A stretch of DNA of 64,000 nucleotides from Planctomycetota bacterium (lineage in GTDB: Bacteria; Planctomycetota; Phycisphaerae; Phycisphaerales; SM1A02): positions 248,001 to 312,000 of the forward strand of contig JAIOPG010000005.1 of assembly GCA_021414025.1 (NCBI GenBank), in the 5' to 3' direction. Made by a program: the position numbers and the translations under genes. Shown piece after piece: positions 1 to 64,000 of the stretch. The notes under the pieces were generated by a model, which was given only the letters and a program-made list of their open reading frames with translations, was not told where the DNA came from and made no database searches. The first letter of the stretch is position 1. Each line of letters starts with the position of its first letter.

Positions 1-749
1 AGATCATGGGCGGCGAGAGCTACATCAGCGAGAACGGCGTGGAGCGCATCTGGCGCGACTCGCGCATCAACATCATCGTGGAAGGCGCCAACGAGGTCAT
101 GCACAGCTTCATCTTCGCCTACGGCTCGAAGCAGTTGGGCGAGTGGATGCTCTCCGTCCGCTCCAACCCCTTCAAGGCGATCGGCAGCGCCATGAAGATC
201 GGCAGCGAGGTCTATCTTGGCGTCCGCGGCGGCCTTCCCAAGATCGAGAAGCTGCACCCGCGCCTGCGCCGCTTCGGCTACGCCGTCATGCAGCGCATCC
301 GCGAGCATGGCCACCAGGTCAAGCTGGCCTTCAAGGAGCACGAGGAGAAGCTGGTCTCCAACCAGACCGTGCAGATGCGCCTCTCCATGTGCGCTCTGTG
401 GATCCACGCCATGGTCTGCTCGCTCAGCAAGCTCGACCGCGCCCTGCGCCACGGCCTGGAGGGCGAGGCGCTGCAGCACGACCTGGCCATGGTTGAGCAT
501 CTGGTGGCGATGGCGGAGCTGGAGATCGACGCGGAAATCCGCGCCCTGCACCACAACACCGACCAGACCATGAAGCGGGCGGCCGCGGCGGCGATGAAGC
601 GCTCCGATCTGCTGCCCAACGGCGCCTACTCCATCCCCGAGCGCACGCTTGACCTGAAGGCACGCGGCACCGGACAGAAATTCAACCAGACCCACATCCC
701 GCAGTTCGGCTCGGGAAGCACTTTCAAGGGCCAGAAGATCGGCTCGTAA
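1..749 (+). CDS. acyl-CoA dehydrogenase, C-terminal part (5' end outside window)
   Basis: C-terminal 248 or so residues of an FAD-dependent acyl-CoA dehydrogenase, which introduces the 2,3 double bond in acyl-CoA thioesters during beta-oxidation or branched-chain acyl-CoA breakdown. Seen: the reading frame is open to the left edge (the bases before the first ATG at 6 continue as a coding frame), and MGGESYIS followed by RDSRINIIVEGANEVM is the classic C-terminal helix motif of the family (usual form RD.R...I.EGTNEI). About 190 residues follow this motif, longer than in short-chain enzymes and like the VLCAD/ACAD9 type with an extra helical C-terminal domain. It is the first visible gene of a plus-strand run with leucine dehydrogenase and a 2-oxo acid dehydrogenase, which fits a fatty or branched-chain acyl substrate. 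The exact substrate cannot be told. Confidence 0.88.
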   Translation, partial: IMGGESYISENGVERIWRDSRINIIVEGANEVMHSFIFAYGSKQLGEWMLSVRSNPFKAIGSAMKIGSEVYLGVRGGLPKIEKLHPRLRRFGYAVMQRIREHGHQVKLAFKEHEEKLVSNQTVQMRLSMCALWIHAMVCSLSKLDRALRHGLEGEALQHDLAMVEHLVAMAELEIDAEIRALHHNTDQTMKRAAAAAMKRSDLLPNGAYSIPERTLDLKARGTGQKFNQTHIPQFGSGSTFKGQKIGS

Positions 750-797
750 GATCGCGGCGGCATTGTTGTCTCACCACCCCACACAGAGGAATCGCTC

Positions 798-1880
798 ATG
801 AAACTTTTCGAAATGCTCGAGGCTCACGGACACGAACGGCTGACCTTCCACCACGATCCGGCCACGGGCCTCCGCGCCATCATCGCGATCCACAGCACCG
901 TGCTGGGCAACGCCCTGGGCGGGACGCGCCGCTGGGCCTACGCCGACGAGGCTGAGGCGATCCGCGACGTGCTGCGCCTCTCCGAGGGCATGACCTACAA
1001 GTCCGCCGCCGCCGACCTGCCGATGGGCGGCGCCAAGAGCGTGATCCTGGCCAAGCCGGGGCAGACCGCGACTCGGGCCGAGGGGCTCGCCATGGGCCGC
1101 TTCGTCGACACCATGAACGGCACCTACATCGCCGCTGAAGATGTCGGCGTGACGCCGCAGTTCTGCGACTGGATGGCCGAGGAGAGCCAGCATGTGATGG
1201 GCGGCGAGACCGTCAGCCACGGCGGAGACCCGAGTCCCTACACGGCGCAGGGCTGCTTCAACGCGATGAAGGCCTGCCTCAAGCACCTGGGCCGCAAGGT
1301 CGATTTCGCCGGCCTGACCGTCGGCGTGCAGGGTGTCGGCGCCACCGGCTACCGCGTGGCCAAGCTCTGCAAGGAAGCCGGCGCCAAGGTCATCGCCAGC
1401 GATGTCAATCGCGGCGCGCTGGAGAAGGCCGTCAAGGAGTTGGGCATCTCCGCCGTCGGCGAGAGCGAAAACATCTTCAACACCAAGGTGGACATCCTCG
1501 CCCCCTGCGCCCTGGGCGGCGTGCTGGATGACCGCACCATCACGCACCTGAAGTGTGAAATGGTCTGCGGCACCGCCAACAACCAGTTGCTCCACGCGAT
1601 CGACGATGGCGCCCGCCTGAAGAAGTGCGGCATCCTCTACGGGCCGGACTTTGTGGTGAACGCGGGCGGCCTGATCCGCCTGGCCGGCCTCTACCTCGGC
1701 ATGACCGAATCGCAGATCAACCAGAAGATCGAGCAGATCGAGCACACCACGACCTCCGTGTTCAAGGAGGCCGCCCACGCCCACAGCACCCACGAGGCCG
1801 CCGTCTCCTACGCCAAGCGCCGCATCGAGCAGGGACGCAAGACTCCCACGACACCCAAGCGGGTCGCCACCACCGCATGA
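798..1880 (+). CDS. leucine/valine/phenylalanine-type dehydrogenase
   Basis: NAD-dependent oxidative deamination of a branched-chain (or aromatic) amino acid to its 2-oxo acid in the cytoplasm. 360 residues, the normal length for leucine dehydrogenase. Seen: GGTRRW near residue 41, MTYKSA with Lys68 and PMGGAKSV with Lys80, the two active-site lysines of Bacillus-type leucine dehydrogenases at the same numbers, then a dinucleotide-binding GVQGVGATG (GxGxxG, residues 176-184). A purine-rich site (agagga) sits about 10 bases before the ATG, so this gene has a normal leadered start. It lies between an acyl-CoA dehydrogenase and the E1/E2 genes, an order that recalls bacterial bkd operons and supports a role in branched-chain amino acid catabolism. 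Leucine versus valine or phenylalanine preference is not decided by sequence reading. Confidence 0.9.
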   Translation: MKLFEMLEAHGHERLTFHHDPATGLRAIIAIHSTVLGNALGGTRRWAYADEAEAIRDVLRLSEGMTYKSAAADLPMGGAKSVILAKPGQTATRAEGLAMGRFVDTMNGTYIAAEDVGVTPQFCDWMAEESQHVMGGETVSHGGDPSPYTAQGCFNAMKACLKHLGRKVDFAGLTVGVQGVGATGYRVAKLCKEAGAKVIASDVNRGALEKAVKELGISAVGESENIFNTKVDILAPCALGGVLDDRTITHLKCEMVCGTANNQLLHAIDDGARLKKCGILYGPDFVVNAGGLIRLAGLYLGMTESQINQKIEQIEHTTTSVFKEAAHAHSTHEAAVSYAKRRIEQGRKTPTTPKRVATTA

Positions 1881-1961
1881 GGAACGCAGCGACGCCCGGT
1901 ACACTTTTCACCTAAGCCGCGGTTGCCTTCGCAACACGCCGCCCGTCTCGAGGACATCGCC

Positions 1962-3095
1962 ATGCCGATCAAGAGTGCTTTCACCACCTCCATTGACCAC
2001 GTCTCCATCCTCGACGCCGAGGCCCGCTTCGACGAGAAGCTCGGCGCGGGCCTGATCCCCGACGCGGACCTGGTCAAGCTCTACGAGCACATGTGCATCT
2101 GCCGCCAACTGGACGAGGTGGCCTTTAAGCTGCAGCGCTCCGGCCGCATGGGCACCTTCCCGCAGAACATGGGCCAGGAGGCCACCAGCATGGGCGCGGC
2201 CTACGCGCTGGAGAAGACTGACTGGCTGGTGCCCTGCTACCGCGAGAACGCCGGATTGATCTGGCGCGGCATGCCGATGGAAATGATTTTGCTGCACTGG
2301 ATGGGCGACGAGCGCGGCAACGCAATTCCGCGCGAACTGCACTGCATGCCGCTGGCGATCCCGATCGGGACGCAGATGCTGCACGCCACCGGCCTGGCCT
2401 GGGCCGCCAAGTATCGCGGCGAGAAGCGCCTGGCCTGCACCTTCTTCGGCGACGGTGCAACGAGCGAAGGCGACTTCCACGAGGCGATGAACTTCGCGGC
2501 CAACCTGGACATTCCGGTGATCTTCTTCTGCCAAAACAACTTCTGGGCGATCAGTGTGCCGGGCAAGATTCAGTGCTCCGCCCCCACCATCGCTCAGCGC
2601 GCGGTCGCCTACGGCATGGACACCATCCAGTGCGACGGCAACGACATCTTCGCGGTGGTGCACTGCGTGCGCCAGGCCGCCAAGCTCGCCCGCGAGAAGG
2701 GCCGCCCCTTCTTCATCGAGGCAGTCACCTACCGCCTTGGCGATCACACCACCGCCGACGACGCCCGCCGCTACCGCGAGCAGGCCGAAGTGGATTCCTG
2801 GAAGGCGCGCGACCCGATCATCCGCATCCGCAAGTTCCTGACCGCGAAGAAGCTGTGGGACGATGCGAAGGAAGCGGCGCTCGCCGAGCGCGCCGAGCGC
2901 GAAGTCGCCGCCGCGGTCGAGCGCGCCGAGGGCATCGCCGCCCCCAATCGCACCGACTTCTTCAACCACATGTACGCGACCATCCCGCCCGACCTGGCCC
3001 TGCAGCGCGACACCGCGCAGACCCACGGCATCGGACAGGATCCATCCCAAATCGAAGGCGCGGTCATCGAGCTGCCCGCCAAGTCCGCTCACTAA
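1962..3095 (+). CDS. 2-oxo acid dehydrogenase E1 component, alpha subunit
   Basis: Thiamine-diphosphate subunit that decarboxylates a 2-oxo acid and passes the acyl group to lipoyl-E2. 377 residues. Seen: FFGDGATSEGDFHEAMNFAA is the ThDP/Mg site (GDG...N motif continuing to QNNFWAIS), and YRLGDHTTADDARRYR is the conserved loop that in this family carries the regulatory serine region. The start is placed at ATG 1962 because GAGGA lies 7 bases upstream; an in-frame TTG at 1923 has no such site. The E1 beta gene follows after 11 bases. PDH and branched-chain E1 alpha are hard to separate by eye. The neighbouring leucine-type dehydrogenase favours branched-chain 2-oxo acids, pyruvate being the alternative. 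No E3 gene is in the window. Confidence 0.92.
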   Translation: MPIKSAFTTSIDHVSILDAEARFDEKLGAGLIPDADLVKLYEHMCICRQLDEVAFKLQRSGRMGTFPQNMGQEATSMGAAYALEKTDWLVPCYRENAGLIWRGMPMEMILLHWMGDERGNAIPRELHCMPLAIPIGTQMLHATGLAWAAKYRGEKRLACTFFGDGATSEGDFHEAMNFAANLDIPVIFFCQNNFWAISVPGKIQCSAPTIAQRAVAYGMDTIQCDGNDIFAVVHCVRQAAKLAREKGRPFFIEAVTYRLGDHTTADDARRYREQAEVDSWKARDPIIRIRKFLTAKKLWDDAKEAALAERAEREVAAAVERAEGIAAPNRTDFFNHMYATIPPDLALQRDTAQTHGIGQDPSQIEGAVIELPAKSAH

Positions 3096-3106
3096 GAGGC
3101 AACACA

Positions 3107-4075
3107 ATGGCAAATCTCACACTGGTGCAGGCAATCAACTTGGCGCTCATCCAGGAAATGGAGCGCGACGACCGCGTGCTGATCCTCGGCGAGGATGTCG
3201 GCCCCAACGGCGGCGTCTTCCGCGTCACCGAGGGTCTGCACAAGCGCTTCGGCTCCAAGCGCGTGGTCGACACGCCGCTGGCCGAGAGCGGCATCATCGG
3301 CACCAGCATCGGCCTGGCCATCGCGGGCCTGCGCCCGATTCCGGAGATTCAGTTCGAGGGATTCCTGGGCCCCGCCTACGACCAGATCTGCAGCCACGCG
3401 GCCCGCATGCGCACCCGCACGCGCGGGGCGATGACCATTCCGCTGACGGTGCGCGTGCCGGTGGGCGGCGGCATCCACGCGCCGGAGCTCCACTCCGACA
3501 GCCCGGAGAGCATCTACATCCACCAGCCCGGCCTGAAGGTGGTCATGCCCAGCAGCCCCTATGACGCGAAGGGCCTGCTGATTTCCGCGATCCGCGATCC
3601 CGATCCCGTCATGTTCTTCGAGCCCAAGCGCATCTACCGCGCCTTCCGCGAGGAGGTGCCCGAGGACGAGTACACCCTGCCGCTGGGCAAGGCCCGCGTG
3701 GTCTGCGAGGGCGACGCGATGACGGTCGTGAGCTGGGGCTCCAGCGTGGTGCAGTGCATGCAGGCCATCGAGCGCAGCGGCCGGTCGATCGAACTGATTG
3801 ATCTGCGCACTCTCTATCCCTTCGACATGGATGCGGTGGAGGCCAGCGTGAAGAAGACGGGCCGCTGCGTGATCGTGCATGAGGCCCCCAAGACCTGTGG
3901 CTTCGGCGCCGAAATCGCGGCCCGGATCATGGAGCGATGCTTCCTCTATCTGGAGTCCCCGGTGCAGCGCGTCGCCGGCTTCGACACCATCATGCCCTAC
4001 TACAAGCTTGAGCTCGACTACATGCCCGACGCCGACCGCATCGCGCGGGCGATCGAAGAGACCGCCGCGTACTAA
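3107..4075 (+). CDS. 2-oxo acid dehydrogenase E1 component, beta subunit
   Basis: Transketolase-type beta subunit that forms the heterotetrameric E1 with the gene upstream. 322 residues, the usual size. Seen: starts MANLTLVQAIN, then VLILGEDVGPNGGVFRVTEGL and a FDTPLAES-like stretch (VVDTPLAESGIIGTSIGLA), with PVGGGIHAPELHSDSPES and a C-terminal half typical of the transketolase C domain (LIDLRTLYPFD). The frame is open far upstream, but ATG 3107 is chosen because it follows an agagg site and sits 11 bases after the E1 alpha stop. E2 starts 14 bases after its stop, so E1 alpha, E1 beta and E2 form one transcription unit. Confidence 0.93.
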   Translation: MANLTLVQAINLALIQEMERDDRVLILGEDVGPNGGVFRVTEGLHKRFGSKRVVDTPLAESGIIGTSIGLAIAGLRPIPEIQFEGFLGPAYDQICSHAARMRTRTRGAMTIPLTVRVPVGGGIHAPELHSDSPESIYIHQPGLKVVMPSSPYDAKGLLISAIRDPDPVMFFEPKRIYRAFREEVPEDEYTLPLGKARVVCEGDAMTVVSWGSSVVQCMQAIERSGRSIELIDLRTLYPFDMDAVEASVKKTGRCVIVHEAPKTCGFGAEIAARIMERCFLYLESPVQRVAGFDTIMPYYKLELDYMPDADRIARAIEETAAY

Positions 4076-4089
4076 TTGGAGAACTTCAC

Positions 4090-5499
4090 ATGGCTGGCGT
4101 AAAGCAACCCGACGACAAGAGTCACTTCATCCTTCCCGATCTGGGCGAGGGTGTCCACGAGGCCGAGCTGATCAAGTGGCGCGTGGCTGTCGGCGACACG
4201 GTGAAGGAACACCAGACCATGGCGGAGATGGAGACCGACAAGGCGCTGGTCGAAGTGCCCAGCCCGTGGGCCGGCGTGATCGGCGAGCTCTGCGGCAAGG
4301 CGGGCGACACCATCCTGGTCGGGAGCGTGCTGGTTCGCTATGCCAAGAGCGGGGCCTCTCCCGCCGGCACGGACCGGGTGGTTGCCGCGACCGCCGCCAC
4401 GGCGGCCAAGAATCACACGGTGCCCGCGCCTGTCGCCCCGGTTTCGAACAATGAAGATGCCGGAACCGTGGTCGGAAACGTGAGCGGTTCGCTGGGCGTT
4501 CCCAGCCGATTCGCCCGCCAACCCGAACATGAAAGCGTTTCATCGGGGGCCTCGCGCTCCCTCGCCACTCCCGCGGTGCGCCGGATCGCCCGCGAACTGG
4601 GCGTCAACATCCAGCAGGTCCGCGGAACGGGCCGCGGCGGGCGCGTCACGGCGAGCGATATCCAGGCGGTGAGCAGCGGCGCCGCCGACGTCGCCCGCGA
4701 AACCACGGCCTCGCGCGTCACGGTGGCCCAGCCCATTGCGCGCTCCGCCCCAAGCGAATCGCCAGTGACCACCACCGCGATGGCGATCAACTATCCCTCC
4801 GTCTCCCGCGAGGGGGTCAAGGAGACCATCGCCTTCCGCGGCATCCGCCGCAAGATCGCCCAAGCCCTGGACCTTTCGGTGAAGACCGCGGTGCACTTCA
4901 CCGTGGTCGACAGCGCCGACATCACCAAGCTCGACCGCAAGCGCCGCGAGTACGCGGCGGCGCTGGGATCGAAGCTGAGCATGCTGCCCTTCGTCATGCT
5001 GGCGGTCTGCAAGGCGCTGCGCAAGCACCCCACGCTCAACGCCAACGTGGACGACGCCAACGAGGAGATCCTGATCAAGGATCCGATCCATCTCGGCTGC
5101 GCCGTCGACACCGATCACGGACTCATGGTGCCGGTGCTCCGCAACGCGCAGACCAAGAGCGTCGGCGAGCTGGCCACGCTGGTGAAGCAGCTCGCCCAGT
5201 CCTGCAAGGAGCGCACCGTCGCCCGCGAGGACCTGGTCGGCGGAACCTTCACGATGAGCAATGTCGGCAGCTACGGCGGCGCATTCGCGACCCCGATCAT
5301 CAACTATCCGGAGGTGGCCATCCTGGCCGTGGGCCGCGCCAAGGAGCAGGTGCTGACCAAGGACGGGGCCTTCTATGCCGGACTGGTGCTGCCGCTGAGC
5401 CTTTCCTGCGACCACCGCATCGTGGATGGCGCCGAGGGCGCCCGCTTCCTGAACACGGTGCTGGGGCTGCTGGAAAATCCCGACAAGCTGCTGGCCTGA
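4090..5499 (+). CDS. 2-oxo acid dehydrogenase E2 (lipoamide acyltransferase)
   Basis: Core acyltransferase of the complex: takes the acyl group from E1 on its lipoyl arm and gives it to CoA. 469 residues. Seen in order: one lipoyl domain (about 12-85) with the METDKAL motif, Lys51 being the lipoylation site; an Ala/Pro/Thr-rich linker; a peripheral subunit-binding domain (about 158-192, ATPAVRRIARELGV...GTGRGGRVTASDI); a second linker; and the catalytic domain from about 240 with DHRIVDG near the end, giving His442 and Asp446. It belongs to the E1 alpha / E1 beta operon. LipA, encoded at 8.2 kb, would build its lipoyl group. Branched-chain or pyruvate specificity is open for the same reason as for E1. 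Confidence 0.93.
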   Translation: MAGVKQPDDKSHFILPDLGEGVHEAELIKWRVAVGDTVKEHQTMAEMETDKALVEVPSPWAGVIGELCGKAGDTILVGSVLVRYAKSGASPAGTDRVVAATAATAAKNHTVPAPVAPVSNNEDAGTVVGNVSGSLGVPSRFARQPEHESVSSGASRSLATPAVRRIARELGVNIQQVRGTGRGGRVTASDIQAVSSGAADVARETTASRVTVAQPIARSAPSESPVTTTAMAINYPSVSREGVKETIAFRGIRRKIAQALDLSVKTAVHFTVVDSADITKLDRKRREYAAALGSKLSMLPFVMLAVCKALRKHPTLNANVDDANEEILIKDPIHLGCAVDTDHGLMVPVLRNAQTKSVGELATLVKQLAQSCKERTVAREDLVGGTFTMSNVGSYGGAFATPIINYPEVAILAVGRAKEQVLTKDGAFYAGLVLPLSLSCDHRIVDGAEGARFLNTVLGLLENPDKLLA

Positions 5500-5500
5500 C

Positions 5501-5523
5501 GCCGCCCGAAAATCACCGGCGGC
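5501..5523 (+). terminator. possible weak hairpin after the E2 gene
   Basis: GCCGCC at 5501-5506 can pair with GGCGGC at 5518-5523 around an 11-base loop, directly after the E2 stop. No run of T follows, so it is either a poor intrinsic terminator or only a chance GC hairpin. Confidence 0.3.
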
Positions 5524-5551
5524 TTCGATTCATCAATTCACGGCCATTGGT

Positions 5552-5557
5552 TAGACT
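5552..5557 (+). promoter_or_regulatory. -10 box TAGACT, leaderless start
   Basis: TAGACT ends exactly 6 bases before the ATG at 5564, so a transcript begun at the usual distance would start at or next to the ATG. No Shine-Dalgarno site can fit. The same TANNNT-N6-start layout recurs at several genes in this window. Confidence 0.5.
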
Positions 5558-5563
5558 GTGGGC

Positions 5564-5764
5564 ATGAAGAGGTTTTTTGCGGCGGTTCTCATGATGGCGG
5601 CCTCGATCACCCCGGCCGCGCTGGCCCGTGGCGACGCTCCGCCGATGCCCGACCTGAACAATCCCTCCGGATGGCCGCTGGTCGGCTACGGCCTGGCCTT
5701 CCTGCTGGTGGGCGGCGCCGTCTACGTCAGCCTCTACACCGGCAAGCGCGAGAATCTCGACTAG
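5564..5764 (+). CDS. small membrane protein with signal peptide
   Basis: 66 residues of unknown function. Seen: MKRFF then a hydrophobic stretch ending ALARG, which looks like a cleavable signal peptide; a short acidic/proline linker (DAPPMPDLNNPSG); then one clear transmembrane helix (WPLVGYGLAFLLVGGAVYVSLY) and a basic end TGKRENLD. The start ATG 5564 is preferred over GTG 5558 because of the -10 box TAGACT six bases upstream. It is followed after 9 bases by another small exported protein, so the two are probably co-transcribed. The layout recalls small subunit-like anchors such as CcmD, but no family assignment is justified. Confidence 0.6.
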   Translation: MKRFFAAVLMMAASITPAALARGDAPPMPDLNNPSGWPLVGYGLAFLLVGGAVYVSLYTGKRENLD

Positions 5765-5773
5765 AAGGAACCC

Positions 5774-6073
5774 ATGAAGAAGAAAAGCATCAAGCCCAAG
5801 AACGCTCTCATCCTCCTCAACGCCCTGTTGCTGGCGCTGCTCGGCGCCGTGACCCTTGGCCCCGGCGCCAAGGCCCAGGCCCCCCGCTCGCGCGGCCAGT
5901 ACCTGATGGTCGGCGGTCGCTATGTCCTCAACCAGGCCGGCGTGGCCTACATCCTGGACCAGTCCAACCAGGAGCTGATCTCGCTCTCATGGAACGACTC
6001 GTCGAAGAACCTCTTCGGCATCGGATACCGCAACATTCCCAAGGAAGTCGAGCAGATTCAGAAGTCCCGCTGA
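5774..6073 (+). CDS. small exported protein, paralogue of the next gene
   Basis: 99 residues, unknown function. Seen: basic MKKKSIKPK, then a long hydrophobic segment (about residues 11-31) ending in AKAQA, a good signal peptidase I site. The mature part of about 65 residues contains YILDQSNQELISLSW, which lines up with WLVDDRSETLMIFYG in the following gene, so the two proteins look like tandem paralogues. A purine-rich AGAAGGAA lies before the ATG. It sits 9 bases after a small membrane-protein gene and 18 bases before its paralogue. Its job is not known; the D-x-[SR]-x-[QE]-x-L motif and beta-rich mature part suggest a small secreted or periplasmic beta domain (inference). Confidence 0.65.
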   Translation: MKKKSIKPKNALILLNALLLALLGAVTLGPGAKAQAPRSRGQYLMVGGRYVLNQAGVAYILDQSNQELISLSWNDSSKNLFGIGYRNIPKEVEQIQKSR

Positions 6074-6091
6074 GTCGACAGGAGCCATCCC

Positions 6092-6412
6092 ATGAAAAAG
6101 AAAACCAGCTCACTTCCAATCAACAACGTCGCCCTCTGGGCCAGCGCCTTTGTGCTGGGCGGACTCATCCTGACCCAGGCGGGACGCATCCAGACCGCCC
6201 AGGCAGACTCGGTCTCCACCTCAAACGGCTTCTGCATGTCCACCATCACCTGCGGAAACCAGACCGGCTCCGACACCTACGACCTGCTCTGGCTGGTCGA
6301 TGACCGCAGCGAGACCCTGATGATTTTCTACGGCGACGTCTACAACAAGGTCCTCGACCTGCGGACCACCAAGAACCTCGCGGACATCTTCAAGCAAGCC
6401 CGCGGCAACTAG
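6092..6412 (+). CDS. small exported protein, paralogue of the previous gene
   Basis: 106 residues, unknown function. Seen: MKKKTSSLP, a hydrophobic signal segment (about 13-30) ending TAQADS, and a mature part with two cysteines (FCMSTITCG) able to form a disulfide, followed by LLWLVDDRSETLMIFYG and a charged C-terminus. The latter motif aligns with the sister gene upstream. GACAGGAG lies 9-10 bases before the ATG, a good ribosome-binding site. It ends 88 bases before deoC, which probably has its own control. Secreted or periplasmic by signal peptide; nothing points to an enzyme. Confidence 0.65.
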   Translation: MKKKTSSLPINNVALWASAFVLGGLILTQAGRIQTAQADSVSTSNGFCMSTITCGNQTGSDTYDLLWLVDDRSETLMIFYGDVYNKVLDLRTTKNLADIFKQARGN

Positions 6413-6500
6413 TTCCGCGGCTCTCGGCGTCCGCGGTCATTCGACTGGGAGAAACGCGATCATCCACTCCACGACCATTCCACACACGCCGGTCGATGCG

Positions 6501-7400
6501 GTGATGGCCAAGCGCCGCGCCGCCGCCTTCGCCACCCGCAGCATCAAGACTTCCGCAAAATCCTCCGGACTGCGTCTGGCGATGTCGATGCTCGACCTCA
6601 CCACGCTCGAGGGGAAGGACAGTCCGGAGAAGATCCGCGCCCTCTGCGCCAAGGCGGTCCATCCGCACATCTCCAGCACGCCGCTGAAAGTTCCGGTGCC
6701 CTCGGTCGCCGCGGTGTGCGTTTATCCCACGCTCATCGCGATCGCCAAGGAGGCGCTCAGGGGACATCCGGTGAAGGTGGCCGCGGTCGCCACGGGATTT
6801 CCCAGCGGCCAGTATCCGCTGGACATCCGAATCCGCGACGTGCGCACCGCCGTCGAGGCAGGCGCCGACGAGATCGACATGGTGGTGAGCCGCGGCCTTT
6901 TCCTCGCCGGGCAGTTCGACCTGGTGCGCAAGGAGATCGTCGAGACGAAAGCAGCCTGCGGCCCAGCGCACCTGAAAATCATTTTGGAAACGGGCGAGCT
7001 CGAGACGCTGGACAATGTCCGCCGCGCCAGCGACCTGGCCATCGACGCCATCTTGGGTCAGCCCGGGAAAAAAATCACCGACGGCGAAGTCTTCATCAAG
7101 ACCAGCACCGGCAAGGTGCAACCCGCGGCCACCATGCCCGTCACTCTGGTCATGCTCGAAGCCATCCGCGACACGCATTCGCGCGGCGGCCCGCGAATCG
7201 GCATGAAGCCCGCCGGCGGCATCCGCACCGCCAAGCAGGCGCTGCACTATCTGGTGATGGTGAAGGAGACGCTCGGCGACGAGTGGCTCACGCCTGACCT
7301 CTTCCGCTTTGGCGCAAGCTCGCTGGCCAATGATCTGCTGCGGCAGATCCTGAAGCTTGAGACGGGGCGCTACGCCTCGGCGTGGGATCTGGGCGAGTAG
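6501..7400 (+). CDS. deoC: deoxyribose-phosphate aldolase
   Basis: Class I aldolase that splits 2-deoxyribose 5-phosphate into glyceraldehyde 3-phosphate and acetaldehyde in deoxynucleoside catabolism. 299 residues counted from GTG 6501 (ATG 6504 is the next codon). Seen: LDLTTLEG at 31-38, GADEIDMV with Asp126, VFIKTSTGK with the Schiff-base Lys200, and GMKPAGGIRT with the second active-site lysine, Lys236. It is longer at the N-terminus than the bacterial short form, which is common for this subgroup. No clear ribosome-binding site precedes 6501; a GGGAGA stands before an in-frame ATC at 6459, so a rare start 14 codons earlier is conceivable. It converges on the ThuA-like gene with 4 bases between stops. 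Confidence 0.93.
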   Translation: MMAKRRAAAFATRSIKTSAKSSGLRLAMSMLDLTTLEGKDSPEKIRALCAKAVHPHISSTPLKVPVPSVAAVCVYPTLIAIAKEALRGHPVKVAAVATGFPSGQYPLDIRIRDVRTAVEAGADEIDMVVSRGLFLAGQFDLVRKEIVETKAACGPAHLKIILETGELETLDNVRRASDLAIDAILGQPGKKITDGEVFIKTSTGKVQPAATMPVTLVMLEAIRDTHSRGGPRIGMKPAGGIRTAKQALHYLVMVKETLGDEWLTPDLFRFGASSLANDLLRQILKLETGRYASAWDLGE

Positions 7401-7404
7401 GCGG

Positions 7405-8166
7405 CTAGGGTGCCGCGTGCATCGCCCACAGGATGCCGCCCAGGACATGGTTGCGGAACTCCGGCTGGGCGAACAGCTCCTTGGTGTGCCCCATCGCGGT
7501 GTACCAGGCGCGGCCCCCCTCGAACTCATGCATCCACGCGATCGGATGGTCCCCATTCATGGTGACAACCCCGAGATCGCCATCGTCGACGGTCAACAGA
7601 ACGTGGACCTTGTGTCTCGGGTTGGATTGAAAGCGATACCACTCATCCATCGACTTCCATGAATCGGGAAAGTGCGCCGTGCTGATGTGCGTCGAGTCCT
7701 CGCGATGCACGGTCGCGGCAATGACTTCGGTGTGATCCTTGAACCAGGCACCGACCAGCTCGCCATACCAGGGCCAACCATATTCCGTGTCCGCCGCGGC
7801 GTGAATGCCCACGAATCCCCCACCCGCGTGGATGTATTGCTCGAAGGCCTTCTGCTGATCTTCGTTGAGCACGTCGCCTGTGGTGCTCAGGAAAACCACG
7901 GCTGGAAATCGCCTGAGGTTGTCCGCAGTGAAGGCGCCGGCGTCCTCGGTGTGCTCGACCGTGAATTTCCCGGAACCAATTTCGCGCAACGCTTGCACGC
8001 CCTCGGAAATGTTCTTGTGCCGGAAGGCCGTGGTCTTGGTGAAGACCAGGATGGGCGCGGGCTGGGACGCACAGCCGCCGAGCATCAGCACGATCGCCGC
8101 CAGCGTTGCCCCGATCCGGATGCCGCGCCAAAATTTTTCGCGTCGGATGGCAGCGTTTCTCGGCAT
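7405..8166 (-). CDS. ThuA-like lipoprotein
   Basis: 253-residue lipoprotein with a ThuA-like (glutamine amidotransferase-fold) domain, a family often found near sugar-utilisation genes; its reaction is not established. Seen: basic N-terminus, hydrophobic helix and lipobox LGGC with Cys32, then VFTKTTAFRHKNISEGVQAL, FLSTTGDVL, GGGFVGIHAAADTEY, the GHTKELF motif and a C-terminal GILWAMHA, all usual for ThuA-like proteins. The start is put at ATG 8166 because a -10 box CATACT lies six bases upstream; an earlier in-frame ATG at 8202 would add 12 residues. It is divergent from lipA and unrelated to it by function. Confidence 0.85.
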   Translation of the reverse strand: MPRNAAIRREKFWRGIRIGATLAAIVLMLGGCASQPAPILVFTKTTAFRHKNISEGVQALREIGSGKFTVEHTEDAGAFTADNLRRFPAVVFLSTTGDVLNEDQQKAFEQYIHAGGGFVGIHAAADTEYGWPWYGELVGAWFKDHTEVIAATVHREDSTHISTAHFPDSWKSMDEWYRFQSNPRHKVHVLLTVDDGDLGVVTMNGDHPIAWMHEFEGGRAWYTAMGHTKELFAQPEFRNHVLGGILWAMHAAP

Positions 8167-8172
8167 GGGGCG

Positions 8173-8178
8173 AGTATG
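8173..8178 (-). promoter_or_regulatory. -10 box CATACT, leaderless start of ThuA-like gene
   Basis: On the minus strand CATACT is followed by six bases and then the ATG at 8166. This leaves no room for a leader and decides the start between two in-frame ATG codons. Confidence 0.5.
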
Positions 8179-8215
8179 CACCGATTCGCGCTTGAATTCC
8201 ATCGCGGATCGGGGC

Positions 8216-8221
8216 TACGCT
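8216..8221 (+). promoter_or_regulatory. -10 box TACGCT before lipA
   Basis: TACGCT stands eight bases before the GTG at 8230 proposed as the lipA start. It is a weaker match than the other leaderless -10 boxes here, but it forms a divergent pair with the box of the ThuA-like gene 38 bases away. Confidence 0.35.
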
Positions 8222-8229
8222 GCTGCTCT

Positions 8230-9237
8230 GTGACTCCCCCGGAAACTGCCGTCGATCGCGCTCTTGCGAGGCATCCCAAGCCCCTCGGCGGCGACACTGC
8301 GCGAAATCTTCCGGCCCCCAATTTCAGCCTTTCGCAGCTCATCCTGAACAATGGCGATGAGGCGCGGCAGAGCCTGCTCATCGGCAAGAAACCCGACTGG
8401 CTCCGCGCCCGCGTGCCCGGCGGCGAGGGGTATCACCGGCTCAAGTCCATCCTGGACGAACACAAGCTGCACACGGTTTGCCAGGAGGCGAGCTGCCCCA
8501 ACATGGGCGAATGCTGGAGCCGCGGCTCGGCGACGATCATGATCCTGGGCGACACCTGCACGCGAAGCTGCGGCTTCTGCAATGTAAAGACCGGCCGTCC
8601 TGCCGAGCTGGATCTGGATGAGCCGCGCCGCGTCGCGGAAAGTTTGCGCCTGATGGACCTGAAGCATGTCGTGATCACCAGCGTGAACCGCGACGAGCTG
8701 CCGGACGGCGGCGCTGAAGTGTGGGCCGAGACCATCCGACAGACCCGCGCCGCCTGTCCCGGCATGAGCATCGAGGTGCTGGTCGGAGACTTCTGCGGCG
8801 ACGAAAAGGCGATTCAGACCGTGTGCGACGCGCGGCCGCGGATCATCAGCCACAACATGGAGACGGTCCGGCGCATGCACTCCGCGGTGCGGCCGCAGGC
8901 CCGCTACGAGCGCTCGCTGGCAGTGCTGCGGCAGTTCAAGGCGAGCGGGCTGCTGACCAAGACCGGCATCATGGCCGGCATCGGCGAGCGCGACGACGAG
9001 GTGCTGGAGCTCATGGACGATGTGCGCCGCGAATCGCAGGCGGACATCCTGACCATCGGCCAGTATCTGCAACCCACGCGCAACCACCTGCCGATCGACC
9101 GCTGGGTCCGTCCCGAGCAGTTCGCCGAGTTCAAGAGTCAGGCTCTCGCCCGCGGATTCCGGATCTGCGAGAGCGGGCCGCTGGTCCGCAGCAGCTACCG
9201 CGCCGACGAGCAGGCGGCCCTGATCACCGATCGCTGA
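8230..9237 (+). CDS. lipA: lipoyl synthase
   Basis: Radical SAM enzyme that inserts two sulfurs into protein-bound octanoyl to make lipoyl groups, needed by the E2 subunit encoded at 4.1 kb. 335 residues from GTG 8230. Seen: auxiliary cluster motif Cys84-x4-Cys89-x5-Cys95 (CQEASCPNMGEC), radical SAM motif Cys110-x3-Cys114-x2-Cys117 (CTRSCGFC), SHNMETVRRMH, GIMAGIGERDDEV, and the C-terminal RSSYRAD whose serine binds the auxiliary cluster. The frame is open much further upstream but that part lies opposite the ThuA-like gene and is not lipA. The family core begins near residue 50 (IGKKPDWLRARVPGG), so the first 45 residues are a poorly conserved extension and a later start cannot be excluded. 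No lipB is in view. Confidence 0.95.
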   Translation: MTPPETAVDRALARHPKPLGGDTARNLPAPNFSLSQLILNNGDEARQSLLIGKKPDWLRARVPGGEGYHRLKSILDEHKLHTVCQEASCPNMGECWSRGSATIMILGDTCTRSCGFCNVKTGRPAELDLDEPRRVAESLRLMDLKHVVITSVNRDELPDGGAEVWAETIRQTRAACPGMSIEVLVGDFCGDEKAIQTVCDARPRIISHNMETVRRMHSAVRPQARYERSLAVLRQFKASGLLTKTGIMAGIGERDDEVLELMDDVRRESQADILTIGQYLQPTRNHLPIDRWVRPEQFAEFKSQALARGFRICESGPLVRSSYRADEQAALITDR

Positions 9238-9252
9238 AACTGGAATGATCGG

Positions 9253-10479
9253 TCACGGCGCGGGCGGCATCATGCGCCCGATCACCACGGGCTTGAGCGG
9301 AAATTCCTCAAGGCATTGGCGCAGATCTCGCAGCGTCAGCTTCTCGATGCGCTCCATCTCCTGCTCGATCGGAATCGGCGGCAGGCTGTAGGCCCACTGC
9401 GAGCCCAGCCGGTGCATGCGACCGGCGGGGCGCTCTCCGGCCAGGGCGATTCCCGTGGCAATGCGGGCCCGCGCCCGATCCAGCTCCTCCTGCTTGAGTG
9501 TCGGGCCAAGCTTGTTCATTTCGATGTGCAATCGCTTCTCGACTTCCGGCACATTCTCGCTCTGACACGCCGCGAAGACCAGATACTCGCCGAGTCCGTC
9601 GCGCCCTTCATAGGAGCAGGAGGCCTCTTCGGCAAGACCGGTCTCCACCACGCTCCAGTAGAACTTGCTGCCCTCGCGGTCGCCGACGATCTGGCTGATC
9701 AGACTGCTGGCGTAGCGGCGCATATCGCCCAGCGCCGGCGCCGCCATCATCATGCCCAGGTAGGCGCGGTTGGTGTTGGGCATGGTCTGGGTGAACTCGC
9801 TGGGCTTGGGCGTGAAGGGCGCATGCACCCGCCCCGGCTTGCCGCGCGGCCACGCTCCGCAAAGCCGCTCCGCCTCCTTGATGATCTTGTCGAAGTCAAT
9901 CTTTCCCGCGACTGCCAGCGCCATGTTGTCGGCGGCATAGCGGTTGGCGAAATACTCGGACATGTTCGGGCGCGGCAGCGCTCCCACGGTCTCCTTGGTG
10001 CCAAGCACGCGATGGGCCAGCGGATGACCCTGGTAGTAGGTCTCCATCATCTTCTCGTAGAGGCCCATGAAGGGGTTGTCCTCGTACATGGCGATCTCCT
10101 CGAGGATGACGCCGCGCTCCTCCTCGAAATCCTCGTCGCGCAGAGCGGGCCGAAGGATGTCCGAAAGAATCTCGATCGCCGTGGGCAGATGCTCCGGCAG
10201 CACGTGGGCGTGGAAGGCCGTCATCTCGCCGCTGGTGAAGGCGTTGTGGCTCGCCCCGATCTGGTCGAAGTCGTTGTTCACGTCCAAGGCGCTGCGCCGC
10301 TGCGATCCCTTGAACATCATGTGCTCGAGGAAGTGGCTCACCCCCATGATGGCGCCGGGTTCGTCCCGGGCCCCGGTGCGCACGAAAAAACCGGCCGCGG
10401 CCGTGTGCGTGGCGGGGTCGATCTCGCCGATCACCGTCAATCCGTTGGAGAGCCTCGCCTCCCGGTACTCAAAGGTCAT
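9253..10479 (-). CDS. M16 family zinc metallopeptidase
   Basis: Insulinase-like peptidase of 408 residues, the size of a bacterial single-unit M16 protein (mitochondrial processing peptidase beta type). Seen: HFLEH gives the inverted zinc motif His49-x2-Glu52-His53, and ERGVILEEIAMYEDNP about 75 residues later supplies the distal glutamate ligand. No signal peptide is visible, so it is probably cytoplasmic. The ATG at 10479 follows a -10 box TAGACT by six bases, so the mRNA is probably leaderless. It converges with lipA, 15 bases between stops. The catalytic residues are present, so it should be active on peptides; its natural substrate is unknown. Confidence 0.92.
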   Translation of the reverse strand: MTFEYREARLSNGLTVIGEIDPATHTAAAGFFVRTGARDEPGAIMGVSHFLEHMMFKGSQRRSALDVNNDFDQIGASHNAFTSGEMTAFHAHVLPEHLPTAIEILSDILRPALRDEDFEEERGVILEEIAMYEDNPFMGLYEKMMETYYQGHPLAHRVLGTKETVGALPRPNMSEYFANRYAADNMALAVAGKIDFDKIIKEAERLCGAWPRGKPGRVHAPFTPKPSEFTQTMPNTNRAYLGMMMAAPALGDMRRYASSLISQIVGDREGSKFYWSVVETGLAEEASCSYEGRDGLGEYLVFAACQSENVPEVEKRLHIEMNKLGPTLKQEELDRARARIATGIALAGERPAGRMHRLGSQWAYSLPPIPIEQEMERIEKLTLRDLRQCLEEFPLKPVVIGRMMPPAP

Positions 10480-10485
10480 GGGGCC

Positions 10486-10491
10486 AGTCTA
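10486..10491 (-). promoter_or_regulatory. -10 box TAGACT, leaderless start of M16 peptidase
   Basis: TAGACT on the minus strand, then six bases, then ATG 10479. No convincing -35 box is seen at the usual distance. Confidence 0.5.
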
Positions 10492-10618
10492 GTTTGTCCC
10501 GTGAGGGCCACGCTTATCGGGTGTTGGGCCGCGAAGGGAGCTTTGAATTCCTGCGGTTTCTCCGGGGTTTTTTCCACGAGGTATTTGCCGCGGGAAAGTT
10601 AAATAAGACTCTTGGCCC

Positions 10619-10969
10619 GTGGATTTCAAAATGGAGTCAAACCCGTCGGAGAACGCCGAGCCATTCGGCGCGTCATCCACTCTGCAAAATCGAAGGAATC
10701 AGGAGCGAGCCGCGGCCACCGGCGAGATTCTCGTCGTCTGGCACCATGAGCCGGACCAGCTCCGCGCCTACTGCACGCTGGACATCAGCGAGAAGGGCGC
10801 CAGGATTTCAACCAGCTGCTTCCTGTCGGAGGGATTGACCGGGCTCACGCTGATCCATCGCCCGACGGGAATTCGGATCGACCGGCCATCGATGGTGGCT
10901 TGGTGTCATCCAGTGCGAGATGCCGGCGGACGGCTGGAGCACTACGAAGCGGGCATCCGCTTCTTCTGA
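10619..10969 (+). CDS. PilZ-domain protein
   Basis: 116 residues, a single PilZ-type domain, the cyclic-di-GMP receptor fold. Seen: RRNQER carries the RxxxR motif (Arg26, Arg30), then about 25 residues later LDISEKGARIS gives the DxSxxG motif (Asp55, Ser57, Gly60), and the chain ends HYEAGIRFF, the usual last strand of PilZ. All c-di-GMP binding residues are therefore present. The start may be GTG 10619 (AAGACT eight bases before it) or ATG 10631. A REC-GGDEF protein with an intact catalytic and inhibitory site is encoded about 1 kb away on the other strand, so the two may share a c-di-GMP circuit (inference). Confidence 0.8.
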   Translation: MDFKMESNPSENAEPFGASSTLQNRRNQERAAATGEILVVWHHEPDQLRAYCTLDISEKGARISTSCFLSEGLTGLTLIHRPTGIRIDRPSMVAWCHPVRDAGGRLEHYEAGIRFF

Positions 10970-10991
10970 CGCACAACACAATTTGATCTGA

Positions 10992-11747
10992 TCAGCGCGT
11001 GGCCGAGCGGGAGCGGGTCGGTTTCTGCGCGCTCGCGGGCAGCTCGCCGAACACCGCGGCCATGGTCATCGGCTCCTCGCCAAGAACATTCCGCAGATGG
11101 GCGGCCAGCAGGCGGTTGGCGCGGTTGAGGCTCTCCTCGTCGCCGACCGGATCCTGGTTGACCGCCAGCGACTCGAGCGCCTGAAGCGTGCCGCGCCGGA
11201 TGCGCCAGTGGCCCGCGTCGCCCATGTCGCGCAGGAATTTTCCACCTACCGGATCGAAGGCGAGGGTGGCCGCGCCGGGATCGGGATTCGTCAACTCCGG
11301 ACGCCAACCCGTCTCTTCCAGCAACGACCATTGAAAGCGCAAAAGCGATGGTGTCGGAGTCGCTCCCCGCTGAAGCGAGCGCAGGAGATGCAGCGTGGTC
11401 TCATAGAGCACCGGGTGCGGATCGAAGACCGGAAGCATCCGGTGCAGCATGTCGGCCACGTACCAGCCTGAACGATTGGCCTCGAGATTGTCTCGGAGCC
11501 TTGGAAAAGTCTCGCGCACATCCCATTCCGTCAGTGTTGCCAGGTCGCTCTCGCGCTTGAGCAGGAATCCGATTTCGCCCGTCGAAAGCACATCGAAGCC
11601 GCCCGAAAATTTTCCCTTGTCGCGCTTCGCCCCCTTGGCCAGGCCGCGCAAGATTCCGCTGCCCCGGGTGAAAAGCACCACGGTCTGGCTTGTCTCAGAC
11701 CAATCCCAATGTCTCAGGCAGATGGCTTCGTCGATGGTCGCGGACAC
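10992..11747 (-). CDS. recO: DNA repair protein RecO
   Basis: RecO helps load RecA at gaps with RecF/RecR and anneals single strands. 251 residues from GTG 11747. Seen: N-terminal OB-fold pattern (EAICLRHWDWSETSQTVVLFTRGSGILRGLAKGAKR, read in parts, is typical), then the helical domain with LLRFQWSLLEETGW near the middle. The zinc cysteines of some RecO proteins are absent. The GTG lies two bases after the stop of the REC-GGDEF gene, so translation is probably coupled; an upstream in-frame extension to 11867 runs inside the GGDEF gene and is not used. It converges with the PilZ gene with 22 bases between. Confidence 0.85.
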   Translation of the reverse strand: MSATIDEAICLRHWDWSETSQTVVLFTRGSGILRGLAKGAKRDKGKFSGGFDVLSTGEIGFLLKRESDLATLTEWDVRETFPRLRDNLEANRSGWYVADMLHRMLPVFDPHPVLYETTLHLLRSLQRGATPTPSLLRFQWSLLEETGWRPELTNPDPGAATLAFDPVGGKFLRDMGDAGHWRIRRGTLQALESLAVNQDPVGDEESLNRANRLLAAHLRNVLGEEPMTMAAVFGELPASAQKPTRSRSATR

Positions 11748-11749
11748 GG

Positions 11750-12703
11750 TCAGGACTTGCCGGAGGCGCCGCTTTTTCCACCCTGCGCGTCGCGCGGAAC
11801 GCGGGCCGCGGCCTCCACGCGATTGCGGCCCGACTGCTTGGCCCGGTAGAGCGCGGTGTCGGCGCACTTGAGCATGGCCTCCGGCGTGATCTCGCCCGCG
11901 ATGCAGTCGGTGTCGCAGACCCCGAAGCTCGCCGTGACCACCAGATCCGGATTGCCCGGCCAGACGACGGATTCGATCGCCATCCGGAGCCGCTCCGCCA
12001 CCTCGCGGCCGCGGTCGATGTTGGTGGAGGAGAGCACCAGTCCAAACTCCTCGCCGCCATAGCGGCAGGCGGTGTCGCCGGTGCGGCCGCTGGAAAGAAT
12101 CTGCGCCACCTTTTCCAGCACGATGTCGCCGAAGGGATGGCCGAACTGGTCGTTGAGCCTCTTGAAGCGGTCGATGTCGCAGAGCGCCAGCGTGAGCGGG
12201 CGCTGGTGCCGCTTGGCCTCGGAGATTTCCTGCACCAGGCGCTGGTCGAAGTAGCGGCGGTTCCAGAGGCCGGTGAGCCCGTCGAGCTGGGCCCGCTGCT
12301 CCAGCATCTTCACCAGTCGCTGTGTTCGCAGTGCGCTGCGCACCCGCGCCTTGAGTTCGAAGGACTCGAAGGGCTTGGTGATGAAGTCAATGGCGCCCAT
12401 GTCCAGACCGCGCACGCGATCCATCGGCTCGCCCGTGCCGCTGATGAAGATGACCGCGATATTGCGCGTCTCGGGATCCTCCTTCAATTTCTCCAGCAGC
12501 TCGAATCCATTCATGCCCTCCATGGCGATGTCCAGCAGCACGACCTCGGGCTGCCACGCGCGGGCCTTCTTCAAACCCTCCGCGGCGCTGATCTCGGTCT
12601 GCAGCTCCAGGTTTTCCCCCTGCAGGCGCGCCTCGAGCAGTCGATGGATCAATTCCGAATCATCGATCGCGAGCAGTCGCGGAATGGGATTCTCTTCAGC
12701 CAT
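11750..12703 (-). CDS. response regulator with diguanylate cyclase (REC-GGDEF)
   Basis: 317 residues: a receiver domain (about 8-125) and a GGDEF domain (about 140-305) that makes cyclic di-GMP from GTP, a PleD-like short form. Seen: receiver acidic pair Asp14-Asp15, phosphorylated Asp58 (LLDIAMEG), Thr/Ser90 region (FISGTG) and Lys110 (TKPF); cyclase signature GGEEF at 216-220 with RTGD five residues before it, which is an intact RxxD inhibitory site. So synthesis is likely phosphorylation-gated and product-inhibited. The Hpt gene ends three bases upstream and recO starts two bases downstream: a three-gene operon. The Hpt protein is the natural phosphate donor candidate; no histidine kinase is encoded nearby. 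Confidence 0.93.
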   Translation of the reverse strand: MAEENPIPRLLAIDDSELIHRLLEARLQGENLELQTEISAAEGLKKARAWQPEVVLLDIAMEGMNGFELLEKLKEDPETRNIAVIFISGTGEPMDRVRGLDMGAIDFITKPFESFELKARVRSALRTQRLVKMLEQRAQLDGLTGLWNRRYFDQRLVQEISEAKRHQRPLTLALCDIDRFKRLNDQFGHPFGDIVLEKVAQILSSGRTGDTACRYGGEEFGLVLSSTNIDRGREVAERLRMAIESVVWPGNPDLVVTASFGVCDTDCIAGEITPEAMLKCADTALYRAKQSGRNRVEAAARVPRDAQGGKSGASGKS

Positions 12704-12706
12704 GAC

Positions 12707-13075
12707 TCAAGTGTGCCTTGAAACGCCCCGCCCTGCATGCACGCGGCGGAGGATGTTGGTGAACTCGTCGAAGCGGACCTTGACCGCGGCCGGCCATGCA
12801 TCGTCGGAGGCGCGGAGCGATTTTTCCAGCGCCAGTGCCGACACCGTGATGACCGAGAAGCCGTAGCCGCCGCCCGCCCCCTTGAGCTGGTGGACCAGTT
12901 TGCCGAACTCATCCTTGTTTCCAGCGGCGTGACATTTTTCCAGGGCGGCGATTCTCTGGGGCAGTTCCTCCAGAAAAATCTGGATGATCTCCACCATCGT
13001 CTCGTCCGCCAGGTAATCGCTCAGAATGGGCGGGCCCGCCGCAGGGGTTGGAATGGGGTTTGGGTCTTGCGGCAT
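12707..13075 (-). CDS. histidine phosphotransfer (Hpt) protein
   Basis: 122-residue free-standing Hpt domain that would carry phosphate between a kinase and a receiver. Seen: a proline-rich N-terminus, then DETMVEIIQIFLEELPQRIAAL and the phosphorylated-histidine motif LVHQLKGAGGGYGF with His62, the classic H-x-L-K-G. The start is taken as ATG 13075; the frame also allows a TTG at 13096 that adds seven residues. It ends three bases before the REC-GGDEF gene, so the two are co-translated and probably form donor and acceptor. The upstream side is divergent to the RNase Z-like gene; TAAACT about 21 bases before the ATG is a possible -10 box. Confidence 0.87.
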   Translation of the reverse strand: MPQDPNPIPTPAAGPPILSDYLADETMVEIIQIFLEELPQRIAALEKCHAAGNKDEFGKLVHQLKGAGGGYGFSVITVSALALEKSLRASDDAWPAAVKVRFDEFTNILRRVHAGRGVSRHT

Positions 13076-13185
13076 TGGAAATAATTCGATTTTCAAAGTT
13101 TATTCAATGTTTCGGCTCCAAAAACGCTACACTCCGACTTTTTCACGCCCAACCGCGCGAAAGCGCCGTTCGAGGAGATTCCACG

Positions 13186-14130
13186 ATGGTTCCAAAGCCT
13201 CCGCCCAGAGAAGGGCAATTGGGCTTTCTCTATTTGCCCCCCTACCGCATTCAGGGGGTGAGCGTCGCGGGCGAGCAGGCCGTGGTGCATGTGCCCGAAT
13301 TGGACATTGTCTTTGACATCGGCCTCTGTCCGCGTGCAAGTCTCGTTGCCGGAACGGTTTGCCTGAGCCATGCGCACATGGACCACGTCGCGGGGCTTCC
13401 CTATTGGTTCAGCCAGCGGGCCTTTCAAAAGCTCGGCACCGGACGCGTGCTTTGCCATCCCAAGCTGGTCCGTCCGCTGAAGGTGATGATGGAATCGTGG
13501 ATCGACCTCGAGCGCCAAAAGACACCACATGAAATTGTGGGCATCGAACCGGACAGCCACTACGCGTTGCGCCCGAATTTGAATGTGCGCGCCATCGAGG
13601 TCAGTCACTCGGCGCCGACCCTCGGCTTCAGCGTGATCGAGAATCGGAGCAAACTCAAGGATGAGTTCCAGGGACTGCCGCAGGATCGTCTGCGCGAATT
13701 GAAGATGTCCGGCACCGACATCACGCGCACCACCGAGATTCCGCTGGTGGCCTACACCGGCGACACGGAAGTCGGTCCCTTCCTCTATCGCGATGAGTTC
13801 GCCAAGGCTAAGATCGTGATCACCGAATGCACCTTCTTTGAAAAGGAGCACCGGGATCGCGCTCGTGTGGGCCGGCACATCCATGTGGACGATCTTCTGC
13901 CGCTGATGGAGGCGTGGAAAGCGGAGTCGGTGGTGATCGTGCACATCAGCCGCCGCACCAATCTTCAATTCGCACGCGAGCGGCTGAACGAAGCCCTGGG
14001 TTCGCACATGGATCGCGTCCACATCCTGATGGATCACCGCGCCAACCGGCAGCGCCTCGAGCGGCAGGTGCTCGAGAGCGGCGATCGGGACGAAAACAAA
14101 ATTCCGGATCCTCCGCCGATCGAGAAATAA
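13186..14130 (+). CDS. RNase Z-like metallo-beta-lactamase-fold hydrolase
   Basis: 314 residues. Metallo-beta-lactamase fold with the zinc motif SHAHMDHVAG (His62, His64, Asp66, His67), a following VSHSAPTLGF histidine, AYTGDTEVGPF for the bridging aspartate and VIVHISRR near the end. This pattern matches the RNase Z/ElaC group, which trims tRNA 3' ends, but the protein could also be a related phosphodiesterase. ATG 13186 is chosen because GAGGAG lies 8 bases upstream; the open frame before it (from 13048) runs opposite the Hpt gene. It stands alone, between the divergent Hpt operon and dnaA, whose promoter begins about 30 bases after its stop. Confidence 0.85.
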   Translation: MVPKPPPREGQLGFLYLPPYRIQGVSVAGEQAVVHVPELDIVFDIGLCPRASLVAGTVCLSHAHMDHVAGLPYWFSQRAFQKLGTGRVLCHPKLVRPLKVMMESWIDLERQKTPHEIVGIEPDSHYALRPNLNVRAIEVSHSAPTLGFSVIENRSKLKDEFQGLPQDRLRELKMSGTDITRTTEIPLVAYTGDTEVGPFLYRDEFAKAKIVITECTFFEKEHRDRARVGRHIHVDDLLPLMEAWKAESVVIVHISRRTNLQFARERLNEALGSHMDRVHILMDHRANRQRLERQVLESGDRDENKIPDPPPIEK

Positions 14131-14158
14131 TTTTCTTGGCAAAAAGTTTTGAATTTGG

Positions 14159-14187
14159 TTGACGAGGGGTCGAACTGGTTTTACATT
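14159..14187 (+). promoter_or_regulatory. sigma70-type promoter of dnaA
   Basis: TTGACG at 14159-14164, a 17-base spacer, and TACATT at 14182-14187. This is the best -35/-10 pair I see in the window. It would give a leader of about 120 bases before the dnaA ATG at 14314, unlike the many leaderless starts nearby. Confidence 0.6.
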
Positions 14188-14313
14188 GGCTCGCCGCACC
14201 TTGTCACGGATTTCATCGTGTGTGATGTTGTTCTTCACGCTGTGTTGCCGAATCGAATGGACGCGATTCATCAACGGCCTGCTTGCCGGATTCCCTCTAC
14301 GAAGGCTTGAACA

Positions 14314-15735
14314 ATGTCCATGGCCGATGAAGAACTTCGAGAGAAAATGTACGCCTATCTCAGGCGACACCATCCCGAAGTGTGCCGCCACTGGTTCGAT
14401 CAAATTCGCGTCGCGGGAGTCTCGGGCGGCCTGCTGCGCCTGATCGTCGACGAGCCGGTTCGCCTCAAGTACCTGCAGCGCACCTGCGTCGCCTCCTTCA
14501 CCGAGGCCGCCCAGGCCGCGTCCGGGCGCCTGATGACGGTTCGCTTCGTGGGATCGGATGTGGAGAAGGTCGACACCTCCGTCAAACTGGTCCGCTCCGC
14601 CAATTCCAATGGAAGCGAGGGCTTCTCCGAGACGCCGATCCTGCTCGACGAGCAGATGCTGCTGAGCCCGGACTATTCCTTCGATTCCTTCGTGGTCGGG
14701 CCGGGCAACCGGCTGGCCCACGCCGCCGCCTTTGCCGTGACCTCCAAGCTGGGCCGCGCCTACAACCCATTCTTCGTGCATGGAGCCGTCGGATTGGGCA
14801 AGACCCACCTGCTCCAGGCCATCTGCCAGTCGACGCTGCGCGCCCAGCCGGCGGCGCGCATCCTCTACATCAGCTGCAACACCTTCATGGACGCCTTCCA
14901 CGATTGCGTGAAGGCGGGGCGCATGAGTGAGTTCCGCCACCGCTTCCGCAACGTCGACCTGCTGGTGCTGGACGATGTGCACTTCCTGTCCAAGCGCGAG
15001 CAGACTCAGGAGGAGTTCTTCCACACCTTCAACATGCTGCACCAGTCTGGGCGGCAGATCGTGCTGAGTTCCGACGCGGCCCCCTCCGAGATCCCCGACC
15101 TTGAAGAGCGCCTGGTCAGCCGCTTCAACAGCGGACTCGTGGCCCGCATCGACCGCCCCTGCTACGAGACGCGCGTCGCCATCCTGAAGTCCAAGGCGCG
15201 CCTGCACGACCTGCAGCTTCCCGACGACGTGCCTGCCTACGTCGCCGCGCGGATCGATTCGAACATCCGCGAGCTTGAGGGTGCCCTCACCAAGATCCGC
15301 GGCGTAGCGCTGGCGCTGGGCCGGCCCATCGACCTTGACCTGGCCAAAGAGGCGCTGGGCGTCGCGGTGCTTGCCTCGGGATCAAAGAACAACCAGCCCT
15401 CGATGCAGACCATTCTGGATTCAGTCGCGCGTTACTACGATGTGAAACTGACCGACCTGCTGGGGAAGCGCCGCCACAAGAGCGTGGTGCTGCCGCGGCA
15501 GGTCTGCATGTGGCTGGCGCGGCGACACACGCGCTACAGCCTGGAGGAGATCGGCGGCTATCTCGGCGGCCGCGACCACACCACCGTGCTCCATGCGGTC
15601 CGCACCGTCACCGCGCGAAGCGGGATGGATGAATGCCTGCGCACCGATGTCGAGCGCCTGGAGGAGGGATTGCGGGTTTCCGATGCCTTCCCGACAACTT
15701 CTCCACAGCCTGCCGTGGGTCGCGAGGTGTTGTGA
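14314..15735 (+). CDS. dnaA: chromosomal replication initiator DnaA
   Basis: Binds DnaA boxes at oriC and opens the origin in its ATP form. 473 residues. Seen: short N-terminal domain I (about 1-85), a brief linker, domain III with Walker A VHGAVGLGKTHL (about 155-166), Walker B LLVLDDVHFL (216-225), the sensor stretch ELEGALTKI (320-328), and domain IV with GGRDHTTVLHAV (418-429), the DNA-binding signature. No dnaN, recF or gyrB follows, so the classical origin cluster is broken up, as often in planctomycetes. A candidate origin lies directly after the stop codon. Alternative start ATG 14320 (third codon) is possible. Confidence 0.97.
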   Translation: MSMADEELREKMYAYLRRHHPEVCRHWFDQIRVAGVSGGLLRLIVDEPVRLKYLQRTCVASFTEAAQAASGRLMTVRFVGSDVEKVDTSVKLVRSANSNGSEGFSETPILLDEQMLLSPDYSFDSFVVGPGNRLAHAAAFAVTSKLGRAYNPFFVHGAVGLGKTHLLQAICQSTLRAQPAARILYISCNTFMDAFHDCVKAGRMSEFRHRFRNVDLLVLDDVHFLSKREQTQEEFFHTFNMLHQSGRQIVLSSDAAPSEIPDLEERLVSRFNSGLVARIDRPCYETRVAILKSKARLHDLQLPDDVPAYVAARIDSNIRELEGALTKIRGVALALGRPIDLDLAKEALGVAVLASGSKNNQPSMQTILDSVARYYDVKLTDLLGKRRHKSVVLPRQVCMWLARRHTRYSLEEIGGYLGGRDHTTVLHAVRTVTARSGMDECLRTDVERLEEGLRVSDAFPTTSPQPAVGREVL

Positions 15736-15971
15736 ACAAGTTGTCGGTTTTGTCCAGTTGATGTCAGTCTTTTTGACTGCAATAACCTTTTGCGGCCACG
15801 CATCGAAGGTGAATGGTTTCCATCGAATCGGCGCGAAGCCAAACGAACGCCCGTCGACAGGTCGTTCATTGGGCAACAACCCCCTAAGCCTTTATGCGTG
15901 CGGTTCTTCGATTCGCTCCGATTGAGTTGTCCACAAATCGAAAGGGCCTCTATCTATGACTATGAATAGAT
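15699..15971. other. candidate replication origin (DnaA-box cluster)
   Basis: The 287-base gap after dnaA plus the end of its coding region holds several near-matches to the DnaA box TTATCCACA: TTCTCCACA at 15699-15707, TGTGAACAA at 15731-15739 (reverse orientation), TTGTCCAGT at 15750-15758 and TTGTCCACA at 15927-15935. A short inverted repeat ATCTAT / ATAGAT (15952-15957 and 15966-15971) lies in a more AT-rich part. No other gene is seen in the gap. Location beside dnaA supports oriC, but no long AT-rich unwinding element is obvious and GC skew could not be computed. Confidence 0.45.
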
Positions 15972-16001
15972 CAATGGATGAACGCAGAACAGAGGAAGCC
16001 A

Positions 16002-16030
16002 CCAAATAACGAGAGCTTCGTGTTATTTGG
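16002..16030 (-). terminator. hairpin at the 3' end of mutM
   Basis: CCAAATAAC (16002-16010) is perfectly complementary to GTTATTTGG (16022-16030) around an 11-base loop. The distal arm includes the mutM stop codon. It is AT-rich and lacks a strong T-run, so it may be a weak terminator or a processing stem that also shields the origin region from mutM transcription. Confidence 0.4.
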
Positions 16031-16856
16031 CGGTTCTTCGAGGCTGGCAGCGGGGACAAAACACGGTCGTGCGCTGCTGGCAGACGATCTGCTTCAGGAG
16101 AGTCCCGCAGACCCTGCAGGGCTCAGCGCCGCGACCATAGACCTGGTGCCGGCTCTGGTAGGTGCCGGCCTTCCCAGAGGCGTTGGAGTGGTCCTGAATG
16201 GTCGACCCGCCGCCACGAATGGACGCCTTCAGGATGATCCGAAGTCGAACGACCAGGCGCTCCAGCTCCTTCAATGAAAGAGTTCCGCACGTTCGCAGTG
16301 GATGAATGCCCGACTGAAAGAGCGACTCATCGGCGTAGATGTTGCCGACGCCCGCCGTGACCGACTGGTCGAGCAGCGCGGCCTTCACGGCCCGCTTTCC
16401 ATTCTTGAATTTCTCCTGGAGTTGCTTCGCCGTGACGGCCAGCGCGTCCGGACCGAGATCGGACCACCGCTCCCGCACCTCGCCCATGTCCCGGCAGGGC
16501 CGCACGAAGCCGAAGCGCCGCGGATCCTTGTGGTGAAGTTCGAACGTCTTTCCGTCGCGGCACAGGATCCAGCGAACATGCACGTGGGCGGCGCGGCCTG
16601 ACCCGAGAGGCACCAGGCCAAGAGAGCCGCTCATCCCCATGTGAAAGAGCATCGCGCGGCCGCACTCGGACTCCAGGGCGAAATGCTTTCCGATCCGATG
16701 CACCCGCGCGATCACCAGTCCCTCGAAGAGGGCGGCCGGAGTGCGCGAGCCACGGATGAAACCCGGCCGGTGGACGTGTGCATGGCGGACCTTCGCCCCG
16801 ACGCAATGCCGGATCAAACCCCTGCAAATCGTCTCGACTTCGGGAAGTTCCGGCAC
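16023..16856 (-). CDS. mutM: formamidopyrimidine-DNA glycosylase
   Basis: Base-excision repair enzyme removing 8-oxoguanine and ring-opened purines, with AP lyase activity. 277 residues from GTG 16856. Seen: PELPEVETICRGL right after the start, so Pro2/Glu3 provide the catalytic N-terminus once Met is removed; IGKHF for the conserved lysine; the helix-two-turn-helix region with DQSVTAGVGNIYADESLF; and a C-terminal zinc finger CRVC...CPRC. All catalytic parts are present. The start codon is 22 bases from that of moxR on the other strand, and the two share a TATA-like -10 region. Confidence 0.96.
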   Translation of the reverse strand: MPELPEVETICRGLIRHCVGAKVRHAHVHRPGFIRGSRTPAALFEGLVIARVHRIGKHFALESECGRAMLFHMGMSGSLGLVPLGSGRAAHVHVRWILCRDGKTFELHHKDPRRFGFVRPCRDMGEVRERWSDLGPDALAVTAKQLQEKFKNGKRAVKAALLDQSVTAGVGNIYADESLFQSGIHPLRTCGTLSLKELERLVVRLRIILKASIRGGGSTIQDHSNASGKAGTYQSRHQVYGRGAEPCRVCGTLLKQIVCQQRTTVFCPRCQPRRTAK

Positions 16857-16864
16857 GCTGGAAC

Positions 16865-16872
16865 TCTATACT
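16865..16872. promoter_or_regulatory. overlapping divergent -10 boxes (mutM / moxR)
   Basis: The 22-base gap between the divergent start codons contains TCTATACT. Read on the plus strand TATACT (16867-16872) is six bases before ATG 16879; read on the minus strand TATAGA (16870-16865) is eight bases before GTG 16856. Both transcripts would be leaderless and the two polymerase sites overlap, so the genes may exclude each other's initiation. Confidence 0.5.
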
Positions 16873-16878
16873 CATTCA

Positions 16879-17951
<1,073 letters not shown>

Positions 17952-17955
<4 letters not shown>

Positions 17956-18923
17956 GCGGCGCACCCCTCCGCGCCGAGGCATATCTGGCACCAGAGACCC
18001 TGGCGCAACTTTCATCCTTCGAATTGCGGGCGCGGATGGTCGTCGAGGGGATCTCCAGCGGCATGCACACCAGCCCCAACCAGGGCATGGCCGTGGAGTT
18101 CGCCGAGCACCGCCCCTACACCCCCGGCGAATCGCTGCGCCATCTCGACTGGAAGATGTTCGGCCGCAGCGACAAGCTCTACATCAAGCGGTACCAGCAG
18201 GAGAACAGCCTTGACGTGGTGATCCTGGTCGACGCCTCCAACTCGATGCGCTTCTCCACCCTGGGCACGAAGTCCGGATGGGGCGGCACCGACGCCGGCC
18301 GCCACGCCAGCCAGTGGACCAAGTTCGACTGCGCCGCCGCGATCACGGTGGCGCTGGCCCACCTCTGCCTGCAGCAGCGCGACCGCGTCGGTCTGCAGAT
18401 TTTTTCCGAGGAGACGCGCTCCGTGGTGCGACGATCGGGCAGCCGCGGCCAGTGGAAGAGCATGGTGCAGGCGCTGGCGACCGTTCCGGTGAAGGGCACG
18501 GCGAACCTGCCGCGCGCCATCGATCAACTGATCGCCGGGCTTGGCCACCGCTGCCTCATCTTTGTGCTCAGTGATTTTCTTTTCCCGCTGGACAAGGTGC
18601 GCGACTCGATCGCCAAGCTGAAGTTCAAGGGGCATGACCTGGTGCTGGCGCAGATCCTCGATCGCAGCGAGCTGGAGTTCAAGATGGACGGCCTGCGGCG
18701 CTTCGAGGATCTCGAGGGCCAGGGCGACATCGAGACCGATTCGGAAAGTGTGCGCGGACCCTACCTCGCCGCCCTCAAGCAGCATGAGTCGGAGCTGGAG
18801 CGGATGACGCGCAGCTTCGCCTACGACCTCTGTCGCATCGACAGTCACGAATCCGTCGGCCCGCCCATCACCAGCTTGCTCAGCCGCCGCGAAACGCTCA
18901 GCCGCCATCGGGGGGCGAGATGA
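17952..18923 (+). CDS. DUF58 domain protein (BatA/YeaD-like, VWA fold)
   Basis: 323 residues. Seen: EFAEHRPYTPGESLRHLDWKMFGR, the DUF58 signature, then a von Willebrand A-type segment VVILVDASNSM (DxSxS-like MIDAS, here D-A-S-N-S) and an interior stretch LIFVLSDFLFPLD. Proteins of this kind pair with MoxR ATPases. No signal peptide or transmembrane helix is seen, so it is cytoplasmic or peripheral. Starts with GTG inside the MoxR stop (GTGA overlap) and ends in an ATGA overlap with the next gene, so it is tightly co-translated. Molecular function unknown for the family. Confidence 0.9.
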
Positions 18924-21034
18924 TCTTCGCGAGCCCCGCCATTGCCTGGGCGGCCTTGGGCGCCACCACGATTCCGATTTTGCTGCATCTGCTGCTGCGC
19001 CGCCCCAAGCTCACGCCGTGGGGATCGAACTATCTGCTCAAGATCGCGCTGGCGCGGATCCAGCGCCGCCGGCGCATCGAGCGCTGGCTGCTGCTGTTGT
19101 TGCGGGCCCTCGCGGTCGGCCTGGTCGGTCTCGCTGTCGCCGGGCCCTTCGCCCGCGCGTGGATGCAGGAGAGCGTGGCCAAGGAGCGTTGGATCGTCAT
19201 CGACGATGGAGCGACCTCGGCGGAGATCCGGCCGGGCGGCGAGAGCGAGTTGTCCATTCTGAAGAAGGCCGTCACCGATTCGCTCAGAGGGCGCAGCACG
19301 GGAGATCGCTTCGCCGTGGTGCTCGCCTCCATTCCGCCGCGCGTCCTGGTGGAGCCGACCTCCAACCCCGAGGTCGCCGCGCAGGCCATTGCCAGCCTTT
19401 CCCCGCAGGAAGTTCCCGCGAATCTTTCGGCAGCGCTCGAGCTCGCCTGGCCCAAGGAGGAGGACAAGAACCATCCGCGGCAGGTGGAAGTCTGGAGTGG
19501 ATTTCGCCGCGGAAGCCTCGATCTTGAGCAGCCGCCTCCCGCGGGACTGAGCGGTCGCGGCGAGCAGGTCAAGTGGATGGCGACCCGTCCGCTGCAGGAC
19601 AATCCCGCCAACCAGTCGCTCTGGAAATGCTCGATGGCACGCTCGGCGAGCGAAGTCGACGAGGCCAATCGCCGCGTGGTTCGCGTGGAACTCAAGCGCG
19701 AGGGAGCGGCGCGGGCGGAGTCCAACACCGTCCTCTTCCAGAATCCGCAGAACGAGACAGTCGCCAAGAGCGACGCGCTCTGGAACGAGGGAGCCACCGA
19801 GAAGGAGTTCGAGGTGCAGGTCCAGCTTGGCCAGCGCTCCGAGCAGGGCATTCAGGCGTCGATCCAGGCGGATGCCCAGCCGATGGACAACCGGCGTTAC
19901 GTTTCCTTCGAGGCCGCGGAGAATTTCCAGGTCACGATCCTGGGCAGAAAATCCCTGGAGCAGAACATCGAGAACCTGCCCGCCTCAAGCTGGATCCTCC
20001 GCGCGATCGAGTCAACGGGCATGGCCGTCCAGGAAACCGACGCCGAAACCATTTCAATTCGTCCGCCCGCAGCGTCGGACACCATCATCCTGACCCGGCC
20101 GGATCTGGTCGATCAGGCGGGTTGGACCTGGCTGGGGAGTTTCACGATGGGCGGCGGCGTGCTCATCATCACGCCCGCAGCGGAGAGTTCTGAGCAGGGA
20201 TGGGCGGCGGACATCGAGCGGCTTCTGCAGGTTCCGATCCGGTCGCAGAAATCGGCGACCACCGGCGACTTCCGCCTCGCGGCCAAGCAGCCGCGCGGCG
20301 GACCGCTGGCGATTCTCGGTGCCGAGCTTGACGCGCTGAGCGAACCCGTCCATGTCACAAAATATCTGCCGCTGGAAACCACCGACGCGGCGGCGCTCTC
20401 GATCCTGGTCCTGGACAATGGCAAGCCGCTGATGTGCTGGGCCAAGCCCAGGAATGGAAGCGGCATCGTCGCGATCCTGGGCGTGCCGCCCGTGCTTTCC
20501 TGGAGCGATCTGCCGATGAAGCCGCTGATGGTGCCGCTCTTCCAGGAGCTGGTCCGCGGCGGGCGAATGATCGCGGCCGAGCAGCAGGACATGGAAAGCG
20601 GCAGCGCCGTGTCGCTGGGATCTGCGGCCGCCGGCGGATTGTTCGTGCCACCGGCGCAGAGTGGCGCCGCGACGATCGAGTTGGACATGAATGGCCAGTC
20701 GCAGAAGCGAACCTCAGTCACCGGATTGTGGACGCTTCAGACCAAGAGCGGCCGCAAGCAGACCTACGCCGTCAACCTCGCCCCGACCGCGGCCTCGATC
20801 AGCCCACTTTCTGACAGTGCGGTCCGCGCCTGGTTCGGCCAGGTCAAGCCAATTCAATTCAGCGACGAGGCCCAGGAGGAGCTTGCCCCCGCGACCTGGA
20901 GTGCGGCCGATCCCGCGGTCAGTGAAACGCTCTTCATTCTGGCGCTGCTCTGCGCCTTGATCGAGTGCTTTCTCTCCAAGCGCGGATCCCCGCGGCCTGC
21001 CCACCAGGAAACCATCGTCGGAGCCGGCGCATGA
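18920..21034 (+). CDS. BatA-like membrane protein (N-terminal BatA domain)
   Basis: 704 residues, unknown role. Seen: the N-terminus MIFASPAIAWAALGATTIPILLHLLLRR is the membrane-inserted start of the BatA domain (hydrophobic about 6-26), followed by a basic loop and a second helix at about 57-80 (RWLLLLLRALAVGLVGLAV). A large presumably extracytoplasmic part follows, with a last helix near 665-685 (LFILALLCALIECFL) and a short basic tail. Unlike classical BatA, no clear VWA MIDAS is visible here; the VWA role is carried by neighbours. Both ends overlap neighbours by ATGA, so it belongs to the MoxR operon. Confidence 0.85.
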   Translation: MIFASPAIAWAALGATTIPILLHLLLRRPKLTPWGSNYLLKIALARIQRRRRIERWLLLLLRALAVGLVGLAVAGPFARAWMQESVAKERWIVIDDGATSAEIRPGGESELSILKKAVTDSLRGRSTGDRFAVVLASIPPRVLVEPTSNPEVAAQAIASLSPQEVPANLSAALELAWPKEEDKNHPRQVEVWSGFRRGSLDLEQPPPAGLSGRGEQVKWMATRPLQDNPANQSLWKCSMARSASEVDEANRRVVRVELKREGAARAESNTVLFQNPQNETVAKSDALWNEGATEKEFEVQVQLGQRSEQGIQASIQADAQPMDNRRYVSFEAAENFQVTILGRKSLEQNIENLPASSWILRAIESTGMAVQETDAETISIRPPAASDTIILTRPDLVDQAGWTWLGSFTMGGGVLIITPAAESSEQGWAADIERLLQVPIRSQKSATTGDFRLAAKQPRGGPLAILGAELDALSEPVHVTKYLPLETTDAAALSILVLDNGKPLMCWAKPRNGSGIVAILGVPPVLSWSDLPMKPLMVPLFQELVRGGRMIAAEQQDMESGSAVSLGSAAAGGLFVPPAQSGAATIELDMNGQSQKRTSVTGLWTLQTKSGRKQTYAVNLAPTAASISPLSDSAVRAWFGQVKPIQFSDEAQEELAPATWSAADPAVSETLFILALLCALIECFLSKRGSPRPAHQETIVGAGA

Positions 21035-23322
21035 TCGACGGCATCCTCACCCAGATCGGAGTGCCGCCCAACCTTCAGGGGCAGCCCTGGCATCTGGTCT
21101 TCGAGCGGCCCGCGCCCGCCTGGATGTGGCTGGCGGGCTCGATCGTCATCATCGCCGCGTCGGCGTACTCCTACGCCAACCTGCGCGGATCGCGATCGTG
21201 GCGAACCGCGCTGGCGGCACTCCGCGCCGCTGCGCTCGCGTTGATCGCGCTGCTGGCGATGCAGCCCGCCATCGAATGGCCGCGCGAACGGATCGAGGCG
21301 GACTATGTCGAGGTGCTGGTCGACCGCAGTTCGAGCATGCAGGTCCGTGACGCTGTGGACCCGCAGGGAAAACTTGTCTCGCGCGCCGAAGTCGAGGACG
21401 CCATTCTGAGCAATGCCATGTGGGATCGGATCGGCGCCGAGCACAAGGTGGAATGGATCGCGGTGGCGGGTGGCGCGACCGCCGTGCCGGCAGTCAAGGA
21501 TCTTCCCGCCGCGGAGGGGAACCGGACGCTGCTCGCCTCGGCGGTGCACGAAACTCTTCAGCGGAACCTGGGCCGTCCGCTCTCCGCGATCGTGCTGATC
21601 TCCGACGGACGAAGCCAGGACACGGTCAGCACCGCAACGCTGCGCCAGATGCAGTCGCTGGGCGTGCCGATTTTCACGATGCCGCTGGGAGATCCCGAGG
21701 GGGTCAACGACCGCTCGGTGGTCTCGGTCGAGGCGCCGCAGACGGGATTTCTGCGCGACCAGATTCCGGTCCAGGCGCAGCTCGCCACGCGCAAGCCCAA
21801 CGAGAAGATCCGCGTGGTGCTGCGCGAGAAGGATTCGAACCGCAAGATCGACGAGCAGGAGGCGGTCTCCGGGCCCGATGGAAAGGTCAACGTCACGCTG
21901 GTCGGGCAGGGGGCCAAGTCGGGCGACGCGGTCTGGGAAGTGGCGATCGATGGAGCCCCCGACGCGGACCAATCCAACGATTCGCAGCGGGTCGACATCG
22001 CCTTCGTCGATAGGGCCATCCGCGTCCTCTACCTCGATGGCTGGCCGCGCTGGGAGTTCCGCTACCTCAAGAATGTTTTGCTGCGCGAGAAGGGAATCGA
22101 GAGCTCGATCATGCTCCTCTCCGCGGATCGCGACTTTGCGCAGGAGGGCACCACGCCGCTCTCGCGACTTCCGCGCACCGAAAAGGAATTCGACGTCTTC
22201 GACGTGGTCATTCTCGGCGACGTCCCCTCCGGATTTCTCAGCACGGTGCAGCAGAAGGGAATCCAGGAGCTGGTGGCCAAGCGCGGCGCCGGGCTGCTGT
22301 GGATCGCCGGCGAGCGCAGCACGCCGTCGAGCTGGCGCGGCACGCCGCTGGAGGACCTCCTGCCCTTCCGCGGTTCGCTCGACCTTCCGCGCGTCGACCG
22401 TCCAGTCTTCATGGAGCCGACCGAGGCCGCGGCGCGGATCGGATTGCTCCGCCTGGGCAATACACAGGACGCCGAGGAAGCCTGGCCGCGGGAGATCTCC
22501 TCCAACGGCGAGCCCTGGTCGCGCCTTGAGTGGGTGCAGCGCATCGATCCGCGCGACCTGAAGCCGACCGCGGAGGTGCTGGCCACGGCCGTGCCGCAGC
22601 GCGACACGAACACGAAGCCCGGCGAACCGGCTGCGGGAACGCCGCTGGTGCTGACGATGCGTTTTGGCGCCGGCCAGACGACCTACGTCGCCACCGACGA
22701 AACGTGGCGCTGGCGCCACGGCCGCGGCGAAACACTGCCCGAGCGATTCTGGGTCCAGCTGGTCCGCCACCTGGCGCGCTCCGGGCTGCGCAACGGCGCG
22801 GGCGTGACCCTGCTGGTCGAGCCGCCGCGCGTCGCCACCGGACAGCCCGTCCGCATCACCGTGGATCTCGCCGGCGTGGCGACGGATGAAGTCGTCACGG
22901 TCGAGGCGCGGCGCGAGAAGAACAGCGGCGTGATCGACATCGCGCTGAAGCCCGAAAGCGGCGACCGCTACTCCGCCATCTGGACGCCGCCCAGCGACGG
23001 CGAGGGCGCGTGGACCTTCCGCATCCGGCAGCCCCAGATCGCGGACGCCCCCGAGGCACGGCTGGTGGCAATTCAGGAAGACGCCGAGCGGATCGACGCA
23101 ACGCCTGATCACGACGCGCTGGAGAAGCTCAGCGCCGCGACCAAGGGCCAGGTTGTGGCGGTCAAGGATCTCGAGAGCCTGGAAAAGCTCATACCCCGCC
23201 GCTCCTTCACCACGCGGCAGCCGATCCAGGTGCCCCTCTGGAATCACTGGATTTTTTACGCTTTTCTCGTGGTTTTGCTGACCGCGGAGTGGATCGGCAG
23301 GAGAATTCTTCAGTTGACTTGA
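21031..23322 (+). CDS. VWA-type membrane protein with glutamine-amidotransferase-like domain
   Basis: 763 residues from ATG 21031. Seen: two transmembrane helices (about 34-52 and 62-78), then VEVLVDRSSSMQVRDAV, a good MIDAS DxSxS motif of a von Willebrand A domain, an immunoglobulin-like middle part, GLLWIAGERSTPSSWRGTPLEDLLP (a glutamine-amidotransferase-like segment, catalytic cysteine not seen), and a final transmembrane helix near the C-terminus (WIFYAFLVVLLTAEWIGRR). It starts in an ATGA overlap with the BatA-like gene. By layout it is a membrane-anchored, metal-dependent adhesion-type scaffold facing outward. Part of the MoxR operon; target unknown. Confidence 0.85.
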   Translation: MIDGILTQIGVPPNLQGQPWHLVFERPAPAWMWLAGSIVIIAASAYSYANLRGSRSWRTALAALRAAALALIALLAMQPAIEWPRERIEADYVEVLVDRSSSMQVRDAVDPQGKLVSRAEVEDAILSNAMWDRIGAEHKVEWIAVAGGATAVPAVKDLPAAEGNRTLLASAVHETLQRNLGRPLSAIVLISDGRSQDTVSTATLRQMQSLGVPIFTMPLGDPEGVNDRSVVSVEAPQTGFLRDQIPVQAQLATRKPNEKIRVVLREKDSNRKIDEQEAVSGPDGKVNVTLVGQGAKSGDAVWEVAIDGAPDADQSNDSQRVDIAFVDRAIRVLYLDGWPRWEFRYLKNVLLREKGIESSIMLLSADRDFAQEGTTPLSRLPRTEKEFDVFDVVILGDVPSGFLSTVQQKGIQELVAKRGAGLLWIAGERSTPSSWRGTPLEDLLPFRGSLDLPRVDRPVFMEPTEAAARIGLLRLGNTQDAEEAWPREISSNGEPWSRLEWVQRIDPRDLKPTAEVLATAVPQRDTNTKPGEPAAGTPLVLTMRFGAGQTTYVATDETWRWRHGRGETLPERFWVQLVRHLARSGLRNGAGVTLLVEPPRVATGQPVRITVDLAGVATDEVVTVEARREKNSGVIDIALKPESGDRYSAIWTPPSDGEGAWTFRIRQPQIADAPEARLVAIQEDAERIDATPDHDALEKLSAATKGQVVAVKDLESLEKLIPRRSFTTRQPIQVPLWNHWIFYAFLVVLLTAEWIGRRILQLT

Positions 23323-23339
23323 TATTTGGACGAGGTATC
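23314..23339 (+). promoter_or_regulatory. possible internal promoter before the 1440-residue gene
   Basis: TTGACT at 23314-23319 with a TATCC-type -10 about 16 bases on. This is the only gap (55 bases) inside the otherwise overlapping operon, so an internal start is plausible but the -10 match is poor. Confidence 0.25.
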
Positions 23340-23377
23340 CGAAAGTCCGATTGCTACGCTTTGAAGAGAGGTTGTTT

Positions 23378-26300
23378 GTGCCAGAAATCAGCCGCCAAAT
23401 CGCGATTCTTCGAAGGAGAATCATCTCCCTGCACCGCGTCCAGACGGTGGCATTCGCTGTCGCGATTCTGGGTGCGGCACTGCTGACGGTCGGAGTGATC
23501 GACTACTCCGTCCACTGGCCGAGGGCGGCGCGGGCGGCGATTCTCGCGGCGGGAATTTTCGCCGCATTCAAATTGTTCCAGCGCTGGTTGCGGCCCGTCT
23601 GGAGGCAGACGCCTTCCGAGACCAGTGTCGCGATTCGCATCGAGGAGGTGGAGCCGGCGCTGCGCGGACTTCTGGCCAGCGCGGTCGACTTCGAAAGCGG
23701 CGGCACGTCAAAGCAGGAGCCGCTGGCGGCGGAGGTTGTGGAGCGAGCTTCGAGCGCCTGGAAGACCCTCCAGCCCGGCAAGCACATTCGCCGCATGCCC
23801 GCGGTGGGCGCGGCGGCGGTGGCGTGGCTGATGATCGGAATGTGGATCTGGGGCTTCCTTGCGGCGCCGCAGATTGCCTCGATCGCGCTCACGCGGACAC
23901 TGCTGCCGTGGAGCTCGGCGGAGTGGCCGCCGCGCATGCTGATCCGCGCCGAAATTCCGATGACCCATGTCGCCAAGGGCGAGACCATTCTGATGCGGGC
24001 CCGACCCGGTGAGGGCGAAGGCCACAAGTCGATCGAGGGCATGCGCGTGGATGCGGTCTGCGAAATCAAGGACGCGAGCGGAACCGTGACGACCAAGACC
24101 TTCGAGATGGTGGCCCAGAGCGATGGCTCCTGGGAGCGGCCGCTGGTCGCGGAGGGCGAGACCATCACCATCTCCTTCGCCACCGATGACACCCGGACCG
24201 CGCCGGTGGAAATCAAGGTGGTGGAGCCGCCGACGGTTCGAGGCGCGGAGCTGGTGGTTGCGCCGCCGGCCTATGCCGCGCCGATGCGCGAGCGCGTCGA
24301 GGTCAAGTGGGAGGGCGGCGCGATGCCGGCGCTTCCGGCGGTGCTCGCGGGTTCGACCGCGACGCTTCGCATGAACTTTTCCATTCCCTCGGTGGCGAAA
24401 TTGGACGCGGAGGGACGCGCCGACCCCGCATGGCTGGCGCGCACCGTGGCCGCGATCGACATGGCCACCAGCGCCGCGATCGAGACGATTCAGTTTTCGG
24501 CCCCCTCCCCGACGCAGTGGGCGCTCACCTGGCCCCTCGACGCGAGCGTGGACATCGTGGTGGATCCCAGCGACGAGAATGGGATCCGTGGTCCGCAGCC
24601 GCTGAGGGCGAGGATCCAGGTCGTCCCCGACCAGGAGCCGACGGTGGTGGTGGCCGATCCGGAGCAGGACGAAGTGGTCACCCGCATGGCGAGCCTTCCG
24701 ACCCGCATCGAGGCCAAGGACGATCTCGGACTGGCTTCGATCGGCTTCCGCCTCGACCGGCAGCAGCGATCGGGCGAGCCCGCACCGAAATTGATGGCGA
24801 GCCAGGAAACTCCAGTGGCCTCGAGGGAGGGGGAATTCAAATCCACACTTGAGCTGGCAAGTCTCGAGGTGAAGAGCGGCGACACGCTTTTCCTGCGCGG
24901 CACGGCGCTGGACCTCTACGAGCGCGACGGGCAGAAACGCAAGCCCGCCGCCAGCGAGCCGCGCCGGATCCGCGTGGTCGAGCAGGATGTCTTCGAGCAA
25001 AACATCCGCCAGCAGACCAGCGCGCTGCGACAGGCGGCCGCGCGGCTGGAGATGGCCCAGAAGGACGCCATCGACGAGAAGGATGTCGGCAACGCGATCC
25101 AATCCCAGAAGAGCCTGAGCGACCGGATCGACCAGGCACAGAAGACGGCCGAGCGACTTTCCAAACGTCTCGGCCGCAACGGCATGAAGGACTCCAACAT
25201 CGCCGAGGCGCTGCGCGAGGTCGACCAGCAGGGCGCCGCCGCCTCGACCCACAGCCAGAACGCCTCGCAACAGCTTCGCCAGGGCGCCGATGGCAAGGCG
25301 GAGGCCATCAAAGAGGCGAAGGATGAGCAGAACCAGGCGCTGAAGGCGATTCAGTCGATGCTGGAAATTCTGGACCGCGACGACGATGCCGCCGGGGCGC
25401 AGCGCCGCACTGATCGCCTTGCCGAGTCGATCTCCAAGTTGCGCAAGGAAATGCAGCAGACGGCCCAGCGCACCGCGGGCCGCACCGCCGAGGAATTGTC
25501 CGCCGAGGATCAGAGCCAGCTGCGCGGCGAGGCCCAGAAGCAGCGGGCCGCAGCGCAGGAGGCGCGGGCGCTGATCGAGGACCTGCAGGATCGCGCTGAA
25601 CGGACGCAGAAGAAGGACCAGATCCAGGCCCAGTCGCTGCGCGGCGCGGCCGCCGAAGGCGAGCGCGGCGACGCCGCCAAGCACATGGAGGAGGCCGCGG
25701 ATCGAAGCGAGCGCAACCAGGCGGGCGCGGCCGACGATTCCATGCAGGCCGCCGCCGAGGCCGTCGCCAAGATTCAGAAGGCGCTCAAGGCCGATCGGCA
25801 GGCCAAGAACGAGGAGTTGAAGCGGCGCCTTTCGAGCCTGGTCGAGACCATTCGCGCCCTGGTGGCGCAGGCGGAGGCGGGACGAAGCGCCATCGACGCC
25901 ATCGTGGAATCGGCGCCGCAGACCCAGGACGATGCGGGGAAAAAGGCCGAGCAGCTCTCGCGAAACACCTCCGCCGCGACCGAGGAATCCAAGGGCGGCG
26001 GCCGCGCCGCGGAGCCGGTGACGAAAGTGCTCGAGCGCGCCGCGGTTCTCGAAGGCGAAGTGGTCGTGGCTCTGCGCGCGACACCGATGCAGATCGATCC
26101 AGCCAAGGACGCCTCGTCGCGCGGGCTCGAGTTGCTGAAGGAGGCGCTGGCCAAGGCCGAGGAAGCCAAGCAGAAGCAGGAGGCGGACGATTCGGAAAAG
26201 GAACGCGAGGACCTCGCCAAGAAATATGCGGAATTCGCCCGGATCGAGGGCCTGCTGCGCCAGGAAGTCGCAGCGATTCTTCCGCCGGACCAGAAGAAAC

Positions 26301-27700
26301 TCGACCGGCGCGCCGCGGCCACTTCGCGCGAGATGGCTGAGCGACAGGAAACCCTGCGCGGCCAGGTGGCGGGCGTTCCCAAGGAATCCGCCACCGTGAA
26401 GGAGGCGGCCGTCTTCCTCAAGACGCACGAGCTGATCGACGAGTGGATGAAGTCGACGCGCGACGAGATGGCGCAGACGACTCCCACGCCGGGCACCGTG
26501 GCGATGCTCGACCTGACCACCGAGGCCCTGCAGAGTCTGGCAGCCGCGCTCGCCGATCCCGAACCGAAGGACGACCCCTTCGCGCAGAACAATGGCGGCC
26601 GAGGCGACGAGGGCGCCGGAGAAGCGGGCGGCGGCGCTGGTGAGCAGAAAAAGAAAATTCCGCCGCTGGCGGAGCTGCGCCTGGTGCGCGAGCTGCAGGC
26701 CCAGATCAACCGGCGCACCAAGACCATCGACGAGGTCGGCGCGGATTCCCCCGCCGCGTCCAAGGCCATCGACGACCTTTCGAAATTGCAGAACGATGTC
26801 CGCTCGCTTGGCGAAGACTGGGTCGAGCGCATGAAGAAGGCGTCCGCCCCCACCAAGGGTCCCAAGAGCGCCAAGCCTCCCGAGAAAGCACCGCCCCCCA
26901 CCGAGGGCTCGGCCTCCTCACTGCTCCACGGATTCGGGATCGATCCTCCGGCAAGCGATCCTCAAAATCCAACTCCCCAAGTTCCGCCCGCTCAGCAAGA
27001 GGCGCCGAAAAATTCTGACGCGCCGGCGCCGCCCGATGCAGCCAAGAGTCAGGACGCCCCCGCCAAGACGCTCGACGAACTGCTGGGCATCGGCGGCAAG
27101 GGCGGCGAGCGCGCCGCGGAAGCCCAGCGCAAGGAGCAGCTGGAGCGCGGCCTCAAGGAGGAATCTCTCGACGATCTCGCCGAAGCCGCGATGAAGGACA
27201 TGCGGCTGGCGCAGGAACTTGTCTCCAAGGAGCGGGATCTGGGCATCGGCACGCAGCGGGTGCAGGCGCAGGCGCTCTCGCGGCTCGACGCCCTGATCGA
27301 TGCGGCGGTGAAGTTCGAGAAGTCCAACAAGAGCAAGCCCTCAAAGAAGCAGTCGCAGAAGAGCCAGTCCGACGCGTCGAACCAATCCGCCGGCGATCCC
27401 AAGAGCGAGGCGGGAGAGGATGCGGCCAAGCCCAAGCCCGGCGAGGGCACGGGCCAGAAGAATCAGGATGGACGCCGCAACGAAAACGGACAGTCCGGCG
27501 ACGAGGTGAATCCGCCCGATTTCCAGGATGCGGACATGCAGGCCGACTCCGCCATGGATGAGGGTCGCTCCGAATGGGGACGCCTGCCCCAGCGCATCCG
27601 CGAGATCATGTCGCAAAGCCGGCGCGACCGCGTGAGCACGCTCTATCAACGGGCCACCGAAGCCTACTATCGGCGCATGGCCGAGGACCGTGGACCATGA
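23378..27700 (+). CDS. giant membrane-anchored coiled-coil protein (DUF4175-like)
   Basis: 1440 residues. Seen: an N-terminal cytoplasmic helix, two transmembrane segments (about 25-65) and a third near 145-165; a middle region of beta-sandwich type up to about 540; then some 450 residues rich in Ala/Gln/Glu/Lys/Arg that read as long coiled coil (IRQQTSALRQAAARLEMAQ and similar heptads); then Pro/Ala/Lys-rich low-complexity linkers and a C-terminal RIREIMSQSRRDRV with YRRMAE. The GTG at 23378 is chosen because GAGAGG lies 6 bases upstream; TTG 23351 is the alternative. It resembles the DUF4175-type proteins encoded next to MoxR operons. Structural or scaffolding role by inference. Confidence 0.75.
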   Translation: MPEISRQIAILRRRIISLHRVQTVAFAVAILGAALLTVGVIDYSVHWPRAARAAILAAGIFAAFKLFQRWLRPVWRQTPSETSVAIRIEEVEPALRGLLASAVDFESGGTSKQEPLAAEVVERASSAWKTLQPGKHIRRMPAVGAAAVAWLMIGMWIWGFLAAPQIASIALTRTLLPWSSAEWPPRMLIRAEIPMTHVAKGETILMRARPGEGEGHKSIEGMRVDAVCEIKDASGTVTTKTFEMVAQSDGSWERPLVAEGETITISFATDDTRTAPVEIKVVEPPTVRGAELVVAPPAYAAPMRERVEVKWEGGAMPALPAVLAGSTATLRMNFSIPSVAKLDAEGRADPAWLARTVAAIDMATSAAIETIQFSAPSPTQWALTWPLDASVDIVVDPSDENGIRGPQPLRARIQVVPDQEPTVVVADPEQDEVVTRMASLPTRIEAKDDLGLASIGFRLDRQQRSGEPAPKLMASQETPVASREGEFKSTLELASLEVKSGDTLFLRGTALDLYERDGQKRKPAASEPRRIRVVEQDVFEQNIRQQTSALRQAAARLEMAQKDAIDEKDVGNAIQSQKSLSDRIDQAQKTAERLSKRLGRNGMKDSNIAEALREVDQQGAAASTHSQNASQQLRQGADGKAEAIKEAKDEQNQALKAIQSMLEILDRDDDAAGAQRRTDRLAESISKLRKEMQQTAQRTAGRTAEELSAEDQSQLRGEAQKQRAAAQEARALIEDLQDRAERTQKKDQIQAQSLRGAAAEGERGDAAKHMEEAADRSERNQAGAADDSMQAAAEAVAKIQKALKADRQAKNEELKRRLSSLVETIRALVAQAEAGRSAIDAIVESAPQTQDDAGKKAEQLSRNTSAATEESKGGGRAAEPVTKVLERAAVLEGEVVVALRATPMQIDPAKDASSRGLELLKEALAKAEEAKQKQEADDSEKEREDLAKKYAEFARIEGLLRQEVAAILPPDQKKLDRRAAATSREMAERQETLRGQVAGVPKESATVKEAAVFLKTHELIDEWMKSTRDEMAQTTPTPGTVAMLDLTTEALQSLAAALADPEPKDDPFAQNNGGRGDEGAGEAGGGAGEQKKKIPPLAELRLVRELQAQINRRTKTIDEVGADSPAASKAIDDLSKLQNDVRSLGEDWVERMKKASAPTKGPKSAKPPEKAPPPTEGSASSLLHGFGIDPPASDPQNPTPQVPPAQQEAPKNSDAPAPPDAAKSQDAPAKTLDELLGIGGKGGERAAEAQRKEQLERGLKEESLDDLAEAAMKDMRLAQELVSKERDLGIGTQRVQAQALSRLDALIDAAVKFEKSNKSKPSKKQSQKSQSDASNQSAGDPKSEAGEDAAKPKPGEGTGQKNQDGRRNENGQSGDEVNPPDFQDADMQADSAMDEGRSEWGRLPQRIREIMSQSRRDRVSTLYQRATEAYYRRMAEDRGP

Positions 27701-28929
27701 TCCTTTCGCGCAAGTCCGCCGCCCTCGCCGCGATGCTCTGCGTTTCGTTCTGCGTCTTCGCGGCGCAGAACTCTCCCGCCCCCGCTCCAGCACCCGAGCC
27801 GAAAGACCAGGCCGCGCCCGAGCAGAAAAATCCGCAGGAAAAACCCGCGCCCGCAACGGAGCCGAAAAATCCGCAAGAGGCGCCCGCAGCGGATCCCGCC
27901 GCACCGCCGGTCATGCCGGTGGAACCGATCGATCTCGACAAGGAGCGACCTTCCCAGGTGGGCGCCAGCGCCCAGAACACGCCGATGGAAGCGGAGTTCA
28001 CCCCCGCGGCGGAAGAGTCCGTGCAGCGCGGCCTCCGCTATCTGGCCAGTCTGCAGAATGACGATGGTTCCTTCGGCCGCGGTCGCTTCGCCCGTCACGC
28101 CGGCATCACCGCGCTCTGCGCCCTGGCCTTCATGTCCGACGGCCATCTTCCCGGCCGCGGCGCCTACGGCGACAATGTCCGCAAGGCCCTGGAGTTCGTG
28201 CTCAACAGCGCCACCGAAACCGGCCTGCTCGCCGCCGAGAACAGCCACGGCCCGATGTATGGCCATGGATTCGCCACGCTTTTCCTGGGCGAGATCTACG
28301 GCATGAACCCCGAGGACGCGCGGGTGCGCGACGCCCTGACCCGCGCGGTCGAACTCATTGTCAACAGCCAGAACGAGGAGGGCGGCTGGCGCTACAACCC
28401 CGTCCCCTACGACGCGGACATCAGCGTGACCATCTGCGAAGTCATGGCACTGCGCAGTGCCCGCAACGCCGGCATCAAGGTCCCCAAGGAGACCATCGAC
28501 CGGGCGATCGCCTATGTCCGCTCCTGCCAGAACCCGGACGGCGGATTCCGCTACATGACCACCGTCGGCGTGAGCGCCTGGCCGCGCACCGCGGCGGGCG
28601 TGGCCAGCCTCTACTACGCGGGCGTCTACTCCGACGATTCCATTGAGCGCGGCCTGAACTACCTGCTGGCCACGGTCAATCCCGACGGAGCCGGGCCCGC
28701 GGGCGAGGCGCACTACTTCTACGGCCACTACTACACCGTGCAGGCGATGTACCTCGCCGGCGGAAGTCGGTGGACCAATTGGTGGCCGCGCATCCGCGAC
28801 GAGATGATCTCCAAGCAGTCTGACACCGGAGCCTGGACCGACTACCAGGCCGGACAGGCCTACAGCACGTCGATGGCGCTGATCGTGCTGCAGATGCCCA
28901 AGCGCTACCTGCCGATCTTCCAGAAATGA
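27697..28929 (+). CDS. exported squalene-cyclase-fold (prenyltransferase/squalene oxidase repeat) protein
   Basis: 410 residues from ATG 27697 (ATGA overlap). Seen: signal peptide (about 1-22, ending FAAQ), a Pro/Ala/Glu/Lys-rich spacer to about residue 95, then repeated QN-type motifs: LQNDDGSFGRG, SQNEEGGWRY, CQNPDGGFRY and SDTGAWTDYQ, the repeats that build an alpha/alpha toroid. No DxDD acid motif of true squalene-hopene cyclases is seen and the protein is exported, so it is unlikely to be a terpene cyclase; it may bind a ligand or protein in the periplasm. Last-but-one gene of the MoxR operon. Confidence 0.85.
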   Translation: MILSRKSAALAAMLCVSFCVFAAQNSPAPAPAPEPKDQAAPEQKNPQEKPAPATEPKNPQEAPAADPAAPPVMPVEPIDLDKERPSQVGASAQNTPMEAEFTPAAEESVQRGLRYLASLQNDDGSFGRGRFARHAGITALCALAFMSDGHLPGRGAYGDNVRKALEFVLNSATETGLLAAENSHGPMYGHGFATLFLGEIYGMNPEDARVRDALTRAVELIVNSQNEEGGWRYNPVPYDADISVTICEVMALRSARNAGIKVPKETIDRAIAYVRSCQNPDGGFRYMTTVGVSAWPRTAAGVASLYYAGVYSDDSIERGLNYLLATVNPDGAGPAGEAHYFYGHYYTVQAMYLAGGSRWTNWWPRIRDEMISKQSDTGAWTDYQAGQAYSTSMALIVLQMPKRYLPIFQK

Positions 28930-30203
28930 AAGGCGTCGCACCCTATCTTTTCACAATGTGCCTGGCGCTACCGATCGCGGCAGCCGCACCATCGGCGCCA
29001 AACACACCAACCACTCCAGCCGCCCCAACGGCGCCGACCACGCGGGCCATCGCTTTTGCGGATCCCGTTCTCTTCGAGCCGGTCATGAGCGGCGCCGCGG
29101 CACCCGTCGAAGTCAAGACTCTTCCTCCCAGCGACTCCTGGCCCGGCTGGTGCGGCGCGAAGGTGAAGCAGCGCTCGGTGGCCGGCCTCTTCAGCAAGTC
29201 GGGCGCTCAAAGCTATTACATGATGATCGACGGGCAGCGCCTCGCCGGCGTCTTCGAGATGGGCGGCCTCAAGCCCTCGTGGCGAAATGCCGCGCTGCAA
29301 TCCGTCCCCATTGACCTGGAACAGACCCTCTCCATCGGACCATTCACCCGCAAGCGCGACTTGGTTTCGACCAAGGACATGATCATCCTCGTCAACAGCG
29401 ACCGGCTTGAGGGATTCATCGACTCGGTCGATGTCGCCACCGGGATCGGCCTCGAGGTCGCCACGCCGGCGCCTGCGCCGGGCGAGAAACCCGGCAAGCA
29501 GGTCATGCGCATTCCCATGGACCGGATCGCGGAAATCCGGCTGGCGTCGAAGTCGAAGCCGGCTGGCGGCTGGCGGATCTGGCTCGCGGATGGAAGCGCA
29601 ATCGACGTTGATTCCTGGAGCGATGACCAGAACCAGTGCCGAGCCCGGCGGCCCCACGCGGTGGCGGAGATGGAGAGCGTCGTCCTGCCCTGGACCAGCG
29701 TGCTGGCGATCGCACCGAACTCCAATGCCATGACGGTGCTGGCAAACTGCCCGTGGAAGGCGATTCCCGAAGCAGACGCCTCGGCGACCAGGCTTTCGCC
29801 CCCCACCATCTCGTCGCCCTTCATTCCCACGGCCTTCGACGCCACGCCGCTGGACCTGCATGGCCCCGGCGCCTTTCAATTCTCCTTTCCCAAGACACGC
29901 GGCACGCTGTCGATGACGCTCTCCATTCCGCCGCAGCTCGGAAGCGCGGTCGGTTGTCACGCCTCCATCGAAAGCAACGGCAAGATTCTCTGGCAGGGGG
30001 CGCTGACCCCGGAGTTTGCCGCGACCGACCTTCGCCTGCCCTTCGAGGGCGAGGAGCTGACGGTCCGCCTCGATCAATCGAAGCGCGGCGCCTTTGGATG
30101 CGCCCTTCGACTGGGCGACGCCATCGTCATTTCCGATTCATGCTCGGAGTCACCGCCTCCCACCCGCTCCCCCGCCAGCGCTCCAGCAAAATCCGATCTT
30201 TGA
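28926..30203 (+). CDS. exported protein of unknown function, last gene of MoxR operon
   Basis: 425 residues, unrecognised. Seen: signal peptide (about 1-20) followed by an Ala/Pro/Thr-rich spacer to residue 40, then a beta-rich part with RLEGFIDSVD and RIPMDRIAEIRLASK, which looks like repeated SH3-like or Sm-like strands, and a C-terminal beta-sandwich part (about 300-400) resembling NPCBM-type carbohydrate-binding modules. Starts by ATGA overlap with the squalene-cyclase-fold gene, so it shares their expression. Its last 77 bases overlap the end of comEC on the other strand, so its C-terminal tail (Ser/Pro-rich) is the least reliable part. Confidence 0.7.
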   Translation: MKGVAPYLFTMCLALPIAAAAPSAPNTPTTPAAPTAPTTRAIAFADPVLFEPVMSGAAAPVEVKTLPPSDSWPGWCGAKVKQRSVAGLFSKSGAQSYYMMIDGQRLAGVFEMGGLKPSWRNAALQSVPIDLEQTLSIGPFTRKRDLVSTKDMIILVNSDRLEGFIDSVDVATGIGLEVATPAPAPGEKPGKQVMRIPMDRIAEIRLASKSKPAGGWRIWLADGSAIDVDSWSDDQNQCRARRPHAVAEMESVVLPWTSVLAIAPNSNAMTVLANCPWKAIPEADASATRLSPPTISSPFIPTAFDATPLDLHGPGAFQFSFPKTRGTLSMTLSIPPQLGSAVGCHASIESNGKILWQGALTPEFAATDLRLPFEGEELTVRLDQSKRGAFGCALRLGDAIVISDSCSESPPPTRSPASAPAKSDL

Positions 30204-32673
30204 TGCCATCGCCGAACCAGGTGACCCGCAGGGCGCCGTCGCGACAGGTCACGCCGCGCAGTCGGGCACCGACCACGGCGCCAATCTTGTCATGGCGAAA
30301 GCGCTGCGGACCCGTGCTTTGCACCAGCATCTCCGGGTTCAACCGCGCCATCAATTCAGCGACGCCGTCGGCCCAGGCTCCGTGGTGTGGCAGCTCCATC
30401 ACGCGCGACGGACCGAACTGCGGCGAGGCAAGAAGGTTCGCGATCGCCTCGGTCTGGGCATCCCCCAACAGCGTCAGCCAGGCCATGGAGGGCGATGACT
30501 TTGAAGACATGTCGCCTTCATCTTCAGCCGGGTGGATGCGGAATGCCAGGCTTCCATCGTTCACGATGCGGCTTTGATATCCGGCCGCGGGGTGCAGCAC
30601 GCTCCACGCAAAGCCGTCAAATTCAAGTCCGCTCCCGGCCACAAGCGTCTCGACCCGCACGCCGCGCTCGCGCATCGCGTCGATCAGAACGCCGGGGGCG
30701 TATGGAGATCCGGTGTATTTGATGAACGCCTCGGTGGCGTAGACGCGGTCGATGGGAATCTCCGCCGCGATCTCCGGCAGCGCCGAGAAGTGGTCCAGAT
30801 GCGGGTGCGAGATGATGACCGCATCGAAATGCGTGCAGCCCAGGGCCTTGAGCGCCGGCACGAGCACCATCGATCCGCCGGCGTGCCGCGAAATCGTGCC
30901 CGCGTCGAAGAGCACGCGCGAGCTTGGCGTCTCGATCACATGGGCGCTGCCATCGCCCACCGAGATGGTGATCAGCCGAAGTTTCCAGCCCCGTGGCGAC
31001 GCATTCACCACCGGCAGCGGAAACACCATTGCGGTGACCAGCAGGAACGCGAAGAGAGGGAGCGCGATCCGACGAATCGACGCGAGCGGGCACATCCAGC
31101 ACGCCGCCAGCGCGACAAGCTCAGCGACCGCCCACCACCAGGGAATGAGGCCGCCGCGGAAGTTCGCCGATGGCAATCGCGCAACCATTTCCGCGAGCCA
31201 CAGAAAGATCGACGCAAAAAGCGAGAGCGGACAGCCCAGCAGGATCGAGGCGCCGGGAATCGATCCGGCCAGGCACGCCAGCGACGAAAGCACCGTGATC
31301 ACCGCGGCCAGCGGAGCCAGCACCGTGCTCGCCGGTGCCGCCCAGGGCGACACGCTTCCAAAATGGGATTCGGTGATGGGTGTCGACATCAGCCACGCCG
31401 CGGCGCTGGCTGAAAGTGCAGTGGCGAGAGATTTCACGGGGCCCGGAGCCGGCGTTCGCGGAAGCCCAGGCAGCGCTTTCCACGGAAGTGCAAGCCACTG
31501 CAGTGTCGGCCCGCTTCCATAGCGCAGCGCCAGCACGGCGCCGTAGCTCAGCTGAAACCCGGGATTCCACGCGGCCCACGGATCGCCGGCCAGCGTGAAG
31601 ATCGCGGCGGTGGCGAGCAGGCCGTCGGCGCGCCACCCACGGTCGCAGGCGACCGACACGCCTGCGAGAACTCCGGCGATTCCCGCCCTCAGCACGGAGG
31701 TCTCCACATCCACGACAAATAGAAACAGCAGCGCCGTCGTCGCCAGGATCCATCCCCGGATCAGCCAGGGAACCCGGATGAATTCCATGATCACCCAGAC
31801 CGCGCCGAAGAGCACCGCCACGTTGAATCCGCTGATCGCCAGGAAGTGACTCAGCCCACTGGCGGAAAAACTTTGTCGAAGCAGCCGGTATCCCGGAAGC
31901 TGCCGGCCCGTCGTCATGGCGACCACAAGCGTCCGGATTCTCGCCGGTGCCGTAGCGGTCATTGAGGCGATCAAGTTGCGATCGACCCACTCACATGCCA
32001 GGCTTCGCCACTTCAGGAAGGGATGACTGGACTCGGTCGCCTTCGAAACCAATTCCGGAACACCGACGACCGAGATGCTCCCGCAGCGATCGTCGCGGAA
32101 GGCCCGCACGCGAAAATCCGGCTCGCCGGGATTGCTCGGGGCACCGATTCCGCGCATCCATCCGACGCCGGCAACAACATCTCCGGCCGCAAAGTCCGCA
32201 CCTTCGCCGTCAATCGTCAGTGAGACCGTGCCGGAGCATGGAATCACCACATCACCGGAGCGAAAGTGATCAAGAGTGGCCGGCGCGCGATGTCGCGGCG
32301 GGTCGGCCGCATTTTGAAATCGATCCAGCAGGTCATCTTCGGGCGGATCAGGCTGCCTGAACGGCTCCTCGAGCGTGGCCTGGAAGCGAACCAGCACGGG
32401 TTCCGCGCCGACCGCCGCGCGCGCATTGCCGCGGGATTCCCGCGTCGCCGCGTGTCCCCCCCACGCCGCGCCGATGCACGCCAGGGCGAGGAACGAAGCA
32501 ACAAAGGCTTCCCTGCTCTTGAAAATCATCGCGACAAGTGCAAGCACCACCGACGCCGCGATCAGAAAATCGATGATCCACTCGGCGACCGCACCCGGCT
32601 GCATCGAGAGTCCCATTGAAACGGCGGCCGTCAGGACGATGGCGACCAGCAGTCCGAAGATTCCATTGCGCAT
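30127..32673 (-). CDS. comEC: ComEC/Rec2 DNA-uptake channel protein
   Basis: 848 residues. Inner-membrane channel for transport of single-stranded DNA in natural transformation. Seen: N-terminal membrane pairs, an OB-like extracytoplasmic part, the Competence domain with FSASGLSHFLAISGFNVAVL (ComEC signature GLSHLLAISG-like), many transmembrane segments, and a C-terminal metallo-beta-lactamase domain with HPHLDHFSALPE and VLPHHG-like ELPHHGAW. The metal motif is intact, so the nuclease-like domain may be active. ATG 32673 follows CATGCT by six bases. It converges on the last MoxR-operon gene with a 77-base overlap. No comEA or comF is visible. Confidence 0.93.
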   Translation of the reverse strand: MRNGIFGLLVAIVLTAAVSMGLSMQPGAVAEWIIDFLIAASVVLALVAMIFKSREAFVASFLALACIGAAWGGHAATRESRGNARAAVGAEPVLVRFQATLEEPFRQPDPPEDDLLDRFQNAADPPRHRAPATLDHFRSGDVVIPCSGTVSLTIDGEGADFAAGDVVAGVGWMRGIGAPSNPGEPDFRVRAFRDDRCGSISVVGVPELVSKATESSHPFLKWRSLACEWVDRNLIASMTATAPARIRTLVVAMTTGRQLPGYRLLRQSFSASGLSHFLAISGFNVAVLFGAVWVIMEFIRVPWLIRGWILATTALLFLFVVDVETSVLRAGIAGVLAGVSVACDRGWRADGLLATAAIFTLAGDPWAAWNPGFQLSYGAVLALRYGSGPTLQWLALPWKALPGLPRTPAPGPVKSLATALSASAAAWLMSTPITESHFGSVSPWAAPASTVLAPLAAVITVLSSLACLAGSIPGASILLGCPLSLFASIFLWLAEMVARLPSANFRGGLIPWWWAVAELVALAACWMCPLASIRRIALPLFAFLLVTAMVFPLPVVNASPRGWKLRLITISVGDGSAHVIETPSSRVLFDAGTISRHAGGSMVLVPALKALGCTHFDAVIISHPHLDHFSALPEIAAEIPIDRVYATEAFIKYTGSPYAPGVLIDAMRERGVRVETLVAGSGLEFDGFAWSVLHPAAGYQSRIVNDGSLAFRIHPAEDEGDMSSKSSPSMAWLTLLGDAQTEAIANLLASPQFGPSRVMELPHHGAWADGVAELMARLNPEMLVQSTGPQRFRHDKIGAVVGARLRGVTCRDGALRVTWFGDGIKDRILLERWRGSGWEAVTPSMNRK

Positions 32674-32679
32674 CGGCCA

Positions 32680-32685
32680 AGCATG
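32680..32685 (-). promoter_or_regulatory. -10 box CATGCT, leaderless start of comEC
   Basis: CATGCT on the minus strand, six bases, then ATG 32673. It departs from TATAAT at three positions but fits the layout seen at other starts here. Confidence 0.4.
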
Positions 32686-32733
32686 GCGAGGCGCCGCCGA
32701 CGCACCTTCGATGTCGGCTGATTTTCCCCGGAA

Positions 32734-33774
32734 TTATTGGTTTGAAAGCGTGATGACCCGCTCCAGCAGCGAATTCACGCGGCCCGACTGGATCGCATCC
32801 GCCGCCAGGGCCCCCGCAGCCCGCGGATCGCCCGCCTTGTCGGCCACCATCAATCCCAGCGCCGCGTTGATCAGCACCAAATCCAGCGCCGGACCGCCGT
32901 CGATCCCCGAAGCCAGCCTGCGAAAGAGCGTTGTGGCGTCGTCGAGATTCTCCACGGCGCGCGGCTGGGTCTTGCTCCGCGAAATTCCGAACTGCTCCGG
33001 CTCGAAGACCACGTCGCCCAGGACGCGGCCCCGGACCACCTCGACCGCGCGGGTGTTGGCGCTCACGCTCACCTCGTCGAAGCCATCGTCGCTGTGGACC
33101 ACAAAAGCCTTCACCGCGCCGCAGCGGGCCAATACTTCGGCTACCGGCGCCAGAAGATCCCGCGACCAGACGCCGACCACCTGCCGCAAGGCGCCGGCCG
33201 GATTCACCAGCGGACCGATCGCGTTGAGAAGCGTCGGGGCTCCGATCGCCTTGCGGGCGTCGGCCACGAAGCGCGCGGCGGGATAATGCTTCGAAGCCAG
33301 GCAGAAGCAGAAACCGCACTCTTCCAGCATTTTTGCCTGGACTTCCGGCGCCACGTCAATGTTGACCCCGAGCGCGGCGAGCGTCTCGGAGGAGCCGAAG
33401 CCGGTGCGCGATCGGTTGCCATGCTTGGCCACCACGCCTTTGCACGCGGCGATGATCAGGGCCGCGAGCGTGCTGACGTTGAGCACCTTGGGCGCCCCGC
33501 CGGTGCCCGCCGTGTCCACAATGCGCTCGCTTGAGATATTGGTGGGGACGGTCTTCCCGACTCGAATCAGCGCGGTGACGCCGCCCAGGATTTCCGCGGT
33601 GGTCGGCAGATGTCCCGAGAGCAGTCGCAGCCACTCCTCGACCAGCGGCGGCGGAACTTCCCCGCCAAAGATCGCGCTCAGGGTCTCATCCACCCTCGCC
33701 GCGGAAAGGAGTTCGTTCTTTCGCGCGGCGGCGATGGAGGCGCGGACGACTTCAGTTGGTGCGGTCGGGGCCAT
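32734..33774 (-). CDS. trpD: anthranilate phosphoribosyltransferase
   Basis: Joins anthranilate and PRPP in tryptophan synthesis. 346 residues from ATG 33774. Seen: DTAGTGGAPKVLNVSTLAA where the family usually has GTGGD...FN.ST, AKHGNRSRTGFGSSETLAALG where the usual form is KHGNR..SS..GSAD.LEALG, and DDGFDEVSVSANT matching the magnesium-binding DE pair. So the fold and PRPP loop are clear but several loop residues differ, including the aspartate after GTGG. No other trp gene is near, and it stands 2 bases after the stop of the endonuclease IV/TPR gene, in an operon with it. It might have shifted substrate; anthranilate remains the best reading. Confidence 0.83.
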   Translation of the reverse strand: MAPTAPTEVVRASIAAARKNELLSAARVDETLSAIFGGEVPPPLVEEWLRLLSGHLPTTAEILGGVTALIRVGKTVPTNISSERIVDTAGTGGAPKVLNVSTLAALIIAACKGVVAKHGNRSRTGFGSSETLAALGVNIDVAPEVQAKMLEECGFCFCLASKHYPAARFVADARKAIGAPTLLNAIGPLVNPAGALRQVVGVWSRDLLAPVAEVLARCGAVKAFVVHSDDGFDEVSVSANTRAVEVVRGRVLGDVVFEPEQFGISRSKTQPRAVENLDDATTLFRRLASGIDGGPALDLVLINAALGLMVADKAGDPRAAGALAADAIQSGRVNSLLERVITLSNQ

Positions 33775-33776
33775 GG

Positions 33777-35768
33777 CTAGAGACCATAGACCTTGATCAG
33801 TTTGAGCACCTTCGGTTGCTCGGGATTCTGCTGCAGCGAGCGCTCGAAGGCCGCCTTGGCGTCGCCCTGTGTTGCCGTGTTCTTCTTGCCGCCGACCACC
33901 CAGGCGTTGAGCAGATTGACCCCCACGCCGTTCCACGCCGGCCAGTGCTTGGGATCGATGCGCACCGCCTCGCGGTAGCTGCGCACGCTCTTCTCGTAGT
34001 CCCCCACACGGAAGTAGGCCCAACCCAGCCGCTCATAGCTGTTGGCCGTCGGCGCCAGCTTGACCAGCAGCAGCGCGGCGTTGACAGCCTCGCGGTAGCG
34101 CTTGCTCTTGGCATAGGCGTTGAGGAGATTGGTGAGCAGCTGCGGCGTCGGCTCCATCAGCTCCGCGGCCATCTCGTACTGCTGGATCGCCCACTCGTGC
34201 TTGCCGGATTGCTCATAGGCCACGCCAAGATTGATGCGGGCCACACCGGAGTCCGGCTTCAGCTTCACCGCCTTCTCGGCGTAGACCACAGCGCTCTTGC
34301 TCTCGTCGAGCTGCAGGTAGGCGGTGGCCATGTTCAGGTTGGCGTCGAAGTCCTCGGGCCGGATGAGCAGCGCCCGGTGATAGGCGCGGATCGCGTCGAC
34401 CAGCTTGTTGAGCACCTGCAGCGCCTTGCCGCGGCCGAACTGCGCGTCGAAGTTGCTCGAGTCGAAGTCCGCGGCGTTGGCGAAGGCGCTCTCCGACTGC
34501 GTCCAGTCCTGCTTGAGGGCCTGCACCTGGCCGACGCCGACCCAGGCGTCGGGAAGTTTGGGATTTTCCTGCAGAATTTCCTGGAAGGCGGCCAGGGCGT
34601 TGTCGTAGTCGCCCGATTGCATCAACTGGTTCGCCTGCGAAAGCTGGGCCGCCTCGCGGACATTGGGGGCGGCGGGTCCGCTCACCGCGGGAGCGCTCTC
34701 GATCGGAGTCTCGCCGCGGATCTGCTCGAGCGTCTTGGTCTTGCATCCCACATTGAGCATGAGCAGCGGCGCCAGCAGCAGAAGCGCGAGGATGGTCTTC
34801 GCTTTCGACTTCGCCAGTTTCTTCACTGCGCCTTTGGCCGCCGCTGTCTTCACACCCCAGAGCCGGCGCAATCGATCCGCATTCTCGACATCCCAGTCGC
34901 GACCCTTGAAGGAACCCTCCTTGGGAGTCTCGAGAATCACGGGCACGTTGCGCCACGCCTTGACCGACGCCAGGCTCTTGAAGCAGGCTTCGCCGCACTC
35001 GCCTTCCAGGATGTGAGCGTGGCGATCCTTGCGGCTACCGCAGGGAAAGAGCGAGTCGTTGGCGTGGAAGGCCATGACCCGCTCCACCGTGAGGTGTTCG
35101 TCAATGCGCTTGAGGGTTTCCCCGGCGGCCCTGGCCGTGTCCATGCAATAGCCCGCGGCGACGGCGTGGCAGGTGTCGATGCAGTAGGCGATCCGCTGAT
35201 GCTCCTTGACCAAGCTGCGCGCCGCCGCCAGCTGGTTGAAGTTGTATCCCAGCGTCGTGCCCGCTCCCACCGTGTTCTCCAGGCATGTCACCACCTTGTA
35301 GCCGGGCAGTTCCTTGTGGATCTGGTCCAGGCTTGCGGAAAGGCGCTTCAGGCCCCCCATTTCCTCCCCGGTGGGTTCCTTGCTCAAGTCGTTCTTGTCC
35401 TTGGGCGAGCGCTTCTCGCCCAGATGCGCGCCGGGATGCATCACGCAAAGGCGGATGCCCAGCATCTCGCAGCGCTCCAGCTCGCTGCGCTGCAGGGCGA
35501 TTGACCGTTTACGAGCCTCCGCCGAGGGGCTGGCGAGATTCACCAGGTAGCTGTTGTGGCTCACCACGCGATGATCCTCAGGATCGCTCCAGCCGGCGGC
35601 CTTCAGCGCCTCGAGCCACTCCGCGCATTCCTCCTTGGAAGGCTGGCGCGGCCGCCACTGACGCTGATTTGAGGTGAAGAGCTGCACGCAGTCAAGGCCG
35701 CGCTCCACAGCCTCGCGAACCGCGTTCGCAACTCCGCCAGCCGCGCTTCGGTGCGATCCGACTCTCAT
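33777..35768 (-). CDS. endonuclease IV in frame with a TPR lipoprotein (natural fusion or two overlapping genes)
   Basis: 663 residues in one open frame. Residues 1-305 are a complete endonuclease IV (AP endonuclease family 2): SAAGGVANAV, NQRQW, and zinc ligands His71, His111, Glu164 (CLENT), Asp198-x2-His201 (DTCHA), His235 (FHAND), Asp248-x-His250 and Glu280. Residues 307-345 read as a signal peptide (KKLAKSKAK then ILALLLLAPLLML) ending LNVGC with Cys342, an imperfect lipobox because Asn stands at -3. From about 360 to the end come seven or so TPR repeats. GTG codons at 34850 and 34826 could start a separate lipoprotein of about 350 residues. As a single chain the nuclease would be tethered inside and the TPRs outside. 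It is followed by trpD after 2 bases. Confidence 0.8.
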   Translation of the reverse strand: MRVGSHRSAAGGVANAVREAVERGLDCVQLFTSNQRQWRPRQPSKEECAEWLEALKAAGWSDPEDHRVVSHNSYLVNLASPSAEARKRSIALQRSELERCEMLGIRLCVMHPGAHLGEKRSPKDKNDLSKEPTGEEMGGLKRLSASLDQIHKELPGYKVVTCLENTVGAGTTLGYNFNQLAAARSLVKEHQRIAYCIDTCHAVAAGYCMDTARAAGETLKRIDEHLTVERVMAFHANDSLFPCGSRKDRHAHILEGECGEACFKSLASVKAWRNVPVILETPKEGSFKGRDWDVENADRLRRLWGVKTAAAKGAVKKLAKSKAKTILALLLLAPLLMLNVGCKTKTLEQIRGETPIESAPAVSGPAAPNVREAAQLSQANQLMQSGDYDNALAAFQEILQENPKLPDAWVGVGQVQALKQDWTQSESAFANAADFDSSNFDAQFGRGKALQVLNKLVDAIRAYHRALLIRPEDFDANLNMATAYLQLDESKSAVVYAEKAVKLKPDSGVARINLGVAYEQSGKHEWAIQQYEMAAELMEPTPQLLTNLLNAYAKSKRYREAVNAALLLVKLAPTANSYERLGWAYFRVGDYEKSVRSYREAVRIDPKHWPAWNGVGVNLLNAWVVGGKKNTATQGDAKAAFERSLQQNPEQPKVLKLIKVYGL
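34820..34860 (-). promoter_or_regulatory. possible internal translation start of the TPR lipoprotein
   Basis: Two in-frame GTG codons (34850-34848 and 34826-34824) lie between the end of the endonuclease IV homology and the hydrophobic segment. The first is preceded by CTGGGGT, a weak purine site. Starting at either one would give a normal signal-peptide N-terminus (VKK...). Confidence 0.35.
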
Positions 35769-35771
35769 GGT

Positions 35772-36806
35772 CTACACAACGCTCGCGGCATCAAGGGACT
35801 TCGCCGCCGCCACGATGCGCTCGGCGGTGCGGACCGCGGCGAATCCGGCTTCAGCGTCCACGAAGGGTTTGCGCCCGGTGCGGATGGCGTCGATGAAATC
35901 CAGCAGCTGCAGTTTCAGCGGCTCCCCCGCCTTCACGTCCAGCGGCTCGACCGAGACCAGGTCCAGCCAGTTCACGCTGCTCAGATCCTCGCCCTCCTTC
36001 AGGCTCTTCTTGACTGAGGCGAGCTTCTCCTGGTTGGCGGTCTTGCGGACCACGGTTCCCTTGCGCTCGACGAAGTCGGCGCTCATGTAGGCGTCAGCGC
36101 CGATCAGGCGAATCTTTCGCTCGGTCTTGAGCGCCAGGCGGCTCGCCGTGACGTTGGCCACGCAGCGGTGGCCGTCAGGTCCGGGCGGGAAGGTCAGTCG
36201 CGCATTGCAGACATCCTCGCTGTCGCCCAGCACGCTCACGGCGCTGGCGTGAACCTCGGAGGGCTCGCGCTCCAGCAGCATCAGCAGCAGGTCCAGGTCG
36301 TGGATCATCATGTCCAGCACCACGCCCACATCGACGCTGCGGAAGGTCATGGGACTGATCCGGTCGATCTCGATGAAGCGCGGCATGCCCAGCGCAAGCT
36401 GCCGGATGGCGACCATGACGGGGTCGTAGCGGACGACATGGCCCACCTGGAGCACGGCCCCGCTCTTGGCGGCGGCGTCGGCGATCACTCGCGCCTCGCT
36501 CACGCTGGGGGCCAGCGGCTTCTCAATCAAACAGTGCACACCCGCGGCCAGCAGCGCCTCGGCGGCGGCGCGGTGGTGGATGGTGGGCGTGGCAATGACC
36601 ACGCAATCCACGCCATGCTTGACCAGTTCCTCGACCGTCGCGAAGCCCTTGCCGCCGTAGGTCTCGGTCATTTCGCCGCGCCGCGAGACCTCGCGGTCGA
36701 CGATTCCGACCAGCTCGATCCCCTCGACCTGGGTGCCCAGGCGGATGTGGTGCCGACCCATCCGGCCCGCGCCAACAACACCGTAACGAAGCGTTTTCGT
36801 GCTCAT
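35772..36806 (-). CDS. Gfo/Idh/MocA family oxidoreductase
   Basis: 344-residue NAD(P)-dependent sugar or cyclitol dehydrogenase. Seen: Rossmann motif GVVGAGRMGRHH (9-20), LIEKPLAPS with the catalytic-type Lys96 (EKP), and a C-terminal MIHDLDLLLMLL containing the conserved H-D pair. This combination is common to inositol 2-dehydrogenase and UDP-N-acetylglucosamine 3-dehydrogenase relatives. The genes downstream are the endonuclease IV/TPR frame (3 bases after the stop) and trpD, so one operon of unrelated functions. TATCCT lies 11 bases before the ATG as a possible -10 box. The substrate is not known. Confidence 0.85.
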   Translation of the reverse strand: MSTKTLRYGVVGAGRMGRHHIRLGTQVEGIELVGIVDREVSRRGEMTETYGGKGFATVEELVKHGVDCVVIATPTIHHRAAAEALLAAGVHCLIEKPLAPSVSEARVIADAAAKSGAVLQVGHVVRYDPVMVAIRQLALGMPRFIEIDRISPMTFRSVDVGVVLDMMIHDLDLLLMLLEREPSEVHASAVSVLGDSEDVCNARLTFPPGPDGHRCVANVTASRLALKTERKIRLIGADAYMSADFVERKGTVVRKTANQEKLASVKKSLKEGEDLSSVNWLDLVSVEPLDVKAGEPLKLQLLDFIDAIRTGRKPFVDAEAGFAAVRTAERIVAAAKSLDAASVV

Positions 36807-36824
36807 GGCTGCCGCCGAGGATAG

Positions 36825-37691
36825 TCATTTCGGCGTCGTATATCGCTCGGCATTCTGTTTCGCCAGGCGCTCTTCGCGCGCCACCGTGTCGTAGCAGTGC
36901 GTCAGGCAGTGGGCCAGATCCCACGCTGTGAGCGCCCCAAGCAGCAGGCTCAGCACCATGGCGACCCAGGTGAAGAGCCAGAGGAAATCCGCGACGATCT
37001 GAAAATCACCCTTGCCCCAGCCCACGCACAGCGCCACGATCATCGCGATCGGCGCCGTCCACGCCCAGCCCATCCAGAGGCGGTGCAGCAGCTCGTTGCG
37101 CAGGTAGAGCGAGACCCGCGCGACTTGAAAAAGGACCAGCGTCCATCCGGCGAGCGCGGGCACGAGCAGCCAGGTTGCGGCCTGGAACCAGAGGGAGGGA
37201 GTTGGATTGTTGGTTTGAGTGCTTTGAATGCGCAGATCCTCGATGACGCAGAGCGCGACGGGCCAGAACCAGAATCCGAAGAAGGGCCACCAACTGCGCA
37301 GCGCCGCCTGCCGGTGCAGGCCCCAGGTGTCGGAGCCCGGTCCGTTGATCGGTTTGAGCCAGAGCATCGAGGCAATCGGCGCCAGGATCAGGAAGGGAAG
37401 GAAGAGCCAGCGCGCCGTCGAGAAGGAAACCAGCTTGATCTGGCGCAGCGCATCCCAGTAGAAAACAAATGCGAGCGCGATCGACGCCCCCAGCATCACC
37501 GCCACGAAGGCGAAGCGCCGCGCGATCGGCCAGACGATGGTCGGTCCGGACCGGTGCAGCTCCCCTTCGCGCCACCGGCTTTGATAGACCACCGGATAGC
37601 CGCACTCCGGGCAGCGCGTCGGCATGGGCGGCCCGACCAGCTGATATCCGCAACGCATGCAGAGCTGCGAGATTTGCTTCGGCGAGCTCAT
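36825..37691 (-). CDS. zinc-ribbon membrane protein of unknown function
   Basis: 288 residues from ATG 37691. Seen: N-terminal zinc ribbon CMRCGYQLVG...CPECGYPV (two CxxC pairs, about 11-34), then about six transmembrane helices (near 58-78, 95-112, 130-152, 167-190, 210-230 and 240-262, read from long hydrophobic runs) and a short charged tail. This head-plus-helices plan is common in planctomycetes, function unknown. The start overlaps the purQ stop by ATGA, so it is the third gene of the purL-purQ operon; a physiological link to purine synthesis is not evident. Confidence 0.75.
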   Translation of the reverse strand: MSSPKQISQLCMRCGYQLVGPPMPTRCPECGYPVVYQSRWREGELHRSGPTIVWPIARRFAFVAVMLGASIALAFVFYWDALRQIKLVSFSTARWLFLPFLILAPIASMLWLKPINGPGSDTWGLHRQAALRSWWPFFGFWFWPVALCVIEDLRIQSTQTNNPTPSLWFQAATWLLVPALAGWTLVLFQVARVSLYLRNELLHRLWMGWAWTAPIAMIVALCVGWGKGDFQIVADFLWLFTWVAMVLSLLLGALTAWDLAHCLTHCYDTVAREERLAKQNAERYTTPK

Positions 37692-38536
37692 CGACTGTTG
37701 TGATGGAGCGGCGGATGATGGCCTACCGCCGCGACGTGGGGCTCGTTTCGATCGACGTGGGCGACGGCGTTCTTGAAAATGGAGAGCCCCAGCGTGTCCC
37801 CGCTTCGGACCTCGGCCGACAGCCGGGTCCACCAGGGGTGCTGCGTCCAGCGGGTGAAGCGCTCGGGGTGCGGCATCAGACCCAGCACCAGGCCGCTGGG
37901 ATCGCAGATGCCGGCGATGGCGTTGAGGCTTCCATTGAAATTCTCGCTTGCCGCGTAGCGCAGCGCGACTTGTCCGTTCTTCTCCAGCGATTCGAGCGTC
38001 GCGGGGTCCGTCATGAAGCGCCCCTCGCCATGGGCGCTGGGCAGCAGATCGCAATCGGCGCGAGGGGCGAGCCCCCTCGTCCAGACGCACCGGGTGTTGG
38101 CGGGAATCTCCACGTGGGTCCACGCGTCGTTGAAGCGCTCGCCGATATTGGTCGCCAGCGCGACGGTGGGGACCGCCGACCGGGTCGGCCATCGGTTGCC
38201 CTGCGGGCCCGGCAGCAACCCCGCCTGCACGGCGATCTGAAAACCATTGCAGGGGCAGATCATGGGAACGCCCCGGGCGACTGCGGCGGAGAGCGCTGGA
38301 TACATCTCTCTGCGCATCAGCACGGCCATGATCCGTCCCGCGGCGACATCGTCGCCATAGCTGAAACCACCCGGCAATCCGATCAGCGCATAGTCGTCGA
38401 CCAGGCTTGGCTGGCGCATCAGGCGCGAGAGCAGGACGCTTTCGGGTTGCGCTCCGGCCGCGGCGAAGGCCTGCGACAACTCGAGGTCGCAGTTGATGCC
38501 CGGCGCGGTGATCACCAGTGCCTTGCAGGGCCTCAT
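37688..38536 (-). CDS. purQ: phosphoribosylformylglycinamidine synthase, glutaminase subunit
   Basis: Supplies ammonia from glutamine to PurL in step four of purine synthesis. 282 residues from ATG 38536; an upstream in-frame ATG at 38566 would only add ten residues that overlap purL. Seen: CPCNGFQ with the nucleophilic cysteine of class I amidotransferases, GGFSYGDDVAAG, and MPHPERFTRW for the His-x-Glu dyad. It is longer than the usual 225 residues because of an insertion near LPGPQGNRWPTRS. The start overlaps the purL stop as ATGA, which keeps the two subunits in balance. Confidence 0.93.
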   Translation of the reverse strand: MRPCKALVITAPGINCDLELSQAFAAAGAQPESVLLSRLMRQPSLVDDYALIGLPGGFSYGDDVAAGRIMAVLMRREMYPALSAAVARGVPMICPCNGFQIAVQAGLLPGPQGNRWPTRSAVPTVALATNIGERFNDAWTHVEIPANTRCVWTRGLAPRADCDLLPSAHGEGRFMTDPATLESLEKNGQVALRYAASENFNGSLNAIAGICDPSGLVLGLMPHPERFTRWTQHPWWTRLSAEVRSGDTLGLSIFKNAVAHVDRNEPHVAAVGHHPPLHHNSR

Positions 38537-41505
38537 GTCGACCAGCTCTTTCCGGCGCTCTCCCACGAATCCCGCAGCGACTTCACGGAGATACTTTCGC
38601 CGCCCGCCCTGAGCCCGCCGCTCGAATCAAACTCGCCCACGACGGCGTGCACAAGTGTGCCCAGCAGCTTGGAAATTGCGGCAACATCTTCCGGCGCCAC
38701 TTCGAGCAGGTAGCGGCTTGGCGTCTCGGCGAAGGCGCGGGCCTCGAGCGGAACCGTGGTTGCGCAGGGAACGGCGTCGAGATCCAGCGTCAATCCGAGA
38801 TCGCCTCCGAAGGCCATCTCGGCCGAGGCCACCAGCAGGCCGCCTTCGCTGGCGTCGTGCGCCGAAGCCACACGTCCGGAGGCGATGCACGCGGCGACGG
38901 CGCGGGCGATCCGCGGTCCCTTCTCCAGATCGACCACCGGCAATTCCAGGTTCGCGCCGGCGACATCACCCAGCATGCACCGGTGCGATCCGCCCATTCG
39001 GGCATCGGTCACGCCCACAAGAATCAGCTTGTTTCCGGCCTTTTTTGCGTCCATCGTGACAGCCCGGTCCACTCGCTGAACAATCCCCAGCCCCGAGACC
39101 AGCATGGTGGGCGGAATGTGGATCGTCTCGCCCTCCTCGGTCTGGAATTGATTGTTGAGGGAATCCTTGCCGCTGATGAATGGCGTGCGATAGGCCAGCG
39201 CCCCGTCCAGGCACGCCTCCGACGCGCGCACCAGGCTTCCCATGTGGCGCGGGTCCTTGCAGGATGGCCAGCAGAAGTTGTCCAGGATGGCGATCTTCTC
39301 CGGATCGGTGCCGACGCAGACCAGGTTGCGCACGCACTCATCGATGGCCGCGAGCGTCATGAGGTAGGGATCCGCCGCCAATCCCGTGGCGAGGCCGTTG
39401 GCGATCGCCACTCCGCGCGGCGAATCGGGAAGCGGCTGCAGCACCGCCGCATCGCCAGGTGCGCCGCGTTTGCCAACCAGCGGTTTGATGACACTGGTCC
39501 CCTGCACCTCATGGTCGTACTGACGGATGATCCACGCCTTGCTTGCAATGTTGCCATGCGCCAGCAGTGCGCCGAGCGATTCGGCCAGGCCGGCACCGTG
39601 CTTGAGCGCATGCGCCGCCGCCGGCTCGTAGCGCTGATGCCACGCTCCATCCCAGACCGCCTCGCGCACCGGTTTGGGAAGCCCCTCCTCAAGGAACTCC
39701 ATCGAGAGGCGACCCATCTCCTCGCCCTTCCACATCAGGATCAGCTCGCCATCGGGCGTTCCAAACGAGCCCAGGTCGCACAGGAGCACGCCATGGTCGT
39801 CGCAGAGCCGCTGCAGCGAGGCAAGATTGGCTGCAGGAACCGCCAGCACCATGCGCTCCTGCGCCTCGCTGATCCACACCTCGGTCGGCGTCAATCCGTC
39901 GTATTTCAGCGGCGCATGGTCCAGATGCACTTCGGCACCGATGGACTTGCCCATTTCGCCCACGGCGCTGGAGAAGCCGCCGGCGCCGCAATCGGTGATC
40001 GCATGGAAGAGCGGCCTTTTCGCCGCGTCCCGCGCCGCCAGGATCGCATCAAGGGTCTTCTTCTGCGTGATCGCGTTGCCGATCTGGACCGCGTGGCCGA
40101 ACTCGTCGGCGTGGGAATCGGTGAGCTCGGCGCTGGAGAAGGTCGCCCCGTGAATTCCGTCGCGTCCCGTCCTACCGCCCAGCGCGATGATTCGGTCACC
40201 CGCCTCCACCTGGCCGCGCACCAGGTCGCGCGGCAGCAGGCCCACGACCCCGCAGTACACCAGCGGATTGCCCACGTAGCGCGGATCGAACCACACGCCG
40301 CCGTTGACCGTGGGAATGCCCATGCGATTGCCATAGTCGCGCACCCCCGCCACCACCTGGCGCAGCACCCGGTCGGGCGGCAGGCAGCCCCGCGGCACCT
40401 TCGCTTCCGGAGGCGCCACACAGAACACATCCGTGCAAGCGATCGGTTTGGCCGCGAGCCCCGTGCCCATGACGTCGCGGATGCAGCCGCCGATGCCCGT
40501 CGCCGCGCCGCCGTAAGGCTCGATGGCGCTGGGATGGTTGTGGGTCTCCACTTTCATGCAGAGCGCGTGCTTCTCGTCGAAGGCGATCACGCCGGCGTTG
40601 TCGACGAAGACGCTCAGACACCAGTCGATGGCGCCGGGTTTCGAGGCGTCCATCATCGCGTGGGTGGCCGCCGCAACGGTGTGTTTGAGCAGGTTGTCGA
40701 CGACCATCGAATCCGCCCCGTCGGCGGTGTGGCCAGCCATTCGCGCCGCCCGCGGCAGCAGGCTGGGCGTTCCCGCAATCAGTGAACTCTCCCGGTAGCG
40801 CACGCGGCTCTTGAGCGTTTTGTGCACGCAATGCTCGCTCCAGGTCTGGGCCAGCGTCTCAAGCTCGATCTCCCGCGGTTCGCGGCCAAGCGTGCGGTAG
40901 TGCGCCTGGATGGCCTTCATCTCCTCGAGGTCCAGGAAGAGATGTCCGCTGCGGCTCAGCCGGTCAAGGTCACCGTCGGAGAGATCGCGCAAGGGAATGT
41001 CCTGCGCCACGACCGGCCGCGAACTCCCTGCGGGAAAATGATCCGGCCGGTAGGGCTTGGCGTGCACGGCCTGCACCACGCTGTTGGCCAGGAATTTCTC
41101 GGCCACCTGACGGCCGCGGGCCTCGTCCACCCCGTCGAAATCCCACCGGTCGCCGGTCCGGACCCGCACGGCCTTTCCAATCAGGCGCTCCACCGCGATC
41201 TCCACGCTCTCCGCCGCAGGATCAGTCACGCCCGGCAGCGGATGCACCTCGATGGTGCAGCCCGCTTTGGGAATGGCGGATGAGCCCGCGAACGAGCATT
41301 GCGTCACCGGGTCCGCGAGCAGCTGCCCGCCGATCACTTCCACCTCGCTTGGATTCAGGTCGCCCTCGACCAGGTAGATCTGGGCCGAACGCACCGCGGT
41401 GGGCGCCGCACCGGCCTCGGCCGCGACGCGCCTCAGCAGCGACGAGCCGCGCACATCAACCATTTCGGGTTTGGGGCGCACCTCGATGCGATGGATCGCC
41501 GGCAT
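38533..41505 (-). CDS. purL: phosphoribosylformylglycinamidine synthase, synthetase subunit
   Basis: ATP-dependent synthetase converting FGAR to FGAM. 990 residues, longer than the small PurL of about 740: the first 80 to 200 residues carry a PurS-like segment (RRVAAEAGAA, QIYLVEGDLNPSEVEVI), so PurS looks fused to PurL while PurQ remains separate. Seen further on: VDNAGVIAFDEKHALCMKVETHNHPSAIEPYGGAATGIGGCIRD, in parts the PurL ATP site (KVETHNHPS), SGKDSLNN, and HDASEGGL near the end. ATG 41505 has TACACT six bases upstream and is the only promoter for the purL-purQ-membrane protein operon. Confidence 0.95.
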   Translation of the reverse strand: MPAIHRIEVRPKPEMVDVRGSSLLRRVAAEAGAAPTAVRSAQIYLVEGDLNPSEVEVIGGQLLADPVTQCSFAGSSAIPKAGCTIEVHPLPGVTDPAAESVEIAVERLIGKAVRVRTGDRWDFDGVDEARGRQVAEKFLANSVVQAVHAKPYRPDHFPAGSSRPVVAQDIPLRDLSDGDLDRLSRSGHLFLDLEEMKAIQAHYRTLGREPREIELETLAQTWSEHCVHKTLKSRVRYRESSLIAGTPSLLPRAARMAGHTADGADSMVVDNLLKHTVAAATHAMMDASKPGAIDWCLSVFVDNAGVIAFDEKHALCMKVETHNHPSAIEPYGGAATGIGGCIRDVMGTGLAAKPIACTDVFCVAPPEAKVPRGCLPPDRVLRQVVAGVRDYGNRMGIPTVNGGVWFDPRYVGNPLVYCGVVGLLPRDLVRGQVEAGDRIIALGGRTGRDGIHGATFSSAELTDSHADEFGHAVQIGNAITQKKTLDAILAARDAAKRPLFHAITDCGAGGFSSAVGEMGKSIGAEVHLDHAPLKYDGLTPTEVWISEAQERMVLAVPAANLASLQRLCDDHGVLLCDLGSFGTPDGELILMWKGEEMGRLSMEFLEEGLPKPVREAVWDGAWHQRYEPAAAHALKHGAGLAESLGALLAHGNIASKAWIIRQYDHEVQGTSVIKPLVGKRGAPGDAAVLQPLPDSPRGVAIANGLATGLAADPYLMTLAAIDECVRNLVCVGTDPEKIAILDNFCWPSCKDPRHMGSLVRASEACLDGALAYRTPFISGKDSLNNQFQTEEGETIHIPPTMLVSGLGIVQRVDRAVTMDAKKAGNKLILVGVTDARMGGSHRCMLGDVAGANLELPVVDLEKGPRIARAVAACIASGRVASAHDASEGGLLVASAEMAFGGDLGLTLDLDAVPCATTVPLEARAFAETPSRYLLEVAPEDVAAISKLLGTLVHAVVGEFDSSGGLRAGGESISVKSLRDSWESAGKSWST

Positions 41506-41511
41506 GGAGCG

Positions 41512-41517
41512 AGTGTA
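41512..41517 (-). promoter_or_regulatory. -10 box TACACT, leaderless start of purL
   Basis: TACACT on the minus strand, six bases, then ATG 41505. No PurR-like operator or guanine/adenine riboswitch fits in the 63-base gap before the porin gene. Confidence 0.5.
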
Positions 41518-41568
41518 ACGCTGCCGCGCATCCGCTCCGAAAGACTGAATGGCGGTCGGATTCGCGGC

Positions 41569-43239
41569 CTAGAAAATCAGCTGAAGCCGCGTTCGGAAGA
41601 CGATTTCGCCCTGGCCGGAAGCCCGCCACCCGGAGAGCGTGTCGATGTAACTGGCGCCGACCGCCTGGCCCACGGTCACGCCCATGTCGGTAGTCCACTT
41701 CAAGTCCTGTCCGTCGAGGTACCAGTTCACGCCCGCCGTGAAGATGCTCAGCGGGCCCTGGTCCAGGAACGGCCCGCCCTGGAGGTTGGTGTCGTTGTTC
41801 GTGTTCCAGCAGGCGTATTCGTAGCGGCCGAAGATCTCGACCTTCGGGTCCACATAGATCGCGGGCTGGAATGTGAAGCCATAGGCGCTGATGTATCCCA
41901 GGGGCAGTTGCGGCGTCGACGGAGGCGGCCCGAAGCTTCCCGCGCGGGAGCTCTGCTGCGATTCGATGTAGTTGAAGTAGGCCGAGGCGAAGATGCTCGC
42001 CCCGCCAAAGTTCCACTGAGCGTCTGCAGTCACGCTGTTCCAGTAGTTCTTGAACGAGGTGGCACCGGGGGCGACGAAGTACTGCTCGGTGGGAGAGGAC
42101 TGCTGGAAGTGATAGGCAAGACCCATCAGAAAACCGGCCTGTTCTCCCATTTGGCTGGTGAAACTGTTGAAATCGTTCCAGGCGCCGTAGGGTTTCCACT
42201 CCAGGCGCGTGTTGAAGCTGATGTCGGATTGCATGGAGAACCAGGGGGCGTTCAAGGGATTGGAGCCGACCGCCAGGAGATCCCCACCCAGCACATTGTC
42301 CGTGCCTCCGTTGTCGACCGAAAGATCCCAGCGCAAATCGTCACCCTGGTATTGAAATTCAATGCCCTGCGAGTACCACAGACCGTAATTGCGAGAGACG
42401 ATCGAGCGGCTCACCGCCATCTGGTTCTGGTCCACCACCAGCTGCTCGCGCGCGTAGGGCAGACGGTACTGTCCGAAGCGCATGCTCCAATTGTCGGAGA
42501 AATTGATGCGGGCCCAGGCGTCGAGCAACTGAAGCTGGCCGCTGTCGCTGCCCACCACGAAGCCGTTGGGATTCGCGGTGTCTTTGCTCAGGGCCGCGGC
42601 TTGGTTGAAGACCACATTGGTCTTGATCATGTATTGGATCGCCGGGCTGAAGACATGCCCCTTGAAAATGAGCTCGTTGTAGCCGCCGGATCCGAAGCCA
42701 TAGCGGTTGGCCAGCTGATCCATGCTCGGATCATCCTCGGGCGGGTTGATGTTGCTCCAGATGAATGCGGGCTGCACGAATCCGCTGATCTCCAGCCTGA
42801 AGCGGCCATCCGGGCTCGCCAGGAAGAAGCCATCATTCCAACCGGCGGTCATGGCGTCCTCGCGAAGGCTGGAGCGGCTCTCCGAGTCGGCCAGCACATC
42901 CTCGACGATGCCGCGGATCTGCCCCGCGCGCTCCTCGCTCAGCCATTTCTCGCCTTCGAGGGCCTTGAGGTCGGCGACCTGCGTGTCCAGCGCCTTGTTC
43001 TTGCGCTCGAGCGAATCGATCCGCTGCAGCAGGGCCTCCAGCGAGGTTCCGCCGCCGTCGGCGACCTTGGTGGTGGCTTCGCTCGCGGGTGCGGGCTGGC
43101 CGAGTTCATCCGCCGGAGCCACCGTCGCCGATGCGATCGCGCCCGCGGATGCGACCACCATTCCACAGAGCCGACCGTGGGTGGAAGACCTCCAAAAATG
43201 CGATGAATGGGCGGCTTGCGGCATGAAACGAGGGCTCAT
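41569..43239 (-). CDS. OprP-like porin, paralogue 1
   Basis: 556 residues, outer-membrane beta-barrel of the phosphate-selective porin O/P type. Seen: signal segment about 23-43 (VVASAGAIASATVAPA), a short coiled coil (SLEALLQRIDSLERKNKALDTQVADL), the WLSEERAGQIRG module at about 99-110, FFLASPDGRFRLEISG as the first barrel strand, many alternating strands, and the end TRLQLIF with the C-terminal phenylalanine that marks BAM substrates. It is the most diverged of the three tandem porins. The start is uncertain: ATG 43239 or a later ATG near the signal segment. No terminator is obvious. Confidence 0.85.
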   Translation of the reverse strand: MSPRFMPQAAHSSHFWRSSTHGRLCGMVVASAGAIASATVAPADELGQPAPASEATTKVADGGGTSLEALLQRIDSLERKNKALDTQVADLKALEGEKWLSEERAGQIRGIVEDVLADSESRSSLREDAMTAGWNDGFFLASPDGRFRLEISGFVQPAFIWSNINPPEDDPSMDQLANRYGFGSGGYNELIFKGHVFSPAIQYMIKTNVVFNQAAALSKDTANPNGFVVGSDSGQLQLLDAWARINFSDNWSMRFGQYRLPYAREQLVVDQNQMAVSRSIVSRNYGLWYSQGIEFQYQGDDLRWDLSVDNGGTDNVLGGDLLAVGSNPLNAPWFSMQSDISFNTRLEWKPYGAWNDFNSFTSQMGEQAGFLMGLAYHFQQSSPTEQYFVAPGATSFKNYWNSVTADAQWNFGGASIFASAYFNYIESQQSSRAGSFGPPPSTPQLPLGYISAYGFTFQPAIYVDPKVEIFGRYEYACWNTNNDTNLQGGPFLDQGPLSIFTAGVNWYLDGQDLKWTTDMGVTVGQAVGASYIDTLSGWRASGQGEIVFRTRLQLIF

Positions 43240-43341
43240 AGTAGCACGGCACTACATCGGCTTTTCGCGGGCTCGACCGGACAAAATCCGCCCCAAGCGT
43301 CCGCCGAAGTCGGCAAAATGGACCCTTTTTCATCGAAGAAT

Positions 43342-44913
43342 TCAGAAGAGCAACTGCAATTGGGAGCGAAAGACAAACTGACCTCCGTTGCCGATGGCGG
43401 AATCCTGGCGGTAATCGGCGCCAGCGATGCTCTGGTTGTAGAAGCCGTTGGTGAACATCACGCCGTTGACCGCATAACCCAAGTCCGTCGACAGCTTGAT
43501 CATCTTGCCGGCGATGTACCAGTTCAAGCCGACCGTGTAGAGGGTGTTGTGCTGCGAGGAGAAGGGATTCGACACCGGCCCCGCAGCGACGTATCGCATG
43601 TTGTTGCGGCCATTGCCGAGCGTGTCGTACCACTCGAACCGCCCGTACAGCTCGACCTCGTCGCTGATGAAGTAGCCACCCTGCAGGGTGGCGCCGTAGG
43701 TGTGCACCGGGCTGCCCACCGTGGTGGCCGGCGTGCCCGCGGCGGCGCTGGAGGCCAGGTTGCCGAAGAACGAGGCGAAGATGTTGGCTCCACCCAGCAT
43801 CCACTGCGCGTCCGCGGTGTAGGTGAACAAGGCGACATCACCGTCGGCGCTCACCGGCGCGGTGCCGTCGCCGACTCCGCCGCGCTGCCAGTTGAAGCCG
43901 CCGCCGAACATCAGGCCCTGGGCGTCGCCGCGGGGGCTGGTCAGGATGTCGAACTGCTTCCAGTTGCCAAAGGCGAGCCACTGCACACGACCCGTCAGCG
44001 CGTATTGCGAGTAGCCGGCATTGGCGGCCGTGTTGGTGTTGCCGATGACCGCGGAGGTGTTGGCGTCATTGCCGCCGTCGTTGAAGCTGATGACGCCCAT
44101 GAGGTTGTCGCCCTTGGCAGTGAGGGCCAGGCCCTGGGTGAATTTCATGGTGAAGAGCTGGTTCACCAGCGAGCGCTCGATGCACTGCTGGTACTTCGAG
44201 CTCACCAGCTCCTCGCGGTTGAACGGGGACTTGAACTGGCCCAATTTCAGGGCGATTCCGCCGCCGAAATCCTTGCTGATCCATGCGTCCTCGATGGAGG
44301 AGGTGGCGACATTGGCTCCGCTGCCGGCGGTGGGAGAAGCGGTGCCCGCGGCGCCCGCGGTGGCGCCGTAGCTGTTGTAGATGACCGTCACCCGGTAAGT
44401 CCAGCTGGGGTCGACCACGTTTCCAAGAAAGTCGAGCTTGACGCGCCGAAGTTCGAAGCCGCGGGCGGTCCGCTGCACGCCGGCGGCGGGGTTAAACCCG
44501 TTCAGGCTCGCGCTGCTCAAGCGGCTGAGCGCATACCGCGCCTGCAATTGCCCGCCCACCACCAGCTTGAAGTTGCCGTCGGGGCTGGCCAGGAAGAATC
44601 CCTTGTCGTAGCCCCCGGTCGCCCCGGCCGCCTGCAGACTCGAACGCGAGTCGGCGTCGGCGATGACATCCTGGACGACGCCGCGGATCTGCGCGGCCCG
44701 CTCCTCCGTCAGCCACTTGTCGTTGTTCTGCGCCTTGAGCTCCACCAGCTCCTGGCGGTTGAGCTTATTTTCCCCCTGAACCTGCTCCAACGATTTCTGC
44801 AGGCGGTCGATTTGTGCCTGCAACTCGGCGTTGGAAGTGTCTCCGGTGGCGGCGAACGCGGCGCCTGAGAGCGCGGCAACAGCGAGAAATCCGGCAATTT
44901 TTGTCGTACGCAT
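43342..44913 (-). CDS. OprP-like porin, paralogue 2
   Basis: 523 residues. Seen: signal peptide MRTTKIAGFLAVAALSGAAFA cleaved after Ala21 or so (read in parts), a coiled coil (LQAQIDRLQKSLEQVQ), WLTEERAAQIRG with DADSRSSLQ, FFLASPDGNFKLVVGG as the first strand, and FRSQLQLLF at the end. It aligns over its whole length with paralogue 3 (SSKxQ..ERSLVNQLF, GDNLMGxISFNxGGN, LAFGNWxQF). A very good AAGGAGG lies 7 bases before ATG 44913, in contrast to the leaderless genes, fitting high expression. Likely a general or anion-selective porin; substrate not inferable. Confidence 0.9.
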   Translation of the reverse strand: MRTTKIAGFLAVAALSGAAFAATGDTSNAELQAQIDRLQKSLEQVQGENKLNRQELVELKAQNNDKWLTEERAAQIRGVVQDVIADADSRSSLQAAGATGGYDKGFFLASPDGNFKLVVGGQLQARYALSRLSSASLNGFNPAAGVQRTARGFELRRVKLDFLGNVVDPSWTYRVTVIYNSYGATAGAAGTASPTAGSGANVATSSIEDAWISKDFGGGIALKLGQFKSPFNREELVSSKYQQCIERSLVNQLFTMKFTQGLALTAKGDNLMGVISFNDGGNDANTSAVIGNTNTAANAGYSQYALTGRVQWLAFGNWKQFDILTSPRGDAQGLMFGGGFNWQRGGVGDGTAPVSADGDVALFTYTADAQWMLGGANIFASFFGNLASSAAAGTPATTVGSPVHTYGATLQGGYFISDEVELYGRFEWYDTLGNGRNNMRYVAAGPVSNPFSSQHNTLYTVGLNWYIAGKMIKLSTDLGYAVNGVMFTNGFYNQSIAGADYRQDSAIGNGGQFVFRSQLQLLF

Positions 44914-45019
44914 GTGAAGGCCTCCTTAAGGTCTGGAAGGAGGCAGTTCATTCACAATGCGTTCGGGTCGTGTTGCCGCTTCATGGGCGGCGTGTCATGG
45001 TTGCATTAAGAAATGGTTT

Positions 45020-45060
45020 GCAAAAAGAAAGCCACCCGGCCCCAAAAGGGACCGGGTGGT
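45020..45060 (-). terminator. strong intrinsic terminator after porin 3
   Basis: CCACCCGG-C-CCC (45032-45043) pairs with GGG-A-CCGGGTGG (45048-45059) around a 4-base loop. On the minus strand the stem is followed by CTTTCTTTTTGC, a T-rich tract. It therefore ends transcription coming from porin 3 and separates it from porin 2. Confidence 0.75.
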
Positions 45061-45118
45061 TGGTCTGAAACCCTGACAACTACTGGGTCAGGATGGATAA
45101 CGTCTTAAGTGAAGTGAC

Positions 45119-46654
45119 TCAGAACACCAGCTGCATCTGGCCGCGGAACACCCATTCACCACCAGCATTGATCGAATTGCTGGTCTGGTAGTTCGTGCCG
45201 GCAACTGAAGAGCCGTAGAGACCACCCGTGAACAGGATGCCGTTGTTGGACCATCCGGTGTCGAACGTGAACTTCACGTTCTTGTTGAGATACCAGTTCA
45301 AGCCGCCCGTGATAATGATGTTCTGCTGGGCAGCCAACGGACTCTGGAAAGCAACCGCGGGGTTGTTGCCACCCTGGCTGGCGGTCTCGTACCACTCAAA
45401 GCGGCCGAACAGCTCCATGGTGTCAGTGATGAAGTAACCACCCTGGACGATGGCACCGTAGCTCTGAATCGCGCTACCGTTACCACCAGCAAACGCACCA
45501 CCGAGGCCGGGAAGGCTGCTGGTGAAGTTGCCGACGAACGCACCGTACAGGTTCGCTCCGCCGAGATCCCAGGACGCATCAACGCAGTACGAGAAGTAGC
45601 CCGAATCCGTGTTGGATCCACCACCGGTTGGAAGCGGATTGGTTTGAACACCACCGTGCTGCCAGTTGAATCCCGCACCGAGCATGAGTCCCTGAGCATC
45701 GCCACGCATGCTGGTCATGTCGTTGAACTGATTCCAGTTGCCGAAAGCGAGCCACTGGAGGCGACCCGTGAAGGCGTACTGGGTGAAACCACCCGTTCCA
45801 CCCGTGGTGGAGCTGTTGGCCGTCGCAAAGTTGGCATTGTTGCCACCATTGTTGAAGCTGATCATGCCCATCAGGTTGTCGTTCTTGCCGGTCAACATCA
45901 CACCGTCAGTCCAACCCGTTGAGAACAATTGATTCACGATGGAACGCTCAACCGCGAGCTGATTCTTCGAGCTGACCAGTTCCTCGTGGAGGAACGGGCT
46001 CTTGAATTGGCCCATCATCAGACCCCAGCCATTGCCGAAATCCTTGTTGATGTAGGCATCTTCAAGATTCGCAGTGGAAGAGGTACCGTTGCCGTTGCCT
46101 GAAGCAACAGTCGATTCAGAGACGTTGTATGGGCTGCCGTTGGCATTGTTCTGGGCCGGGAGATAAGCCAAGGTCATCTTGTAGGTCCAGCTCGGATCGA
46201 CCACGTTGCCGGAGAAGTTGAGCTTCGCGCGGCGAATCTCAAATCCCTTTGCAACGCGAGTCTGGTTCGGTTGCGGAACGGTCGTTGTCCAACCAGCGTT
46301 GCTCAGGCGGCTATAGGCATAGCGAACCTGGACTTGGCCGTTGACCTGCAACTTGAAGTTTCCATCGGGGCTGGCAATGAAGAATCCATTGTTGTAGCCC
46401 GAGGTTGCTGCAGTTGCCTGAAGGCTCGAGCGGGTGTCCGCATCGGCCATCACGTCTTGAACCACGCCGCGAATCTGGCTTGCCCGCTCTTCGGTCAGCC
46501 ACTTGTCGCCGTTCTGGCTCTTCAATTCGGAGAGTTCCTTCTTCAACTCAGCGATTTGCGCATTCGTGTCGTTCGTCGCCTCGACAGACGCCGCAGCAGC
46601 CGTACCGGCAACCGCAGTGAAAGCGAGAAGACCAACAAATTTTGTCAAACTCAT
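45119..46654 (-). CDS. OprP-like porin, paralogue 3
   Basis: 511 residues from ATG 46654, chosen because AGGAG lies 8 bases upstream and a signal peptide (SLTKFVGLLAFTAVAGTAAA) follows; the open frame up to 46873 is leader DNA. Seen: coiled coil (AQIAELKKELSELKSQ), WLTEERASQIRG, FFIASPDGNFKLQVNG, and the end FRGQMQLVF. Base composition is clearly lower in G+C than neighbouring genes, with codons such as GTT, AAC, ACC chosen differently from the host average; strong expression or recent acquisition could explain this. It has its own terminator and a long AT-rich upstream region, so it is probably a separately and strongly controlled major porin. Confidence 0.9.
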   Translation of the reverse strand: MSLTKFVGLLAFTAVAGTAAAASVEATNDTNAQIAELKKELSELKSQNGDKWLTEERASQIRGVVQDVMADADTRSSLQATAATSGYNNGFFIASPDGNFKLQVNGQVQVRYAYSRLSNAGWTTTVPQPNQTRVAKGFEIRRAKLNFSGNVVDPSWTYKMTLAYLPAQNNANGSPYNVSESTVASGNGNGTSSTANLEDAYINKDFGNGWGLMMGQFKSPFLHEELVSSKNQLAVERSIVNQLFSTGWTDGVMLTGKNDNLMGMISFNNGGNNANFATANSSTTGGTGGFTQYAFTGRLQWLAFGNWNQFNDMTSMRGDAQGLMLGAGFNWQHGGVQTNPLPTGGGSNTDSGYFSYCVDASWDLGGANLYGAFVGNFTSSLPGLGGAFAGGNGSAIQSYGAIVQGGYFITDTMELFGRFEWYETASQGGNNPAVAFQSPLAAQQNIIITGGLNWYLNKNVKFTFDTGWSNNGILFTGGLYGSSVAGTNYQTSNSINAGGEWVFRGQMQLVF

Positions 46655-47051
46655 TGCATGTGCTCCTGATATAAAAGTGATTTCGGTACTTGCCCTGACC
46701 CTGGGTTCGTACCTTTGCGTCATCCACCCTGCCGTCGGTGTCCATGCCCCATTAGGCATAGACCGGAGGGAGTTCTCAACGTATCGGTCGAAATGGACCG
46801 GCAAGTTGAGGGCGAGATCATAGTGTTGTAAAAATTTCTGTGTGGTGGTTGGTGGAAAATTATTCGTTTCCACGCTGAAAAGTGGCTTTTTTCACACCAT
46901 CCTGTGGGCGCAACTCTTTGCAGTACAACATATTGGGTGATTTTCAACCATTTATTTTTTGTTTTACAAATGATTTCATTCGATTTTGATCAAAAAAGTC
47001 AAATTGTTCCTTCCTTTTATGCGGTCTTGAAGCGGTTCGGGTCATGGGAAC
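46655..47051 (-). promoter_or_regulatory. 397-base AT-rich control region upstream of porin 3
   Basis: No gene is seen here. The part 46930-47010 is the most AT-rich of the window, with A- and T-runs about 10 bases apart (for example near 46942, 46953, 46961, 46984, 46992) as in curved DNA, and a perfect 12-base palindrome TTTTGATCAAAA at 46984-46995. On the minus strand TTGACT (46997-47002) with TGAAAT 18 bases on, and a separate TATGAT (46817-46822), are candidate promoter pieces. A leader of 150 or more bases before porin 3 is therefore likely, and regulation at DNA or RNA level is possible. Confidence 0.4.
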
Positions 47052-48542
47052 TCAATGAGCCACCCCTGATTTTGCCGTTTTCGCCCTGCCCGATCCCGGT
47101 TGGGATGGGTTGAGAAGCTCGAAAGCCGCAGAAACATGCTCGATTGAAACGATTTCCATGGATTTTGGAGCTTGGATCTTCTGGGAAGCGGGCACGGCGA
47201 TCCGGGTGACTCCTCTTCGGGAGGCAGCGGCGATCCTTTCATGCATCTGCGTGCAGGGGCGAAGCTGCCCCGAAAGGCTGATTTCGCCAATTGCGGCAAA
47301 TCCATCGGGCACCGCCCTTCCAAGCCGGGCCCCGGCCACTGCCAGGGCGATGGCAAGATCGGCTCCGGGTTCAAGCACCTTGAGACCCCCTGCAGCGGCC
47401 GCGTAGACATCCTGATCTCCAAGACGCAGACCCCCATGCTGTTCGAGGACCGCAATCAGCATTGCCAGACGGCTTGAGTCCAGCCCCGAAGCCTTGCGCT
47501 TCGCCGCACCCACAAGTCCGGTGGCGGTCAGGGCCTGCACCTCGGCGAGCAGGCAGCGGGTGCCGGCCATGGTGGGGACCGCGACGGAACCGGGACGCGG
47601 AGCCAGCGACGGATCGGCGGCAAGGGCGCTCTCATCCACCTGGCGCAGGCCCAGCGACGTCATCTCGAAAAGGCCGACTTCCAGCGTGCTGCCAAAGCGA
47701 TTTTTCGCGGCCCGCACCACGCGGTGGGCGTAATGGCGGTCCCCCTCGAAACTCAGTACGACATCCACCAGGTGCTCGAGCAACCGCGGCCCGGCCAGCA
47801 ATCCATCCTTGGTCACGTGGCCGACGATGACGACGATGATTCCGCTGGACTTGGCCAGCGCCACCAGGTCGAGCGCGCAGCGGCGCAGCTGCGAGACGCT
47901 GCCGGGAATCGCGTCGACATCGACGCGGTGAACCAGCTGGATGGAATCGACCACGAGCACGGTCGGGTTGAGCTTGCGCGCCTGCTCGATGATGCGGGCC
48001 AGATTGCTCTCGGCGTGGATCCACAAGTGAGTCTCGCGCCGTTCGTTGCGTGAGCCACGATTGTGCGCCGAATGCTTTGATTCGTCCGCCGCGATGGTCG
48101 CCGGCAGCGCCGTCTCCAGTCGCTCCGCCCGAAGTCGAAGCTGGTGGGCGCTCTCCTCGCTGCTGGCGTAGAGGACGGTGCTGCCGCCATCGGCCAGGGC
48201 GGCGAGGGCCTGCAGCAGAAGCGTGCTCTTGCCGATCCCGGGGTCGCCCCCGAGCAGAACCACGCTGCCGGGCACGAAGCCGCCGCCCAGGACGCGGTCG
48301 AACTCAGCGACTCCGCTGGCGATGCGGGGAATCAGCGAGGCCTGGATTTCGCCCAGCGGCTGGGCTTCGCTCGCCGAATCTGAGCCGGCGTGTTCGCCCG
48401 TTGGCAACATGCCGGGAGTTGGCTTGGCTTCCACAAAGCGCTGGAGCGAATCCCATGCGCCGCAGTCGGGGCACTTGCCCATCCACTTCGGATGGGTCGC
48501 GCCGCAGGTGCCGCAGAGATAGGAGACGCGTTCCTTGGCCAT
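47052..48542 (-). CDS. radA: DNA repair protein RadA
   Basis: RecA-like ATPase with Lon-like C-terminal domain that processes recombination branches. 496 residues. Seen: N-terminal zinc finger Cys10-x2-Cys13...Cys24-x2-Cys27, Walker A GGDPGIGKST, VLVVDSIQ for Walker B, the KNRFGST signature, and a C-terminal P1-like domain (DQDVYAAAAGGLKV, GEISLSGQLRP). An insertion rich in polar residues (SKHSAHNRGSRNERRE) sits between Walker A and B. ATG 48542 follows TAGAAT by six bases. It is transcribed toward porin 3 but separated from it by the AT-rich region. Confidence 0.95.
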   Translation of the reverse strand: MAKERVSYLCGTCGATHPKWMGKCPDCGAWDSLQRFVEAKPTPGMLPTGEHAGSDSASEAQPLGEIQASLIPRIASGVAEFDRVLGGGFVPGSVVLLGGDPGIGKSTLLLQALAALADGGSTVLYASSEESAHQLRLRAERLETALPATIAADESKHSAHNRGSRNERRETHLWIHAESNLARIIEQARKLNPTVLVVDSIQLVHRVDVDAIPGSVSQLRRCALDLVALAKSSGIIVVIVGHVTKDGLLAGPRLLEHLVDVVLSFEGDRHYAHRVVRAAKNRFGSTLEVGLFEMTSLGLRQVDESALAADPSLAPRPGSVAVPTMAGTRCLLAEVQALTATGLVGAAKRKASGLDSSRLAMLIAVLEQHGGLRLGDQDVYAAAAGGLKVLEPGADLAIALAVAGARLGRAVPDGFAAIGEISLSGQLRPCTQMHERIAAASRRGVTRIAVPASQKIQAPKSMEIVSIEHVSAAFELLNPSQPGSGRAKTAKSGVAH

Positions 48543-48548
48543 GGCGCG

Positions 48549-48554
48549 ATTCTA
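48549..48554 (-). promoter_or_regulatory. -10 box TAGAAT, leaderless start of radA
   Basis: TAGAAT, six bases, ATG 48542 on the minus strand. The N-terminus MAKERVSYLCGTCG agrees with this start. Confidence 0.55.
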
Positions 48555-48814
48555 CGGCCCGGGGCTGCGCCTGCGTGAAAACCCGCGGAAACTCCGCTTC
48601 ATTTCGGGGACGCAAAGACAGCGACACCAATCGAGTCGGAGTTTCGATCGGCGTCGCGAAGTGACGTTCGGGTGGCTGTTGAGGCGCCGCGGATGCGCCG
48701 CCTCGATGCGTTGGCGGAAGCGAGGGCCTTCCGCTGCGCACAATATAGTGCGCATTCGCGGCTTGTCACGCCGCAGTCCGGGAAAATTTCAATTTTGTTC
48801 CGGTGAGCGGCGAC

Positions 48815-48820
48815 TAGGAT
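48815..48820 (+). promoter_or_regulatory. -10 box TAGGAT, leaderless start of small gene
   Basis: TAGGAT, six bases, GTG 48827. This supports the GTG over the ATG at 48839 as the start of the 73-residue protein. Confidence 0.45.
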
Positions 48821-48826
48821 GGGCGC

Positions 48827-49048
48827 GTGCTCTCCCCCATGCGCACGATCGACGCGCTCTGGCAACTGGCGAGGCTCGGCGCGATTCTGCGATTTCGTTT
48901 TCACGGCGCGTACTGGAAGTGGCGCCGCGAAACCGCCTTTGGCGCCGCTGCGGAGCGCATGCCGCCGCGCCTGGCCCGCTGGAGGGCGGTTCTTGAATAT
49001 GGCGCATGGGTGGGGCGGATGCGGCGACTCGCCGCACGCGATTCCTGA
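48827..49048 (+). CDS. small basic protein of unknown function
   Basis: 73 residues, very rich in Arg and Trp: RTIDALWQLARLGAILRFRF, then YWKWRRETAFG and VLEYGAWVGRMRRLAARD. The helical, amphipathic and basic character and the YW.WR.ETAFG block give the look of a conserved short family seen in related bacteria (recalled, not checked). No signal peptide; an N-terminal amphipathic helix might touch the membrane or nucleic acid. It is divergent from radA across 284 bases that contain nothing else I can name, and converges on nuoH. The -10 box TAGGAT and reading-frame composition support it as real. Confidence 0.55.
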   Translation: MLSPMRTIDALWQLARLGAILRFRFHGAYWKWRRETAFGAAAERMPPRLARWRAVLEYGAWVGRMRRLAARDS

Positions 49049-49108
49049 ATTCGCATGCGAACCGCGGCGACCGCCACGGGCGGCGCCCGGAACCATCGGC
49101 ACGAAAAT

Positions 49109-50449
49109 TTAGTGGATGCTCAGCGGACCCTGGCGCGGATCAGGGATCGCGTCGTCGCTCATGGCGATGGGATGGCGGCTGGCAGCGCCGGTTCCATCGA
49201 TCAGCGGGCTGAAGCGACTGCCGATCATCGGAATGCGGTGGTTGGGCGACGCCTGCTTGGGAATGAGCGGCGAGATCAGGTAGAGCACCGCGACGCAGCC
49301 GATCGATCCGATCCAGATGTGGGCGCTCCATCCCATGAAGACAAACGCAGCAGTCATGAGCAGCACCAGAAGCGAGGTCGGGATCAACCCCTCCCAGGCG
49401 AGCCGCATGAGTTGGTCAAAGCGGAAGCGCGGAAGCGTCCAGCGGATTGCCATGGCGAAGGCCACCATGAAAAGGACCTTGCCCATCATCACAGCGAATT
49501 GCGCGCCGACCAGCAGCAGCCCGCCCTGGGCCGGCAGATCGGGCCAAAGGCCGAAGGGGCTGACGCTCCAGCCGCCCAGGAAAAGCAGGCTGAAGAAGGC
49601 GGCGCCGGTGATCAGGTGGAAGTACTCGCCCAGGAAAAACATGGCGAAGCGCATGCTCGAGTACTCGGTGTGGTAGCCGCCGACCAACTCGCTCTCGGCC
49701 TCCGCCAGGTCGAAGGGCGCACGATTGGCCTCGGCCAGCATGCAGGTGTAGAAGATGATCGCGGCCACCGGCTGCTGGACGATGTTCCACAAACCGCGGT
49801 CGCTCTGCGCGGCGATGATGCCGTAGGGATCCAGGTTGCCCGCGGTGAGAATGATGCACAGCAGCGCAAGCCCCATCGGGATCTCGTAGGAGATCATCTG
49901 GGCGCTGGCCCGGAGGCCGCCAATGAAACTGAACTTGCTGTTGCTGGACCAGCCGCCCAGGGCCACGCCATAGACGCCAAGGCTGGCGATGGCGAGCAGG
50001 TAGATCATGCCGATGCTGACCAAGGCTCCGCACATCTTCACGGAAATGCCCTGTAGTCCGAGTGTCGCCGCGAGTCCGAAGGGCAGCGAGTCCAGGTCGA
50101 GCGTGCCGGCCCAGGGAACGATGGCGAAGGTGATCATGGCCGGCACCAGCAGCAGCGCCGGCGAGAGCAGGAAGAGCACCTTGTCGGCGCCGGTGGGAAC
50201 GAACTCCTCCTTCATAAGGAACTTCAGGCCGTCGGCGATCGGCTGCAGCAGGCCGTAGGGACCGACCCGGTTGGGGCCGACGCGGTCCTGCATCCACGAA
50301 CTCAGTTTCCGCTCCAGCATGATGGCGTAGGCGCAGCCGACCAGGATCACATGCAGCATGACCACCATCACGATGATTCCCGTGACCAGCTGCGCGGTTT
50401 GCGGCAGCGCGGGAAGCCATGCGGGCAAATGTTGGCTCACGTTGGTCAT
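49109..50449 (-). CDS. nuoH: NADH-quinone oxidoreductase subunit H
   Basis: Membrane subunit of complex I forming the quinone site. 446 residues from ATG 50449; an ATG at 50461 lies inside the putative -10 box TAGAAT (50460-50465) and is disfavoured. Seen: YAIMLERKLSSWMQDRVGPNRVGPYGLLQPIADGLKF in parts (ERK..W.Q.R.GPNRVGP), FDLAEAESELVGGYHTEYSSMRF, the two signatures of subunit H, and eight or more transmembrane helices. The C-terminal tail is longer than usual (Ile/Pro/Asp-rich, about 40 residues). It is isolated from any other nuo gene here. Confidence 0.93.
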   Translation of the reverse strand: MTNVSQHLPAWLPALPQTAQLVTGIIVMVVMLHVILVGCAYAIMLERKLSSWMQDRVGPNRVGPYGLLQPIADGLKFLMKEEFVPTGADKVLFLLSPALLLVPAMITFAIVPWAGTLDLDSLPFGLAATLGLQGISVKMCGALVSIGMIYLLAIASLGVYGVALGGWSSNSKFSFIGGLRASAQMISYEIPMGLALLCIILTAGNLDPYGIIAAQSDRGLWNIVQQPVAAIIFYTCMLAEANRAPFDLAEAESELVGGYHTEYSSMRFAMFFLGEYFHLITGAAFFSLLFLGGWSVSPFGLWPDLPAQGGLLLVGAQFAVMMGKVLFMVAFAMAIRWTLPRFRFDQLMRLAWEGLIPTSLLVLLMTAAFVFMGWSAHIWIGSIGCVAVLYLISPLIPKQASPNHRIPMIGSRFSPLIDGTGAASRHPIAMSDDAIPDPRQGPLSIH

Positions 50450-50497
50450 GGAGGCGGGCATTCTAGGGAGATGCGGACAATTGCAAGTGGCCGTGGC

Positions 50498-53400
50498 TTA
50501 GATGGAGATGGGCGCGGGAGTGGCATGGCTCGTCGCCTCTGGCGCGGGTTTGACGGCGATGAAGGATGCGGCGCCTGACGCCGGCGGCTTTCCGGCGGGA
50601 CGCGCCAGGTGCGGGAAATAATCCTGGATCGCATAGACGCCCCAGGGCTCAGCCTGCATGCCGGCGATCGCCTGCACGGCTGCGCGGGCCCCTGAAATCG
50701 TCGTGACGATCGGCACGCCGCTGCGCACGGCCTGGGCGCGGATCTTGCCCTCGTCGGTGTCGCCGCCCTTGCGCGTGGCGGTGTTGAGGATCAGGTGCAC
50801 CTCGCCGCTTCGGATCAGGTCGAGCACGTTGGGCCGGGCGCCTTCCGAGATCTTGCGCAGCACCGTGGCGGGAATGTCCTGCTTGGAAAGTTCCGCGTGC
50901 GTGCCGTGCGACGCGAAGATCTTGAAGCCCATCCGGATGAGCGAGCGACCGAGCTCGCAGACGTGGCGCTTGTCGCTCTCGCGCACCGAAACGAAGACGT
51001 TGCCCTTGGTGGGCAGCATGACGCCGGCGGCCATCTGCGCCTTGGCGAAGGCGACGGGCAGACTGCGGTCGGCGCCCATGACCTCGCCGGTCGAGCGCAT
51101 CTCGGGGCCGAGGATCACGTCGACGCCGGGGAACTTCGCGAAGGGGAAGACGCTCTCCTTCACCGCGAAGAATCCGGCGTCGGGAGTCTCGCGCACGTTC
51201 AGTTCGTCCAGTGTGGCCCCCATCATCACCCGCGCGGCCAGGCGCGCGAACGCGATGCCCTTGGCCTTGCTGATGAAGGGAGTCGTGCGGCTGGCGCGGG
51301 GATTCACCTCGAGCACGTAGATCACATCATCCTTCACGGCCATCTGCACGTTCATCAGGCCGCGCACGCGCAATTTTTTCGCAAGGGCCAGGGAGTGGTC
51401 GCGAATGCGGCGCACAATCGCCGGCGGCAATGAATAGGGGGGAACGGTGCAGGTGCTGTCGCCCGAGTGGATGCCCGCCTCCTCGATGTGCTCCATGACG
51501 CCGCAGACCACGGCCCGAGGGTTGGCGCTTTTCTGCTGGACCAGCTTGGCGCTGGAGCCCTCGTCGGGCGTGAAGTCCGCAATGACGTCGACATCGACCT
51601 CGATCGCGTCGGCGAGGAAGCGGTCGACCAGGATCGGCGTCTCGGCGAGATCGCTCACCTCGACCGCCTTGGTCATGTATCGGCGCAGGCTTGTCTCGTC
51701 GAAGCAGGTCTCCATGCCGCGGCCGCCCAGCACATAGCTGGGCCGCACCAGCACCGGGTAGCCGATGCGCCCGGCGATCTCGACCGCCTGCTCGAGGCCG
51801 CGCGCGATGCCCGAAGGCGGTTGCGTGAGCCCGAGTTCGTCGATCAACATCTTGAATCGGTCGCGGTCCTCGGCGTCGTCGATGCTCTGCAGTCCGGTGC
51901 CGATCAGCGGCACGCCGGCCTTAGCCAGCCCATGCGCCAGGTTCAGCGGTGTCTGCCCGCCAAACTGCACGATCACGCCGACCACGCCGCCACTGCGATT
52001 GTTCCGCTCGATGCCGCCGCCGTTGAGGCGCTCGATGCAGTTGAGCGTGTCCTCCAGCGTGAGTGGCTCGAAGAAGAGCAGGTCGCTGGTGTCGAAGTCG
52101 GTGCTGACCGTCTCGGGGTTGGAGTTGATCATCACGCTCTCCAGGCCCATTTCGGCGCAGGCGAAGGAGGCCTGGCAGCAGCAGTAGTCGAACTCAATGC
52201 CCTGGCCGATGCGGTTGGGGCCGCCGCCGAGAATGATCACCTTCGGCGTCTTGGTGACGCGGATCTCGTCGTCCGCGACCGGCTTGCCGTTGTGCGAATA
52301 GGAGCGCTCATAGGTGGAATAGAAATAAGGCGTGGCGGCGTCGAACTCGGCGGCGCAGGTGTCGACCAGCTTGTAGACCGGCTCCACGCCGGCCGTCTTG
52401 CGGTGGGCCCGCACCTTCAGGATGGTGTCGGTGGTGATGGCGCCCAAGTAGAGGTTGGCCAGCTGCGCGTCGGAGTAACCGTGCGACTTCGCCTGGAAAA
52501 GGATTTCCGTCGGCAGCTCCTCGAGCGACTTGTACTTGCAGAGCACATCCTCGAAGGCAACAAGTTCCGCGAGTTGCGAGACATACCAGGGGTCGTAGCC
52601 GGTGGCCTCGCTGACGCGCTCCACACTCCAGCCGCTCTTCAGGGCGTAGCGCACGTAATAGAGGCGGCCCTGGCTGGCGACCGTGAGTTTGCGAACCAGG
52701 GTTTCCTCTGCGATCGGCCAGGTGGCTTCACTGCCGTCGGCAAGGTCGCTGGCGGTCGAGCGCTGCGCCGCCAGCCACTTGTCGTTGCGGTCCAGGCCGA
52801 AGCCGTGGCGCTTCACCTCCATGGAGCGGATGACCTTCTGCAGCGCCTCCTTGAAGGTGCGGCCGATGCTCATCGCCTCGCCGACGCTCTTCATTTGCGT
52901 GGTGAGGCGCTCGTCCGCCTCGGGGAATTTCTCGAAGGTCCAGCGCGGCATCTTCACCACGACGTAGTCCAGCGTCGGCTCGAAGCAGGCGCTGGTGGTG
53001 CCGACCACGTCGTTGCGCAGCTCGTCGAGCGTGTAGCCCACGGCCAGCTTGGCGGCGATCCGGGCGATCGGAAAACCCGTCGCCTTGCTGGCCAGCGCGC
53101 TGGAGCGGCTGACGCGCGGATTCATCTCCACCACCACCATCTCACCGTTGGCCGGGTTCACCGCGAACTGCACGTTGCTGCCGCCGGTCTCCACGCCCAC
53201 GGCGCGCATGATGCTGAAGGCCGCGTCGCGCATCCGCTGATATTCCTTGTCGGTCAGCGTCATGATCGGCGCGATGGTGATCGAGTCGCCAGTGTGCACG
53301 CCCATCGCGTCCAGGTTCTCGATGCCGCAGACCACGATGCAGTTGTCGCGCCTGTCGCGCACCACTTCAAGTTCGTATTCCTTCCAACCCAGCGCGCTCT

Positions 53401-54037
53401 GGTCGATCAACACCTGGCCGATCATGCTGGCGGCGATGCCGCGGCGCGTGATCTCCTCGAGCTCATCCATGTTCCAGGCGATGCCGCCGCCCGATCCGCC
53501 GAGCGTGAAGGCAGGGCGGATGATCGCGGGCAGGCCGATCTCCTGCACGAACGCCTTCGCGTCCTCGATGGTGGTGACGGTGCGCGACTTCGGCTGCTTC
53601 AATCCCAGCTTCTCGACGATCGCGCGGAACTCCTCGCGGTCCTCGGCGCGGTGGATCGCCTTGCGGTCGGCGCCGATCATCTCCACGTTCAAACGCTGCA
53701 GCGTGCCATCGTCGTGCAGGGCGCAGGCGCAGTTCAGCGCCGTCTGCCCGCCGAGGGTCGGCAGCAGCGCATCGACGGGCGTGCCCAGGTCGCGCTCCTT
53801 CTCCAGCACCTTGCGCACCGCCTCGGGGGTGATCGGCTCGATGTAGGTCCGGTCGCTGAAAGCCGGGTCGGTCATGATCGTGGCGGGGTTGGAGTTGACC
53901 AGCACCACGCGGTAGCCCTCCTCGCGCAGCGCCTTGCACGCCTGCGTGCCGGAGTAGTCGAACTCGCAGCCCTGCCCGATGACAATGGGACCGCTGCTGA
54001 TGATCAGGATGGTGTGGATGTCGTCGCGTCGGGGCAT
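50498..54037 (-). CDS. carB: carbamoyl-phosphate synthase large subunit
   Basis: Makes carbamoyl phosphate from bicarbonate, ammonia and two ATP for pyrimidine and arginine synthesis. 1179 residues versus about 1070 in E. coli. Seen: two homologous ATP-grasp halves, each starting with a GPIVIGQG-type loop ([17 protein letters not shown] and [16 protein letters not shown]), [12 protein letters not shown] near residue 870, and an MGS-type C-terminal allosteric domain, then a Pro/Ala-rich tail of about 40 residues. Extra loops in the second half and the tail explain the length. A TAGACT box at 54103-54108 on the minus strand is about 65 bases before the ATG, so carB has a short leader. The small subunit carA is not here. 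Confidence 0.96.
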
Positions 54038-54102
54038 GGGAATTTTTGGCGCGGCACGAGGGGGGCGAAACGCCGGGTTTCGCGGCTTTCACAAACGGAA
54101 AC

Positions 54103-54108
54103 AGTCTA
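54103..54108 (-). promoter_or_regulatory. -10 box TAGACT upstream of carB
   Basis: TAGACT on the minus strand 65 bases before ATG 54037. No good -35 box is seen. The gap to divergent ruvA is 135 bases. Confidence 0.35.
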
Positions 54109-54168
54109 GCCCATAGCAGCCCCCGCGAGAGCCTTTTGGAGCGGGCAAGTTGGAAAAAATGCGGTCGA

Positions 54169-54174
54169 TAGCAT
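54169..54174 (+). promoter_or_regulatory. -10 box TAGCAT, leaderless start of ruvA
   Basis: TAGCAT, seven bases, GTG 54182. The ATG at 54173 lies inside the box and so cannot be in a transcript started from it. Confidence 0.5.
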
Positions 54175-54181
54175 GGCGCCC

Positions 54182-54808
54182 GTGATCGCGTCCATCGAAG
54201 GCGAACTGGTTTCGGTCGACGGGGCGTCGGCGCTGGTCCGCTCCGGGGCGATCACCTACGAAGTGCTGGTTCCCGCCGCCGACGCGCCGGCGCTGGAGAG
54301 CGTGCGGGGCTCGAATGTGAAGTTCGTCACGCTGCATTATCTGGAGGGCCAGGGTCAGGGATCGAGCTTCTGGCCGCGCCTGATCGGCTTTCAGAGCGCC
54401 GACGACCGCGATTTCTTCATGCTTTTCACCAGCGTCAAGGGGATCGGCGTCCGCAAGGCCCTGCGCGCCCTTCAAAGATCGTTCGCCGACATCGCCGCCA
54501 TGATCGAGCACAAGGACTACGCCGCGCTGCAATCGCTGCCGGAGATCGGCCGTAAGACGGCCGAGACGATCGTTGTGGAGTTGAAGGACAAGGTCAGCCG
54601 ATTCGCCATGGGTTCGGCGACCATTCGCAAGAGCGCCGCACCCCGGCGCAGCGGCGCGGTCGCCGACGCGGTCACGGTGCTCGCCCAGCTCGGCGAGCCG
54701 CGCCTGGTCGCGGAGCGTCTGGCGGAGCGGGCCGCGCTGGTCGCGGGCAAGTCGGCCGGCGCGGAGGAACTTGTCGCGGCGGCGCTTCAATTGAAGGGGC
54801 AGGACTGA
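54182..54808 (+). CDS. ruvA: Holliday junction helicase subunit RuvA
   Basis: Binds four-way junctions and loads RuvB. 208 residues from GTG 54182, which gives the family-typical N-terminus MIASIEGEL; the ATG at 54173 would add three odd residues and overlap the -10 box. Seen: OB-fold N-terminal domain, the helix-hairpin-helix pair (VKGIGVRKALRAL and LPEIGRKTAETIVVELKDKV) and a C-terminal domain of about 45 residues for RuvB contact. ruvB and ruvC are not next to it; instead a mannose-1-phosphate guanylyltransferase starts 1 base after the stop and the ruvX gene follows. Confidence 0.94.
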   Translation: MIASIEGELVSVDGASALVRSGAITYEVLVPAADAPALESVRGSNVKFVTLHYLEGQGQGSSFWPRLIGFQSADDRDFFMLFTSVKGIGVRKALRALQRSFADIAAMIEHKDYAALQSLPEIGRKTAETIVVELKDKVSRFAMGSATIRKSAAPRRSGAVADAVTVLAQLGEPRLVAERLAERAALVAGKSAGAEELVAAALQLKGQD

Positions 54809-54809
54809 G

Positions 54810-55889
54810 ATGCGATACGCGATGATCATGGCCGGCGGCAGCGGCACCCGACTCTGGCCGATGAGCCGCAAGGCGCAGCCCAAGCAACTGCTTCCTTTTA
54901 TAGATGGCAAGTGCCTTCTGGAAATCGCGGGGAACCGGCTCGAGGGGGTCGTTCCTGCGGAGCGCCGCCTGGTCTGCGCGTCGGAGGCTTATCGCGCGCA
55001 GGTGAAGAAGGCCGTGCCGGCGCTGCGCGACGAAAATTGGCTTGGCGAGCCGACCGGCCGCGACACGCTTAATGCGGTTGGTTTCGCGGCGGCGGTGCTG
55101 GCCAAGCGCGACCCCGACGCGGTGTTTGTGGTTGTGACCAGCGACCATCTCATCGAGCCGCAGGAGGAGTTCGCGCGGCGGCTCGACGTGGGTTTCAAAC
55201 TGGTCGAGAAGGATCCGACCTGTTTCGTGACCTTCGGCATTCAGCCCACTTTCGCCGCCACCGGCTACGGCTATGTGGAACGCGGCGATGCGATCGCGGG
55301 CTTCGACGGCTGCTTCAAGGCCAAGCGCTTCGTGGAGAAGCCGGACAAGGAAACCGCCGAGGCCTACCTGGAGGCCGGAACCTTCAGTTGGAACAGCGGC
55401 ATGTTCATCTTCAATGCAGCGAAATGCCTTGAATCGATCTCGTGGCACAAGCTGGCGAGCTTTGAGGGCCTGGAGCGGATTGCGCAGGCGTGGGGCACGT
55501 CGCGGCAGAAGGCGACAATCGACGCCGTGTATCCGGAATTGCCCAAGATCAGCGTCGACTACGCGCTGATGGAGACGGCCAGCAAGGACGCGCGGCGATC
55601 AATCGCGGTGGTGCCCATGGCGGTGAAATGGAAGGATGTCGGAAGCTGGACCGCGTGGGCGGAAACGCTCAAGTCTGACGAGGCGGGCAATCGCGCCAAC
55701 TGCAGCGTCTCGCATCTCGAGTCGAAGCATGTGACCGTCGCCAGCGATGACGCGAAGCACACCGTCAGCGTGATCGGTCTGGACAATGTGGTCGTGGTGC
55801 GCACCAAGGACGCCACGCTAATCTGCCGCGCGAACATGGCCGAGCGCGTGAAGGAAATCGCGGCCCAGGTTCCGCCCGCCTTGCAATGA
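54810..55889 (+). CDS. manC: mannose-1-phosphate guanylyltransferase
   Basis: Makes GDP-mannose from mannose 1-phosphate and GTP for surface polysaccharides. 359 residues, the one-domain form without the isomerase half of bifunctional proteins. Seen: IMAGGSGTRLWPMSRKAQPKQ (in parts the pyrophosphorylase motif GGxGxRLxPxS..xPKQ), VVTSDHLI, ATGYGYVERG, FVEKPDKETAEAYL, WNSGMFIF and KWKDVGSWTAW. It starts 1 base after the ruvA stop, so coupling is likely although the functions are unrelated. ruvX follows after 19 bases. Confidence 0.93.
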   Translation: MRYAMIMAGGSGTRLWPMSRKAQPKQLLPFIDGKCLLEIAGNRLEGVVPAERRLVCASEAYRAQVKKAVPALRDENWLGEPTGRDTLNAVGFAAAVLAKRDPDAVFVVVTSDHLIEPQEEFARRLDVGFKLVEKDPTCFVTFGIQPTFAATGYGYVERGDAIAGFDGCFKAKRFVEKPDKETAEAYLEAGTFSWNSGMFIFNAAKCLESISWHKLASFEGLERIAQAWGTSRQKATIDAVYPELPKISVDYALMETASKDARRSIAVVPMAVKWKDVGSWTAWAETLKSDEAGNRANCSVSHLESKHVTVASDDAKHTVSVIGLDNVVVVRTKDATLICRANMAERVKEIAAQVPPALQ

Positions 55890-55908
55890 TGGAACGGGTC
55901 ACCGAGTC

Positions 55909-56346
55909 ATGACGAAACGCATCGCCCGATTTCTCGCCATCGATCTCGGGGAGCGGCGAACGGGCCTTGCCTTGGGCGATTCGCTGACCAACATCGTCGC
56001 GCCCATCGGGGCCATTGAGGCTGCAAAGGGGCCGGTGCTTCTCGCGGAGTTGAAGAAGACGATCGACGAAACGGGGCCGGATGAAATCGTGATCGGTCTG
56101 CCGCTGAACATGGATGGAAGCGAGGGCGCCGCATCCAAGGCGGTGCGCGAGTTCGCCGTCGAAATCGGCAAGCTCACGAACAAGCCGGTTCATCTTCATG
56201 ATGAGCGGCTTACGACTTTCGAAGCGGATTCCAGGATGGCGCAGTCGGGCCGCACACATGGCGAAAAAAAGGCTCTGCGCGACGCGCTTGCCGCCGCGGC
56301 GATGCTCGAAGATTTCCTCCGCGTCCGCGCCGCGAATCCGAATTAG
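55909..56346 (+). CDS. ruvX: YqgF/RuvX-type RNase H-fold resolvase
   Basis: 145-residue protein of the RNase H fold involved in pre-16S rRNA end processing and possibly Holliday junction resolution. Seen: AIDLGERRTGLALGD with the first catalytic Asp, IVIGLPLNMDGSEG, and VHLHDERLTTFEADSRM with the Asp-Glu pair; all usual acidic residues are present. Small-size normal. GGAACGGG before the ATG is a usable ribosome-binding site. Last gene of the ruvA-manC-ruvX run and convergent with pgl, 3 bases between stops. Confidence 0.93.
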   Translation: MTKRIARFLAIDLGERRTGLALGDSLTNIVAPIGAIEAAKGPVLLAELKKTIDETGPDEIVIGLPLNMDGSEGAASKAVREFAVEIGKLTNKPVHLHDERLTTFEADSRMAQSGRTHGEKKALRDALAAAAMLEDFLRVRAANPN

Positions 56347-56349
56347 TTT

Positions 56350-57141
56350 TCAGGCCGATTTGGTTTCGCACGCCGCGCGGTCGACATACCAGGCGAACTC
56401 TCCGCTGAGCGGATGCACTCCCTTGATCGGAAGATCCTGGTAGGTCTCCGTTCCCGTCGCGACCCGCTGCAGCATGGGGGCCTTCTTCTCGCCAAGCACC
56501 AGCACCGCGACGAATCGCGCCGCGTTGATGGCGAGGTAGGTAAGGGTGATGCGCGGCGGCGGCGTGACCGTGGGGCCATCGCAATAGTCGACAAAGCGGG
56601 TGCGCTGCTCCAGCACCTGCGTGTGGGGAAACAGGCTCGCGGTGTGGCCGTTGTCGCCCATGCCCAGCAGCACGTAATCCAGCCGGTCCTGCCCCTTGGG
56701 TCGGCTCGACAGGATTTCCCGGTACGTCTTTTCATAATCCGCCGCGGGATCCGCAAGCGAAGTCTGCATCGGGTGAACATTCGTGGCCGGCATGTCCGTG
56801 TGGTCCACGATGATCTCTTTGATCTGGCGGAAATTACTCAGCTCATGGTCGAAGGGGACGCGGCGCTCGTCGACCATCCAAAGATGAGTCTGCTTCCAGG
56901 GCAGACCGCGGTAGCGAGGGTCATACATGAGCTGCTGGTAAAGCGGCATCGGCGTGCTGCCGCCGGAGAGTGCGAGGTGGAAGCTGCCGAAGGTGTGGAC
57001 GCAGTTGTGCGCATGAAGCAACAGGTCGGCGCTGAGCGCGTCGAAGACCGCCTCGGGGTCCTCCCGCGCCACGATCTTTCCCGGCAGCGGCGGCGCCTGG
57101 ATCGGCGTGTCGCGCAGGTCAGTGGGAAGAAAATCGCTCAT
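56350..57141 (-). CDS. pgl: 6-phosphogluconolactonase
   Basis: Hydrolyses 6-phosphogluconolactone, the second step of the oxidative pentose phosphate pathway. 263 residues (DevB/SOL type). Seen: LALSGGSTPMPLYQQL, WMVDERRVPFDHELSNFR, LLGMGDNGHTASLFPHT and YLAINAARFVAVLVLG, the family blocks in order. ATG 57141 follows TACCAT by seven bases. zwf lies directly upstream on the same strand (73 bases), so the two enzymes of the pathway are neighbours, each with its own start signal. The C-terminal segment is short of any extra domain. Confidence 0.95.
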   Translation of the reverse strand: MSDFLPTDLRDTPIQAPPLPGKIVAREDPEAVFDALSADLLLHAHNCVHTFGSFHLALSGGSTPMPLYQQLMYDPRYRGLPWKQTHLWMVDERRVPFDHELSNFRQIKEIIVDHTDMPATNVHPMQTSLADPAADYEKTYREILSSRPKGQDRLDYVLLGMGDNGHTASLFPHTQVLEQRTRFVDYCDGPTVTPPPRITLTYLAINAARFVAVLVLGEKKAPMLQRVATGTETYQDLPIKGVHPLSGEFAWYVDRAACETKSA

Positions 57142-57148
57142 GTGCGGA

Positions 57149-57154
57149 ATGGTA
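57149..57154 (-). promoter_or_regulatory. -10 box TACCAT before pgl
   Basis: TACCAT on the minus strand, seven bases, ATG 57141. Suggests pgl can be transcribed apart from zwf. Confidence 0.4.
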
Positions 57155-57214
57155 CCGATGGCTCGTGTCGCCTTGAGCAGATCTCGCGTCGCCCGTCGAT
57201 CCGCGCGTTAAATC

Positions 57215-58714
57215 TCACACCGCCCAGGCGCGCCCCTCGCGCGTCATCAGCTCCTCGGCAGCCTTGGGCCCCCATGAGCCCGGCGCGTAGTTGCCCTGGA
57301 TGTTCTTGCGCAGCGGCGCGCTGGCCTTGTTCAGGAAGGGCATGATGGCGTGCCAGGCGCTCTCGACCTCGAGCCGATGCTTGAACAAGCTCTGGTCGCC
57401 GCGCATGGCGTCGATCATCAGCGGACCATACGCCTCGACCGTCTCGGAATGGAACGAGTCGACATAGTCCATCTCCATCTCGACGGGCTTGATGTCCATT
57501 GGCCCCGGCACCTTGGCGTTGAAGCGGATCCGGAACTGCTCGTTGGGAGCGATGTCGATGGTGATGCGGTTGCCGGCCAGCGGCGCCTTGACGATCTTCT
57601 TGAAAAGATTCGCCGCCGGCGGCTTGAACTGCACGACCACCTGCGTACTTTTTTTCGCCATGCGCTTTCCGGTGCGCAGGAAGAACGGCACGTTGGACCA
57701 GCGCCAGTTGTCGAAATGCATCTTCAGCGCCGCGAAGGTTTCGGTGGTCGAGTTCGGATCGACCCCCTTGAGCTCGTGATAGGCGCCCTCGGTGGCGTCG
57801 CCGGAATATTGACCCAGCGCGCCCCACTCGGCGATGCGGTCGATCGGCGGAGTCTGCAGCGCGTCGATCACCTTGATCTTCTCACCGCGGATGTGGTCGG
57901 CGGAAAACGTCGTCGGTGGCTCCATGGCCACGAAGGCCAGCACCTGCAACAGATGGCTCTGGATCATGTCGCGGATGGCGCCGGTCTTGTCGTAGAAGGC
58001 GGTGCGCTGGCCTACGCCGACGGTCTCGACCGCGGTGATCTGCACGTGGTCGATGTAGCGATGGTTCCACACCGGCTCGAAGAGCGCGTTGGCGAAGCGG
58101 AAGACCAGCAGGTTCTGCACGACCTCCTTGCCCAGGTAATGGTCGATCCGGTAGATCGCGTCTTCTTCAAAAACGCGGCCCAGCGCCCGGTTCAAGCTCG
58201 CAGCGCTCTCATCGTCGAAGCCGAAGGGCTTCTCCACGATGATGCGCTGCCACGATTTCATGTTGCGGTTGACGCTGCACCAGCGGCGGCCCTCGGTGAC
58301 CATGCCCGCGGCGTCGATCTGGGCCACGATGGGCTCGTAGAGCTCCGGCGCCACGCTCATGAAGAAGAGGATGTTCTGGGCGCACTTCCGTTGCGCATCC
58401 AGTTCGGCGACGCGCGCTGAGAGCCGCGCGTAGGGCTCGCTGGTGGCGGCGTCGCCCGGCAGATAGAAGATGCGCTTGGAGAATTCCTTCCACACCTCGT
58501 CGCGGAAATTCTTCACCTGCTTCTGGATCCAGGGCTTCAACTCATCGCGCCACGCCTCGTCGCTCTTGGGCGTGCGGCTGACGCCCAGCACGCAGGTGGC
58601 GGGATTCAGCAAGCCGGCCTCGGCCATTTCGTACATGGCGGGAATGAGCTTGCGCGAGGTCAGGTCGCCGCTGGCTCCAAGAATGACAAGGACGCAGGGA
58701 TCCGCGGTGCGCAT
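57215..58714 (-). CDS. zwf: glucose-6-phosphate 1-dehydrogenase
   Basis: First step of the oxidative pentose phosphate pathway, giving NADPH. 499 residues from ATG 58714. Seen: ILGASGDLTSRKLIPAMY (GxxGDLAxRKL nucleotide motif) and YRIDHYLGKEVVQNLLVFRFAN, the active-site signature RIDHYLGKE with its lysine and histidine. The start is chosen at the third codon of the frame because TAGCCT stands six bases before it; ATG 58720 touches that box and would not be in a leaderless transcript. Followed by pgl, a functional pair. No opcA-like gene is present. Confidence 0.96.
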   Translation of the reverse strand: MRTADPCVLVILGASGDLTSRKLIPAMYEMAEAGLLNPATCVLGVSRTPKSDEAWRDELKPWIQKQVKNFRDEVWKEFSKRIFYLPGDAATSEPYARLSARVAELDAQRKCAQNILFFMSVAPELYEPIVAQIDAAGMVTEGRRWCSVNRNMKSWQRIIVEKPFGFDDESAASLNRALGRVFEEDAIYRIDHYLGKEVVQNLLVFRFANALFEPVWNHRYIDHVQITAVETVGVGQRTAFYDKTGAIRDMIQSHLLQVLAFVAMEPPTTFSADHIRGEKIKVIDALQTPPIDRIAEWGALGQYSGDATEGAYHELKGVDPNSTTETFAALKMHFDNWRWSNVPFFLRTGKRMAKKSTQVVVQFKPPAANLFKKIVKAPLAGNRITIDIAPNEQFRIRFNAKVPGPMDIKPVEMEMDYVDSFHSETVEAYGPLMIDAMRGDQSLFKHRLEVESAWHAIMPFLNKASAPLRKNIQGNYAPGSWGPKAAEELMTREGRAWAV

Positions 58715-58720
58715 GGCCAT

Positions 58721-58726
58721 AGGCTA
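58721..58726 (-). promoter_or_regulatory. -10 box TAGCCT, leaderless start of zwf
   Basis: TAGCCT, six bases, ATG 58714 on the minus strand. It discriminates between two ATG codons six bases apart. Confidence 0.45.
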
Positions 58727-58807
58727 ACGCCTCCCGCAGAAGCGCACGCCAAAGCGAAGCCCGGCTCTTGCGTCGGCTCAACTCAATCGCAGGTTGCGGG
58801 GGAAGTC

Positions 58808-59731
58808 TCAGCTCGCTTCGCGCGGGTGGTAGCGGCGCAGCACCTCGCGCAGCCGGTTCTGGTCCACATGCGTGTAGATCTCGGTGGTGGCGATGTCCTC
58901 GTGGCCCAGCAACTCCTGCACCACGCGAAGGTCGGCGCCGCCACCCAGCAAGTGTGTGGCGAAGGAGTGCCTCAGCTTGTGCGGATGCACGCCGTGAAGG
59001 CCGGAAAGCGTCGCGTATTTCTTGACGATCTGCCAGACTGCGACGCGTTCAATGGGCTTGCCGCTGAAGGAGAGAAAGAGGCGGAATTTGTCGCGCCCGT
59101 CGCCAAATCGGGTCAGGCCGGGGCGGACTTCCTTCACGTACTTCCCGATCGCCTCGATCGCCGGCTCGCCCAGCGGAACCATGCGCTGCTTGTTGCCCTT
59201 GCCGATCACCACCAGGCAGCCGAGCGTGGTGTTGAAGTCGTTCATCTTGAGCGTGCCCACTTCGCTGGCCCTCAGTCCCGCCGCGTACATCGCCTCGAGC
59301 ATGGCGCGGTCGCGCCGCCAGAGGTCGCCGGTCTGGGCGTTGGGGGCCTCCACCAGTTTGCGCATCTGGCTGGGCGTCAGGGTACCGGGAAGTCGGCGCC
59401 ACTTGTGGGGGCGCTCCAGCAGCCGCGCCGGGTCGCGCTCGATCTTTCGCTCCGCCTGCATCCACCGGAAGAAGACCCGCATGGTGGCCAGGTGGCGCGT
59501 CACCGTGCTGGATTCCATCCCGCGCTCGCGGCGCAGCTTCTGCAGATGCTGTGCCAGATGCTCCATGCGGACGGCGCCGGGCTTGGTCACGCCGGCGAGA
59601 ATCAAGTCTTCTTTCATGTAGCGAAGGTCGCGGCCATAGGCCTCGAGCGTCGCGGGGCTCAATCCGGTTTCGATCCGCGCCCAGGCGAGAAAGTCACGCG
59701 CCGCGTGATCGAAGGGAGAGGTTCCTTCCAT
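58808..59731 (-). CDS. tyrosine recombinase (XerC/XerD type)
   Basis: 307-residue site-specific recombinase that resolves chromosome dimers at dif. Seen: SAM-like N-terminal domain (DFLAWARIETGLSPATLEAYGRDL) and the catalytic residues: Arg in GLRASEV, Lys in GKGNKQRMVPLG, HKLRHSFATHLL with the His-x-x-Arg, and the tyrosine in TTEIYTHVDQNRL. Length and lack of extra domains fit the chromosomal Xer enzyme rather than a phage integrase. XerC and XerD cannot be told apart by reading. Its first 38 bases overlap the end of a small cysteine-rich gene, so their translation is coupled. The low-GC defence genes begin 500 bases upstream. Confidence 0.9.
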   Translation of the reverse strand: MEGTSPFDHAARDFLAWARIETGLSPATLEAYGRDLRYMKEDLILAGVTKPGAVRMEHLAQHLQKLRRERGMESSTVTRHLATMRVFFRWMQAERKIERDPARLLERPHKWRRLPGTLTPSQMRKLVEAPNAQTGDLWRRDRAMLEAMYAAGLRASEVGTLKMNDFNTTLGCLVVIGKGNKQRMVPLGEPAIEAIGKYVKEVRPGLTRFGDGRDKFRLFLSFSGKPIERVAVWQIVKKYATLSGLHGVHPHKLRHSFATHLLGGGADLRVVQELLGHEDIATTEIYTHVDQNRLREVLRRYHPREAS

Positions 59732-59981
59732 GGGCGGTCACCTGCACGGGAATGGATCCGTTGCTCGCGGTCCGGACAAGGCGCCGGGTGAGAACGGGTT
59801 TTTCCAGCGTGCCATGTGATTGTTCCATGTTGATCCGATGGAAGGTGGTGCAGCCGTGGTAGGCGTTGCAGCACACCGAGAACGCGCTCTCCACAGTCGC
59901 CATCGTGAAGCGATGGTCGCATCGCCGGTCGCCCGCATCCAGATGCGGGCAGTGATGGTCAGTGTTGGTGTGGTCGCTCAT
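59694..59981 (-). CDS. small cysteine/histidine-rich protein
   Basis: 95 residues, no known function. Seen: Cys11, Cys21, Cys37, Cys38 and Cys44 with histidines around them in HHCPHLDAGDRRCDHRF...SVCCNAYHGCTTFHRI, which looks like a metal-binding (zinc or iron-sulfur) knuckle. The second half is basic and uncharacteristic. The C-x9-C-...-CC-x5-C layout with RF and YH.C..FHRI resembles a small planctomycete family (recalled, unchecked). ATG 59981 has CATACT ten bases upstream. Its end overlaps xer by 38 bases, so the pair is co-translated. A false gene call is possible because of the overlap, but the cysteine pattern argues against it. Confidence 0.55.
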   Translation of the reverse strand: MSDHTNTDHHCPHLDAGDRRCDHRFTMATVESAFSVCCNAYHGCTTFHRINMEQSHGTLEKPVLTRRLVRTASNGSIPVQVTAHGRNLSLRSRGA

Positions 59982-60226
59982 GGCAGTGGTGAGTATGGAA
60001 TCGGATGGAATGAGTACAGAACTGTAAATATAGCAAGGCCGGGCATTTGCTCAATTCGACGAAGCGTCGGGCGACCCGCCCAGCGGTTCCAAAAAGGCAG
60101 TTCTCTGGAAATTCTTCGATCCAACAAGTTTTTAGGGGCCGTACGCCGCCACCTATTTGGGGAGGCACAACTCTCGCGCAGGTTCAAAACGGTTACAGAG
60201 TCATTTGGATCGAGCAACCCAAAGTA
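59982..60226. other. 245-base boundary gap between core genes and low-GC island
   Basis: No gene, tRNA or repeat is visible. Base composition begins to drop here. The minus-strand -10 box CATACT for the small cysteine-rich gene lies at its left end. No attachment-site duplication can be judged because only one end of the island is in view. Confidence 0.4.
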
Positions 60227-61315
60227 TTAGTCGGACGTCTGCCTAGTGGATCCAATCAAAAGGACAATGGCTTCAGAAGGGTCGCCAGCCGGGTTGATAT
60301 CTCCGCGGACCGATTCGGGCAACTCGATTTCAAATCGTACGGATTCTGTCCGAACATGAGAGAAGTCAGCAACATCGGGTCGGCGCATGACTCGGATTTG
60401 CTGATCAGACATGTCGTACATACGCAAAAACCGCACTTCCCACTGTTGTGCAAACATGGGCCAGTTTCGCATAGATAAGTGGTCGTAGCCGCCCGGCTGG
60501 CCCGGACTTATCCCGTAGATTCGAAGGCACTGAAGTAGGGAACCCTTTATCAGGGTGGATTGCTCGGGCGAGAGGTCATGAGCGAATAAGTCACTTACTA
60601 GTTCAACCTGACTCGCAACACTCTTACCGCGACCTTCTGCCGGAATCAGCCCAATGCTCAACAGGAATAAATTTCCATCGCCTTCACCAGTTCCTCGAGG
60701 TCCCGAAGTCACTTGATCAAGATTCGAGATGTGGTGTCGAGAACGATCGAATCGTGTTGCCTTCACCTCAATGGACGCCATCGCGCCGCTAAAGTCTCGC
60801 GCTCCGTGCCGGTAGCCAGTCCAAGAGTCGAGAATGCGACGACGCCATTCAAGAGCAGGATGGCGGACCAGAATCTGCTCCAGCAGAATCAATTCTCCGA
60901 GTAACCCGAGCGCCAACTCCTCCCCAACCCCAGCTCGCTCGAGGAACAACTCAATTAACGGCTCCGCTCGAGTGAATGCCTCCTGCGGATTTGACAGAAA
61001 CTGGTGTCGAAGAAGCTCCTCCAGCACGAGGGCAACAACTCCGACAAAGTGCGGCTCCCCCGGAATCAAGATTCGGAATGCAGAGAATCTTCGCCCACTG
61101 CTCGTCTGCCAATTGTCACCAGTGATGTACTTCCGAATGATCGTCGACTCGACATTGAGCGGCTCAACTGCAAGAAACACCTCAAAGCGCCCCCCCGTGT
61201 CACGCGCGACACCCAGTGTCCGATCATCGGACAACCAAACTGGATTTCGCTCATCTATTGATGATGGGCGGGTTGTACCGCTGATTAGTTCGCGCAACGA
61301 TTCGAAATTATTCAT
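60227..61315 (-). CDS. DUF4420 PD-(D/E)XK-type protein of an antiphage system
   Basis: 362 residues from ATG 61315 (AGGA seven bases upstream; the earlier ATG 61384 lies inside the Z1 gene). Seen: GELILLEQIL helix block, ARDFSGAMASIEVKAT with Asp174 ... Glu183-x-Lys185, the PD-(D/E)XK nuclease signature, then HHISNLDQV, the family block. So a nuclease-like core is intact. This family (DUF4420) is found beside Z1-domain ATPases in MZA-type defence, where MutL-like, Z1, DUF4420 and AIPR proteins act together. Here it starts 11 bases after the Z1 stop. Base composition is much lower in G+C than the housekeeping genes to its left, pointing to transfer. No AIPR gene follows. Confidence 0.85.
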   Translation of the reverse strand: MNNFESLRELISGTTRPSSIDERNPVWLSDDRTLGVARDTGGRFEVFLAVEPLNVESTIIRKYITGDNWQTSSGRRFSAFRILIPGEPHFVGVVALVLEELLRHQFLSNPQEAFTRAEPLIELFLERAGVGEELALGLLGELILLEQILVRHPALEWRRRILDSWTGYRHGARDFSGAMASIEVKATRFDRSRHHISNLDQVTSGPRGTGEGDGNLFLLSIGLIPAEGRGKSVASQVELVSDLFAHDLSPEQSTLIKGSLLQCLRIYGISPGQPGGYDHLSMRNWPMFAQQWEVRFLRMYDMSDQQIRVMRRPDVADFSHVRTESVRFEIELPESVRGDINPAGDPSEAIVLLIGSTRQTSD

Positions 61316-61326
61316 TTGGGATCCTG

Positions 61327-64000
61327 TCAATGCTGTACTGGTCGCAACACACCAATCTGATCGGGGCCGCCGGCTGGTAAACATACACCGATCGCAAGTC
61401 GGGGATGACCTGATGGGTGAGCGAGGAGATGAAATAGAATCAACCCATCTTCACCAATTGCTCTCCAGGGCGCGTCATCAATGTTGATACGAGGCGGATT
61501 GCGATTTAATCCGGTTCGGTGGTAATCAAAAAACTGATCCCCGAAATAGGCCCCAGGTCCTCCCGTCGGGTTACGAGTTCCCCAAGTAGCGACAAGTTGT
61601 GAACGCACTTCATCGATCTCGCGTTCCATCAGGCGGATCCGCCAATCGTTTCCCAAGTCCGTGCCAACACGATCCAAAGACGTTCCCGCAACCACTGGTC
61701 CCTGTCCAAATCGCAAACCAATCGAAAATCTCGGGCAGCGTCGCGCTCTCTCTCCCGGCGACAGATGCCCCCAAGGAACTTCGGGTTTGTCATTCGGATA
61801 AAGCCCAATCCCAGCATGTTCTCGACAAAGAGCCCATAATCGGAAATATGCAGCGATGGAATATGGACATTTGGTTGGAAGGAATTTGTCTCTCGAATCG
61901 CCCCCCCGGCGAGTGGCTTCAAGACCGGGACGGAACAGGAAATTTTGGGCAGGATCAAGTTTCAGTGCCCGCTCAATACTTTCCCAACGATGATGTTCGT
62001 CAGCACTTGGGGTCGGATCGTGATCGACAAAGATCATTTCATCGAGCATGTCAGCCACTTCGGAAAGCGAATATTTTGTTTTAAGAATTAATCCGCGCTT
62101 GATTCCCACGGTCACCCCATCCGCATTTCCGGGAGCAAAGCGTTGTTCAACCATTTCAAAATTCGGATCAACACCCGAACCGTCCCAAAATCCCGAGATA
62201 AAGGGAGTGCCTCCAGGAGCGAGCGGAAGCCGCCGCAGATTCTCAACTTTTCCGGTCGGCAGGAAGTTGCGTCCACCAAGTACTTGCGGAGACACACCGC
62301 CCGCATCCGACCCCGCCTTCGCGCGTTCGATATTGATAATTTCAGTACGCAAGGCTTCGTCAGCAGCGTGGTACTGCCGGAAACGGTCTAACTGATCCTC
62401 AAATGCAAAGACCCGACAATACGCGAGCCAAGCACCCCGATACCCAAACCATCGCTGCATCTGCATCTGCGTGTCCGCAAGCGGGGCATCTGGATCTCGG
62501 AGAAAAAGAGTGGTCGAAAGACCCTCGAGAGTTAGTCCACGCGACATGATATTGCCGGCGACGAAGATTGTGCAAAGCGATGTTGGAAGACACCAAGTGC
62601 CATCTGCCTGAAGCATTGGCTCGAAATTTGGAGGCGCGTCTGCCCCGAGAGAACCGTTGACAACTTGCATCTGAATAGATGGCAACACCTCTTCTACGAT
62701 CGCACGTTCCACGATCTCCCAATCCTCTGGTGGCAATTGAATGCCAGCACAACCCGGACGAGCACGAAGAATTTCCGCCGACCGCCGATATGCAGTAAGC
62801 CACGCGGACCACATGTTCCGTTCACGCGTGATTCTAACTGCAAGTCGGTGCCACTCTACTTCGGGGCGCGCCACATCGGCGCCAACGCCCACAATTGGTG
62901 GAATGTGTGGTGACTCATCATGCACCCAAGACTTTACAACTAACTCACCCTCGAATTGCGACTCAACACTGCTGGATGGATTGAAAAGCATCGACGAGAT
63001 AGGCGGCATTATCGCCTTCGCTTCGGTCAGCGTTGAAACTACAACACCACGGGTAGCCACGTATGAACGACTCGATGCAATCAAGCGACAGGCCGTCGCA
63101 ACGATGAATGCACGAAGCGATTCACCCACAAGCTCCATTCGCCGCACTTCCCATTCGGCCCGGGTAAGACCATCTGCATTTTCAAGTCCAATGCACGGCT
63201 GGAATAGTTCAGCAACAGCAGGATAGAACTCGCCGCCGCCGGAATGCCGCTGCGAGATCAACGGCACCGCAAACGACGCCCTGTCTCGAATTTCGGGGGA
63301 TCCCGATGCGCCAGGAGCGCGGATACAAGTGACAAAATCACGCGGACTAAGCGGATTATGATCGTGCTGCAAGAGATTGGCTTGTGGTGTGGCTGTGTAA
63401 GCGAGATAAACAACTCTCAGCTTGTCATGAAACACGCGACTATCACTCGGGCCCCTTGCCCACAGGCCCTCAATCCACCTTGGAAGAAATCGATCCGCCG
63501 GTGCACCTACGGGACCAGCACCAAGAATCGACCCGTCATCGGCTTCGTCGTCAATCACGAGCATCTTTAAGGGCCGATCGATTGTCACCATAGCCCGGTG
63601 CAGAGATTCTCTAAGCGCACTGAGATGATCCGCCTGCTTCATTACAACAGCAACAATTGGATTACCGGCGCGAATGTTTTTTGTCATGCGATTCACGCTG
63701 ACGTCAAACATCTCGCCCGGATTAAATCTCCCGTTAGTGATGTATGCCGTCTCGGGAAGCCAGAGGCGGACTTGCCGCCTTTGAAAATCACTCCCCACAT
63801 CCCACCCATCAAGATCCCGCACCGACCGATCTAGGGTCTGCCGCCAAAGAGACACCCGCGTTCCCGACACCAACACAACGACATCAAACCCATGATCAAT
63901 TGCAAGAGAGGAAACCGCCAACATCGAACCCGTCTTGCCACTCTGTACCGCACCAAGTACGAGTCCAGACACGAGTGGCGCATCATCGCAAGTAAGCCGC
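61327..64000 (-). CDS. Z1-domain ATPase of an antiphage system (5' end beyond window)
   Basis: At least 890 residues; the frame is open to the right edge, so the N-terminus is missing. Seen: GAVQSGKTGSML, the Z1 Walker A (VQSGKT), LVIDDEADDGS as a DE-type Walker B, and near the middle MSRGLTLEGLSTTLFLRD followed by QMQRWFGYRGAWLAYCR, which is the Z1 arginine block. The domain is a helicase-like ATPase. It heads an operon with the DUF4420 gene. Both are rich in ordinary AT-containing codons. In MZA-type systems a MutL-like gene precedes Z1; that would lie beyond 64000. GTG 63972 is an internal codon, not a proven start. Confidence 0.87.
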   Translation of the reverse strand, partial: RLTCDDAPLVSGLVLGAVQSGKTGSMLAVSSLAIDHGFDVVVLVSGTRVSLWRQTLDRSVRDLDGWDVGSDFQRRQVRLWLPETAYITNGRFNPGEMFDVSVNRMTKNIRAGNPIVAVVMKQADHLSALRESLHRAMVTIDRPLKMLVIDDEADDGSILGAGPVGAPADRFLPRWIEGLWARGPSDSRVFHDKLRVVYLAYTATPQANLLQHDHNPLSPRDFVTCIRAPGASGSPEIRDRASFAVPLISQRHSGGGEFYPAVAELFQPCIGLENADGLTRAEWEVRRMELVGESLRAFIVATACRLIASSRSYVATRGVVVSTLTEAKAIMPPISSMLFNPSSSVESQFEGELVVKSWVHDESPHIPPIVGVGADVARPEVEWHRLAVRITRERNMWSAWLTAYRRSAEILRARPGCAGIQLPPEDWEIVERAIVEEVLPSIQMQVVNGSLGADAPPNFEPMLQADGTWCLPTSLCTIFVAGNIMSRGLTLEGLSTTLFLRDPDAPLADTQMQMQRWFGYRGAWLAYCRVFAFEDQLDRFRQYHAADEALRTEIINIERAKAGSDAGGVSPQVLGGRNFLPTGKVENLRRLPLAPGGTPFISGFWDGSGVDPNFEMVEQRFAPGNADGVTVGIKRGLILKTKYSLSEVADMLDEMIFVDHDPTPSADEHHRWESIERALKLDPAQNFLFRPGLEATRRGGDSRDKFLPTKCPYSIAAYFRLWALCREHAGIGLYPNDKPEVPWGHLSPGERARRCPRFSIGLRFGQGPVVAGTSLDRVGTDLGNDWRIRLMEREIDEVRSQLVATWGTRNPTGGPGAYFGDQFFDYHRTGLNRNPPRINIDDAPWRAIGEDGLILFHLLAHPSGHPRLAIGVCLPAGGPDQIGVLRPVQH

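What the first reader, a model, noticed from the sequence alone, without database searches (positions are those of the whole stretch)
60227..64000. Z1 ATPase plus DUF4420 nuclease-like pair in a low-GC segment: core of a probable MZA-type or variant defence system
Seen directly: Z1 signature VQSGKT, DDEADD and GLTLEGL / RWFGYR blocks in one protein, an IEVKAT nuclease block in the next, 11 bases between them, and a fall in G+C to about half. Known: Z1, DUF4420, MutL-like and AIPR genes form the MZA antiphage system. Inference: the pair is a transferred defence module. The downstream AIPR partner is absent because a small cysteine-rich gene and xer follow at once, so either this is a reduced variant or AIPR lies upstream beyond the window.
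Basis: partly seen in the sequence, partly recalled or inferred. Interest (0 to 1): 0.8.

Follow-up and report, generated by a model that had tools for sequence, protein, structure and literature searches.

The report
Four-gene DNA-marking and DNA-cutting island
The gene pair is half of a horizontally acquired four-gene set that probably marks the cell's own DNA with methyl groups and cuts unmarked invading DNA; it is related to the known MZA anti-phage system but uses a different switch protein, and in this genome the switch gene is interrupted by a stop codon.

Summary
The Z1 and DUF4420 genes are real, but they are the last two genes of a four-gene island that runs past the window: C5-cytosine methyltransferase, DUF262 (GmrSD_N) protein, Z1 ATPase, DUF4420 PD-(D/E)XK nuclease, all on the minus strand, 52.9% G+C against about 65%. 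The neighbours are xerD and trpS. These lie 346-600 bp apart in 15 of 15 other congeners, so the island is an insertion in this lineage. It is not MZA: no MutL/GHKL or AIPR gene, and both Mza cut-offs fail by far. One scan gave 79 related loci in five phyla: DUF262 in 75, DUF4420 in 77, methyltransferase in 74, AIPR in none. In other Z1 loci of the phylum, the gene before Z1 was a GHKL ATPase in 9 of 10 scanned, so DUF262 sits in that slot. Best reading: a restriction-modification system whose nuclease is licensed by a DUF262 NTPase. Here DUF262 carries one in-frame TGA, so this copy may be inactive. The core (Z1, nuclease, methyltransferase) was described in 2008 and 2022; I found no paper naming the DUF262 version. 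New variant of a known kind.

The parts
60227..61315 (-). DUF4420 PD-(D/E)XK nuclease (362 aa from the ATG at 61315; the longest ORF starts at 61384 and overlaps Z1)
   Evidence: Pfam PF14390 3.4e-15; E142-D175-E184xK186 invariant in 76 other rows (numbering of the construct window:60227-61318, which starts one codon before the ATG); AF2 pLDDT 90.7; DpnI Z 5.4 and EcoRV Z 4.5, both weak, over 130-346
61327..64000 (-). Z1 superfamily-II-like ATPase; the gene continues outside the window to window-scale 64176 (949 aa, TTG start). The other two island genes lie wholly outside the window on contig C5: DUF262 at window-scale 64182-66284 (likely ATG 66125) with an in-frame TGA at 65154-65156, and the C5 methyltransferase at 66172-67560
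   Evidence: Z1: Pfam PF10593 2.1e-25, Walker A and B motifs conserved in 75 other rows, full ORF. DUF262: PF03235 5.8e-19, stop, gene open through this place in the 72 homologues of A1. Methyltransferase: PF00145 5.1e-59
60040..64000 (.). part of the inserted low-G+C island that lies in the window; the island continues to about window-scale 67705, just before trpS
   Evidence: DNA similarity to 9 of 12 empty sites stops at window 60032 (earlier in the other 3: L131-L133) and resumes at window-scale 67702-67719 in the 12 (alignment of 5 sequences); G+C 52.9%
58808..59731 (-). left flank, not part of the island: XerD recombinase, native (73-86% identical in the 15 other congeners)

Best explanation
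The island is a restriction-modification system of a DUF262 type. SHOWN: four genes (methyltransferase, DUF262, Z1, DUF4420) recur as a unit in distant bacteria, the last three in fixed order, with catalytic motifs conserved in all four; the unit was inserted between xerD (with a small neighbour gene) and trpS; no nuclease domain was detected in DUF262; DUF262 stands where related Z1 operons carry a GHKL ATPase. INFERRED: the methyltransferase puts 5-methylcytosine on a target sequence in host DNA. DUF262, Z1 and DUF4420 form an NTP-driven restriction complex: DUF262 (ParB/Srx-fold NTPase as in SspE, BrxU, DndI) decides whether DNA is self, Z1 translocates or remodels DNA using ATP as the Z1-bearing N-protein of CglI is thought to do, and DUF4420 makes the cut. 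Most likely DUF262 recognises the methylated target and holds the nuclease off, as DndI leaves phosphorothioated self DNA. In this genome the DUF262 gene has one in-frame TGA, so the restriction half is probably off unless the stop is a sequence error.
For: Gene content: DUF262 in 75 of 79 scan loci (3 of the 4 misses lack contig room; the fourth, L106, has a truncated Z1), DUF4420 in 77 of 79 (2 without room), methyltransferase within 6 kb in 74 of 79 (4 without room, 1 not found: L055). Same set on a conjugative plasmid of Neorhizobium sp. EC2-8, where methyltransferase and Z1 look interrupted. Motifs invariant or nearly so in 74-76 homologues. Co-inheritance over 70 rows (69 scan loci and this one): Z1-DUF262 r 0.92, Z1-DUF4420 0.96, DUF262-DUF4420 0.88; methyltransferase against each 0.71-0.78. 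Model of the intact L029 DUF262, pLDDT 89.5: SspE Foldseek E 2.5e-4, BrxU Z 9.0, SspE 8.5, DndI 5.7 over residues 176-642. CglI needs a Z1-bearing ATPase, a nuclease and ATP for cleavage near its site (PMC4267653, introduction and first part of discussion); DndI senses phosphorothioate, hydrolyses ATP and leaves self DNA (PMC11662687, passages). The near-constant presence of a methyltransferase argues against a nuclease that attacks methylated DNA.
Against: No function of this cassette was tested. Nothing shows that the three restriction proteins bind each other; co-inheritance can reflect joint transfer alone. DUF4420 fold matches are weak (best Z 5.4; Foldseek gave no convincing match). I could not find which protein reads the target (null). 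In this genome DUF262 is interrupted. The self-sensing role of DUF262 rests on relatives that sense other marks; BrxU and GmrSD do the opposite and cut modified DNA. A C5 methyltransferase is also near most of the other Z1 loci of the phylum (10 of 13), so its presence is not special to the DUF262 type.
Confidence: 0.68

Rival explanations
1. MZA proper or a reduced MZA: the pair works as in the MzaABCDE system and has lost or displaced its MutL and AIPR partners.
For: Weak similarity of Z1 to MzaC (1.9e-28) and of DUF4420 to MzaD (5.5e-6).
Against: Scores far under the equivalog cut-offs. In the DNA held, AIPR profile: 0 of 79 loci; GHKL profile: 2 of 79 (L080 strong, L096 weak), both outside the DUF262-Z1-DUF4420 trio. 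40 sampled Z1 proteins of the scan set are one side of a branch against 13 others, support 100. So it looks like a sister type with its own four genes, not a fragment.
Confidence: 0.06
2. Modification-dependent (Type IV) restriction: DUF262 detects modified cytosines in phage DNA and switches on Z1-DUF4420, the methyltransferase being a separate or regulatory gene.
For: BrxU, a structural relative of the DUF262 domain, and GmrSD cut modified-cytosine DNA (PMC12707154 passages; PMC10952713 passages).
Against: A C5 methyltransferase lies near the cassette in 74 of 79 loci; an enzyme that attacks methylcytosine would endanger its own host unless it needs a larger modification such as glucosylation.
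Confidence: 0.14
3. Restriction without a DUF262 gate: DUF262 is the sequence reader and the system is an ATP-dependent R-M like CglI with different parts (overlaps with the best explanation in the broad R-M claim).
For: CglI has the same logic of C5 methyltransferase, separate nuclease and Z1-bearing ATPase, with recognition in the nuclease's B3 domain; DUF262 here has large extra N- and C-terminal helical regions.
Against: No known DNA-reading domain was found in DUF262 or DUF4420; no window of the three proteins clearly tracked the methyltransferase target domain.
Confidence: 0.3
4. Decayed remnant: in this genome the island is a dead relic and only the methyltransferase is active as an orphan (compatible with the best explanation for the family).
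For: One in-frame TGA in DUF262; TGA is a normal stop here (XerD and Z1 end in TGA). Other copies look broken too: L101 (Z1 in two ORFs), L106 and L107.
Against: The half after the stop is at least as conserved as the half before it (70% against 59% identity to L029) and the other three genes are open, so any damage is recent; an assembly error is possible.
Confidence: 0.4

Closest known systems
Putative defence system type I of Miller, Stern and Burstein 2022 (PMC9523054; sections 10-11 read; author names recalled)
   Same: Core of a Z1 protein of about 925 aa, a PD-(D/E)XK protein (the text prints DUF4220) and a cytosine methyltransferase; wide spread; linked to DNA repair endonucleases (here a Vsr-like cluster in 11 of 79 loci; two members checked by Pfam)
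   Different: The text gives three further genes for type I and does not name DUF262 (0 occurrences); figure and supplement were not seen, so I cannot say whether one of them is this DUF262 gene
Third operon type of Iyer, Abhiman and Aravind 2008 (PMC2292703; passages read)
   Different: There the operon partner is a MORC or paraMORC GHKL ATPase; DUF262 has 0 occurrences in the main text
MZA (MzaABCDE)
   Same: Homologous Z1 (MzaC) and PD-(D/E)XK (MzaD) proteins
   Different: No MutL-like, no AIPR; adds C5 methyltransferase and DUF262; scores far below the equivalog cut-offs
CglI / NgoAVII restriction-modification
   Same: C5 methyltransferase, separate nuclease, Z1-bearing SF2 ATPase
   Different: Nuclease there is PLD plus B3, here PD-(D/E)XK; CglI is a three-gene system without DUF262
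SspE, BrxU, DndI, GmrSD (DUF262-DUF1524)
   Same: DUF262 NTPase domain with DGQQR-type motif (DGKQR here)
   Different: Those carry or pair with an HNH nuclease; here none was found and the nuclease is a separate PD-(D/E)XK protein
Corynebacterium diphtheriae BH8 island (PMC5379612; one passage read)
   Same: Z1 helicase, DUF4420 and Dcm-like methylase in one acquired island between housekeeping genes
   Different: Has an EcoRII-like nuclease and an HTH-fused methylase; three further proteins unclassified, DUF262 not named

Membership tests
MZA | MzaC and MzaD at equivalog level | tested here: not met
   99 bits against cut-off 1500; 25.8 against 420
MZA | AIPR protein (MzaE) | tested here: not met
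   none between xerD and trpS; profile finds 0 of 79 related loci in the DNA held
MZA | MutL/GHKL ATPase next to Z1 | tested here: not met
   DUF262 in that place; GHKL profile in 2 of 79 loci, outside the trio
Miller 2022 putative system type I | three core genes: Z1, PD-(D/E)XK, C5 methyltransferase | tested here: met
Miller 2022 putative system type I | identity of the three additional genes | not testable with these tools
   only the main text could be read
Miller 2022 putative system type I | linked DNA repair endonuclease | tested here: inconclusive
   Vsr-like cluster in 11 of 79 loci; none seen in this island
CglI-type R-M | C5 methyltransferase plus Z1-bearing ATPase | tested here: met
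CglI-type R-M | PLD nuclease with B3 domain | tested here: not met
   nuclease is DUF4420; no PLD or B3 Pfam hit in any of the island proteins
GmrSD/SspE/BrxU | DUF262 domain with QR, DGQQR, FxxxN motifs | tested here: met
   QR 201-202, DGKQR 246-250, FxxYN 379-383, invariant or nearly so in 74 other rows; in this genome a stop lies between the second and third motif
GmrSD/SspE/BrxU | DUF1524 HNH nuclease in the same or partner protein | tested here: not met
   no DUF1524 hit in the two halves or the other island proteins, nor in the intact DUF262 proteins of L029 and L055
restriction-modification system (broad) | linked methyltransferase and nuclease | tested here: met
restriction-modification system (broad) | cuts unmodified, spares modified DNA | not testable with these tools
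   needs experiment

The most novel reading that the evidence does not exclude
DUF262 has displaced the GHKL (MORC/MutL-type) ATPase in the Z1-DUF4420-methyltransferase family and works as a reader of the host's own methylcytosine that uses NTP hydrolysis to switch the Z1-nuclease complex off on self DNA: a methylation-based counterpart of the phosphorothioate-sensing SspE and DndI systems, in which the sensor and the nuclease are separate proteins.
Probability: 0.3. Interest if true: 0.7.

Novelty: new variant of a known kind. Interest (0 to 1): 0.5.

Why it matters
Two unrelated NTPases, GHKL and DUF262, seem to fill the same position in one restriction family. Comparing them would show what the GHKL proteins (relatives of MutL and of eukaryotic MORC ATPases, Iyer et al. 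2008) contribute: if a DUF262 sensor can stand in for them, self/non-self licensing is a likely shared job. The cassette is self-contained (four genes), occurs in many named isolates and on a conjugative plasmid, and no model of PADLOC-DB 2.0.0 or NCBIfam that came up is specific to its DUF262 protein.

Tried and rejected
Tried without result: PDB sequence search with Z1 (0 hits) and with the DUF262 and DUF4420 profiles (no convincing hit). Foldseek with the DUF4420 model: no meaningful match; the second look gave DpnI and EcoRV at Z 4-5.4, above unrelated rows at Z 4 and less. Search for the target-reading region by correlating 30-residue windows with the methyltransferase target domain: best partial r 0.35, scattered over the three proteins. 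In the same call the target domain was little more variable than the rest (0.43 against 0.38 in the 40-member class; 0.51 against 0.42 in the 24-member class), which hints at one conserved target per class. Viral contigs: the Z1 scan found no relative; the DUF262 profile scan found 52 loci whose aligned ranges cover the DUF262 domain only (neighbourhoods not examined). Phage records: 6, each with 12-14% of the DUF262 protein matched.

Considered and rejected: that AIPR lies just beyond the window (it does not); that the small cysteine-rich gene belongs to the island (its DNA is shared with empty-site congeners); recoding of TGA (it ends XerD and Z1); a contaminating contig (xerD and trpS are 73-86% and 82-89% identical to those of congeners).

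Limits of counts: the 79 loci came from one scan with this Z1 protein, so they are its nearer relatives by design and say nothing about how common the type is among all Z1 proteins; several loci are short. Neighbours were called by BLASTP E 1e-3 against this island's proteins. Rows shorter than 400, 560, 800 and 300 aa (methyltransferase, DUF262, Z1, DUF4420) were dropped before alignment: 0 of 74, 1 of 75, 4 of 79 and 1 of 77. 70 rows with all four proteins, this genome included, entered the co-inheritance and tree counts. Two overlong DUF262 rows, L076 and L083, were left out of A1; L103 was left out of A2. The tree used 40 of 76 Z1 rows of the scan set, picked by me for spread, and 13 others; it was a quick search with several long branches. 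Of the 14 other Z1 genomes I took loci from 13 (G270, a fragment, was left out). GHKL: of 10 upstream neighbours scanned, 9 are GHKL and one (L119, open at the contig edge) has no family; L116, L120 and L121 were not scanned that way, and the GHKL profile finds none in L116 and L121 and a weak hit away from Z1 in L120. The paper library holds open-licence papers only. One search (Z1 domain, DUF262, DUF4420) found no paper with both Z1 domain and DUF262; two searches found none either; one search listed only 40 of 642 papers, mostly unrelated words. Z1 together with the name GmrSD was not searched.
Full report
WHAT IS THERE. The window is bases 248001-312000 of contig C5 (335,142 bp) of a 2.8-Mb genome. 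The two genes of the finding are confirmed by Pfam (Z1 2.1e-25, DUF4420 3.4e-15), with 11 bases between them. The Z1 gene is cut by the window end. I took the rest of the contig. Beyond the window, on the same strand, come a DUF262 gene (GmrSD_N, 5.8e-19; window-scale 64182-66284) and a C5-cytosine methyltransferase (5.1e-59; 66172-67560), then trpS (67691-68818) and a CPBP-family protease. The four genes have 52.9% G+C, the flanks 64-65%.

ISLAND. Z1 occurs in 1 of 16 genomes of the genus, this one. XerD and TrpS matches were found in all 16. In the other 15 they lie on one contig, 346 to 600 bp apart by my subtraction of the listed positions; here they are 7,962 bp apart. Twelve of these empty sites were fetched. 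DNA similarity stops at window 60032 in 9 of the 12 (earlier in L131-L133, the more distant ones) and resumes at window-scale 67702-67719. The small cysteine-rich gene beside xerD is on the shared side. So the four genes were inserted in this lineage. Its surroundings differ: no XerD or TrpS match in the 19 kb taken.

A RECURRING FOUR-GENE UNIT. One scan of genome contigs with the Z1 protein gave 79 loci, whose record titles place them in Actinomycetota, Pseudomonadota, Myxococcota, Planctomycetota and Chloroflexota (phyla of named genera recalled). Counted by BLASTP of the island proteins: DUF262 beside Z1 in 75 of 79 (3 misses lack room; L106 has room but a truncated Z1), DUF4420 in 77 of 79 (2 misses without room), methyltransferase within 6 kb in 74 of 79 (4 without room; L055 has none found). 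The next most common neighbour is a small Vsr-like endonuclease, 11 of 79 (two members by Pfam). A conjugative plasmid of Neorhizobium sp. EC2-8 carries the same set, annotated by NCBI as cytosine methyltransferase (two pieces), DUF262, Z1 (shorter than the match) and PD-(D/E)XK motif proteins. Pairwise distances over 70 rows agree closely among Z1, DUF262 and DUF4420 (r 0.88-0.96) and less with the methyltransferase (0.71-0.78). Methyltransferases fall into two main classes, 40 and 24 of 70 rows, and four small ones; on the Z1 tree the class label needs at least 7 changes. The first class sits upstream on the same strand in 38 of 40; the second in 10 of 24, otherwise downstream or on the other strand. 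This fits a restriction trio that travels together with a more exchangeable methyltransferase, though joint transfer alone could give the same pattern.

NOT MZA; DUF262 IN THE GHKL PLACE. MzaC and MzaD equivalog cut-offs fail by far. A profile built from five AIPR proteins finds none in the 79 loci, and a profile from nine GHKL ATPases finds 2 (L080 strong, L096 weak), both outside the DUF262-Z1-DUF4420 trio. As a contrast I took 13 of the 14 other Z1 loci of the same phylum. The gene just upstream of Z1 was a GHKL ATPase (HATPase_c_3) in 9 of 10 scanned; the tenth (L119, open at the contig edge) had no family. AIPR was found in 4 of the 13, a C5 methyltransferase in 10 and DUF4420 in 8. The DUF262 profile found nothing in these 13. 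Forty sampled Z1 proteins of the scan set form one side of a branch against the 13, support 100 (quick tree with some long branches). So the change between GHKL and DUF262 happened once among the sampled proteins, in a direction I cannot tell. Iyer et al. 2008 noted that GHKL families replace each other in these operons (PMC2292703, passages).

HOW IT MAY WORK. Catalytic motifs are conserved: methyltransferase PCQ, ENV and QxRxR; Z1 Walker A and B; DUF4420 E-D-ExK; DUF262 QR, DGKQR and FxxYN (motif names recalled or from PMC12137116 passages). The model of the intact L029 DUF262 (pLDDT 89.5) matches BrxU (Z 9.0) and SspE (Z 8.5) over the NTPase domain and DndI (Z 5.7) more widely; Foldseek's only hit with E under 0.001 is SspE. 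No DUF1524 nuclease was found in it. The DUF4420 model (pLDDT 90.7) gives weak matches to DpnI and EcoRV over the catalytic part. In CglI a Z1-bearing ATPase and a nuclease act together and need ATP to cut near the target of a C5 methyltransferase (PMC4267653, introduction and first part of the discussion). In DndI, sensing of the self mark raises ATP hydrolysis and releases self DNA (PMC11662687, passages). I therefore infer: methyltransferase marks self; DUF262 licenses; Z1 moves or remodels DNA; DUF4420 cuts. Which protein reads the target is unknown.

STATE OF THIS COPY. The DUF262 gene has a single in-frame TGA at window-scale 65154-65156; both halves are in one frame. It falls in a variable stretch between conserved blocks. 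The downstream half is 70% and the upstream half 59% identical to L029, so there is no sign of longer decay. TGA is a normal stop here. Either the system is freshly inactivated or the base is an assembly error. Other copies in the scan look broken too (L101, L106, L107).

WHAT IS KNOWN. The Z1/RE-fold/methylase theme dates from Iyer et al. 2008. Miller et al. 2022 predicted a two-type system with Z1, PD-(D/E)XK and cytosine methyltransferase as core (PMC9523054, sections 10-11); type I adds three genes not named in the text and is linked to DNA repair endonucleases, so this cassette may be part of it. PMC5379612 describes a similar island in Corynebacterium diphtheriae (passage). No paper in the library held Z1 domain and DUF262 together (searches added none). 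NCBIfam has no model for the DUF262 protein (1 of 72 members with a weak domain hit); PADLOC gives partial matches to NsnA, PD-T4-2_A and a REase_II model in 72 of 72. I rate it a new variant of a known kind.

Noticed in passing
window 60191-60201 and window-scale 67581-67591 (contig C5): An 11-bp direct repeat flanks the four genes closely; a match this long had frequency 0.005 in Markov-shuffled ends of the two stretches I had chosen. It is not in the 12 empty sites within one mismatch. Could be an insertion trace, an operator, or chance.
   Followed up: partly
L134:11887-13928; L082:13889-15930; also L059, L069, L095, L099: A two-gene pair follows or neighbours the cassette in a few loci (clusters of 5 and 3 of 79 loci) and a similar pair on the Neorhizobium plasmid; the first protein (L082 and L134 scanned) resembles PD-Lambda-5_A and PDC-M38A models, the second has no family.
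   Followed up: partly
L080:5155-6759: A Sphingomonas locus that holds the DUF262-type trio and, on the other strand beside its methyltransferase, a GHKL ATPase of the type seen in related Z1 operons.
   Followed up: no
L101, L106, L107: Apparently broken copies of the cassette: Z1 in two ORFs, a truncated Z1 without DUF262, and Z1 plus DUF262 in several pieces.
   Followed up: no
L002:17793-18914 (window-scale 74793-75914): A ParB-like gene (named by eye) in a second short low-G+C stretch (50-54%) beyond trpS.
   Followed up: no
window 45001-47000: Another low-G+C stretch (51-56%) inside the window.
   Followed up: no
methyltransferase, window-scale 66172-67560: The methyltransferase matches PADLOC's DruM2 model PDLC00034 at 1e-137 over residues 3-434, so a scan by that model alone could label this gene as Druantia (system name recalled).
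   Followed up: no
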